Shown here: one piece after another, positions 1 through 37,944 of the stretch
How positions within the stretch are numbered: position 1 is the first letter of the stretch
Layout of the letters: each line of letters begins with the position of its first letter
DNA from: an uncultured Bacteroidota bacterium
Lineage (GTDB): Bacteria; Bacteroidota; Bacteroidia; Chitinophagales; LD1
DNA: 37,944 bases
NCBI GenBank assembly: GCA_903861145.1
Contig: CAIOTH010000045.1
Coordinates: 1 to 37,944, forward strand
Direction of reading: 5' to 3'
The notes under the pieces: generated by a model
Told to the model about the DNA's origin: nothing
Database searches by the model: none
Seen by the model: only the letters and a program-made list of their open reading frames with translations
Position numbers and translations under genes: made by a program

Positions 1-25
1 ACTGCACGCCTAAAAAGAGCAAAAA

Positions 26-775
26 ATGAAAAAGCTGAGTTTTTTAATCACCGGTGTAACATTTCTTATTGCCTTTACCGGCAATGCGCAGGATGCTAAG
101 GAAATAGTGCGTCTCTCCGATGCCCACGTTCGTGGCAAAACCATGAAAGGCCAGATGACCATTAAAATTGTGCGTCCCGATTATACCCGCGAAATGAGTA
201 TGAATATATGGGCGAAGGGAACGCAATATTCATTAGTACTTGTCACCGCTCCGGCTAAAGATAAAGGCACAACTTTTTTGAAAAGGGTAAAAGAAGTGTG
301 GGACTGGGTACCAACACTAGAACGAACAATTAAGTTACCACCTTCTATGATGTCACAATCGTGGATGGGCACCGATTTTACGAATGATGACCTGGTAAAA
401 GAAACCTCTATTGTTGACGATTATGACCACACCATCCTGGGCGAAGAAATGATGGGTGACCGGATGTGTTGGAAAATTCAATTGATACCCAAACCCAGTG
501 CAGCCATAGTTTGGAGCAAAGTAATCTGCTGGATTGATAAGAAAGATTACCTCGAGCTTAAAACAGAATCGTACGATGATGAAGGTAAACTGGTAAATAC
601 GCTAAAAGCTTCGGATGTAAAAATGTTGGGAGGCAGGATTCTTCCGGCAACGCTTGAAATGATACCAAGTGATAAGCCGGGGCATAAAACAATTATCACG
701 TATCAATCAGAGGAGTTTGATAAGCCAATTTCCGATGATTTTTTCAGTACGCAGAATATGAAAAACCCTAAGTAA
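26..775 (+). CDS. LolA-like outer-membrane lipoprotein-sorting family protein
   Basis: A 249-residue secreted protein. Residues 1-21 form a signal peptide ending near GNAQ. The mature part resembles the LolA-like 'outer membrane lipoprotein-sorting protein' family (a half-barrel that carries acylated molecules through the periplasm): an N-terminal stretch beginning DAKEIVRLSDAHVRGKTM, a central WDWVPTLERTIKLP segment and a C-terminal ILPATLEMIPSDKPGHKT strand region. It is the first gene of a five-gene run, six bases before the first ABC permease, so its partner is almost certainly that transporter. It lacks the short compact look of housekeeping LolA and is likely a paralogue with its own cargo. 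The family assignment is from sequence feel; the cargo is unknown. The true promoter lies before the window. Confidence 0.82.
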   Translation: MKKLSFLITGVTFLIAFTGNAQDAKEIVRLSDAHVRGKTMKGQMTIKIVRPDYTREMSMNIWAKGTQYSLVLVTAPAKDKGTTFLKRVKEVWDWVPTLERTIKLPPSMMSQSWMGTDFTNDDLVKETSIVDDYDHTILGEEMMGDRMCWKIQLIPKPSAAIVWSKVICWIDKKDYLELKTESYDDEGKLVNTLKASDVKMLGGRILPATLEMIPSDKPGHKTIITYQSEEFDKPISDDFFSTQNMKNPK

Positions 776-781
776 CCCGAT

Positions 782-1996
782 ATGCTATTTAAACTTGCCT
801 GGAGGAATTTATGGCGCAATAAGTACCGGACACTGATAACCGTGGGCTCCGTTTTTTTTGCCGTGGTATTTTCGGTGCTGTTAACAGCCCTGCAAAAAGG
901 CGCCATGGATAACCTGGTTAAGGATGTGGTAAGCTTTTACAGCAGTTATATACAGGTGCACAAAAAGGGATATTTTGACGAGCAGACGCTGGATAATGTT
1001 TTGGACCTGAATGACACGCTACTTGCTAATATCCGCGCCGATAAAAATGTAAAACAGGCATCGCCTCGTCTTGAAACATTCGTGTTGGCTTCCACCGGTC
1101 AAACCACTGAAGGTTGTATGATGACGGGCATTGTGCCATCGCAGGAAAGCGAACTGATACAGTTAGGCAAAAAAGTTACCGGTGGAACCTACCTGGCCGA
1201 CACCGGCACCGGGCTGATAATTGCCCAAGGCCTCGCCCATAAATTGAATGTTAAGTTGAATGATACGCTGATTTTATTGGGCCAGGGTTACCAGGGTGCT
1301 ACTGCGGCTGACAGGTACGTGATAAAAACGATAGTGACTTTCGGCTCGCCCCAATTGAACGACCGGATATTGTTTATGCCCCTTAAACAGGCCCAGGATT
1401 TTTTAAGCGCACCGAATAAAGCCACTTCTATAGTTGTATCTATTGACGACCAGAAACCCGCTGATTTTGTTCAAACACAATTAAAGAAAAATCTTTCCAG
1501 GTATTATGAGGTGTTAACCTGGCAGGAAATGATACCGGATGTTGTGGCTACCGTAAAAAGCAAGGAATCAAGCGAGATGGTGATAACCTTATTGCTGTAC
1601 CTGCTGGTATCGTTCGGCATGTTTGCAACGCTGTTGATGATGATGGCCGAGAGGAAATTTGAATTGGGCATGCTGATGGCCGTGGGTATGAAAAAGGCGC
1701 AGCTTGCTTTTATAGTTATGCTTGAATCCATTTTTGTTTCGCTGGTGGGTTGTGCATTGGGGCTTGCTGCCAGTATACCCATGGTTTTCTTTTGGGCCAG
1801 CCACCCCATCCGCTTTGCCGGCGACCTGAAAAATATGTACGAAAAAATGGGTTTTGAGGCTATCATTCCCATGGCCACAACTCCGGTCATATTTTACCGG
1901 CAGGCAATTATCATTCTGATCGTATCGCTTATATTATCGGTTTATCCCTTGTATAAAATATTTTCAATGAACGCACTAAAAGCCATGAAAAAATGA
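782..1996 (+). CDS. ABC transporter permease, MacB/LolC (FtsX-fold) type, first of two
   Basis: A 404-residue inner-membrane protein. The start LFKLAWRNLWRNKYRT is the usual opening of this family. One membrane helix (about 18-40) is followed by a periplasmic MacB-type domain (about 45-255) and an FtsX domain with three helices near 265-290, 305-340 and 370-395, ending NALKAMKK. The phrase ERKFELGMLMAVGMKK is the conserved cytoplasmic coupling segment after the second helix. Its stop overlaps the next permease by four bases (ATGA), so the two are translationally coupled. MacB/LolCDE-type transporters do not pump substrate across the membrane but push or extract it from the outer leaflet, which fits the LolA-like carrier upstream. 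Confidence 0.9.
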   Translation: MLFKLAWRNLWRNKYRTLITVGSVFFAVVFSVLLTALQKGAMDNLVKDVVSFYSSYIQVHKKGYFDEQTLDNVLDLNDTLLANIRADKNVKQASPRLETFVLASTGQTTEGCMMTGIVPSQESELIQLGKKVTGGTYLADTGTGLIIAQGLAHKLNVKLNDTLILLGQGYQGATAADRYVIKTIVTFGSPQLNDRILFMPLKQAQDFLSAPNKATSIVVSIDDQKPADFVQTQLKKNLSRYYEVLTWQEMIPDVVATVKSKESSEMVITLLLYLLVSFGMFATLLMMMAERKFELGMLMAVGMKKAQLAFIVMLESIFVSLVGCALGLAASIPMVFFWASHPIRFAGDLKNMYEKMGFEAIIPMATTPVIFYRQAIIILIVSLILSVYPLYKIFSMNALKAMKK

Positions 1997-3219
1997 GTGT
2001 GATAATCAAAATAGCGTGGCGCAATATATGGCGCAATAGCGTGCGCAGCCTGGTTATTGCTACCTCCATAGTTTTAGGTTTATGGGTGGGCACCTTTGTA
2101 AGCGCCATATACTATGGCATGGGCGAAGACCGGGTAAACATTGCCATACAGAATGAAATATCGCATATTCAAATTCACCATCCTAAATTCAAAGAAGACT
2201 ATAAGGACAAATACACAGTTACTGTTGATGATGCTTTAAAAACAAAGCTTCATAATACCCCTAATGTAAAAGCCTGGTCGCCGCGCAGTATTGCACAGGG
2301 CATGCTGGCCAACACCGGAGGAAGCACCGGTATACAAATAAACGGAATTGACCCTATAGCCGAAGACTCAACCACGCACGTGGCGGCAAAAATTATTGAA
2401 GGGCAATATTTAAGCTCCGGTAAGGCCAACCAGGTAATTATCGGCGCCAAGTTGGCTACGCGCATGAAGTTGAAAGTGAAATCAAAGGTGGTGCTAACCT
2501 TTTTGGATAAGGATGATAATATCGCCTCCGGCGCGTTCAGGGTAGCGGGCATTTTTGCCAGCAATAATTCGGGCTGGGACAACGCCAATGTTTTTATCCG
2601 CCAGGCCGACTTCAATCCTACACTGGGCCTCGATTCCAATGCGGCTAACGAAATTGCTATCCTACTTAATAGCAACCGTAATATTGATACGGCCACCGCT
2701 CTTGTCAAAACTGAGTTTCCGCAGTACAAAGTTGAAAGCTGGATGGAAATTTCGCCCGAAACAAATGTTATCATTTCGCTCATGTCGCAGGTATCTATCG
2801 TTTTTGTCATTATCATTTTATTGGCGCTATCATTCGGCATTGTTAATACCATGCTGATGACCGTACTGGAACGCACGCGCGAAATAGGCATGCTTTTGGC
2901 CCTTGGTATGAACCGCACCAAAGTTTTTGCATTGATAGTTTACGAAACTTTTTTCCTGGTAATGCTGGGCTGGCCGGTAGGTATGCTGTTGGCCTGGTTT
3001 AGTATTGATTACCTGGGGGCAAAAGGAATTGATACTGCGGCAATGGCGCCTAAATCGACTATGGCCAGTTATGGCTTTAGCAGTGTTATGCATCCGGCGT
3101 TGCCGTTACACAATTATTTACAAATTATTGCGCTGGTGATTATTACAGCGCTTTTATCGTCCATATTTCCGGCTATAAAAGCGCTTAAACTTAATCCGGC
3201 TGAAACCATTAAAGAATAA
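1993..3219 (+). CDS. ABC transporter permease, MacB/LolC (FtsX-fold) type, second of two
   Basis: A 408-residue paralogue of the preceding permease with the same order: an N-terminal IAWRNIWRNSVRS motif and helix, a periplasmic domain of about 220 residues, then FtsX helices with the coupling segment ERTREIGMLLALGMNR and the typical ending ALKLNPAETIKE. Two non-identical permeases plus one ATPase is the LolC/LolE + LolD arrangement, so a heterodimeric transporter is likely. It starts inside the last codon of the upstream gene and ends three bases before the ATPase gene. Confidence 0.9.
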   Translation: MSVIIKIAWRNIWRNSVRSLVIATSIVLGLWVGTFVSAIYYGMGEDRVNIAIQNEISHIQIHHPKFKEDYKDKYTVTVDDALKTKLHNTPNVKAWSPRSIAQGMLANTGGSTGIQINGIDPIAEDSTTHVAAKIIEGQYLSSGKANQVIIGAKLATRMKLKVKSKVVLTFLDKDDNIASGAFRVAGIFASNNSGWDNANVFIRQADFNPTLGLDSNAANEIAILLNSNRNIDTATALVKTEFPQYKVESWMEISPETNVIISLMSQVSIVFVIIILLALSFGIVNTMLMTVLERTREIGMLLALGMNRTKVFALIVYETFFLVMLGWPVGMLLAWFSIDYLGAKGIDTAAMAPKSTMASYGFSSVMHPALPLHNYLQIIALVIITALLSSIFPAIKALKLNPAETIKE

Positions 3220-3222
3220 ATT

Positions 3223-3930
3223 ATGAGCAACATGGTTATTGACGCAACCAACATCTCCAAAACATATAACCCCGATACCATTCCTGTAAAGGCGGTTGAT
3301 GGTGTTACCCTGCAAATGCAGCGCGGAGAGTTTACGTCACTAGTAGGCCCTTCGGGTTCGGGCAAAACAACGCTGTTGAATCTAATTGGCGGCCTTGATA
3401 AGAGCGACACTGGTAAAATAATTATCAATGGCACCGATATCACTACGCTGAAACCCAATGCGATGATTGATTTCAGGCTGCATAATATCGGGTTCATTTT
3501 TCAATCGTATAACCTGGTTCCGGTACTTACGGCACGGGAGAATGTAGAGTTTATAATGTTACTGCAAAATGTCTGCAAAGCTGATCGCGATAAACGGGTA
3601 ACAAATTTATTGCAGCAGGTTGGGCTGGGCGACAAAATGGATGTACGCCCTTCGCAACTATCAGGCGGACAGCAACAGCGTGTGGCTGTAGCACGCGCGC
3701 TGGCTTCAAAACCACAGTTTATATTGGCTGATGAACCTACCGCAAACCTCGATTCTCATTCGGCCACTAACCTGCTTGATATTATGGCCATGCTGAATAA
3801 AGAAGAAAATATAACCTTCATTTTTTCAACCCACGACCAGCGCGTAATTGAACGCGCCCGAAGGGTTATTACACTGGTTGATGGAAAAATATCATCCGAC
3901 ACAGGTATAGCCAAACAACAAAACGCATGA
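3223..3930 (+). CDS. ABC transporter ATP-binding protein, LolD/MacB type
   Basis: A 235-residue ATPase of the usual LolD size. Walker A GPSGSGKTT is at 42-50, the Q-loop lies in IFQSYNLVP, the signature is LSGGQQQRVAVARAL, Walker B is FILADEPT, and the switch histidine is in STHD. It powers the two FtsX-type permeases encoded just before it. The final four bases overlap the start of the outer-membrane protein gene (ATGA), which keeps the barrel in the same transcription and translation unit. Confidence 0.95.
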   Translation: MSNMVIDATNISKTYNPDTIPVKAVDGVTLQMQRGEFTSLVGPSGSGKTTLLNLIGGLDKSDTGKIIINGTDITTLKPNAMIDFRLHNIGFIFQSYNLVPVLTARENVEFIMLLQNVCKADRDKRVTNLLQQVGLGDKMDVRPSQLSGGQQQRVAVARALASKPQFILADEPTANLDSHSATNLLDIMAMLNKEENITFIFSTHDQRVIERARRVITLVDGKISSDTGIAKQQNA

Positions 3931-5123
3931 ATTTGAGTGGAAAATGGACTTGCTACGCGAAGCATACTTTGTTGTGCCTCGCTGTACTCACATTTCATTT
4001 TTCCATGGCCCAAAAGAAAACGGTGGCAGATTATTTGCAGGTTACCGGTTATGTAAAAGACATGGGCACCATTAGCTTTACCAACGATGTCGACGCAATG
4101 ACTGCTGCCAACCTTCTTCACAATCGCATCGACTTAAAAATTAAACCGGTATCATCCTTCAGCATCGTGGCCGGCCTTAGGACCAGGGTACTTATCAGCC
4201 AATACCAAAATCTTGTTCCCGGCTTTGCCGATTATTACACAGCCGATAACGGTTTTTTGAAGATGTCGTTTAACTGGGTGAATAAATACCCGGTGTTGTT
4301 TAATACCTCCATTGACAGGTTATATGCCGATTGGCAAAACGATAAGTGGGATGTGCGCGTTGGCCGTCAGCGGCTTAACTGGGGCATTAATTTAACCTGG
4401 AACCCAAACGATATTTTCAATTCCTATAACCTGCTTGATTTTGATTATGAAGAACGGTCCGGTGTAGATGCGGCGAAAGTTCAATACAATTTTACTTCCT
4501 TCAGTAATATTGAGGCGGCATTTGCACCATCCCGTTCACGCGATAGTTTGATAGGGGCCATTAAATATGCCTTTAATACGCATAACTACGATTTGCAATT
4601 TATTGGCGGTAATTATTACCGCGATATTATTTTGGGCATGGGCTGGGCCGGTAATATTAAAAATGCCGGTTTTAAGGGCGAAATCTCTTATTTCCATGGT
4701 TGGCGCGATAACCGCTTTATAAACGATGCAGTAAGCACATCTGTTACCATTGATTATTCTCTCAAAAGCGGATTTTATATGGCGGGCTCGTTTCTGTATA
4801 ATAACATCGCATCCAATACTATTTTCTCCACCACACAATTGCAGTCCGACAATCTTTCGCCAAAAATGCTGATGCCGGCAAAGTATACCTTTATGGTGCA
4901 GGGGCAACAACAGATATCGCCGGTGGTGAGTGCTAATGCCGCGCTCATATATTCGCCTATAGTTAACTTATTCGTAATTGCCCCAACAGTTTCATATTCC
5001 ATAGCCACCAACCTCGATTTTGATGTTATCCTCCAGTCTTACTTCGCCAACAATGCGAATAACAAATTTGCTGCCCTGGGCAATTCGTTGAACATGCGGA
5101 TTAAGTGGAGTTTTTCGAATTAA
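3927..5123 (+). CDS. outer-membrane beta-barrel protein of the LolA-like/ABC operon
   Basis: A 398-residue protein with a signal peptide (about 1-28, ending SMAQ) and a mature part made of alternating amphipathic strands. Aromatic and asparagine-rich turns and the final strand NSLNMRIKWSFSN, ending in an aromatic residue region, point to an outer-membrane barrel. A distinctive central block, GRQRLNWG followed by NPNDIFNSYNLLDFDYEERSG, looks like a conserved plug or strand-turn motif. I cannot assign a named family with certainty. Its four-base overlap with the ATPase gene suggests it is the outer-membrane end of the same system, either receiving material or sitting with the LolA-like carrier. 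Confidence 0.75.
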   Translation: MNLSGKWTCYAKHTLLCLAVLTFHFSMAQKKTVADYLQVTGYVKDMGTISFTNDVDAMTAANLLHNRIDLKIKPVSSFSIVAGLRTRVLISQYQNLVPGFADYYTADNGFLKMSFNWVNKYPVLFNTSIDRLYADWQNDKWDVRVGRQRLNWGINLTWNPNDIFNSYNLLDFDYEERSGVDAAKVQYNFTSFSNIEAAFAPSRSRDSLIGAIKYAFNTHNYDLQFIGGNYYRDIILGMGWAGNIKNAGFKGEISYFHGWRDNRFINDAVSTSVTIDYSLKSGFYMAGSFLYNNIASNTIFSTTQLQSDNLSPKMLMPAKYTFMVQGQQQISPVVSANAALIYSPIVNLFVIAPTVSYSIATNLDFDVILQSYFANNANNKFAALGNSLNMRIKWSFSN

Positions 5124-5191
5124 GTAATTTCACCTCCCTCTTAAACTCAAAAATTCTCATATTAGATGGTGGTTAAAATCAACTCATCCAT

Positions 5192-6352
5192 ATGTTTAAA
5201 AAAGCACTACGTCTTTCACTTTTAATATCGGTTTTTCTTTTCACCGGCTTTTTTGCCTTTGTGCCTAACATGGTTGATAGGTACATTAATCGCACGCTTC
5301 ATGTCTCTGGCCCTGCCGATAAGAATAGTTGGTACGATTCCATTCCGTTTGTAGCCGATTTGCATTGTGATGCGTTGTTGTGGAACAGAAATTTATTAGA
5401 CCGGCATAGTTTCGGCCATGTTGATGTACCGCGCATGCAGGAAGCAAACGTAGCACTTGAAGTTTTTACTGTGGTAACCAAAACACCGGTGGGCATTAAT
5501 TATGATAAGAACAGTGATAAAACCGACCAGCTTACCTCATTAAATATTGCGCAATTACGTGCCCCTGAGGATTGGCTTAGCCTTAAAGCCCGCGGTATAC
5601 ATCAATGCGCGCAACTGCACAAATTTGCTAAAGACTCAAAGGGCGAGTTCAGGGTAATTACCAATAAAAGGGAATTAGAAAAGTACATTGCCGACCGTAG
5701 TAGCAATCATAACCTTACCGCCGGACTATTGGGCATAGAAGGAGCACATTGTTTGGAAGGCGACATCAACAACCTGAATGACTTTTACAAAGCCGGTGTC
5801 CGCTATATTGGCTTAACCCACTTTTTCGATAATGAATGGGGTGGCTCGGCCCACGGAGAAAAGAAAGGCGGACTTACTGAAAAGGGCAAGCAGCTTTTGC
5901 ACAAAATGGATAGCCTGCATATTACCATTGACTTAGCACATGCAAGCCCCGCAACCATAAGCGATATTTTTAAAGCCACCAGCGGCCCATTACTCGTTTC
6001 GCATACAGGTGTAAAAGGAACCTGCGATGGCGTGCGCAATTTATCCGACGAGCAAATTTTGGAAATCGGCCGTCGCCATGGCTTGATTGGTATTGGCCTT
6101 TGGGAAACCGCCGTATGTGGTACCGATGCCGATGCAACGGCTCGCAGTATGAAATATGTTGCTGATAAAATTGGCGTAGATAAAGTAGCCCTCGGCAGCG
6201 ATTTTGACGGAGCTACACACAGTAGTTACGATATAACCGGTTTTCCGGTAATAGTTAAGGCATTAATAAAGCAAGGTTTTACCCGCCCCGAAATTGAGCA
6301 GATAATGGGCGGTAACGTGAGAGACTTTTTATTACGCAATTTACCCCAATAG
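5192..6352 (+). CDS. membrane dipeptidase, peptidase family M19
   Basis: A 386-residue zinc dipeptidase of the renal-dipeptidase family, which cleaves dipeptides in the periplasm or at the membrane. An N-terminal helix (about 5-26) acts as a signal or membrane anchor. The binuclear metal ligands are visible: His58 and Asp60 in DLHCDA, Glu183 in GIEGAHCLEGD, His250 in DLAHAS and His271 in LVSHTGVKG. The substrate-side LGSDFDGA motif follows near the C-terminus. Length and order match the family. It lies 68 bases after the ABC operon and may be transcribed alone; I see no clear promoter in that gap. Confidence 0.93.
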   Translation: MFKKALRLSLLISVFLFTGFFAFVPNMVDRYINRTLHVSGPADKNSWYDSIPFVADLHCDALLWNRNLLDRHSFGHVDVPRMQEANVALEVFTVVTKTPVGINYDKNSDKTDQLTSLNIAQLRAPEDWLSLKARGIHQCAQLHKFAKDSKGEFRVITNKRELEKYIADRSSNHNLTAGLLGIEGAHCLEGDINNLNDFYKAGVRYIGLTHFFDNEWGGSAHGEKKGGLTEKGKQLLHKMDSLHITIDLAHASPATISDIFKATSGPLLVSHTGVKGTCDGVRNLSDEQILEIGRRHGLIGIGLWETAVCGTDADATARSMKYVADKIGVDKVALGSDFDGATHSSYDITGFPVIVKALIKQGFTRPEIEQIMGGNVRDFLLRNLPQ

Positions 6353-6388
6353 AAACTTACCAATTATACAAGCATCCATAAACTCCCA

Positions 6389-8344
6389 ATGACAACTGTC
6401 CCAACTCATCAAAGTTTTCAAAACAGGATAACCGTGGCAGGCATGCTGGTGGCAACCGGTATCGTGTTTGGCGATATTGGTACCTCCCCTTTATATACCC
6501 AGGACTCCATTTTTCACAACAGAATAATTACTGAAACCGTTGCCCTTGGCACACTATCGGCAATATTCTGGACGCTTACTTTTCAAACAACCTTAAAATA
6601 TGTGCTGCTTACACTGCAAGCCGATAACAACGGTGAGGGCGGAATATTTTCTTTGTACGCACTTATTCGTAGGTACTGGGGCCGGTGGCTTATTATTCCG
6701 GCCATAGCCGGTGGAGCATTTTTAATGGCCGATGGTATTATTACACCACCAATATCAGTCACCTCTGCCATGGAGGGTATTTATGCTATAAAACCCGATT
6801 TAAATATTACTCCCTTTGTTTTAGGCATCCTGGTGCTCCTTTTTGTATTTCAGCAATTCGGAACTGAGAAAATTGGTAAAGTTTTTGGTCCCGTTATGCT
6901 TGTCTGGTTCACTTTTATGGGTGCTATCGGGTTTTTGGCCCTTAGTCATAACTTCTCGGTGCTTAAAGCGCTTAATCCTTATTACACATATCGGTTTTTT
7001 GCCGAATCGCCCGAAAACTTCTGGCTGTTAGGCAGTATATTTTTATGCAGCACCGGCGCCGAGGCCCTTTATAGCGATATGGGACATTGTGGCAAAAACA
7101 ATATCCGCATAAGTTGGATTTATATAAAGTTGATGCTGATATTTAGTTATGCAGGGCAAACCGCGTGGCTGATACAACACGTAGGCGAACGCGTAACAAA
7201 CATAAGCCCGTTTTACGCCATAGTTCCGCATGCCATTTATATACCGGCACTTATTATAGCAACGTTGGCCACTATTATTGCCAGCCAGGCTCTGATTAGC
7301 GGTTGCTTTACGCTTATCAATGAAGCTATCCGCCTTGATATATGGCCGAGGTTGCAGGTTGCTTTTCCGGGCAGGATAAAGGGCCAGATTTATATCCCTG
7401 CCATTAACTGGTTGTTGATGTGCGGCTGCCTGGGCATGGTGCTTCACTTTAAAGAGTCAACTAAAATGGAAGCGGCGTTCGGATTAAGTGTAACCCTTAC
7501 GATGCTTACAACCACATTTCTTATTAATTTTTATTTATATGCTAAACGGGTGCCGATAATTTTTATCGTTTTAATTACCGGTGTGTTTCTGAGTATTGAG
7601 ATAACATTTTTAATAGCCAACCTGCAAAAGCTATACGAGGGTGGTTGGATTACTATCGTAATAGGTTCCTGCCTGTCTGCTTTGATGGTGGTTTGGTGGA
7701 GTGGTAAAAATATTAAGCGCCATATAACCGAGCGCATTAACCTGGGTGATTATTTGCCCAAACTTATTCATCTCAGCCAGGATGCTATTATTCCTAAATA
7801 TTGCACCAACCTGGTTTATCTAACCACCTCCGGGTCAGCAAAACAGATTGAAAAAACCATCCTTAAATCTATTCTATCAGGCATACCTAAACGGGCCGAT
7901 GTGTATTGGTTTCTGCATGTTAATATAACCGATGAGCCTTTTACGCTGGAGTATTCAGTGCAAACAATAGCTAAAAATGAAGTTTATTTCCTCACGTTTA
8001 ACATGGGTTTCCGGGTTGCACCACGTATAGATTATTACTTCAGAAAAGTGATATGCGATTTAGAGAAAACCAATGAATTGGATTTAGCACTTCGCCCCGA
8101 GCTTAGCTATCAGGACTCCCAAACCGGTGATATCAGGTTTGTTCTAATGAACAGTTTTCTTTCATTTGATAATGCCCTTCCCTTTTTTCAAAACATGATT
8201 ATGAAGCTGTATTTCGTAATTAAACGCCTAAGCGTTAGAGAAGACCTGAATTTTGGCCTTGACAGGAGCAATGTGGTAACGGAAAACTACCCATTAATAA
8301 TCCGGCCGGTAGAAAGCCCCACTTTGATAAGGACTGATTTATAA
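6389..8344 (+). CDS. kup: Kup-type low-affinity potassium uptake protein
   Basis: A 651-residue K+ transporter of the KUP/HAK/KT family (proton-coupled K+ uptake). Family marks are GIVFGDIGTSPLYT at about 26-39, DNNGEGGIFSLYALIRR, and ADGIITPPISVTSAMEGI. About twelve membrane helices fill residues 20-440, followed by a cytoplasmic C-terminal domain of roughly 200 residues. The length is usual for bacterial Kup. The gene starts 36 bases after the dipeptidase and converges on the barrel gene with a 14-base spacer that holds no obvious terminator. Confidence 0.95.
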   Translation: MTTVPTHQSFQNRITVAGMLVATGIVFGDIGTSPLYTQDSIFHNRIITETVALGTLSAIFWTLTFQTTLKYVLLTLQADNNGEGGIFSLYALIRRYWGRWLIIPAIAGGAFLMADGIITPPISVTSAMEGIYAIKPDLNITPFVLGILVLLFVFQQFGTEKIGKVFGPVMLVWFTFMGAIGFLALSHNFSVLKALNPYYTYRFFAESPENFWLLGSIFLCSTGAEALYSDMGHCGKNNIRISWIYIKLMLIFSYAGQTAWLIQHVGERVTNISPFYAIVPHAIYIPALIIATLATIIASQALISGCFTLINEAIRLDIWPRLQVAFPGRIKGQIYIPAINWLLMCGCLGMVLHFKESTKMEAAFGLSVTLTMLTTTFLINFYLYAKRVPIIFIVLITGVFLSIEITFLIANLQKLYEGGWITIVIGSCLSALMVVWWSGKNIKRHITERINLGDYLPKLIHLSQDAIIPKYCTNLVYLTTSGSAKQIEKTILKSILSGIPKRADVYWFLHVNITDEPFTLEYSVQTIAKNEVYFLTFNMGFRVAPRIDYYFRKVICDLEKTNELDLALRPELSYQDSQTGDIRFVLMNSFLSFDNALPFFQNMIMKLYFVIKRLSVREDLNFGLDRSNVVTENYPLIIRPVESPTLIRTDL

Positions 8345-8358
8345 TAAAACAGGGCAGA

Positions 8359-9177
8359 TTAAAGCGCGGTAAACGAAATGCCCAATGAGAAGGCATTGGC
8401 TTTAGGCCCTACGTTTGGTTTAAAAACGTTTATTACGTCGTAACTGGCAGTTACATTAACAAAGCTGTAACCAAATCTGAAAGTAGGTGCCAACCTGAAT
8501 AAATTGAAATCAGGGTCTCTTCTAACTATGTAAACATTAGTTTGAGCGTTTTGTACCATTTTGGTTTTGGTATGCTCATCAACACGTACGCCACCAACAA
8601 CACCTACTGCCCATTTAAAGCAATTGCCAAACTTATCTATGTTCGAACGTATCCGTATTTCAAGTGGGATATTTACGTATTGAAGAACAAGTTTGTTGAT
8701 TTTTGCGGTAGTATCTGCACCAAAAACCCGTAGCGATTGAAAGGTAGTGCCGCCGGTATCAGTTCTTTGCATTGAACTGCGCGAGTAGATGTTTGAGCAA
8801 CTGTAACTAACACCCGGCGCAATACTTACACGCGAACCTTTAATCCTGAAATCCCAGCTAAAACCAATCTGCACACCACGAGAAAACCATTTTGTCTTCA
8901 GCCCTGTAGACCCAACCGGGTTATTGTTACCAAAACCTTTATCATTTGAGTTATAGTTCCAGTTAGTGCCCAACAAATCGAGGGTTATATGATCGCGCGA
9001 GTATTTTGCAAACATCTTATCCATCTTCTTGCGCTCAGCAAGCACCGCTTCACTTGGTCCTTTGGGTTTCTGAACCTTCGGGGCAACTTTGGTTGTGTCC
9101 TGTGGCTTAGCTGCATCCTGGGCAAACGCCGAAAAAGCTGAAATGATTATGGTAAGTACAAGCAAAAATTTCTTCAT
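8359..9177 (-). CDS. PorT-like outer-membrane beta-barrel protein
   Basis: A 272-residue exported protein. I chose the ATG at 9177 over one 18 bases upstream because it opens directly onto a signal peptide (MKKFLLVLTI... ending SAFAQ), and a TAnnTTTG promoter box lies about 30 bases before it. After a Pro/Lys-rich linker (about 20-45), the rest is strand-rich with the YVNIPLEIRI motif common to Bacteroidota 'outer membrane protein beta-barrel' (PorT-type) proteins, and the last strand ends in a hydrophobic FSLGISFTAL. The function is unknown. Placement next to nadE does not suggest a specific job. Confidence 0.72.
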   Translation of the reverse strand: MKKFLLVLTIIISAFSAFAQDAAKPQDTTKVAPKVQKPKGPSEAVLAERKKMDKMFAKYSRDHITLDLLGTNWNYNSNDKGFGNNNPVGSTGLKTKWFSRGVQIGFSWDFRIKGSRVSIAPGVSYSCSNIYSRSSMQRTDTGGTTFQSLRVFGADTTAKINKLVLQYVNIPLEIRIRSNIDKFGNCFKWAVGVVGGVRVDEHTKTKMVQNAQTNVYIVRRDPDFNLFRLAPTFRFGYSFVNVTASYDVINVFKPNVGPKANAFSLGISFTAL

Positions 9178-9207
9178 GATTAATTGATAAGGCATTTAAA
9201 CGAGCGG

Positions 9208-9215
9208 CAAATGTA
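9208..9215 (-). promoter_or_regulatory. Bacteroidota-type -7 box upstream of the PorT-like barrel gene
   Basis: On the minus strand this reads TACATTTG followed by C, a full match to the Bacteroidota sigma-ABfr -7 consensus TAnnTTTG. It ends 30 bases before the ATG at 9177. I see no good -33 TTTG at the expected distance, so the call rests on the -7 box and position. Confidence 0.45.
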
Positions 9216-9243
9216 ATTATTTTGCGCATGTAGCATTTACTAC

Positions 9244-9309
9244 CTCTTTTCAGTCCAAAAGAGCTAACTAAGACCAATACCCCTAATGGAAGCGTGCTCG
9301 TGGTATTGG
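9244..9309 (-). terminator. two stem-loops downstream of nadE (possible transcription end)
   Basis: Two inverted repeats lie just past the nadE stop (9316). CCAATACC (9274-9281) pairs with GGTATTGG (9302-9309) over a 20-base loop, and CTCTTTT (9244-9250) pairs with AAAAGAG (9257-9263) over a six-base loop. Neither is followed by a strong T-run on the minus strand, so these may be Rho-independent stops, 3'-end stabilisers or protein-binding sites. Confidence 0.35.
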
Positions 9310-9315
9310 GGGGCT

Positions 9316-10956
9316 TTAAATCCTGTATTTTCCCTCTATCGGCATCCTTCGGCCCATGCCAAATGCCTTCGGCGATACCCTCAAAATTGGGGGTGCCTGG
9401 AAACGCTTCCATTCGTTCGAATTCACCATTTTTAGCACTCTTGCCACCAATTGTGGGTCAAAACCCCTTGCAATTAGCTCATCGGGCCCTTGTCTCTTTT
9501 CTATATATTGATAAAGAACCTTGTCTAAAATCTCGTAATCGGGCAACGAATCCGAATCCTTTTGATCTGGCCGCAACTCCGCCGAAGGCGCTTTGGTCAG
9601 AATATTTTCGGGGATTACTTCGCTATGCCTGTTAATGTACCGGGCAAGTTCATATATCTCGGTTTTATAAACATCACCTATTACCGACAAGCCTCCGCAC
9701 ATATCGCCGTATAAAGTGCCATAACCCACCGCCGCCTCGCTTTTATTGGTGGTGTTCAGCAAAATGTAACCAAACTTATTGCTGAATGCCATCAACAATA
9801 CCCCCCTTACGCGGGCCTGTAAATTCTCTTCAGCCACGTTAAAAGGCAAGCCATTAAAAAACGGATTTAAGGTTTTAAGCAAAGCCTGAAAATCATTCTC
9901 AATCGGCACAACCTCATATTTCGTTCCAAGGTTATCAGCAAGCTTTTTGGCATCGGCTAATGAGTGCTCTGTCGAAAAACCTGAGGGTAATAACAGGCTC
10001 TGTACATTTTCTTTACCCAAGGCATCTGCCGCCAGGCACAAAACCACAGCCGAGTCTATCCCACCACTTAAACCCAATATCGCTTTCTTAAACCCGAGCT
10101 TCGAAAAGTAATCCTTAATTCCAAGTACGAGCGCGTCGTGAATCCTGGCGATTTTAGAGGATTCGCCACCCGCATTTTCAGTTTTTAATTTGGATGGAAT
10201 TGGAAAATCAACCAATTGTATTGCTTCCTCAAAAAACGGCAACTGTTCGGTCACCTCGCCTTTTTCATTCACTACAACGCTTCCCCCGTCAAAAATAAGC
10301 TCGGTTTGCGCACCCACCTGGTTTACATATATCATAGGCGCATGGTATCTCGCCACGTTCGCTTTTATTACCTGCAATCTTTCTTCATGCTGCCCATAAT
10401 TAAACGGCGAAGCAGAAAGATTAATGATAATATCGGGTGCATGCTTTACAACCTCATCCATCGGGCAGGCCGTGTACAATGGGTTGTTGTTGCCCACGTT
10501 CCAAATGTCCTCGCAAATGGTTACTGCCAGTTTTTTGCCTTTAAATAAAACCGGTTCAAATTTTTTGTTGGGTTCAAAATACCGGTACTCATCAAAAATA
10601 TCGTAGGTAGGCAAAAGCGTTTTATCGGTAATGTGCTTTATCTCTTTTTCATAAATAAAATAAGCCGAGTTGTAAAGCGGTTTGCCCTGGTCTGAAGGGT
10701 TTATCCTGGGGCACCCCACTAAAACGGCTACTTTGCCTGTATGCTTCGCAATTTCATCAATAGCAAACTGGCATTGTTTAATATAATCGTCAAACTCCAA
10801 AAAGTCCCGTGAAGGGTAACCGCAAATACACAATTCGCTAAATACAACCAGCTCGGCCTCCCGGCTCTCAGCCTCCTGTATCGCCTTTATGATTTTGGCA
10901 GTATTACTCGAAAAATTTCCAACGTGATAGTTAAGTTGGGCAAGGGCAATTCTCAT
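9316..10956 (-). CDS. nadE: glutamine-dependent NAD+ synthase
   Basis: A 546-residue two-domain enzyme making NAD+ from deamido-NAD+, ATP and glutamine. The N-terminal nitrilase-fold glutaminase (about 1-245) shows the catalytic triad Glu41 (VVFSELCICGYP), Lys112 (TDKTLLPTYD) and Cys148 (TICEDIW). The C-terminal synthetase (about 270-546) has the ATP pyrophosphatase P-loop GLSGGIDSAV and the TTNKSEAAVGYGT segment. The length is typical of the shorter bacterial two-domain form. It is divergent from gldB, an arrangement known in Bacteroidota, and the shared spacer holds a perfect palindrome. Confidence 0.96.
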   Translation of the reverse strand: MRIALAQLNYHVGNFSSNTAKIIKAIQEAESREAELVVFSELCICGYPSRDFLEFDDYIKQCQFAIDEIAKHTGKVAVLVGCPRINPSDQGKPLYNSAYFIYEKEIKHITDKTLLPTYDIFDEYRYFEPNKKFEPVLFKGKKLAVTICEDIWNVGNNNPLYTACPMDEVVKHAPDIIINLSASPFNYGQHEERLQVIKANVARYHAPMIYVNQVGAQTELIFDGGSVVVNEKGEVTEQLPFFEEAIQLVDFPIPSKLKTENAGGESSKIARIHDALVLGIKDYFSKLGFKKAILGLSGGIDSAVVLCLAADALGKENVQSLLLPSGFSTEHSLADAKKLADNLGTKYEVVPIENDFQALLKTLNPFFNGLPFNVAEENLQARVRGVLLMAFSNKFGYILLNTTNKSEAAVGYGTLYGDMCGGLSVIGDVYKTEIYELARYINRHSEVIPENILTKAPSAELRPDQKDSDSLPDYEILDKVLYQYIEKRQGPDELIARGFDPQLVARVLKMVNSNEWKRFQAPPILRVSPKAFGMGRRMPIEGKYRI

Positions 10957-11001
10957 TTCTATATATCCGGCAGGCGCCGTGTTTAAACTCTTTTATTAAA
11001 A

Positions 11002-11017
11002 CCGAAAATATTTTCGG
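11002..11017. promoter_or_regulatory. 16-bp perfect palindrome in the nadE/gldB divergent spacer
   Basis: CCGAAAATATTTTCGG is its own reverse complement over all 16 bases. It sits 46 bases upstream of nadE and 54 upstream of gldB, where an operator for a dimeric regulator would act on both. No regulator gene is nearby, and the binding protein is unknown. Confidence 0.45.
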
Positions 11018-11070
11018 CTTGCGTTGCGTTTCATTTTTTGCATCTTAGCACTTTAACATGGCAGCGTAGC

Positions 11071-12129
11071 ATGAAAATACTGAAACTGGTACCAACAGCA
11101 CTCATCCTGATTTTACTAACAGGCTGTAACAGTTGCAACAAAAGCAAAAGTAGAGAAAAACCCGATGTATCGGGCATACATTTGGATGTTAAGCTGTTGC
11201 GCTTTGATAAAGATTTGTACGATTTTAATACCAAAGATTATGCTCAGCAGTTAGCTGTTATGAAAACGGCCTATGGGCCCTTTTTCGGTTTTTATATAGA
11301 GCACTTTGCCATTGGCCCGCATCCTGCAGCAGATAGTGTACCTCCTATGCACGATGCCATTATGAAATTTATTTCAGATTCCTACATCCGTAGCTTGCAG
11401 GATTCAATTAACAGTCATTTTAGCGATACCCGTGATATAGAACAGGGTCTTACCAATTCCTTTAAATACTATGAGTACTACTTTCCTAAGGCAATTGTTC
11501 CCAAAGTGGTAACTGTTAACTCTGCCCTGGCGCTTGGTGCATTTACCTACGATAAAGACATGTTAGGTATAGGGCTCGACCTTTATATGGGCCCTAACAA
11601 TGTAGATTATGACAGTGCAGGGATATACAAATACCTACAACACAAAATGCGGCGCGAATATATTGCCCGCAACGCTATGGAGGTGCTCTATAACCTCAAT
11701 TTTGGTAGTACAGACATAGAACGTGGTGAAACGTTGATTGAAGGCATGGTAGAGAAGGGAAAGAAAATGTATTTCCTTTCATATGTTTTACCCGACGCAC
11801 CCGATAGCATGATTGTTGCATACACCGCTGTCCAAACAAAATGGTGCCAGGCCAACGAGTACGAAATATGGAAGTTTTTGAACGAAAAGGATATGCTGTA
11901 CAAAAATAACTATATGGATCAAAAACGTTACCTTGATGAGGGGCCAAATACCCCCGGTATGCCCGCCGAAGCACCTGGTAACATTGGTAGTTGGATAGGT
12001 TTGCAAATAGTGAATAAATTTATGAAAGAAACCGACCACAAAATTTCAATGCAGGATATGATTACAAAGTACGATGCAAAGTCTATTTTGAACAAAGCAA
12101 AATACCGTCCTGCTAAATCGGTTTTTTGA
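11071..12129 (+). CDS. gldB: gliding-motility lipoprotein GldB
   Basis: A 352-residue lipoprotein. The start at 11071 is preferred over an in-frame TTG at 11038 because it begins a lipoprotein signal peptide with lipobox LTGC (Cys19). The mature chain shows the GldB pattern: a conserved opening HLDVKLLRFDKDLYDFN, a long helical middle, VNSALALGAFTYDKDMLGIGLDLYMG, and a C-terminal GSWIGLQIVNKFM segment. GldB is needed for Flavobacterium gliding and is associated with the T9SS-linked motility apparatus, though orthologues also occur in non-gliding species. The neighbour nadE supports the call. No gldC follows here; the next gene encodes an unrelated membrane protein. Confidence 0.88.
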   Translation: MKILKLVPTALILILLTGCNSCNKSKSREKPDVSGIHLDVKLLRFDKDLYDFNTKDYAQQLAVMKTAYGPFFGFYIEHFAIGPHPAADSVPPMHDAIMKFISDSYIRSLQDSINSHFSDTRDIEQGLTNSFKYYEYYFPKAIVPKVVTVNSALALGAFTYDKDMLGIGLDLYMGPNNVDYDSAGIYKYLQHKMRREYIARNAMEVLYNLNFGSTDIERGETLIEGMVEKGKKMYFLSYVLPDAPDSMIVAYTAVQTKWCQANEYEIWKFLNEKDMLYKNNYMDQKRYLDEGPNTPGMPAEAPGNIGSWIGLQIVNKFMKETDHKISMQDMITKYDAKSILNKAKYRPAKSVF

Positions 12130-12161
12130 AACTAGTTCCCCCGCTTGTTGTGGCAGATTTT

Positions 12162-12169
12162 TATTTTTG
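12162..12169 (+). promoter_or_regulatory. possible -7 box for the GTG-started membrane protein gene
   Basis: TATTTTTG matches TAnnTTTG and lies 29 bases before the GTG at 12199. A properly spaced -33 TTTG is not seen, so this is a weak call. Confidence 0.3.
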
Positions 12170-12198
12170 AGTTGATAATGAGTTAAAACAAACCCGAG

Positions 12199-13086
12199 GT
12201 GGATCGCAAACAATCTGAACGTTGGCTAAGTAGAGTTTCCAGAACGATTAACTCAACCGCATGCTTTTCGCTGGCTTACGTAATATTAACGTATTTGCTT
12301 TGGTATATCACGGGCCTTGCCGGCCGTTTCTTTAAGTTCGACTCGCTGGTATACTATTACGGCATTAAGTTTATGCTAAACGGGCATGCCTGGAGTAAAT
12401 TGAAGATTGTACTAATATACTCGGCTGGCCCTTTGTCCATGTTACTATTGTCCATGCTTGCTTTGTTGCTATACCACAACCTTAAGCGACTAAAAACAAT
12501 ACTTAACGTTTTTTTACTGTGGATTTTTGTTCTTGGCTTTACTATTTTTCTTTCTCAAATTATTATCGCCGCGCTGGGCGTTTACAGGTACGATTCGCTG
12601 TATTACCAGGGCCTGGCCGTAACATTTGCCTGGTTAAAAATTCCTGCATTTCTAGTTTATGCGCTCAATATTTTTGTTGTACTGTTTATCATTTACATAG
12701 GGGTAAACAGCTCCCGTCCTTTTTTGGCTTTTTCATACTCTTATTCTAAAGTCAATAACGCGGCCCACCGGCGCAAATATTTTTTCGAAATAGCGCTGGT
12801 ACCGTTTATTATTGGCGGCCTATTAACTTGTGTTGCCGTGTTTCCTAAAGATCAGGCGGCTAAAAGCGTTTTGGTTTTGTTAGGTAGCACCCACCTTATT
12901 TACCTTTTTGTTACCGGAATAGTTTTAGGAATAGGCTGGCTATCGCTATCGTATGTTGAAATTTCAAGGCAGCAACTGGTGCGCTATAACTCATTGCAAA
13001 TGCCCAATGTTTTATTTATAATTTTAATGTTTGTTGCATGGGCATTTATCTTTGCCACTTTAAGGGGTGTATATGTTTCCTCCTAA
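12199..13086 (+). CDS. unknown polytopic membrane protein (GTG start)
   Basis: A 295-residue protein with about seven hydrophobic helices (near 20-40, 65-88, 100-127, 145-170, 196-215, 222-250 and 268-290) and no recognised catalytic motif. The GTG start is constrained by an in-frame TAA at 12184-12186, and the first internal Met is near residue 58 inside the membrane region. The layout loosely recalls small integral-membrane 'Yip1-like' or M50-like proteins, but there is no HExxH, so I do not assign one. It sits between gldB and a convergent thioredoxin gene and ends just before a hairpin. Confidence 0.7.
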   Translation: MDRKQSERWLSRVSRTINSTACFSLAYVILTYLLWYITGLAGRFFKFDSLVYYYGIKFMLNGHAWSKLKIVLIYSAGPLSMLLLSMLALLLYHNLKRLKTILNVFLLWIFVLGFTIFLSQIIIAALGVYRYDSLYYQGLAVTFAWLKIPAFLVYALNIFVVLFIIYIGVNSSRPFLAFSYSYSKVNNAAHRRKYFFEIALVPFIIGGLLTCVAVFPKDQAAKSVLVLLGSTHLIYLFVTGIVLGIGWLSLSYVEISRQQLVRYNSLQMPNVLFIILMFVAWAFIFATLRGVYVSS

Positions 13087-13089
13087 AAT

Positions 13090-13108
13090 CTCAATCGCCG
13101 GGATTGAG
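13090..13108. terminator. stem-loop between convergent genes
   Basis: CTCAATC and GATTGAG form a 7-bp perfect stem with loop GCCGG, placed between the ends of the membrane-protein gene (13086, +) and the thioredoxin gene (13115, -). The plus-strand side continues into a T-rich stretch (TGGTTGTTAATT). The location suggests a two-way terminator, although the T-tract is poor. Confidence 0.5.
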
Positions 13109-13114
13109 TGGTTG

Positions 13115-13609
13115 TTAATTGGCCAGTTGTTTTAACCGCTTTAATACTCCCTCGTCGGCCCAATTTTCTACTCCGGTTTTTTCGAAAACAACTTTTCCAT
13201 TATTATTAACCAGGTAATTTGTAGGCAAGGTAAATACTTTCACGGTGTGTAGGTTTTTTACCGCGTGTAGTATAATTATGTGCCCGGCATTTATACGACT
13301 ACTAAATGCACTTAAGCGTTCTAAGGGCTCATCCGAAATGCTGATAAATACAAAGTCATCAGTTGCCAGTGTTTCGGCGGCTTTGTCAAGCCCGTGCATT
13401 TCGGCAACGCATGGCCCGCACCAGGTTGCAAAAAAATTGAGGAAAAGCTTTTTGCCCTTATAGTCATCCAGCTTAACCGGCGTACCTGATAAATCGGTCA
13501 ATTCTAAATCGGCAAATTTTATTTGAGGAGCTACCCTGTATTTATGGTAAAGGAAAAAACCAAACAATAGCACAACAACCAGTAGTACAGCCGCAATTAT
13601 TTTATTCAT
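13115..13609 (-). CDS. TlpA-like membrane-anchored thioredoxin
   Basis: A 164-residue thiol-disulfide protein. One N-terminal helix (4-21) anchors it, with the thioredoxin fold outside in the periplasm. The active site is ATWCGPC with Cys64 and Cys67. The cis-proline region is in FTLPTNYLVNNNGKVV. The short domain with an AhpC/TSA-like opening (FADLELTDLSGTPVKLDDYKGK) is typical of TlpA/ResA proteins, which reduce disulfides in exported proteins or cytochrome c. It overlaps the pyrophosphatase gene by four bases, so the two are co-translated, though there is no obvious functional link. Confidence 0.88.
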   Translation of the reverse strand: MNKIIAAVLLVVVLLFGFFLYHKYRVAPQIKFADLELTDLSGTPVKLDDYKGKKLFLNFFATWCGPCVAEMHGLDKAAETLATDDFVFISISDEPLERLSAFSSRINAGHIIILHAVKNLHTVKVFTLPTNYLVNNNGKVVFEKTGVENWADEGVLKRLKQLAN

Positions 13610-14232
13610 AAGCCCACAAAACGATTTTTGTAATCAACCTGGCTGCGGCGTATTACTTCGCAGGCCTCTTCTCTGCCATATACTGCCGAAATTTCAACCA
13701 TTCTCTTTTCAATACCTCCGGGCATGTCCTTATAGGTTAAAAAGTAATGCTTTAAGCGGTTAATAATTGACTCTCCCAATTGGCTTATATCCGTGTAATT
13801 TCCATAAATGGCATCGCCCTTCATCACGGCAATAATTTTATCATCAGCCTCATTTTTATCAATCATCCTGAACCCACCAATGGGTATGGCCTGCACTAAA
13901 ATGCCACCGTTTTCAATATTTTTTTCTTCAAGTACCAAAATGTCCATAGGGTCCTGGTCGCCGGTAATATTCAGGCGGCCTGTTTTTTCCATGCAAAAGT
14001 TACCTACTTGTATATCGCAAAGTGTTTGCGGAATAAAACCATAAAGGGCAGGTACAACGTTCGAAAATAACTGGGGGCGGTCAACTTTAAGCCAACCACT
14101 TTTTTTATCTACCTCGTATTTTACAGTGTCTTTGGGCACTATTTCGATAAAAGCAGTTAAAACACCCGGGGCATTTTCTCCAATCTCAATCCCATGCCAG
14201 GGATGCATCATATATCTTAAGTCCTGGGCCAT
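13606..14232 (-). CDS. ppa: inorganic pyrophosphatase, family I
   Basis: A 208-residue soluble enzyme hydrolysing pyrophosphate to phosphate, pulling biosynthetic reactions forward. Metal-binding motif GDQDPMDILV gives Asp92, Asp94 and Asp97. The substrate-binding KYE (38-40), the phosphate-contacting Arg52 and Tyr64 region, and the later MIDKNEADDKIIAV (the family's MxDExGxDxKxxAV) are all present. The protein is a little longer than the E. coli enzyme at the C-terminus. It lies 36 bases after the upstream TPM gene on the same strand. Confidence 0.93.
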   Translation of the reverse strand: MAQDLRYMMHPWHGIEIGENAPGVLTAFIEIVPKDTVKYEVDKKSGWLKVDRPQLFSNVVPALYGFIPQTLCDIQVGNFCMEKTGRLNITGDQDPMDILVLEEKNIENGGILVQAIPIGGFRMIDKNEADDKIIAVMKGDAIYGNYTDISQLGESIINRLKHYFLTYKDMPGGIEKRMVEISAVYGREEACEVIRRSQVDYKNRFVGL

Positions 14233-14268
14233 CTGTTTGTTTTGTAATACTCAACTAAACGCGATTAA

Positions 14269-15054
14269 CTACCAATCGCCACTGGCACCGCCGCCGCTAA
14301 ATCCGCCGCCGCCAAATCCACCAAATCCGCCACCGCTATCTCCGCCGCCACCGCCGCCAAATCCACCGCTTCCCAAAAAGCCTCCAATCAGGCCACCGGT
14401 AAATCCGCCACCGCCAAAGGTGCCGCTATTACCACCGCCACCGCCAAAAAAACGCGGAAGTATAAAGAGTAAGAAAATAACGATTGCAATTATTACCCAA
14501 ACAGGTATTCCTTTGGTTTGATCGTTCTCCCGCTTGTCCTCAAAAGTTCCCGCCAGGCGTTGAATTATTTCGGTTGTAGCAGCATCAAAGCCACCATAAA
14601 AATTACCACTTTTAAAGTTAGGCGCCAGGGTGTTTTTAATAATACGGTCGCAAATAATCGAACCCAGTTTTTCCTCTACTCCGTAGCCCGTTCTAATAGT
14701 TACTTTATGTTCCTTTTTGGCCATTAATATCATAATGCCATTCAGGTTCTTTTTGGTGCCAACGCCCCACTTTTCGCCCAGTTCGGCAGCAAAACTTCCT
14801 ACTTCTGCTCCATCTAAAGTCTCAACAGTAACAATGGCTATTTGTGTTGATGTACTGTCATTATATCTATCCAGTTTACTTTCCAGGGTGTTCACTTCGC
14901 CACCGCTCATTACATGCGCAAAATCGTTAACCAGCCTTGGCGGGTTTGGGGCAGGAGGGATGCTTTGTGCAAAGGAAAATGACGAAGCAAAAAGGCACAC
15001 TAACATCAGCACAGATTTATTGAAAATCCGGGGCACGTGGGTTAACGCAGCCAT
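14269..15054 (-). CDS. TPM-domain (YgcG/Psb32-type) membrane protein with glycine-rich tail
   Basis: A 261-residue protein if started at the ATG at 15054, four bases after the stop of the upstream TPM gene; an alternative ATG at 15078 adds eight residues and overlaps that gene by 20 bases. A signal peptide ends near SFAQS. The TPM domain (about 40-160) has LVNDFAHVMS, STQIAIVTVETLDG, and GIMILMAKKEHKVTIRTGYGVE. A membrane helix is at about 184-201 and residues 203-261 are almost pure Gly/Ser/Phe. This is the usual YgcG architecture. TPM domains are linked to membrane-protein quality control and photosystem repair, and some have acid phosphatase activity; the bacterial role is unclear. Confidence 0.88.
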   Translation of the reverse strand: MAALTHVPRIFNKSVLMLVCLFASSFSFAQSIPPAPNPPRLVNDFAHVMSGGEVNTLESKLDRYNDSTSTQIAIVTVETLDGAEVGSFAAELGEKWGVGTKKNLNGIMILMAKKEHKVTIRTGYGVEEKLGSIICDRIIKNTLAPNFKSGNFYGGFDAATTEIIQRLAGTFEDKRENDQTKGIPVWVIIAIVIFLLFILPRFFGGGGGNSGTFGGGGFTGGLIGGFLGSGGFGGGGGGDSGGGFGGFGGGGFSGGGASGDW

Positions 15055-15058
15055 AAAA

Positions 15059-15514
15059 TTACCCTTCACTGATTTCATCGCTCAATTCATTTTTATCATT
15101 ATCGCTGTGCGGAAAATATTGCTGTAGGTGCGACCCTGTTTCCTTAATAGCGAATAAAAGACCTTCTAAAAATTCTCCTTTCTTAAAGTGTCCTTTCATT
15201 ACCTCTTTGGTGCCATGCCAAAAATCGGCGGGCACCACGGCATGTATTCCCGAATCGCCGGCTATGGCAAACTTTTTATCACCCCAGGCAATATAAATCA
15301 GCACCCCGTTTTTATGTTTGGTCTTATGCATTTCAAGTTTATGAAACACATCAACTGCACGGGCCAGTGGTTCTTTGGGGCACTTTTCTTCCAGGTGCAC
15401 CCTTATCTGGCCTGAGGTCTGTTTTTCAGCCTCGCCAATGGCAGCAACTATCTGTTGTTTTTGCTCGTCGGTAAAAATTTGTTTTTTTGAAAACACAGTA
15501 TCCGGTTTTGGCAA
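15059..15514 (-). CDS. small TPM-domain protein (non-ATG start)
   Basis: A 151-residue protein dominated by one TPM domain (EKQTSGQIRVHLEEKCP, NGVLIYIAWGDKKFAIAGDSGIHAVVP), with no signal peptide or membrane helix. There is no ATG before residue 60. The TTG at 15514 directly follows the LemA stop codon in the same frame; a GTG at 15496 (giving VFSKKQIFTDEQKQQIV) fits the usual start of this family better. In either case the start is non-ATG and is probably coupled to LemA termination. The LemA + small TPM + Gly-rich TPM trio recurs in Bacteroidota and supports a shared envelope function. Confidence 0.85.
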   Translation of the reverse strand: MPKPDTVFSKKQIFTDEQKQQIVAAIGEAEKQTSGQIRVHLEEKCPKEPLARAVDVFHKLEMHKTKHKNGVLIYIAWGDKKFAIAGDSGIHAVVPADFWHGTKEVMKGHFKKGEFLEGLLFAIKETGSHLQQYFPHSDNDKNELSDEISEG

Positions 15515-16093
15515 TTAGAATTTAACCTTGGGTGCATTTTGAGTTCCTTCGTCAGCTTTAAAGTAACCTTTAGAAGCAAAGCCAAACATTTTGGCCGTAA
15601 CTAATTCCGGAAACGTTTGTATGCTGGCGTTATATTCATTCACCAGGTCGTTAAATTTCTTTCTTTCAAAATTAACCTTGTCTTCGGTGCTTGCCAGTTC
15701 AACACGCAATTCGGTATATCCCTTTGTTGCCTGCAATTCGGGGTATTTTTCAGATACCACTAACAATCGCGAAAGGCTGCCACTTAACTGGCTTTGCGCC
15801 TGCTGAAATTTTTCAATCTGCTCTTGCGAAAGGTTATTTACATCCAGGTGTATCGAGGTTGCCTTGGCGCGGTCCGATATTACTTTATCCAGTGTTTCCT
15901 GCTCATATTTTCCGCCGCCTTTTACTGTCTCAACAAGGTTAGGTATTAAATCTGCCCTACGCTGGTACGAGGCCTCAACATTGGCCCATTGGGCATTTAC
16001 TGCTTCACGCTTTTGTACTAAGCCATTATACCCGCAACTACTAAGGGTTGAACCTATAATTACTATGGCAAAAAGGCGAAATAAATTTTTCAT
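15515..16093 (-). CDS. lemA: LemA family lipoprotein
   Basis: A 192-residue protein starting at the ATG at 16093, which gives a lipoprotein signal peptide with lipobox LSSC near residue 19; the longer in-frame reading to 16144 places 17 odd residues before it. The LemA core is clear: YNGLVQKREAVNAQWANVEASYQRRADLIPNLVETVKG, then long helices, and the classic ending PKVKF. LemA proteins are short helical envelope proteins of unknown biochemical role, commonly encoded with TPM proteins. A near-match to the Bacteroidota -7 box (TACCTTTA on the minus strand) lies about 20 bases upstream. It heads the run LemA-TPM-TPM-ppa-thioredoxin. Confidence 0.9.
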   Translation of the reverse strand: MKNLFRLFAIVIIGSTLSSCGYNGLVQKREAVNAQWANVEASYQRRADLIPNLVETVKGGGKYEQETLDKVISDRAKATSIHLDVNNLSQEQIEKFQQAQSQLSGSLSRLLVVSEKYPELQATKGYTELRVELASTEDKVNFERKKFNDLVNEYNASIQTFPELVTAKMFGFASKGYFKADEGTQNAPKVKF

Positions 16094-16145
16094 ATGTATT
16101 GTGCTTTTATTTTTGATAAAGGTATAAACTTTTTTTACAGGCATC

Positions 16146-16160
16146 AGCGCTTTAAGCGCT
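16146..16160. promoter_or_regulatory. palindrome between lemA and the AhpD-like gene
   Basis: AGCGCTT-T-AAGCGCT is a 7+1+7 perfect inverted repeat in a divergent spacer, 53 bases from the lemA ATG and 58 from the plus-strand gene. It could be an operator or a small hairpin at the transcript start. There is no direct support beyond symmetry and position. Confidence 0.4.
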
Positions 16161-16185
16161 AAGGTATCTATGATATGATAATTAT

Positions 16186-16193
16186 TACTTTTG
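16186..16193 (+). promoter_or_regulatory. -7 box for the AhpD-like gene
   Basis: TACTTTTG matches TAnnTTTG exactly and ends 24 bases before the ATG at 16218, the normal spacing. No convincing -33 element. Confidence 0.45.
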
Positions 16194-16217
16194 ACGAATT
16201 ACCAACCGTAAAATTGT

Positions 16218-16568
16218 ATGAGCGACCTAATAACCGACTTTAACAGCTACCGTTCTAAAATGAACGATGTAATACTTGCCAAAGATAATTTAGTGCTTAA
16301 AAGATTCTGGAGCCTTGATAACCAGGCCTATGCGGATGGAGCATTGCCTTCAAAAACGAAGGAATTGATGGGCCTGGTTGCCAGCATGGTGCTTAGATGC
16401 GATGACTGTATTAAATACCATTTGGGTAAATGCCACGATTTAGGAACCACCACCGCCGAGATGTACGAGGTTTTCGCTATTGCCAACCTGGTAGGAGGCT
16501 CGATAGTAGTGCCGCATACCCGCCGTGCTGCTGAATATTGGGAGGCCCTACTGGCACAGCCCAAATAA
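16218..16568 (+). CDS. carboxymuconolactone decarboxylase / AhpD-like protein
   Basis: A 116-residue protein of the CMD superfamily. The redox motif CDDCIKYH (CxxC plus a His four residues later) is the AhpD-type active site, and the surrounding helices (KTKELMGLVASMVLR, TAEMYEVFAIANLVGGSIVVPH) match the all-helical CMD fold. Such small proteins form trimers or hexamers and act as alkylhydroperoxidase-like or thiol-disulfide proteins. The substrate is unknown. It appears monocistronic, being followed by a long inverted repeat and 129 bases before the next start. Confidence 0.88.
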   Translation: MSDLITDFNSYRSKMNDVILAKDNLVLKRFWSLDNQAYADGALPSKTKELMGLVASMVLRCDDCIKYHLGKCHDLGTTTAEMYEVFAIANLVGGSIVVPHTRRAAEYWEALLAQPK

Positions 16569-16580
16569 AGCATTGAAGAA

Positions 16581-16649
16581 AAAAGTGCACACTCAACAAC
16601 CCGGGCAGGGGTAACATGGTATTTTGCCCATATTAAATAATGCACTTTT
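16581..16649. other. nested inverted repeat in the spacer before the PorE-like gene
   Basis: AAAAGTGCA (16581-16589) and TGCACTTTT (16641-16649) are perfect 9-base complements 51 bases apart; inside them GGGCA (16603-16607) pairs with TGCCC (16625-16629). The structure begins 12 bases after the AhpD-like stop and ends 48 bases before the next start, with CTTTTG at its 3' side. It could be a terminator, an mRNA leader fold or a DNA-binding site. Confidence 0.4.
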
Positions 16650-16697
16650 GACCTTAGGCGTAGTGTTGAATGGTTAATTTGTTTTCAAAAAGTAAAA

Positions 16698-18956
16698 ATG
16701 TTATTGATGAACCGCTTTATACAACTTCGTTTTTTAATACTCGTAGTTGCTGTTTTTTTTAAACTGAATATATCTGCTGCAGACGCTGCCCCTAAAAAGA
16801 ATGCGCAAACAATTGCCGGCGATAAAGCTTATTTAAAATTGAAGTTTCCTAAAGCCATAGCCCGTTATACCAATGCGCTTGAACAAGGGGGCGATTCCAT
16901 TTATCTGCAACAGCGCATAGCAGCCTGTTACCGCGCTTTAAACGACCAGGTAAACGCCGAAAAGGCTTACGCCCAGCTGGCAAATAATACCAAGGCCGGA
17001 AACATCAACAAATATTACTACGCTGAACTTTTACGGGTAGATAAAAATTATGCCTCCGCACGTAAATATTACGAGCAGTATGCCACCGGTTCAACCAACT
17101 CAACCCTTGGTAAGGCAATCGAGCAGATGGATAAAATTCCGGCACTATCCATTGATAATCCTGCCTACAAAATTTCATCCCTCGGCATTAACAGCTCAAA
17201 ATCCGATTATGCCCCGGTATTTTATAAAGATGGCAAATTGATTTTCACCTCAAACCGCGATTGCAAAAAAGCGCTTTACGATAAATGGGCGATGGCTAAA
17301 TGCAGCAGACTATACATTACCGCATTGGATAGCACCGCTAAGGTTGAAAGAATCAAGCTTAATCACAAAACGAAGTCTTTTGAAAGTAGTTCTGCATTTA
17401 CTTTACCAAGCTCGCAATTAATATTCAGCACCGGTAGCTTTAAGAAAAAAAGCACTACGCTTAAAGATGGGAAGAAACTACCGGTATTGAATTTGTACTC
17501 GGCAATAATGGATGGTAACAACGCTACCAATATCGTAGCCTTATCCGTTAATGGCGATTTCTCAAATGCACATCCCTCCATCTCTAAAGATGGCAAAACC
17601 CTTTACTTCGCCAGCGATAGGTTGGGTGGCCAGGGAGGAACCGATATTTATGTTAGCACGCAAAATGCCAATGGAGTTTGGAGCGACCCTCAAAATCTGG
17701 GTGCAGATGTAAATAGCTCGTTCGATGAAAAATTCCCTTTTATTGCGGACGATGGTACCTTGTATTTTGCCAGCAACACCCCCGGTGGTTTAGGTGGCCT
17801 CGATATTTATAAAACCCGTTTTGTTGACGGCAAGTGGAACAAGCCACAAAACCTGGGCGCACCGGTCAACTCAAGCAACGATGATTTTTCTTTCATTTTT
17901 GATAATGCCCAAAAGACAGGTTTTTTTGCCAGTAACCGCCCCGGTGGCAAAGGCGAAGACGATATTTACCGCTGTACCTACAATGGCGACCAGCTTGATT
18001 ATAGCGTTAAAATAAGAGTGCTGGATGCCAATACCCTTAATCCTATTGGCGCCGCCTCACTCGCCCTTGATTGTCAAACTGCAACTGCCGCCAACACGCT
18101 AACAGATGCTAACGGCGAGAAAGAGTTTACCATTACCGGTGGCAAAACCTGCTCGGTTGAAGCATGGAGCCCTGGCTATAAAAGCGGTAGTGTAGATGTT
18201 AGCCCAATTAATAGCAATGGCATGCTTATCATATCTCTGCTTGTAGATAGCGGTCAACCTATAGTTTCATCTGCCGTGGTTCCAAATGCAACTTCTTCAG
18301 TAGCTAATAACGTTCCAGCCGCTGTAGCAGTACAACCTGATAAATTGCTAAATGAGAGCAGAGGTATGTATGTGCCCATTACTGCCAATTGTGCCGATGT
18401 TACAATTATTGATTTAAAAACCGGGAATCAAAGCAAAGCTGCAACGAATGCCAATGGCGAGATTCAGTTCGACCTGCAGCTTAATAGAAAATACGTTGTA
18501 ATGCATGGCGAAATGAGCGATACCATTTCAACCAAAGGATTAAGGCCCAATTCAACAATTATTGCAAGCTGTACTTATCACGTTGGGCAAATTTCGGTGG
18601 TTCACAATATTTACTACAACGTTAATCGCTGGAACATTAGAAAAGATGCTTCGGAACAGTTAGACCGGCTTGCGTACATCATGAAACAAAATCCAAGCCT
18701 GCAAATTGAATTAAGCTCGCATACCGATTGTCGTGCTGGTTCAAGATACAACATGGTGCTATCTGCCCGCCGCGCTAAATCTGCGGTAGATTATGTGGTA
18801 AAAAAGGGAATCAACATCCATCGTTTTGTTGCAATAGGATACGGCGAATCGAAATTGACAAATGATTGTGCTTGCGAACCGGGCAACTACTCTCCCTGCG
18901 ATGAAAACCAACACCAGGCAAACCGCAGAACAGAAATTAAAGTACTGAAATACTAA
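16698..18956 (+). CDS. PorE-like TPR/PD40/CRD/OmpA envelope protein
   Basis: A 752-residue exported protein (a second ATG at 16707 would also give a good signal peptide). Order of domains: signal peptide about 1-30; TPR-like helices 38-140; a PD40 (WD40-like) beta-propeller about 165-425 with blades such as PSISKDGKTLYFASDRLGG and PFIADDGTLYFASNTPGG; a carboxypeptidase-regulatory-like domain 435-515; a second Ig-like segment about 560-615; and a C-terminal OmpA peptidoglycan-binding domain 633-752 with HTD (Asp677), YNMVLSARRA (Arg691/692) and NRRTEIK. This is the architecture of PorE, which links the T9SS to peptidoglycan, but Bacteroidota carry several such paralogues, so I do not name it porE. 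Confidence 0.85.
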   Translation: MLLMNRFIQLRFLILVVAVFFKLNISAADAAPKKNAQTIAGDKAYLKLKFPKAIARYTNALEQGGDSIYLQQRIAACYRALNDQVNAEKAYAQLANNTKAGNINKYYYAELLRVDKNYASARKYYEQYATGSTNSTLGKAIEQMDKIPALSIDNPAYKISSLGINSSKSDYAPVFYKDGKLIFTSNRDCKKALYDKWAMAKCSRLYITALDSTAKVERIKLNHKTKSFESSSAFTLPSSQLIFSTGSFKKKSTTLKDGKKLPVLNLYSAIMDGNNATNIVALSVNGDFSNAHPSISKDGKTLYFASDRLGGQGGTDIYVSTQNANGVWSDPQNLGADVNSSFDEKFPFIADDGTLYFASNTPGGLGGLDIYKTRFVDGKWNKPQNLGAPVNSSNDDFSFIFDNAQKTGFFASNRPGGKGEDDIYRCTYNGDQLDYSVKIRVLDANTLNPIGAASLALDCQTATAANTLTDANGEKEFTITGGKTCSVEAWSPGYKSGSVDVSPINSNGMLIISLLVDSGQPIVSSAVVPNATSSVANNVPAAVAVQPDKLLNESRGMYVPITANCADVTIIDLKTGNQSKAATNANGEIQFDLQLNRKYVVMHGEMSDTISTKGLRPNSTIIASCTYHVGQISVVHNIYYNVNRWNIRKDASEQLDRLAYIMKQNPSLQIELSSHTDCRAGSRYNMVLSARRAKSAVDYVVKKGINIHRFVAIGYGESKLTNDCACEPGNYSPCDENQHQANRRTEIKVLKY

Positions 18957-18978
18957 AAATACCTTTACCGTTCGGAAG

Positions 18979-19012
18979 CGGTCGGGCTCGGAAGAGTTCG
19001 GCCGTTATTTTT
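18979..19012 (+). terminator. intrinsic terminator of the PorE-like gene
   Basis: An 11-bp stem, CGGTCGGGCTC with GAGTTCGGCCG (three G-U pairs), is closed by a GGAA tetraloop of the stable GNRA class and followed at once by TTATTTTTTT. It begins 23 bases after the stop at 18956 and runs to the stop codon of the convergent gene. Confidence 0.75.
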
Positions 19013-20764
19013 TTACCTGGCTATCGCAAATTTAAGATTGCTTGTGCCATCGGTCGTAAGTAACCTGCAGAAATAAAGACCATCACTTAATCCGCTCAAA
19101 TCAACTGTAATATTTTGGGTGCCACCCACCGGTTCATTTAAAATCTGTTTCAGCATCTTACCACTCATATCGGTAATTTGTAATGATGTTGGTTCCGATT
19201 GCGATGTTTTGACAATTATATGCAATTGATTATTTGCCGGATTAGGAAAAACACTCAATTTATCATCCGCATCAATCTTGCTTATCCCCGTTGTAGAGAA
19301 CAGCGGAATAAAAGGCCCACCGATTGTAGGCACCATAAACAAACCCATGGCCGGGCCATTATTATTGGCTGATGGGGCCAAAAAGCCTGAGGTTAAAAGC
19401 ACAGCACTTTGGCTATTAAAAGCCGGGAAATTAGCGAACCCGGTTTCAAGAGTATTTCCTGATGTATCCTGAACATTTAAAGTATAGAACTCTGAAGGCA
19501 GCGAAACGTAATTGGTCTGGTCAGCATAAGCAACATTGGTTAACAGGTATGGACCACCGGTGGGGATAAGGTTAAGTGGTGGAGCATCAGTAACACCATT
19601 TATCATATAAAAATCAAAATCCGATTGGCTCGACGCACTAAACTCTGCCGGCGATTTTATTAGCACATCAAATGCAGTACTTATACCGCTGGGGTTTGCG
19701 GCAAAGCCACTTTGACTTAACAGGCCCGACGCAGTTGCAATAAAGAACGTATCGCGTGGAAGGAAGAAAGACTTTTGCCAAAACGCATCAGCAACTGAAG
19801 CTGAATTTTTGGGTGCAATGGCCACATCATATTTGGCATACGCGTTGAAAATAATTCCGGGTGTGGCATTTCTAAATCCAAGGTTTGGATATGCCTTAGC
19901 GCTATTAATATAAATATCCAACGAATCGGCCCCTGGATCGGCGCAATTATGCAGCAGTTGAAATCCAGCTGCTTCTAGCGGGAAGGTAATCACCCCGCCG
20001 GTATTTAATAATCCATATAACCCAAAAGCGGGGCCACTGTCATTGGCATATGGCTTTATAAATCCTGAACCAAGAATAAGGATAGAGGTGCCCCCAAGCG
20101 CTGAAAGGTCGACAGAGAAGGTGCCGTAATTTTTTGAGGTATCGGGGCTTAAAACCTGGAACTGGTATTCGTTGTGATGTATTGAATCATTTACCGCAGT
20201 CGATTCGCCATAAACAAAGGTGTCCGGAAAGACCTGGCTTCCGCCCCGATAAATAATCTTAACAGTATCAAGGTCGGTAACTCCCTGCAAAAACCTGAGT
20301 GATACATAACCGGTATCGGGCGCAACACTATCTAATTCCGCCTGCTGAATGCTTATACCGGTGCTTATGTTATCTGGATTTAATTCAAATCCCGATCCTT
20401 GTAAGCCCGAAATAACGAAAGCCCGCCTTTCATCCGGGCTAAGAGTCGTTACTCCTGGGTAGGTTATTGAAAGTATTGAACCATTATCGGGATTGCCATT
20501 TGAATGTTTTAAGTTAACACCGATAGTAAACGGTGAGTCTATCGGGTATTGAATTAACCCCGTTGCCGAATGGAAAACAACATTCGAATCTTCAAACGAA
20601 TAGCCCCTGGTTAAATCTCCCCGGTTAAAATAAAGGTCAATAGTATCTAACGATGGGTCAGCGCTGTTATGTGCTATTTGTATATAGCCTACTTGCTGGC
20701 CGTTCAAGGCGACGACAAGGCAAAAGAAAAAACCGAATAAGAAACTTTTAATAATGCTGCTCAT
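19013..20764 (-). CDS. DUF4397-repeat protein with T9SS type A sorting domain
   Basis: A 583-residue secreted protein: signal peptide 1-23, then several DUF4397-like beta units. Their recurring hallmark is 'xQxxHNSADPxxDxxDLYxN', seen as IQIAHNSADPSLDTIDLYFN and later as QLLHNCADPGADSLDIYIN. Each unit ends in a VxxSGFL-like strand (ILGSGFI, TASGLLS, LTSGFLA). The last 80 residues are a T9SS C-terminal domain (SVFPNPANNQLHI, LQITDMSGKMLKQI, LSDGLYFCRLLTTDG), which directs passage through the outer membrane and usually anchoring to A-LPS. The role is unknown; DUF4397 proteins are often surface or adhesive. Confidence 0.88.
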   Translation of the reverse strand: MSSIIKSFLFGFFFCLVVALNGQQVGYIQIAHNSADPSLDTIDLYFNRGDLTRGYSFEDSNVVFHSATGLIQYPIDSPFTIGVNLKHSNGNPDNGSILSITYPGVTTLSPDERRAFVISGLQGSGFELNPDNISTGISIQQAELDSVAPDTGYVSLRFLQGVTDLDTVKIIYRGGSQVFPDTFVYGESTAVNDSIHHNEYQFQVLSPDTSKNYGTFSVDLSALGGTSILILGSGFIKPYANDSGPAFGLYGLLNTGGVITFPLEAAGFQLLHNCADPGADSLDIYINSAKAYPNLGFRNATPGIIFNAYAKYDVAIAPKNSASVADAFWQKSFFLPRDTFFIATASGLLSQSGFAANPSGISTAFDVLIKSPAEFSASSQSDFDFYMINGVTDAPPLNLIPTGGPYLLTNVAYADQTNYVSLPSEFYTLNVQDTSGNTLETGFANFPAFNSQSAVLLTSGFLAPSANNNGPAMGLFMVPTIGGPFIPLFSTTGISKIDADDKLSVFPNPANNQLHIIVKTSQSEPTSLQITDMSGKMLKQILNEPVGGTQNITVDLSGLSDGLYFCRLLTTDGTSNLKFAIAR

Positions 20765-20932
20765 TGAAAGTATTAGGCCCTCCTGTTTTTTCGAAGCGGC
20801 ATTTCTTTAACGTGTTTTGCTCTGCAAATTGCGATAAATTATGCGGTTTTTTAGCGGCTGCTGATTTTAACTTCCTTTTCGGCTGCTATAGCTAAGATTT
20901 GTTTAAGCGCACTGGCGAAACGTTAATTCGGC

Positions 20933-20940
20933 TATTTTTG
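20933..20940 (+). promoter_or_regulatory. -7 box for the small lipoprotein gene
   Basis: TATTTTTG matches TAnnTTTG and ends 19 bases before the ATG at 20960. A spaced -33 motif is not evident. Confidence 0.4.
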
Positions 20941-20959
20941 GCATGTAAATTTTGGATGA

Positions 20960-21553
20960 ATGAAATATTGGCTTGGTATTGTAAGTGTTTTGTTACTGTT
21001 AGCTGCCTGTAAACCAGAACCGGTTCCTGTGGTAACTATCCAACAATTATGCCCCAACTACAACCCTGTTTTTATTGAGCACCACGGTAACGATTCGGCT
21101 ATGTATTGGATTCCTAATTGCTTTGCGCCTGGCGATAGCACTAGCGCTAACGACAGCCTGGTTGAATACACAAGAAATATGGCCCGGGTAATAGTTACAA
21201 TTCGCGATAGTGTGGATAGCATTTTAATGGTTTACGATAATCATTCATTTCAAAACCCCGGTTTTGCCAGTCATACGCTTTGGTATGGTGGCTATTACGG
21301 CCTGGCTGCACCGGAAAAGTGCTATAACCTAAAAGTTACCGGCACTACTTTATACGGCACTGGCTTTACCCTGTATGGCACCGTAAGCCTGTTGCGGTAT
21401 TTCTTCGGTAAAGATTCGACAACAAATGCTGCTAAAATTTTAATTAATTGCGACACCTGCACCTTTAACGCGCAATGGAACGGTAGTAACGTAAATCTTC
21501 AGTTACCAACCGGCGAAAATTTTATTCCCGATAGCCATCATCAATGTAATTAG
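20960..21553 (+). CDS. unknown lipoprotein
   Basis: A 197-residue lipoprotein: signal peptide LGIVSVLLLLAAC with lipobox LAAC (Cys17). The mature part (about 180 residues) contains several Cys residues (in QQLCPNY, IPNCFAPGD, LINCDTCTF) and two repeated strand motifs, GTTLYGTGFTLYGTVSLLRYFF. The phrase WIPNCFAPGDSTSANDSLVEY resembles the C-terminal gliding-motility-type domain (FxPNxFxPNGDG), only loosely and here placed near the N-terminus. I do not recognise the family. The gene converges on the histidine kinase gene with a 13-base gap. Confidence 0.7.
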   Translation: MKYWLGIVSVLLLLAACKPEPVPVVTIQQLCPNYNPVFIEHHGNDSAMYWIPNCFAPGDSTSANDSLVEYTRNMARVIVTIRDSVDSILMVYDNHSFQNPGFASHTLWYGGYYGLAAPEKCYNLKVTGTTLYGTGFTLYGTVSLLRYFFGKDSTTNAAKILINCDTCTFNAQWNGSNVNLQLPTGENFIPDSHHQCN

Positions 21554-21566
21554 CATAGCATTAATA

Positions 21567-23333
21567 CTAACCTGCAATGGCCATACTTTTGTAAGCGGTA
21601 ATATTGTGGCTTTCAGTACTTGCGGGGTCAACCAAATTCTTTTCAAGGCTAAAATAAAATGTCGAGCCTTTTCCCGGCAAAGATTCTACCCATATTTTGC
21701 CTCCGTAGTTTTCTACTATTTTGCTGCAAATGGCCAGGCCAACGCCGGTCCCCTCATATTCAGATGAGGTATGCAACCTTTGGAAAATCTCAAATATCTG
21801 CTCCTGGTATTCAGGTGCAATACCAATGCCGTTATCGGCAACTGAAATAATGTGGGTGGTATCGCTGGTTGTTGCCCTTATCATTACCTGTGGCTTTAAG
21901 TTGGTATTATATTTTAGCGCATTGCCCACAAGGTTAGAAAAGAGCATACCAATGTGCGATGGAGCCATTTTTAAAGTTGGCAAAACATCGAAGGTTATAT
22001 CCGCATTTTTAGTAGTAATGAAGTCATTCATTTGCTTCAGGCTTTCCTCCAGGACGGCATTCAGGTTGGCCATTTCAAGTGGCTTATCGTTTCTATCGGC
22101 AATAGAGTATTGATAGATATCGTTAATAAGTTGGTTTAGATGCTTTACCGACTTAATAGTATACGCTATCATCTCCTGCGAATCCTCGTCAAGCTTATCG
22201 CTGTTTTTTCTTTGCAATAGCTGCAAGTGCGAAGCTATATTGCGCAACGGCGATTTAAGGTCATGCGAAGTTGCATTTACGAAGTGGTGCAAGTCATCGT
22301 TTTTTCTTTCCAGTTCAATAGCGTACTCCTTTAATTTCTTTTCGGCTTCTTTAAGTTCAGAGATATCAAATGCATACCCAACAAGCCCGGTTAATCCCTG
22401 GTCTGCATCGTTATATATGGGCGAAACACCTTTTATCGAACTTTTTGCTTTACCATGCCTGTCTATAAAGGTTTCTTCAAATTGTACCGTAGAGCCTTTG
22501 GCAAGTGCCTCTTTCATCATGCGCTCGCGGTCTTCAGCTCCTTTCATATCCAGTTTTCTGAACCTGAAATAGTCGCTGTTGGTTTTGCCCAAAAGCCATG
22601 CACGAACTGAAGGATCTTTAATTGCAGCACTATTAATGTAGGTGTATTTTAGATCCTTATCCATAGTAACAATATCAATAGGAATTTGCTCAAGTATAGA
22701 TTCGTATTGTTTTTTCTGGCCAAGCAGTTCATTCTCCTTTTGTTGCATCTCCCTTTCATAATGTGCGTTCTTGTTATACATCAGGTATAATAATACCATC
22801 AGGCAGAAATATTTTTCCCAGGTTATTAAATTATATAATCCCCTTTGTGTGGCAATCGGCAGTGCATATTGGGCAACGTATTGTGCCCCGAAATGGAAAA
22901 GGGCATAGGGAACAAGGCAAACGGCAATGCCCACAAAAATGAGCCTTTTGTTTTTTATCTCGAAAAAATAAAGAGGGCAAAGGGCTGCCAGTAATAAAAA
23001 ATCAATTACATGTGTTTGCTCTCCAAAAACCACGCCGTTAACAATAGTATCAACGCTTATTAAAACAATGGCCGTCATTTTGGCCTGGTTGATATATCCG
23101 TTTTTTACAATAAAATATAGCGAGCAAAGGCCTGCTATAAAACAGGCGGTTGTAAGTGCTGCACTATGTAAGCCATTAATAACATGAGAAAAAAGACAGA
23201 GAACCTGAATTATTAAAACGGTTATCCAGGTGCGGTTAAAAAGTCGAACGTCCCGCCTTTCTGCTTCGGAAAGCATTTTGGCGGTGCCGGTATCGGCCAG
23301 CTTATTCCAGGTATTTTTTATAGAAGAAATCAT
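21567..23333 (-). CDS. membrane PAS-domain sensor histidine kinase (orphan)
   Basis: A 588-residue sensor kinase. About six membrane helices occupy residues 30-190 and form the input region without a large periplasmic loop, followed by a short coiled coil. A PAS domain with PAC motif (about 205-330; YTYINSAAIKD, RFRKLDMKG, GLVGYAFDISELKEAE) comes next, then HisKA with phospho-acceptor His357 in ATSHDLKSP and HATPase_c with Asn471 (NLVGNALKYN), Asp500 (DNGIGIAP) and the G-boxes GTGVGLAI and GKGSTFYFSL. No response regulator is adjacent, so its partner lies elsewhere. The 5' spacer contains a long interrupted inverted repeat. Confidence 0.93.
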   Translation of the reverse strand: MISSIKNTWNKLADTGTAKMLSEAERRDVRLFNRTWITVLIIQVLCLFSHVINGLHSAALTTACFIAGLCSLYFIVKNGYINQAKMTAIVLISVDTIVNGVVFGEQTHVIDFLLLAALCPLYFFEIKNKRLIFVGIAVCLVPYALFHFGAQYVAQYALPIATQRGLYNLITWEKYFCLMVLLYLMYNKNAHYEREMQQKENELLGQKKQYESILEQIPIDIVTMDKDLKYTYINSAAIKDPSVRAWLLGKTNSDYFRFRKLDMKGAEDRERMMKEALAKGSTVQFEETFIDRHGKAKSSIKGVSPIYNDADQGLTGLVGYAFDISELKEAEKKLKEYAIELERKNDDLHHFVNATSHDLKSPLRNIASHLQLLQRKNSDKLDEDSQEMIAYTIKSVKHLNQLINDIYQYSIADRNDKPLEMANLNAVLEESLKQMNDFITTKNADITFDVLPTLKMAPSHIGMLFSNLVGNALKYNTNLKPQVMIRATTSDTTHIISVADNGIGIAPEYQEQIFEIFQRLHTSSEYEGTGVGLAICSKIVENYGGKIWVESLPGKGSTFYFSLEKNLVDPASTESHNITAYKSMAIAG

Positions 23334-23359
23334 CCCTACTGCTTACGGGTAAATGAATT

Positions 23360-23390
23360 AAGGGTTGCGAATTTAAACGCTAAAACCCTT
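23360..23390. promoter_or_regulatory. interrupted inverted repeat upstream of the histidine kinase gene
   Basis: AAGGGTT (23360-23366) pairs with AACCCTT (23384-23390), and inside it GCG (23367-23369) pairs with CGC (23378-23380) with a three-base bulge. It lies 27 bases upstream of the kinase ATG, so it would be in the leader or at the promoter. Confidence 0.35.
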
Positions 23391-23541
23391 GAAAAACACC
23401 ATATTAAAACCTGATTTTAATCACTTTTGTCGCGCAAAGCAAAGATGCTAACCTTATTTGGTATAAATATCAACTTTTTAGCGAAAATTATGGGACAGAA
23501 TGGCGTAGAATTGCCCAGGTTATAATAAACTATATCGAATA

Positions 23542-23757
23542 TCAGAAGAACGAACCCATAGGTTTAATGATTTGGCCGCCCTTGGTAACCACAATTATTC
23601 CTGCCAGCAACACAGCACTCAGAAATATGTAAATACTTATACGGAAAAAATTGAGGGATAGTTTTTCAGACTTACCATTAAACCACCAACCTATTAACGC
23701 CGTAGGAAAGAATAGAATTGTCGCAACTATAGCCAGTCTTCTCGCTTCTTCTTTCAT
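23542..23757 (-). CDS. small two-helix membrane protein
   Basis: A 71-residue protein with two hydrophobic helices (about 7-25 and 39-58) separated by WWFNGKSEKLSLNFFRI. Its ATG overlaps the stop of the large membrane-protein gene (ATGA), so it is co-translated as the last gene of the long minus-strand run. I recognise no family. It may be a small subunit or stabiliser of the polytopic protein encoded before it. Confidence 0.6.
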   Translation of the reverse strand: MKEEARRLAIVATILFFPTALIGWWFNGKSEKLSLNFFRISIYIFLSAVLLAGIIVVTKGGQIIKPMGSFF

Positions 23758-25460
23758 ATAGATGGTTTTACGCTATACAAGTAAATAGTCCACCAGCTTT
23801 GCGAATCATTAAACACCTTTTCAAGATGAAGGCCTTGCGATTCGCTGTTTCTGATATCTACAGCCGATATAAGGTATTTACCTCCCATGGCATCAAAAGC
23901 TTTGGCATTAAACGCCAGGTTGTTAACGTGCTTATGCGAAAACTTGTAACAATTAAAGGCCTCATGCTTTATACCTAGCTCCGAGCTAAAAATATAGCAC
24001 CGGTTGCCCCAGCCATCGAAATATTGTGCTATGTCTTCGCTTTTGGCAATTTCGCCTGCAAATATATTTCTGAATTCTTTTTTGTAAGGCAGGCTATAAA
24101 CCGACATTAAACCATCAAGCGTATAAAACCCGTTGTACTGAGCTACGCTTGGGCTAATTCCGAAACTGGCAACGTAATAACTATCCAGTGGCTTGCCAAT
24201 GTATTTTTCGATTTCACCAAATTGCTTAGGGGCGTTATAGTTCTCGAAGTTCGGAAATTTTTGATGTCCGGTTAGGGCGCGATAGTTGTGTACCACTTCA
24301 TCATTACCGGCCATGGCTACAACAATCTGCATTAACAGAAGTGGTAGAACAAAAGATTTCAAAACGGGAGAGCTCTGCATTTTGTACAGAGCCAGGGCAA
24401 ACCCCACAAACCATAAAAACGGAAGTAAAACACTAAAACGGTTAAAACGAAAACTTTTCATAAACGAAAGTTTATCGCTTAACCAGTACTCCGGGTAGCT
24501 ATAAAAACCCTGGAAGAGGCATATCAGGATGATAGCAACAAAAATGGCAAGTATGAGTGGTTCCGATTTTTTAATGGTTAGCAAAATGGCAATAAACGAA
24601 ACTGAGGTTATATAAATAGCGATGTGGTAATGAGTGGTAAAAAATACGAGAAAAGACTCGCCGAGCGATTGAACGACATTGGGCTTTTCAAACATGTAAA
24701 GATTGTATGCCATGCGATGAGATACAAAACCGTTGTTAGAAAAGGTGGCTACAAGCATTGAGAAATTGACCCCAAAAAAACCGACCGCTAACAAAATTGC
24801 ACCGGCTACGTAGTGTTTGCCAAGGTTAGACTTGTATATAAAGTATAATCCCATAACCCCAATTAAGGTCAAAAAAGGAATGGCAAGCCATACTATACTC
24901 GAGTAATAAGGGAAAAGTATAATGATAAGGTAGCTTACTTTTAAGCGCCGGGTGCTATTGAAGTTCAAAAATGCCCACAGCAAAAGCGGTTGCCCCAATA
25001 CCGAAATACCGAACGGAATAAAAGCTGATAGCACACTAAATGCCAGTGCCACCAGCAGCACTATAAACCGGTTCTTACGCTCTTTAATAAAATAATCACG
25101 CAATAGCAAAACCATGCCCGTAAAACCGATAATGCGAATAAGGAAACTGCTAAGGATATATGCTTTATAAGCACCAAACCACTGCACCAAAACCATATTG
25201 AGTGATAACCCTGCCGGGTAAAGGTCGCGGAGAACGCCTTTCATTATTTGCGGTATTATAGTGTAGGTGTGAAAGTCAAAGGCCATGTGGCTATCGGCCA
25301 AAACCTTCAGCCATATCCATTCTCCCTCTAATGTATCATGAAGGCGGATGTAAGAATTTGAGCCAAGTAAAAGAAGCGGCATCACGTATACTACAACAAC
25401 CAAAAGTATCAGCCACTTAGCTAACCGGTTGTAATTATCATTTACGTTTATAGATGCCAT
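23754..25460 (-). CDS. large polytopic membrane protein (possibly DUF6044-like)
   Basis: A 568-residue protein from the ATG at 25460 (an in-frame start at 25487 adds nine residues). Roughly 11-12 hydrophobic helices run from residue 12 to about 400, followed by a C-terminal extramembrane domain of about 170 residues (NYNAPKQFGEIEKYIGKPLDSYYVASFGISPSVAQYNGFYTLDG and beyond). The early loop NSYIRLHDTLEGEW contains a conserved-looking acidic pair. The layout is that of GT-C-like glycosyltransferases/YfhO-like membrane proteins, and it also recalls the DUF6044 family. As part of the sugar-acid gene run it could move a sugar from a lipid carrier, but this is inference from topology and context. 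Confidence 0.72.
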   Translation of the reverse strand: MASINVNDNYNRLAKWLILLVVVVYVMPLLLLGSNSYIRLHDTLEGEWIWLKVLADSHMAFDFHTYTIIPQIMKGVLRDLYPAGLSLNMVLVQWFGAYKAYILSSFLIRIIGFTGMVLLLRDYFIKERKNRFIVLLVALAFSVLSAFIPFGISVLGQPLLLWAFLNFNSTRRLKVSYLIIILFPYYSSIVWLAIPFLTLIGVMGLYFIYKSNLGKHYVAGAILLAVGFFGVNFSMLVATFSNNGFVSHRMAYNLYMFEKPNVVQSLGESFLVFFTTHYHIAIYITSVSFIAILLTIKKSEPLILAIFVAIILICLFQGFYSYPEYWLSDKLSFMKSFRFNRFSVLLPFLWFVGFALALYKMQSSPVLKSFVLPLLLMQIVVAMAGNDEVVHNYRALTGHQKFPNFENYNAPKQFGEIEKYIGKPLDSYYVASFGISPSVAQYNGFYTLDGLMSVYSLPYKKEFRNIFAGEIAKSEDIAQYFDGWGNRCYIFSSELGIKHEAFNCYKFSHKHVNNLAFNAKAFDAMGGKYLISAVDIRNSESQGLHLEKVFNDSQSWWTIYLYSVKPSI

Positions 25461-25524
25461 GATTTGCGAAGTTAGTAATAAGGGCAACTTATTAAACCTT
25501 ATGGTACAAGGTGATGCCTAACTT

Positions 25525-25899
25525 CTAACTTTTGCTGTAATATTTTAATCCGACGATACCAACCAACAGCACACCCATAAACAGGATTTGTTGTACGTTA
25601 TAGGCTTCGCTAAAAACAAATACGTCTAATAATTTTGAGAAGATAAGTGCCAGTGCCATCCAAACCGCAAAAGCAGTTGATGCGGGAATGCCTTTCATGG
25701 CCATCGAAAAAAAGTAAATGTTGCAAAGGCCGAAAACAATGTAACCAACCAACGGCATAAGTGTTTTCCACGGAGCAACTTCTGAAAACATGGTTGATAC
25801 AGCTATGCCGCCTATTGCCTTCATACTTAAAAATTTGAGGCTATACACCCAGCAGGCTTCAAATACAGCGGCAATAACTATATATAGCCAGTAAATCAT
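25525..25899 (-). CDS. SMR-type small membrane transporter
   Basis: A 124-residue, four-helix protein of the small multidrug resistance superfamily. Glu14 in VFEACWVYSLK aligns with the essential Glu14 of EmrE, and Trp80 in IPASTAFAVW with its conserved Trp63. It is about 15 residues longer than EmrE, the extra length lying in the loop and helix after the first helix (about 25-45). The gene overlaps the hydroxylase gene upstream by four bases. Given the sugar-biosynthesis context it may be a flippase-like subunit (as ArnE/ArnF are) instead of a drug pump, but the kept Glu14 argues for genuine SMR-type proton-coupled transport. Confidence 0.82.
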   Translation of the reverse strand: MIYWLYIVIAAVFEACWVYSLKFLSMKAIGGIAVSTMFSEVAPWKTLMPLVGYIVFGLCNIYFFSMAMKGIPASTAFAVWMALALIFSKLLDVFVFSEAYNVQQILFMGVLLVGIVGLKYYSKS

Positions 25900-26798
25900 T
25901 TAGCTGCTTTTGAAGTATCTGAGGCCGATTCCTTAAAGAAATTCACCAGGGCATTTGGCCATTCAACATAGGGCTTTATACCCAGGTTATGCTCCACCTT
26001 TTTTACATCGAATCGTTTAAAGGCAAAAGCGGTTTGCAAAAAGAACTCGCGCGGATATTCGTATGGAAGGCCGTATTGTTGGGGCTTCAAAAACTCGTAT
26101 TTAAAAGGACTTAAACCGGGTAAGAAACCGGTGCCAAAAATCCAATCCCAAAAAGCAAACTTGGTTGAATAGTTTTTGTAAAAAACCTCGCGGTGGTTAG
26201 AGTGATGCCACTGGTGCATCTCGGGCCCGTTAATGAAATATTGAAGCTTACCACTACGCACGTCAACGTTTGAGTGTATCCACATACCCCAGGTGGCGTC
26301 AAGTAATGCTTTGATTGGTACAACAATGGCAGCCGTCTTTACATCCAACAAAATTATGATGGGTGCAAACTCAATAGTTTGGTTGATAATTATTTCGATG
26401 GCATGTGAGCGCGACCCTGCTAACCAGTCAACGGTTTTTACCGAGTGGTGGGCCTCATGCGTGCGCCAAAGAAAGGTATTATGCTGTAACCGGTGAAACC
26501 AGTAAATGTAAAAATCGTGGGTAACAAGAAACAACAACACCAAAGCCCAAATGGGCCAGCTGGAAATGTAACCACTGTCGGCAAGGCCCAATGCGGTTTT
26601 AGCCGGCGCAATAATCCAATCGAAAATGAGAATCTTTAAAAAGTAACTCTGAAAAATAGTGTACCAAAAAAAGTCAAGCCAAAAGCCTTCGCGGAATAAT
26701 TTTAAGCCTTTGGTGTACGGAAAAAACCTTTCGAGCGTAACCATTAAAGGTGGCCAGCAAAAAAGTATTATGGTTGTAATTAATTCCGTGTGACTCAT
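25896..26798 (-). CDS. fatty acid hydroxylase / sterol desaturase superfamily protein
   Basis: A 300-residue membrane di-iron enzyme. The histidine clusters are visible: HDFYIYWFHRLQH (HxxxxxxxHRxxH), HEAHHS, a later HSNVD, and MHQWHHS, the set that holds the di-iron centre in this superfamily. Four to five membrane helices surround them. These enzymes hydroxylate or desaturate lipid acyl chains, sterols or carotenoids. The substrate cannot be read from sequence. The gene begins 30 bases after the NeuB-type synthase and overlaps the SMR gene, so it belongs to the same run; hydroxylation of a lipid anchor or an acyl substituent on the sugar would fit. Confidence 0.88.
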   Translation of the reverse strand: MSHTELITTIILFCWPPLMVTLERFFPYTKGLKLFREGFWLDFFWYTIFQSYFLKILIFDWIIAPAKTALGLADSGYISSWPIWALVLLFLVTHDFYIYWFHRLQHNTFLWRTHEAHHSVKTVDWLAGSRSHAIEIIINQTIEFAPIIILLDVKTAAIVVPIKALLDATWGMWIHSNVDVRSGKLQYFINGPEMHQWHHSNHREVFYKNYSTKFAFWDWIFGTGFLPGLSPFKYEFLKPQQYGLPYEYPREFFLQTAFAFKRFDVKKVEHNLGIKPYVEWPNALVNFFKESASDTSKAAK

Positions 26799-26828
26799 AT
26801 GTTCGCCCTCGGGCTTTAAGCCGCAATA

Positions 26829-27731
26829 TTAAGGGTTTTCAACCTTTACGGTTATCTCTTTAACTCTTCTTAGTTTGGCGCGTTGTCCTATTTCACTATC
26901 GTATAGTTTTTTCACTCCATCCCCCAGTGCAGTTTCTACATCGCGAATATCCTTTACTAACTTGGCCATACCTATCGGTTCAACAGACGCAGCCTGATCG
27001 CTACCCCACATTGCGCGGTCAATTGTAAAATGTCTCTCAATAAAATTAGCACCCAACACAACAGCCGCAACGGTTGTTGCCAAACCTGTTTCGTGTCCCG
27101 AGTAACCAATTGGCACTTTTGGGAAAAGCTTTTGTAATTCCGGTATCATCTTCAAATTCAATTGCTCGAGCGGGCATGGATAAGCCGATGTTGAATGCGC
27201 AATCATGATGTTATCAGTACCAATCTCATCTACTGCATGAAATATTTCATTCATGGTTGACATACCGGTTGATAAGATGAGTGGCTTACCGGTTGCTTTC
27301 TTTTTCTTCAATAAACTAATATCAGTTAACGAAGCCGATGCTGCTTTATACAACAGCGGGTTAAACTTCTCCATAAAATCTACCGATGGTTCATCCCAGC
27401 ACGAAGCAAACCAAATGATGTGCTTTTCTTTACAAAACTCATCAATCAACGCATATTCTTTTTCGGCGAACTCAACTTTGTGGCGGTAGTTAATATAGCT
27501 CATGCGGCCCCACGGCGTATCGCGCATAATTTCCCACTGGTCACGTGGCGTGCAAATTTCGGGTGTACGTTTTTGAAATTTAACTGCGTTGCAACCTGCT
27601 TTGGCAGCTTCTTCAATAAGTTTTAATGCCGTTTTTATTGAGCCATTATGGTTAATACCAATTTCGGCTATAATAAAACACGGTTCATCAGGCCCTATTG
27701 CATGATGTCGGTCAATAGCTATTGTATTCAT
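26829..27731 (-). CDS. NeuB-family PEP-condensing sugar acid synthase without SAF domain
   Basis: A 300-residue enzyme of the N-acetylneuraminate synthase family, which joins phosphoenolpyruvate to an aldose to give a 2-keto-3-deoxy acid. TIM-barrel motifs: AEIGINHNG (22-30), AGCNAVKFQKR, KAASASLTDISLL, LSTGMSTMNEI, STSAYPCP, GYSGHETG and NFIERHFT. NeuB enzymes are about 335-350 residues with a C-terminal SAF (antifreeze-like) domain; this one stops at RAKLRRVKEITVKVENP, just where SAF would begin. The SAF domain of NeuB supplies an Arg contacting the N-acetyl group of ManNAc, so the acceptor here probably lacks it. Four bases separate it from the phosphatase gene. Confidence 0.9.
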   Translation of the reverse strand: MNTIAIDRHHAIGPDEPCFIIAEIGINHNGSIKTALKLIEEAAKAGCNAVKFQKRTPEICTPRDQWEIMRDTPWGRMSYINYRHKVEFAEKEYALIDEFCKEKHIIWFASCWDEPSVDFMEKFNPLLYKAASASLTDISLLKKKKATGKPLILSTGMSTMNEIFHAVDEIGTDNIMIAHSTSAYPCPLEQLNLKMIPELQKLFPKVPIGYSGHETGLATTVAAVVLGANFIERHFTIDRAMWGSDQAASVEPIGMAKLVKDIRDVETALGDGVKKLYDSEIGQRAKLRRVKEITVKVENP

Positions 27732-27735
27732 GGGT

Positions 27736-28239
27736 TTAGTTTTCGGTTCTTAAATGAATAATTAATTCAGCCAGTTCGCGGAAGGCGCCTTCACCTCCGT
27801 TTGCTTTGCAGATGTAATGTGCAATTTTTTTTACGGGTTCAAAAGAATCAGCCGGGCAGGCGCTAAAACCTGCAATTTCTAAAACTTCAATATCATTGGC
27901 ATCGTCACCAATGTAAGCAATTTCATCAACCGATAAGCTATGTTTTTCAAGAATTTGAATCAATGTTTCTCTCTTTTCAAGCGAGCCGAGATAGATATGT
28001 TGCATTTTCAGTTTCTCACCACGCCGCTTCACTATCTCCGAATTTTCACGCGTCATAATACCGGTATCAATACCGCATAGTTTTCTTAAACGCTCAACAC
28101 CCATACCATCGCGTAGCGAGAATTTTTTTAGCTCTTCTCCATCCTTTGAATAATATGCGCAGCCGTCAGTCAACACACCGTCGCAATCTGTTAGCAACAG
28201 TTTTATTTTTTTAGCTCTGTCTTTTAAGGTATCGCTCAT
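27736..28239 (-). CDS. KdsC-type HAD phosphatase
   Basis: A 167-residue cap-less HAD hydrolase of the KdsC class, which removes the phosphate from Kdo-8-P, Kdn-9-P or related acids as tetramers. Nucleophile Asp18 and acid/base Asp20 sit in TDCDGVLTDG; later motifs are MTREN (Thr) and YIGDDANDIE. The C-terminal tail AHYICKANGGEGAFRELAELII has the GGxGAxRE feature that closes the neighbouring active site in KdsC. Placed directly before the NeuB-type gene, it implies that the condensation product is phosphorylated. Confidence 0.9.
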   Translation of the reverse strand: MSDTLKDRAKKIKLLLTDCDGVLTDGCAYYSKDGEELKKFSLRDGMGVERLRKLCGIDTGIMTRENSEIVKRRGEKLKMQHIYLGSLEKRETLIQILEKHSLSVDEIAYIGDDANDIEVLEIAGFSACPADSFEPVKKIAHYICKANGGEGAFRELAELIIHLRTEN

Positions 28240-28242
28240 AAT

Positions 28243-29046
28243 TTACATGGCGGTCCAGCCGCCGTCTACAATTAAATTAGCACCGGTCATATAAGCCGAT
28301 GCATCGCTTGCTAAAAAAACAATTGCCCCTTTATAGTCGCTCGGCACCGCCATGCGCCCAAGCGCAGTTTTGCGACTGTAATTAGCAACAAAAAATTCAT
28401 CCTGGTTATTTTCAACACCACCCGGCGATAGGGTATTTACCCTCACCCCTTTTTTACCCCAATAAGCCGATAAAAAACGCGTAAAGTTTACTACTGCACC
28501 CTTAGTGGCAGGATAAGCCGGTGATTTATAAAACGTTTGTTCTCCCTTTTCATTTTGATAGATAGACTGGTCGGGGCCAACAATGCCGTAGGTCGAAGCA
28601 ATATTGATTATGCTGCCTTTACCTTGGTTTGCCATCACCGTGCCGAATACCTGCGAACACAAAAACACACCGGTAACGTTAACGTCCAGCGATTTTTGCC
28701 ACATGTCCAATGGATAGTTTTCGAACATAGATTTTTCGGCAGCCATGGCCGGGTTCTCGAACATATCATTAATGGCGGCATTGTTTACCAGCACATCAAT
28801 GCTGCCGTACCGTGCGATGATTTTATCGCGTGCATCTTTCAGCGATTTTTCATCAGTAACATTTGCGCTTATCCCCAGGTGCTGTGTGCCAAGTGTTGCG
28901 GCAAATTTTACCGCTTCGGTTTCAGTCACATCTAATACAACAACATTGGCACCGGCTTCATTAAGGGCACGGCAATGCTCTTTACCTATCAGGCCACAGG
29001 CACCGGTAACAATTGCTGTTTTATTTTTTAAAGAGAATAACTCCAT
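28243..29046 (-). CDS. SDR family oxidoreductase of the sugar-acid cluster
   Basis: A 267-residue classical short-chain dehydrogenase. The nucleotide-binding motif is TGACGLIG (a variant of TGxxxGxG), with LVNNAAIN, catalytic Ser151 (NIAST), Tyr178 and Lys182 (YPATK), and a C-terminal LIVDGGWTAM. Asp39 after strand two (VVVLDV) suggests NAD(H) over NADP(H). A 16-residue insertion before the Tyr (DQSIYQNEKGEQTFYKSP) lengthens the substrate loop. In context it would oxidise or reduce a hydroxyl of the sugar, for instance producing the ketone or aldehyde that the adjacent aminotransferase uses. Confidence 0.9.
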   Translation of the reverse strand: MELFSLKNKTAIVTGACGLIGKEHCRALNEAGANVVVLDVTETEAVKFAATLGTQHLGISANVTDEKSLKDARDKIIARYGSIDVLVNNAAINDMFENPAMAAEKSMFENYPLDMWQKSLDVNVTGVFLCSQVFGTVMANQGKGSIINIASTYGIVGPDQSIYQNEKGEQTFYKSPAYPATKGAVVNFTRFLSAYWGKKGVRVNTLSPGGVENNQDEFFVANYSRKTALGRMAVPSDYKGAIVFLASDASAYMTGANLIVDGGWTAM

Positions 29047-29052
29047 GTTGTT

Positions 29053-30366
29053 CTAATACTTCGTTTTTCTGAAAACCATTTCTAACACTTCCCCCTGTAA
29101 AAAAGTTTCAGGTTTGCCGCTGGCTACTGCTTCTTTTAAAATAGGGAATACCTCAGAATAGGCATTTAATGTAGTTTGAATATCCTGGTCAGTATGGCTA
29201 AAGCTCATGTTGTGGAATCCACCCCATAGCACGCCGCGTTTTATCATTTCCTGTTGCATCAACGTTTTTAATACAAGCGGGTCACCGGCGGTAGCGTTAA
29301 AGTTGATAATGCTTCTGCAATCAAAACCGGTGCATGATGTAATATCATTCACCCCCGCTTTTGCTGCGCGTTCGTTATATCCGTCTTTAATTATTTTGCC
29401 TTTTGCTGCTAAGTAGGCAGGTACATTTTTCTCTTTTATTTCGCTGATGGTGGCAATAGATGCCGCTAAAGAAAGCGCTTCGCCACCAAATGTTGTGAAG
29501 ATAAATACGTCTTGCTCGCCTCTGCTAATCACATCTTTCCGGCCGGTTAAAAAAGATACCGGCATACCGTTAGCTACTGCTTTCGAGAAACAAGCTAAAT
29601 CAGCCTTGATGCCAAAGTATTCTTGCGCACCACCTAAGGCAATTCGAAATCCGCTCCACATTTCATCAAAAATCAATAGTGAACCGTTCTCTTTTGTTAG
29701 GCGCGCTACCTCTTCCAAAAATCCATCTTTAGGAGCTTCAAAAACGTAAGGCTCTAATATTACGCAGGCGACATCTTTATCCAATACTGCTTTCAGAGAT
29801 TCGATGTTGTTGTATTGAAATGTTTTGGTCAGCGCACGCGTTTCTTCGGGGATACCTGCGTTGCGTAATGTAGTGCCAATGTACCAATCGTGCCAGCCGT
29901 GGTAACCGCAACAAACTACTTTACTACGACCAGTGTGTGCCCTTGATAAACGAACTGCAGCAGTTGTAACATCGCAACCCGTTTTTGAAATACGGATGCT
30001 CTCTGCATTAGGCACTACTTCGTGCAACAATTCGCAAACTTCATATTCCAATCGGTGCATCAGCGAGAAGGTAATTCCTTTTTCAAGCTGAGCTTTAATT
30101 GCATTATCTACTTTTTCGTAGCAGTAGCCTAACGAAATAGGGCCAATGGCCATATTATAATCAATAAACTCATTGCCGTCCACATCCCATACGTGCGAAC
30201 CTTTTCCACGCTCCAGGTAAACCGGTGCTATTCCTCTTGAATACTGACCAGGGCCTTTGGCCAGGGTTTGAGTAACCGGGTGCATTATTTTTTGAGCCTT
30301 CGCTAAAATTTCCTGCGACTTTGAAATTTTAGGCAGGCCATGCGTTGATGCGGTATTGTTAGACAT
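29053..30366 (-). CDS. class III aminotransferase, glutamate-1-semialdehyde aminomutase-like
   Basis: A 437-residue PLP enzyme. PLP Lys262 is in CFSKAVANGMP, with Asp234 in LIFDEMWSGFR contacting the cofactor nitrogen. The N-terminal gate LWDVDG-type segment is SHVWDVDGNEFIDY, and SKTGCDVTTAAVRLSRA resembles the GSA aminomutase phosphate-cup region. It is not hemL: the body matches the GSA-like enzymes found in glycan loci and the neighbours are sugar genes. Class III enzymes prefer terminal aldehydes or ketones next to a functional group, so it probably installs an amino group on the sugar acid or its precursor. Confidence 0.88.
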   Translation of the reverse strand: MSNNTASTHGLPKISKSQEILAKAQKIMHPVTQTLAKGPGQYSRGIAPVYLERGKGSHVWDVDGNEFIDYNMAIGPISLGYCYEKVDNAIKAQLEKGITFSLMHRLEYEVCELLHEVVPNAESIRISKTGCDVTTAAVRLSRAHTGRSKVVCCGYHGWHDWYIGTTLRNAGIPEETRALTKTFQYNNIESLKAVLDKDVACVILEPYVFEAPKDGFLEEVARLTKENGSLLIFDEMWSGFRIALGGAQEYFGIKADLACFSKAVANGMPVSFLTGRKDVISRGEQDVFIFTTFGGEALSLAASIATISEIKEKNVPAYLAAKGKIIKDGYNERAAKAGVNDITSCTGFDCRSIINFNATAGDPLVLKTLMQQEMIKRGVLWGGFHNMSFSHTDQDIQTTLNAYSEVFPILKEAVASGKPETFLQGEVLEMVFRKTKY

Positions 30367-30383
30367 ATTGGGTCCTTTAAATT

Positions 30384-31328
30384 TTAATTATGAGCAGTCA
30401 TTAATGAGGGCTTTGATTGAGCCACGCCGTCTTCTTTTATTTTTTCCGAAACTTTTGCTGCAATCTGCGCACCGGTGAAACCTTCGTAAGTCAAAACTTC
30501 GCTTAACAAACCTGGCCTAAACCATCTTTCGTTCAGTGCAAATGGCAATACGTTAGCAGTAGTTCTGTTTTTAAGAAATATCTCAGCCATAATGCTGTAC
30601 AAGCCACCGGTTAAAAAGTGGTCTTCAATAGTTACCAGCAATTTTGAGTTGGCAGCTACTTTCAATATCGCGTCTTCATCTACGGGTTTTAATGAGCGCA
30701 TGTTTATCAATCCCACTTTTAAGCCTTGTTCCTCCAAAATTTCTTTGGCTTTATAGGCTTGTTCAAACAACATGCCGTAAACTAACAAGGTTACATCTTC
30801 GCCTTCACTTATGATCTCAGCTTTACCGGTTTTAAACGGTGCATGTTCAATAACACCGGGCCTTGTGTTTAACCTTACATAAGCAGGATAAGGCGAAGCC
30901 CAAATTTCGGGCAACATAGCCAACATATCCTGCTCATCAGCCGGGCAAAACACAGTCATTCCGGGTATGGTACGCATTAGAGCCACATCTTCAATGGCCT
31001 GGTGTGTGGGGCCGTTTCCGTCTGATAAAAAACCGGCAATCCAACTACTTAGTTTAACCGGTAGTTTGCCAATACCAACATCGGAGCGCACAAACTCATA
31101 AGCCCTATAAATAAGAAAGGTAGCCAACGCATGGCAAACCGGTATACGGCCGCGCAAAGCCAAACCAGCGGCCATGCCAATCATGTTTTGCTCGGTAATG
31201 CCCGTATCAATAAAACGAGGGCCTAATATTGCAGGCAAATCGCGGATAACGGCGCGGTTTTCGGCGGTCATTACCACAAAGCGCTCATCGGCCAGTGCAG
31301 TTTGCTTAATCAGTTCCTGGTAATTCAT
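30384..31328 (-). CDS. transketolase C-terminal subunit (split transketolase)
   Basis: A 314-residue protein holding the pyrimidine-binding and C-terminal domains of transketolase. Glu46 in DTGITEQNM is the catalytic TPP glutamate; GFLSDGNGPTHQAIEDVALMRTIPG is the conserved pyrimidine-domain loop and LVYGMLFEQAYKAKEIL starts the C-terminal domain. It partners the N-terminal subunit encoded one base upstream. Split transketolases transfer two-carbon units between sugar phosphates, and many sit in specialised pathways, as here, away from the central one. Confidence 0.92.
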   Translation of the reverse strand: MNYQELIKQTALADERFVVMTAENRAVIRDLPAILGPRFIDTGITEQNMIGMAAGLALRGRIPVCHALATFLIYRAYEFVRSDVGIGKLPVKLSSWIAGFLSDGNGPTHQAIEDVALMRTIPGMTVFCPADEQDMLAMLPEIWASPYPAYVRLNTRPGVIEHAPFKTGKAEIISEGEDVTLLVYGMLFEQAYKAKEILEEQGLKVGLINMRSLKPVDEDAILKVAANSKLLVTIEDHFLTGGLYSIMAEIFLKNRTTANVLPFALNERWFRPGLLSEVLTYEGFTGAQIAAKVSEKIKEDGVAQSKPSLMTAHN

Positions 31329-31329
31329 G

Positions 31330-32187
31330 TTATCTCACTATTAAAGTTTCGGAGGTCAATATGGTTTCGTTTTCGCCGTGCAATTCTTTCAATAAACTAT
31401 CTACTTCATCACCGGTAAAGTTGCAGAACCACCTGTCGGCGCGCTCTTGTATACTTGGCAGCCCTTTGCCGCGAACAGTATCTGCAATAATTACGCTTGG
31501 CTTTGTGTTGCTGAACGGAAGCTGAAAGAATGTCTCTTCCAATTGCTCAAAGTCGTGGCCGTTAATGCGCTTTACTTCGCAACCAAAAGCCCGGAATTTA
31601 TCTTCCAAAGGCTCTAATGGTATTAAATCTTCAGTGCGCATGTTGGCCTGAAAATGGTTACGGTCAACCACCAAGGTAAAGTTGTTCATTTTGTAAGCGC
31701 TTGCCACATGTAGGGTTTCCCAAACTGAGCCTTCGTCTAATTCTCCATCTCCCGTAATTACTATCACCCTGTTGTTAGTGCCGCGCATTTTGCAATCCAT
31801 CGCAATACCTAACGAAACAGCTGGCAAATGACCCAAAGAGCCCGAGTGAAATTCGATGCCCGGAACATTGCGGTTAGGGTGCCAATAAATATGGTCGTTT
31901 GATTTGAGGTGATTGTCTAACCTGCTTTTTTCCATCCAACCAATTTCAACAAACATGCCGTATAGCGCTGGTACGTCGTGGCCTTTGGATAACAACAGAT
32001 AATCGCGTGTTGGGTCATCAAGCCTTTCTTTACTGATATTCAAAAAGCCTGAGTACAGAAACACAATCAAATCGGCGCACGAAAGTGAGGCGCCGGTAAA
32101 GCAGCCCCCGCCTGTAGATAAGCGCACAATATGTTCACGCACCTTTAATGCACGTTCTTTTAACTCTTTCAATTTCTCCGAGGTCAT
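31330..32187 (-). CDS. transketolase N-terminal subunit (split transketolase)
   Basis: A 285-residue TPP-diphosphate-binding half. The TPP/Mg motif starts at GDGELDEG (GDG at 146-148) and runs to NNFTLVVDRNH. STGGGCFTGASLSCADLI, LLSKGHDVPALY and FHSGSLGHLPAVSLGIAM are conserved active-site segments. Together with the next gene it makes one full transketolase of about 600 residues. There are four bases between it and the cytidylyltransferase gene. Its role is probably to make or trim the aldose phosphate used by the NeuB-type synthase. Confidence 0.92.
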   Translation of the reverse strand: MTSEKLKELKERALKVREHIVRLSTGGGCFTGASLSCADLIVFLYSGFLNISKERLDDPTRDYLLLSKGHDVPALYGMFVEIGWMEKSRLDNHLKSNDHIYWHPNRNVPGIEFHSGSLGHLPAVSLGIAMDCKMRGTNNRVIVITGDGELDEGSVWETLHVASAYKMNNFTLVVDRNHFQANMRTEDLIPLEPLEDKFRAFGCEVKRINGHDFEQLEETFFQLPFSNTKPSVIIADTVRGKGLPSIQERADRWFCNFTGDEVDSLLKELHGENETILTSETLIVR

Positions 32188-32191
32188 AAAA

Positions 32192-32986
32192 CTAGATGTG
32201 TTTGGTTTGAGCTTCAGTAACAGTCTTTAATTCGTTCATGTGGTTTCTATACCAATTAACGCCAGCGTATTTTTCGTTAATGGCTGCAATTTCGGGATTT
32301 AAGCCCAGTAAATCCAATATGTCGCTTAAGCCAAAGTTGGGCTTGGTTGGATACAGCTTTTCGTATACAGTTTTAATAAAGGTAAAATCTTCGGCATAAT
32401 CAATGGTAAACCGGTGGCTCATCGAGTAATCGAGCCCTGTTTCCCAGGCTACATTGCCAATCCTGAACTTCTCAGGATGCTCCCAAATATAAGGCGTGGT
32501 GTGTTCGCGCTCAAAGTCCTTTTGGGCCTCTTTCCATGCTGTTTCAAGTGTTTTGAAGCTCATCACTTCCACATCATTCCCATCGGGATAGGTGGCGGGA
32601 TGCAGATTGCTTACAAAATCGAAATTATGATCCAGGTAATATTGAAGAACCTTATCAATAACCTGTGGGTCTATTAACGGACAATCAGAAGGTATTTTAA
32701 CTACGGCATCAGCGTCAAACAGCTTAGCAACATGGTAATGGCGGTCCAGAAGGTCGAGAGAACTACCGCGATAGCACAATATACTGTTCTCTTTGCAGAT
32801 GTTTTCAATCGAGTCATCTTCGGCATCAAGAGTGGTTGCCACTACAATGGTACCGGTTAAAGAAGCGACCTGTATGCGCTCAATCATTCTCACCAGCAGC
32901 GTTTTGCCAAGTATCTCTTTGCTTACCTTACCGGGCAAACGCGAAGAACCTGAACGAGCTTGGATAACTGTTACAATCTTTTTCAA
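32192..32986 (-). CDS. SpsF-type cytidylyltransferase (CMP-sugar activation)
   Basis: A 264-residue nucleotidyltransferase of the SpsF/COG1861 group. The N-terminal signature IQARSGSSRLPGK (8-20) binds the nucleotide; KIPSDCPLIDP holds the metal-binding Asp; and YPDGNDVEVMSF and HTTPYIWEHPEKF are typical of SpsF. The group activates sialic-acid-like or other sugars, usually with CTP. Coupled to a NeuB-type synthase and a KdsC-type phosphatase, it is the expected activator of the 2-keto-3-deoxy acid. It overlaps the glycosyltransferase-like gene by four bases. Confidence 0.88.
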   Translation of the reverse strand: MKKIVTVIQARSGSSRLPGKVSKEILGKTLLVRMIERIQVASLTGTIVVATTLDAEDDSIENICKENSILCYRGSSLDLLDRHYHVAKLFDADAVVKIPSDCPLIDPQVIDKVLQYYLDHNFDFVSNLHPATYPDGNDVEVMSFKTLETAWKEAQKDFEREHTTPYIWEHPEKFRIGNVAWETGLDYSMSHRFTIDYAEDFTFIKTVYEKLYPTKPNFGLSDILDLLGLNPEIAAINEKYAGVNWYRNHMNELKTVTEAQTKHI

Positions 32987-34035
32987 TTGAACGAGGGGTT
33001 TAAATTCAGCTGACGCTCATTTAACCGAGACTTGAATTGCTTTACAAACTCGGTGCCTTTACCGTTAAACTCCATATAGCGGCTACATATTTCGGCTATC
33101 TTTTCAACCGTAGTTCCACCATTTTGCATTGGTGTAAGGCGCTTTAACTCTTCTACATCAAAGTAAGAATGAACCGGTTTGCCCAATACAATACCTAAAT
33201 AAACCAGGGTTGACCATTGGGTTATTAGTTCACAGCTATTAGCTACCATGTGGTTTGAGTTGCCATCGGTAAAAATAAGACTATCGGCTGGCGCTACCGA
33301 CTTTATTTCAGCAACCGCACGTTCAAATGCTTCATTAGGATGTAGTTTAAAAAGCAACTTTCGTCCCGCGGCAATCTTCACACAATTCTTTAAAAAGGCC
33401 ATGCGGTCGTCCGAGCCATAAGTCTCGCGGCTATCAGATGTAGCCACCATCACATAATCGCGGTGCGGGAAGTCGTTATTTTCAAACTGCTTAATGTTAT
33501 CAAAATTGATGATACCCGTGGTTATCATTTTGTTGGGATCGCTACCCATTTTAGTCAGGAAATCGTGATAACCCTCTGACCCAACACAATAAATATCGCA
33601 CAGATTTGATGAGCCATTCAGCGAGGTTCCCAAGGCAAAGTACCGAGGAATCCCGATAGCCTTTATCAACTTGGTGCGAAAGGTTACTTTATCAATCATC
33701 CCCTCCTGTATCCAAACGGTTTTGCCCTTTCTCAGCTTACGCGGCACTATCAAATCGTTACAAAAAACGGTCATATCGTAGTTGTTCAGCCGGGCACCAT
33801 AATCCGATTGCAATCCATTATCAACTAAATACTTATCTCCCTTACGCTTAAACTCGCCATCCATAATGCTATGTTCAACAAAGCCCAGCTTTAAAACCAT
33901 TTTCTCGAAACCATAGTCGGGATAAAACTGGCTAAACCAGCAGTCATAATCATCCTTTAAAAATGAGGAGATTTGATGCATCTGGCTGGTTTGGTTAGGA
34001 GAACCAATAATGAACAGAATCTTTTTCTTAGCCAT
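32983..34035 (-). CDS. GT-B-like glycosyl/glycerophospho-transferase, probable sugar-acid transferase
   Basis: A 350-residue soluble protein, first gene of the run. KKILFIIGSPNQTSQ begins a Rossmann-like half. The second half has LLFKLHPNE (227-235) and ELITQWSTLVYLGIVLGKP (269-287), which resemble the KxHP and xTxxSSxxxDxxxxxKP motifs of CDP-glycerol glycerophosphotransferases and polysialyl/capsule transferases that use CMP- or CDP-linked donors. I cannot place it in a named family. The four-base overlap with the cytidylyltransferase suggests it uses that enzyme's product. Confidence 0.72.
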   Translation of the reverse strand: MAKKKILFIIGSPNQTSQMHQISSFLKDDYDCWFSQFYPDYGFEKMVLKLGFVEHSIMDGEFKRKGDKYLVDNGLQSDYGARLNNYDMTVFCNDLIVPRKLRKGKTVWIQEGMIDKVTFRTKLIKAIGIPRYFALGTSLNGSSNLCDIYCVGSEGYHDFLTKMGSDPNKMITTGIINFDNIKQFENNDFPHRDYVMVATSDSRETYGSDDRMAFLKNCVKIAAGRKLLFKLHPNEAFERAVAEIKSVAPADSLIFTDGNSNHMVANSCELITQWSTLVYLGIVLGKPVHSYFDVEELKRLTPMQNGGTTVEKIAEICSRYMEFNGKGTEFVKQFKSRLNERQLNLNPSFN

Positions 34036-34064
34036 ACTACTATCAAGTGCTGAATTACAACCAA

Positions 34065-34072
34065 CAAATAAA
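34065..34072 (-). promoter_or_regulatory. possible -7 box of the sugar-acid operon
   Basis: The minus strand reads TTTATTTG, seven of eight matches to TAnnTTTG, 29 bases upstream of the ATG at 34035. No clear -33 box. It would drive all twelve genes down to 23542. Confidence 0.3.
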
Positions 34073-34325
34073 CGGGTGCAAGGTTAATGTATTGTTATAT
34101 AAAGGAAAAGCGAAAATTTCGATGAAATTATGTTAACAGGCTTTTGGGTTGGGCTTAAATTGCTATTAAATGAATCTGCAAAAAGGCCATTCTGGAAGTA
34201 AAAAATGGAACATAACCTATTGAAAACAGCCAAATTACGCAAGACGCAATCAATTTCGGATGCCCTTAGCTAATCAGTGGGGTCAACCGGCTACAGCTTT
34301 TAATACCAGCATCATGTTTTTTAGA

Positions 34326-34333
34326 TAAATTTG
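34326..34333 (+). promoter_or_regulatory. -7 box of the dihydrolipoamide acyltransferase gene
   Basis: TAAATTTG followed by C is a full match to TAnnTTTG and ends 22 bases before the ATG at 34356. The -33 region shows only a T-run (near 34298), not TTTG. Confidence 0.5.
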
Positions 34334-34355
34334 CCTCAAACACAAAACGCTATAT

Positions 34356-35582
34356 ATGGCAGAAGCAGTACGGTTAGGCAGAATGACAGACACCATGGAG
34401 GAAGGTTTTTTAGCCGAACTGAGCATGAAGGTTGGCGATAAAGTAAAATCCGGCGATACTTTGGCCGAAATTGAAACCGATAAAGCCACGCTGCCTCTGG
34501 AGTCGTACTTCAATGGCGTTGTTTTGCATGTAGCTGCCAAAAAAGGCGATACCCTTAAAATTGGCGATTTAATAGGCATTATAGGTAAAGAGGGCGAGAA
34601 CTTTTCGGCCCTTTTAAACGCAGGTAGCAGTGGCGGTAAGCAACAGTCCGAGGTTAAACAAGTACCTGCCGAAACTGCAACGGTTGTAACCAAAGAAGAA
34701 CCCAAGCAAGTTGCTCCTATTGAACATAAAGAAGAGGAAGCAACCGGTGCAGGCGATAGGTTAAAGGCTTCCCCACTCGCCCGTGTTATTGCAAAAGAGA
34801 AAGGCATTGACCTGGCCCGGGTAAAAGGCAGCGGCGAGGATGGCCGCATTGTAAAACGTGACATTGAACAGCAACCGGCAACTGCAACGTTTACCGGCAA
34901 AGAAGGCCAACGCGATGTGCGCGTTAGCCAAATGCGCAAAACCATTGCCCGCCGCTTGTTAGAGAGCAAAAACGGCGCTCCCCATTTCTATCTTACCTAC
35001 GATATTAATATGGACCGTGCCATGGATATCCGTAGCCAGTTAAATGCCATTGGCACAAGCAAAATATCGTTTAACGACCTTGTGATAAAAGCCGTAGCGC
35101 TGGCCCTTCGTCAAAACCCCAATGTAAATTGCAGCTGGTTGGGCGATACCATTCGTTATTACGACCACATACATATTGGTATGGCCGTTGCGGTTGAAGA
35201 TGGCTTATTAGTACCGGTTATTAAGTTTGCCGATGGCAAAACCATTCAGCAAATATCGGTTGAGGCCAAAGCCTTTGCCGAAAAGGCCGCCAACAAAAAG
35301 CTATTACCGCCCGATATGGAAGGCAATACCTTCACCATCTCTAACCTCGGCATGTTTGGTATTGACGAGTTCACGGCAATCATCAATCCACCCGATGCCT
35401 GCATTTTGGCAATTGGCGGCATACGGCAAGAGCCCGGTGTTGTAAACGGCGAAATTAAAGTGGTAAACAAAATGAAAGTAACCATGAGTTGCGACCACCG
35501 CGCTGTTGATGGAGCCACCGGTGCCAAATTTTTACAGACGCTCAAAAAGATGCTGGAAGAACCGCTTCGTTTACTAATCTAG
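34356..35582 (+). CDS. dihydrolipoamide acyltransferase (E2), pyruvate dehydrogenase type
   Basis: A 408-residue E2 core of a 2-oxo-acid dehydrogenase complex, probably pyruvate dehydrogenase. One lipoyl domain (1-77) carries lipoyl-Lys43 in EIETDKATLPLES. A Glu/Lys/Thr/Ala linker leads to a peripheral-subunit-binding domain (137-171; ASPLARVIAKEKGIDL, GRIVKRDI), and the catalytic domain (about 190-408) ends with His381 and Asp385 in DHRAVDGATG. The E1 and E3 genes are not in the window. The Met-rich lipoyl opening RLGRMTDTMEEGFL matches Bacteroidota pdhC. It overlaps a convergent small gene by nine bases. Confidence 0.92.
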   Translation: MAEAVRLGRMTDTMEEGFLAELSMKVGDKVKSGDTLAEIETDKATLPLESYFNGVVLHVAAKKGDTLKIGDLIGIIGKEGENFSALLNAGSSGGKQQSEVKQVPAETATVVTKEEPKQVAPIEHKEEEATGAGDRLKASPLARVIAKEKGIDLARVKGSGEDGRIVKRDIEQQPATATFTGKEGQRDVRVSQMRKTIARRLLESKNGAPHFYLTYDINMDRAMDIRSQLNAIGTSKISFNDLVIKAVALALRQNPNVNCSWLGDTIRYYDHIHIGMAVAVEDGLLVPVIKFADGKTIQQISVEAKAFAEKAANKKLLPPDMEGNTFTISNLGMFGIDEFTAIINPPDACILAIGGIRQEPGVVNGEIKVVNKMKVTMSCDHRAVDGATGAKFLQTLKKMLEEPLRLLI

Positions 35583-35870
35583 GTAAACATAAGCCACAGC
35601 TTCAACCGGTATAAAGCTTCCGCCTTTTACCAATATGTGCTTTTCGCTAGTGCCCCAAATGGCCGCGCTTAATTCGCGATAGCCATTAACGGTATTAAAT
35701 ACAATTTTTAGGTTGCCCCCTGCCTGGTTGGCCATAAGTATAGATAGCTGCAGGTTACGGTTGTTTTCGCGCTGTTCACCATCGGTAAAACCACCTACGC
35801 TGTTACAAAAAGTAACAGAACGCAATTGCTCTACACTTATCTTTTTTACGTGGTTGCTCGTGGTTAACAT
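35574..35870 (-). CDS. unknown 98-residue protein
   Basis: A 98-residue soluble protein without signal peptide or membrane helix: an N-terminal segment with HVKKISVEQLRSVTF, a glutamine/asparagine-rich middle, and a strand-rich C-terminal half (NLKIVFNTVNGYRELSAAIWG, KHILVKGGSFIPVEAVAYVYLD). It looks real because it fills the gap, has balanced composition and only overlaps the acyltransferase gene by nine bases at the 3' ends. I do not recognise the family. Confidence 0.55.
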   Translation of the reverse strand: MLTTSNHVKKISVEQLRSVTFCNSVGGFTDGEQRENNRNLQLSILMANQAGGNLKIVFNTVNGYRELSAAIWGTSEKHILVKGGSFIPVEAVAYVYLD

Positions 35871-35933
35871 AACGCTTGTTTTTTACGGCAGCATTAGGTT
35901 AAAGTTTCCGGTTTAACACTTGAATCTAAGCAC

Positions 35934-35949
35934 ACAAACCAGGGTTTGT
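35934..35949. promoter_or_regulatory. 7+2+7 inverted repeat in the spacer before the CoA-binding gene
   Basis: ACAAACC-AG-GGTTTGT is a perfect inverted repeat lying 64 bases upstream of the minus-strand small gene and about 114 bases upstream of the plus-strand gene. It is compatible with an operator; the regulator is unknown. Confidence 0.35.
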
Positions 35950-35980
35950 TCAATGTTTCGTCTGTCCCCGGCTTAGGTTT

Positions 35981-36005
35981 CCCCTTTAGGGGGACCGAAG
36001 GGGTC
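35981..36005. repeat. REP-like double hairpin
   Basis: CCCC-TTTA-GGGG is followed by GACC-GAAGG-GGTC: two short GC-rich stem-loops in tandem in an intergenic spacer. GC-rich CCCCTTTAGGGG-type palindromes of this kind are widely dispersed in Bacteroidota genomes. A second, differently built GC-rich element lies at 37424-37482. Confidence 0.5.
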
Positions 36006-36011
36006 AGGCTG

Positions 36012-36050
36012 TTTTAAACCAACCATATTTAACTTACGTTTGTTGTAAGT
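36012..36050 (+). promoter_or_regulatory. promoter with overlapping inverted repeat, CoA-binding gene
   Basis: TTTT (36012-36015; TTTG expected at -33) is followed after 19 bases by TACGTTTG (36035-36042), a full -7 match, 20 bases before the ATG at 36063. The inverted repeat ACTTAC (36032-36037) / GTAAGT (36045-36050) straddles the -7 box, a typical repressor-site geometry. Confidence 0.55.
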
Positions 36051-36062
36051 ATAAACTGCTTT

Positions 36063-36419
36063 ATGAAAACACTGGTTCTTGGCGCCTCTACCGATACTTC
36101 CCGCTACGCTAACCGCGCTATTAAACTGCTACGCGTACATAACCACGAGGTTGTTGCCGTGGGCCTTGATGAAGGCAACGTAGCCGGGGTTGATATAATA
36201 CATGATATACCTGCCAACGAGTCGGTAGATACTGTTACCCTCTACTTAAATCCCAAACGGCAGGCCGCTTATTACGATAAAATAATGAAGCTAAAACCCC
36301 GCCGCATCATTTTTAACCCCGGCACCGAAAACAGCGAACTCGAAAAACTGGCCGCTCAAAACGGCATTCAAACCGAAGAAGCCTGCACGCTTGTTTTGCT
36401 GAACACCGGACAATACTAA
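36063..36419 (+). CDS. CoA-binding domain protein
   Basis: A 118-residue single-domain protein of the CoA_binding_2 (Rossmann-like) family. KTLVLGASTDTSRYANRAIKLLRVHNHEVVAVG is the nucleotide-loop half, followed by the ESVDTVTLYLNPKRQAAYYDKIMKLKPRRIIFNPGTEN segment. These small proteins bind CoA but have no defined reaction. It is 30 bases upstream of an acyl-CoA reductase-like gene, so a shared CoA-related role is plausible. Confidence 0.88.
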   Translation: MKTLVLGASTDTSRYANRAIKLLRVHNHEVVAVGLDEGNVAGVDIIHDIPANESVDTVTLYLNPKRQAAYYDKIMKLKPRRIIFNPGTENSELEKLAAQNGIQTEEACTLVLLNTGQY

Positions 36420-36449
36420 ATTTACAACCTAAACACATAAACCTACACC

Positions 36450-37331
36450 ATGAACAATACCGAAGGCATGCTCAAAGAGGGCTCGTTAAAAGACAGAACA
36501 ATTATCATTACCGGTGGCGGCACCGGTCTCGGAAAATCAATGAGCCGGTACTTTTTACAACTGGGCGCCAACGTGGTTATTACCAGCCGTAAGCTTGATG
36601 TACTACAAGCCACTGCCGATGAACTGATGAAAGAAACCGGTGGGCAGGTGTTAGCCGTGCAATGCGATGTGCGCAAATACCTTGAAGTAGAAAAGATGGT
36701 TGAAGCCACCGTTGCTAAATTTGGCAAGGTCGATACGCTGCTCAATAACGCCGCAGGCAATTTCATAAGCCCTACCGAAAGGCTCTCTGCACGCGCCTTC
36801 GATACCATTGTAGATATTGTTTTGCGCGGCTCGTACAACTGCACCCTTGCACTCGGCAAGCACTGGATAAAAGAAAAACAAACCAACAAAACCATCCTCA
36901 GCATTGTAACTACATATGCATGGACCGGTTCGGCCTACGTTGTGCCATCGGCATGTGCTAAGGCAGGTGTGCTGGCCATGACCCGCTCACTCGCTGTTGA
37001 GTGGGCCAGGTACGGCATACGCACCAACGCCATTGCACCCGGCCCGTTCCCAACCAAAGGCGCATGGGACCGTTTAGTGCCCGGCGAATTTCGCGAAAAA
37101 TTTGACCTCAAAAACCGCGTGCCACTGGGCAGGGTAGGAGAGCACCAGGAACTCTGCAACCTGGCAGCTTACCTTATTTCCGACTACTCCGGCTACATTA
37201 ACGGCGATGTTATAACCATTGATGGCGGCGAATGGCTACAAGGCGCCGGCGAGTTCAACATGTTCGGCGAAATAACCCAGGAACAGTGGGATGCTATTGA
37301 GGTAATGGTGCGCGGCGCAAAAAGCGAATAG
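36450..37331 (+). CDS. SDR enzyme, 2,4-dienoyl-CoA reductase type
   Basis: A 293-residue SDR. The nucleotide motif GGGTGLGKSMS, Arg in VVITSRKLDVL (NADP preference), and LLNNAAGNFISPTERLS match the 2,4-dienoyl-CoA reductase/peroxisomal DECR-like group. At the usual YxxxK position the sequence is SACAK, with Ser replacing Tyr; DECR-type SDRs also lack the classical YxxxK motif, so this supports that assignment over a generic dehydrogenase. PGPFPTKGAWDRLVPG is another group mark. It would reduce dienoyl-CoA intermediates in unsaturated fatty acid beta-oxidation. Confidence 0.88.
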   Translation: MNNTEGMLKEGSLKDRTIIITGGGTGLGKSMSRYFLQLGANVVITSRKLDVLQATADELMKETGGQVLAVQCDVRKYLEVEKMVEATVAKFGKVDTLLNNAAGNFISPTERLSARAFDTIVDIVLRGSYNCTLALGKHWIKEKQTNKTILSIVTTYAWTGSAYVVPSACAKAGVLAMTRSLAVEWARYGIRTNAIAPGPFPTKGAWDRLVPGEFREKFDLKNRVPLGRVGEHQELCNLAAYLISDYSGYINGDVITIDGGEWLQGAGEFNMFGEITQEQWDAIEVMVRGAKSE

Positions 37332-37346
37332 CCTAAACGCGCGTAG

Positions 37347-37376
37347 AATTTGTCGGGTTTTGTCAAGTTTTGTCAA
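37347..37376 (+). repeat. 10-base tandem repeat
   Basis: GTTTTGTCAA occurs twice back to back (37357-37376) after a diverged copy AATTTGTCGG. It sits 15 bases after the stop of the dienoyl-CoA reductase-like gene. Confidence 0.6.
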
Positions 37377-37423
37377 CTTTTTCTGCCCACTTCTCTATAC
37401 AACTGTCCAAAAGTTTGCCTTGG

Positions 37424-37482
37424 CCCTGCATTTTTCCAGCGAAGCGAAGAAAAATGTAGGGTATCTCCCCCGCTGGAGGGGG
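37424..37482. repeat. long stem-loop plus GC-rich REP-like palindrome
   Basis: CCCTGCATTTTTC (37424-37436) pairs over 13 positions (one G-U) with GAAAAATGTAGGG (37449-37461), loop 12 bases. Right after it, CCCCC-GCTGGA-GGGGG (37467-37482) forms a second hairpin. The first could act as a terminator on the gene before it; the second resembles dispersed GC-rich palindromes of Bacteroidota. Confidence 0.55.
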
Positions 37483-37788
37483 TGGAGAGCCTCTTCGCGA
37501 ATCGAACACAAAACAAGAAACGACCGAATCATAATAAACCCTGGCCCGCTATCCATCATTTCAAACAACAACCAAACCAACAATCTATAATTGTTATTTG
37601 GTATTATTTTACGAAAATCGAAAGATTAAAAAACATCCGCAAGGGGTGAGGATAACTTGTGGGGGCGATAGCTACTTGGAGTTGTAATTGTTACCAATGG
37701 ATTTTTTACCAGGCATTACACTCGCCTCGCGATCATCTAAAACTGCTATATTCGATTTTCGATATGAAATAAAATTATTAACCGAAAG

Positions 37789-37944
37789 ATGCAGAAACGA
37801 TACCAGCCAAAATGGATTTTTATATTGACTTTAATATTCATGCTGGCACATGTGTTGGGTTCGGCAAGAGATACCTTTGGTACGTTTAAAGATTGGGATT
37901 ATACACCCCATCAGGTGGTTGGAGTAGGTAAGTTGATTGATCCC
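37789..37944 (+). CDS. exported protein, N-terminal part only (cut by window end)
   Basis: ATG at 37789 opens 52 codons to the window edge without a stop; an in-frame TGA at 37765-37767 rules out a longer start. The translation has a signal peptide (WIFILTLIFMLAHVLGSA) followed by RDTFGTFKDWDYTPHQ and VVGVGKLIDP. I do not recognise the family from this fragment. Confidence 0.6.
   Translation, partial: MQKRYQPKWIFILTLIFMLAHVLGSARDTFGTFKDWDYTPHQVVGVGKLIDP

Follow-up and report, generated by a model that had tools for sequence, protein, structure and literature searches.

Gene content and layout of the locus

The window, that is, the whole stretch of DNA analysed here, spans 37,944 nucleotides. 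Its minus strand carries a run of twelve ORFs from 34035 down to 23542, as seen in the ORF listing and by direct reading of the letters. Family models of the Pfam/NCBIfam type were run on the eleven larger ORFs; the 71-aa ORF, which lies below the cut-off of the ORF listing, was translated separately. Matches were obtained to CTP_transf_3, the N and C halves of transketolase (two genes), class III aminotransferase, SDR, KdsC-type HAD, NeuB, FA_hydroxylase, SMR/EamA and DUF6044, and gene 1 was the sole scanned ORF without a family above cut-off. From gene 1 onward, the features are:

32983..34035, minus strand: gene 1, GT-B-fold protein (GT), probable CMP-sugar transferase, 350 aa (AlphaFold model, fold neighbours, motifs)
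32192..32986, minus strand: SpsF-type cytidylyltransferase, 264 aa (PF02348, 114 bits, cut-off 22.6)
31330..32187, minus strand: transketolase-like N subunit (TKN), 285 aa (PF00456)
30384..31328, minus strand: transketolase-like C subunit (TKC), 314 aa (PF02779 and PF02780)
29053..30366, minus strand: class III (GSAM-like) PLP aminotransferase (AT), 437 aa (PF00202, 150 bits)
28243..29046, minus strand: probable NAD-type SDR dehydrogenase, 267 aa (PF13561)
27736..28239, minus strand: KdsC-type HAD phosphatase, 167 aa (TIGR01670, 147.2 bits, cut-off 106.95)
26829..27731, minus strand: SAF-less NeuB-type PEP synthase, 300 aa (PF03102, 256 bits, cut-off 22.1)
25896..26798, minus strand: fatty-acid-hydroxylase-family (FAH) membrane protein, 300 aa (PF04116; in 65/73 full loci)
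25525..25899, minus strand: SMR/EamA small transporter, 124 aa (PF00893; in 45/73 full loci)
23754..25487, minus strand: DUF6044 membrane protein, co-directional, outside the conserved cassette (PF19510, 471 bits; in 1/73 full loci)
23542..23757, minus strand: 71-aa ORF, four-base overlap with the DUF6044 stop (read from the letters, translated)

Four-base overlaps are found at three junctions (GT/SpsF, 32983-32986; FAH/SMR, 25896-25899; DUF6044/small ORF, 23754-23757), and the others have spacers of 4, 1, 17, 6, 3, 4, 30 and 37 bases. This agrees with the sequence-only reading, which had described a single strand, mostly short spacers and repeated four-base overlaps.

Conservation of the cassette

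Using tblastn, the genes GT-SpsF-TKN-TKC-AT-SDR-NeuB were found in this order on one strand in 73 of the 127 loci with a NeuB homologue, which is not a population frequency because 59 loci were hand-picked to span families. A further 13 of the 127 have the cassette minus the split transketolase, and in 12 of these no transketolase lies inside the cassette. The next commonest neighbouring family reaches 15 of the 129 NeuB loci. This larger number includes L046 and L118, which were dropped from the ordered count as they have no NeuB match above 250 bits (212 bits in L046, our SAF-bearing control, and 151 bits in L118). We counted by tblastn because our own ORF script (longest ORF, greedy) misplaces some genes in several loci. 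In the class “other”, L056, L059, L075, L077, L088 and L094 are short loci truncated by the ends of their contigs.

The order is shared across many Bacteroidota and relatives, and AT, SDR and usually the transketolase stay with NeuB across many families. We conclude that the run is real and conserved far beyond chance; lack of joint conservation had been named beforehand as what would refute the sequence-only reading. The conserved unit is ten genes, from 34035 to 25525, and the DUF6044 gene and the 71-aa ORF are local. The twelve-gene run claimed earlier thus exists as ORFs but counts two genes too many as a unit.

In seven f30/f17 genomes NeuB lies apart (G288, G005, G079, G133, G087, G125, G137), and all seven carry TKN (64-69%; two pieces in G288), AT (63-65%) and SpsF (59-64%) elsewhere. 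The HAD-NeuB pair is separate from transketolase and AT in the f30 genomes, as one would expect if NeuB and HAD made the acid while transketolase, AT and SDR made a second small amino compound that is joined to the acid or to an acceptor lipid. We consider such a two-block scheme quite unlikely, since in L032 and L035 SDR, HAD and NeuB stay together with AT distant, which ties SDR to the NeuB product. Five loci keep SDR with NeuB and have no cassette AT (L106, L107, L116, L061, L143), so SDR is not always dependent on the cassette AT; the L107 genome has no AT match above 40%.

The synthase and the phosphatase

In a hand-numbered alignment with the meningococcal enzyme, all catalytic metal and PEP residues of NeuB are matched (E25, K53, Q55, K129, S213, H215, E234, H236). 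Those other than K53 and H236 are listed in PMC6795526, which also describes Arg314 of the SAF domain as an essential ManNAc contact. Asn74, Glu134 and Asn184 are not retained in the cassette NeuB. The Pfam scan gave no SAF match in this protein, which ends at 300 aa; the same library found SAF in the L046 NeuB. The cassette enzyme therefore appears to lack the N-acetyl pocket, and has no SAF domain to supply Arg314. It also scores below the equivalog cut-offs for sialic acid synthase (TIGR03569, 247.2 vs 399.65) and pseudaminic acid synthase (TIGR03586, 214.6 vs 340.25).

HAD and NeuB form a single 478-aa ORF in L081 and L085 (domains scanned for L081), suggesting that HAD acts on the NeuB product. 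The score of HAD against the KDN-9-P phosphatase model NF058599 is 160.7, near but under the cut-off of 180. An ordinary Kdn pathway with the other operon enzymes as unrelated passengers would fit this near match; given that AT, SDR and usually the transketolase accompany NeuB in so many families, we find it hardly credible.

We also considered NeuB-HAD as a substitute Kdo route and rejected it. KdsA matches over cut-off are present in 18 of 22 genomes; G000 falls short (307 vs 314 bits), and in G052, a Chlorobiaceae genome, KdsA is in two pieces. A high-scoring CTP_transf_3 gene (at least 157 bits), which we read as KdsB-like, is present in 21 of the 22.

Transketolase-like enzyme, aminotransferase and SDR

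Alignment to EcTktA shows that the thiamine-diphosphate residues are present (H66, H100, GDG, N185, E411, H473). The donor and phosphate residues H26, H261, R358, S385, H461, D469 and R520 correspond to F, W, gap, M, I, N and T in the window proteins, the H261 position being F if aligned with the PDB match. Within the family, His26 is Phe30 in 72/72 TKN, His261 falls at Trp253/Phe254 (each 72/72) and Asp469 is Asn105 in 68/68 TKC; the residues at R358, S385, H461 and R520 are not retained. Judged by alignment, the enzyme has kept its cofactor residues and lost the canonical donor histidines and phosphate-binding residues. Because the latter are missing, the supply of an aldose phosphate by this enzyme, as proposed in the sequence-only reading, is disfavoured. 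The best PDB matches of both halves are the Carboxydothermus split transketolase (6yak/6yaj), which shares the two-subunit layout; where it has the histidines of NSGHPG and WHG, the aligned cassette residue is Phe.

Fused transketolases were found in the L154 cassette and, outside the cassette, in genomes with transketolase-less cassettes (four proteins). All five lack Ser385, His461, Asp469 and Arg520 and retain both donor histidines, and the four outside the cassette have Lys at the position of R358. They seem to be neither cassette nor clearly housekeeping transketolases. These residue losses weaken the idea that transketolase-less cassettes simply use an ordinary transketolase.

AT retains the PLP lysine, and its gating loop and substrate segments are unlike those of HemL. 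None of the five GSAM models listed reaches its cut-off on this protein (PRK06209, 382.6 vs 486; hemL, 234.3 vs 527.3), and G000 carries a separate 438-aa homologue (34%). On these two grounds, failed cut-offs and separate homologue, we rejected a role in the haem pathway. Asp39, Ser151, Tyr178 and Lys182 of the SDR are found in 91/91 sequences, and the enzyme is predicted to be NAD-type.

Gene 1 and SpsF

The AlphaFold model of gene 1 (pLDDT 90.5) has a GT-B fold, which is common to many transferases. Its nearest folds are UDP-GlcNAc 2-epimerases and NeuC, with Z about 15.5 to 17.6 (top match Z 17.6, 283 aligned, 3.9 A), and GT-B transferases match as well (PglA 15.4, MurG 14.6, TagF and TarL 13.8). 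Among 33 family members, 32 give a weak Epimerase_2 match and 9 match a CDP-glycerol transferase family. These likenesses would suit a NeuC-like epimerase/hydrolase that supplies a mannosamine-type acceptor, with a neuraminic-acid relative as product. We regard this as very unlikely, since the window protein is under the Pfam cut-off, NeuB has no SAF domain for an N-acetyl group, and, against WecB, Asp/Ser replaces His213 and nothing corresponds to the PEE motif (Glu131); the alignment at D95 and E117 is ambiguous. D95, E117, E131 and H213 are the catalytic residues of the epimerase. No meaningful match emerged when the profiles of gene 1 and WecB were compared, and a PDB profile search returned, apart from one chance match, a TagF-like polymerase (E 0.00035).

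The QEGM, KLHPNE and S-T motifs of gene 1 are invariant or near-invariant over 33 rows. Bacterial sialyltransferases have the motifs D/E-D/E-G, HP and S-S/T, which compare with Q-E-G, KLHPN and S-T here; the sialyltransferase family is absent among the folds listed. We take gene 1 to be a probable CMP-sugar transferase.

G000 has only two CTP_transf_3 genes, the KdsB-like one and the cassette SpsF, and in L046 CTP_transf_3 is fused to NeuB, next to a HAD that passes the KDN-9-P phosphatase cut-off. Both observations suggest that SpsF acts on the NeuB product and support its earlier assignment as the enzyme that makes the CMP-sugar.

Chlorobiaceae and the order of steps

NeuB and gene 1 are each kept in 20/20 Chlorobiaceae genomes searched. 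HAD lies immediately before NeuB in 7/7 loci examined, and a CTP_transf_3 gene adjoins gene 1 in 6/6. The best match to the cassette SDR was 40%, with any match at E 1e-30 in 2/20 genomes; for the cassette AT the best was 39% in one genome and 31-34% in the other 19 (second search at E 1e-40). The Chlorobiaceae NeuB differs at four group-specific positions. Its changes at 66 (W/R) and 181 (T/N) mean that it may use another acceptor. In a quick tree with long branches it falls inside the cassette-bearing set, which suggests that the Chlorobiaceae system is probably reduced and not an ancestral core. L065 and L066 lie in the same NeuB clade, and this is part of the ground for calling family f19 Chlorobiaceae. 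A Chlorobium lipid said to contain neuraminic acid is described in a citing paper (PMC11762602) only as an aminoglycosphingolipid, and carries no weight here.

NeuB and the phosphatase thus seem able to work without the amino-sugar steps, and we place them first, with SDR, AT and transketolase as later tailoring. The sequence-only reading had the reverse: transketolase, SDR and AT build an amino-aldose phosphate, NeuB adds PEP, and HAD, SpsF and gene 1 follow. Having every gene in one run favours that order, and the loss of both donor-side histidines could fit the transketolase for an amino-ketose donor. We nevertheless find it unlikely, as NeuB, HAD and gene 1 persist in the Chlorobiaceae where cassette AT and SDR are lacking, and the transketolase lacks canonical phosphate-binding residues.

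Proposed pathway

The observations comprise the genes present, their conserved order and co-distribution, the changed residues and the reduced Chlorobiaceae system; the substrates, products, step order, sugar, transketolase step and acceptor given below are inferred. We propose, with somewhat better than even confidence, that the ten-gene cassette makes an amino-modified, CMP-activated keto-deoxy sugar acid that is transferred to a membrane or envelope acceptor, with NeuB acting first; this supports the core of the sequence-only reading, an amino-bearing acid of this kind. The SAF-less NeuB would join PEP to a phosphorylated aldose without N-acetyl group, most simply mannose-6-phosphate, and HAD would take off the phosphate. 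SDR would then oxidise one hydroxyl and AT convert the carbonyl to an amine. Before or after amination, the split transketolase-like enzyme may make a two-carbon change on the non-phosphorylated substrate. SpsF would produce the CMP-sugar, gene 1 would transfer its sugar, and the hydroxylase and small transporter may serve the lipid or export side. This order of steps is the reverse of the gene order.

Several points weigh against the proposal: NeuB has lost Asn74/Glu134/Asn184, HAD is under the KDN-9-P cut-off, the fold of gene 1 is nearest to epimerases, 12 of the 13 loci without split transketolase carry no cassette transketolase, SDR occurs without cassette AT in five loci, and the Chlorobiaceae, on which the order of steps leans, may have a NeuB with another acceptor and probably a reduced system.

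A bolder version, which we regard as doubtful, is that NeuB, HAD and SDR yield a free acid whose keto form gains or loses a two-carbon unit through the transketolase and is aminated by AT. The resulting branched or chain-altered amino keto-deoxy acid would be widespread in the envelopes of Bacteroidota and other sampled families. To our knowledge, this sugar class has no described member.

Significance and comparison with known systems

Taken together, the cassette probably supplies the cell surface with an unusual acidic amino sugar, with AT and the altered transketolase replacing the usual sialic-acid enzymes. It would be a broadly conserved and apparently undescribed route without the NDP-sugar enzymes of sialic-like pathways, and sugar-acid synthesis that employs a transketolase whose active site has been rebuilt would, if true, be new chemistry. 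Genomes bearing the cassette are easily mistaken for those of sialic-acid producers; cultured hosts are Mucilaginibacter and Flectobacillus. A full-text literature search found no description of this cassette. In the available part of PMC12342839 “transketolase” and “nonulosonic” both occur, unrelated to each other, and that of PMC9000132, on the Serratia KDN capsule, has nothing on the biosynthetic route.

Sialic, legionaminic and pseudaminic acid loci share with the cassette NeuB and activation by SpsF or NeuA. The cassette differs in a NeuB without SAF that is below two equivalog cut-offs and in the altered active site of its transketolase. None of the NDP-sugar enzymes of these loci is among its ten conserved families, in line with the earlier statement that dehydratase, epimerase, acetyltransferase and DegT aminotransferase are absent. 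B. subtilis sps is counted among loci of this type.

The KDN-9-phosphate route of Bacteroides thetaiotaomicron, represented by HAD model NF058599, has a NeuB-type synthase, a KdsC-like HAD and a CMP transferase in common with the cassette, whose HAD is under the cut-off of that model. In L046, with its over-cut-off HAD, NeuB keeps the SAF domain and no cassette SDR, AT or transketolase was matched.

In the Kdo8N pathway of Shewanella oneidensis, oxidation is followed by amination by the DegT-type aminotransferase KdnA and then by CMP activation, so that a keto-deoxy acid is oxidised, aminated and CMP-activated as in the proposed route. KdnB is described as the Kdo 8-oxidase in PMC5125639. KdnB is an iron-type dehydrogenase whereas the cassette has an SDR, the DegT-type KdnA stands against a class III AT, and the cassette also has a transketolase.

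The aminoshikimate (AHBA) route, which the step order of the sequence-only reading resembles, supplies a PEP-dependent synthase with an aminated acceptor made by a split transketolase. Like the cassette, this pathway combines such a transketolase with an aminotransferase, an oxidoreductase and a synthase that depends on PEP, a likeness in gene content; unlike the cassette, it leads to a benzoate precursor and has no CMP activation.

Extent and conservation of the cassette

The co-directional run described by the sequence-only reading was found as twelve ORFs on the minus strand at 23542–34035. Neighbouring ORFs overlap by four bases at three junctions, and the spacers range from 1 to 37 bases. 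The window corresponds to one 37.9-kb contig of G000, a genome of 4.7 Mb. Family searches matched genes of the run to CTP_transf_3 (SpsF type), class III aminotransferase (AT), SDR, KdsC-type HAD, NeuB, fatty-acid hydroxylase, SMR/EamA and DUF6044, and placed the N and C halves of a transketolase (TKN, TKC) in two separate genes. For the first gene (gene 1) the sole match was Epimerase_2, which was below threshold. Elsewhere in the window, a DUF4397 protein (19013–20764, minus strand) carries a type IX secretion sorting tail.

To assess conservation we searched for NeuB in 395 genomes drawn from the phylum. Matches were seen in 240 genomes and a close homologue (E < 1e-90, ~62–72% identity) in about 138 by hand count, G000 included. 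These homologues separate clearly from other NeuBs at about 35–42% identity. A scan of named genomes, including Mucilaginibacter, Flectobacillus, Spirosoma, Arcicella, Chlorobiales, Anaerolineae and Gastranaerophilales, yielded 69 loci, to which we added 60 long stretches around NeuB matches from phylum-sample genomes, picked to span families and including L046 as an ordinary-NeuB control. The locus count was limited to the 127 loci with NeuB above 250 bits. Gene 1, SpsF, TKN, TKC, AT, SDR and NeuB lie in this order on one strand in 73 of them, bearing out the proposed co-occurrence of the enzyme genes; 13 loci have the same ordered set without the split transketolase (TK), 26 have NeuB alone or accompanied by HAD, hydroxylase or both, and a further 15 are arranged otherwise, several being truncated by contig ends. 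Companions of the full set are HAD (65/73), hydroxylase (65/73), the SMR gene (45/73) and DUF6044 (1/73). The cassette is real and conserved. Clustering of ORFs from 129 loci recovered each of ten cassette families in 55 to 125 loci and the next commonest family in 15. Thus, the unit comprises ten genes rather than the twelve originally proposed, and the SMR gene closes it at 25525. It is apparently undescribed in the literature searched.

The NeuB-type synthase

We compared the residues of the window NeuB in a hand-numbered alignment with the meningococcal enzyme. E25, K53, Q55, K129, S213, H215, E234 and H236 are all matched, T110 is replaced by Ser, and N74, E134 and N184 by Thr, Ser and Ser. 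The window protein terminates after the barrel, and the counterparts of F288 and Arg314 lie outside it. Published work describes Arg314 as an essential residue that is contributed by the partner subunit's SAF domain and contacts ManNAc (PMC6795526), and the SAF domain as absent from 3-deoxy-octulosonate-8-P synthase (PMC6795526, PMC7591256). With Arg314 and the SAF domain missing, the acceptor likely carries no N-acetyl.

In three genomes (G035, G047, G333) the cassette NeuB is joined by a second one that stands alone and likewise has no SAF domain (L123/L124, L125/L126 and L149/L150, respectively); these lone copies form one clade in the NeuB tree. The NeuB of L069, recorded as Cellulophaga sp. 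BC115SP, is near-identical to Flectobacillus NeuBs (one clade, end branches about 0.005–0.016), which makes the genus label of this record suspect and probably wrong.

Predicted activities of the companion enzymes

An alignment to E. coli TktA shows that the cassette TK retains H66, H100, GDG, N185, E411 and H473. H26 is replaced by Phe and D469 by Asn, H261 aligns at Trp or Phe, and R358, S385, H461 and R520 are lost. Phe30, Trp253 and Phe254 are each invariant in 72/72 rows, as is Asn105 in 68/68. In transketolase, His26 and His261 sit near the donor C3 hydroxyl and four residues contact phosphate. We read the cassette TK as a working TPP enzyme predicted to use another donor; its substrate is probably non-phosphorylated. 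The missing canonical residues are no proof against phosphate binding. Another split TK of G000 also misses the canonical phosphate residues and keeps the histidines:

L180:1943–3658 (G000:C127), second split TK-like pair, followed by a NAD-dependent-epimerase-like gene (by eye)

The AT retains the PLP lysine; compared with HemL, it has a shorter gating loop and different substrate segments (88 rows). In the SDR, Ser, Tyr and Lys are present and Asp39 follows the second strand in 91/91 rows, the usual sign of NAD. These features are consistent with oxidation.

The AlphaFold model of gene 1 is of high confidence (pLDDT 90.5) and has a GT-B fold. Its closest structures are UDP-GlcNAc 2-epimerases, followed by the transferases PglA, MurG, TagF and TarL. 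The WecB epimerase residues His213 and Glu131 have no counterpart in gene 1. QEGM, KLHPNE and S-T are conserved and are reminiscent of the three motifs of bacterial sialyltransferases. We prefer to read gene 1 as a CMP-sugar transferase, and consider this rather likely.

Variant and reduced forms

In the genomes of families f30 and f17 with HAD-NeuB apart, TKN, AT and SpsF homologues (59–69%) were found elsewhere in the same genome in 7/7 cases, some of them within about 10–20 kb in G087 and G137. A TKN match above 40% is absent from all 13 genomes with TK-less cassettes, 11 of which hold a fused TK of about 650–665 aa at 35–40%. Among the TK-less-cassette genomes, G361 has a fused TK broken across two frames and G019 a best TK match of just 30%. 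At L154 (G389) a fused TK occupies the TK position inside the cassette. SDR-HAD-NeuB is kept without AT in the locus at L106, L107, L116 (all Chloroflexota), L061 and L143, which counts against a strict SDR-AT pairing. The first four also lack the cassette TK from the locus and are a further variant. A Gfo/Idh-type oxidoreductase family is common to L061, L107 and L116.

Chlorobiaceae, informative for the order of steps, probably have a reduced system. A close NeuB and a gene 1 homologue (42–46%) were found in 20/20 genomes searched; a CTP_transf_3 gene directly adjoins gene 1 in all six searched with that model, and HAD immediately precedes NeuB in 7/7 loci, with none of the remaining cassette genes near HAD-NeuB in these seven. 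Neither a cassette-like SDR (0/20; two with a 39–40% match at the limit used) nor the cassette AT (0/20; best matches 31–34%, 39% in one) was detected. Cassette and Chlorobiaceae NeuBs show group-specific differences at positions 66, 163, 181 and 279 (90 vs. 6 rows). In the NeuB tree Chlorobiaceae adjoin f17, whose genomes hold the remaining cassette genes, and from this placement their state looks like loss. A role of NeuB-HAD as Kdo substitute was rejected, as KdsA and KdsB-like genes are present too. Directly upstream of gene 1, an LPG_synthase_TM membrane protein is encoded in 3/3 loci (L186 and L193 from Chlorobiaceae, and L190), and further upstream an acyl-CoA-ligase-type gene, assigned by Pfam at L193 and by eye at L186 and L190.

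Proposed order of steps

The sequence-only reading had placed TK, SDR and AT before NeuB. This order is not supported, as Chlorobiaceae keep NeuB, HAD and gene 1 but lack the cassette AT and SDR. NeuB, HAD and SpsF are tied into one line by a 478-aa HAD-NeuB ORF in L081 and L085, by G000 having no more than two CTP_transf_3 genes, and by a fusion at the control locus, where the adjoining HAD scores above the KDN-9-P phosphatase cut-off:

L046:7869–9614 (G107:C70), CTP_transf_3-NeuB-SAF fusion, 581 aa; a second SpsF-like gene also adjoins

We propose that NeuB and HAD would act before the SDR, AT and TK. Because Chlorobiaceae have NeuB, HAD, a gene of CMP-transferase type and gene 1 but neither the cassette AT nor the cassette SDR, we take SDR, AT and TK to be tailoring steps, which would modify the product. 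In the cassette the genes run in the opposite order to these steps, which is suggestive only. There is a modest chance that the cassette makes a new sugar class.

The proposal resembles the Kdo8N pathway, in which KdnB and its tailoring partner KdnA act on Kdo as the cassette SDR, AT and TK would act on the NeuB product. The role of KdnB in Kdo8N tailoring is described in a published study (PMC5125639).
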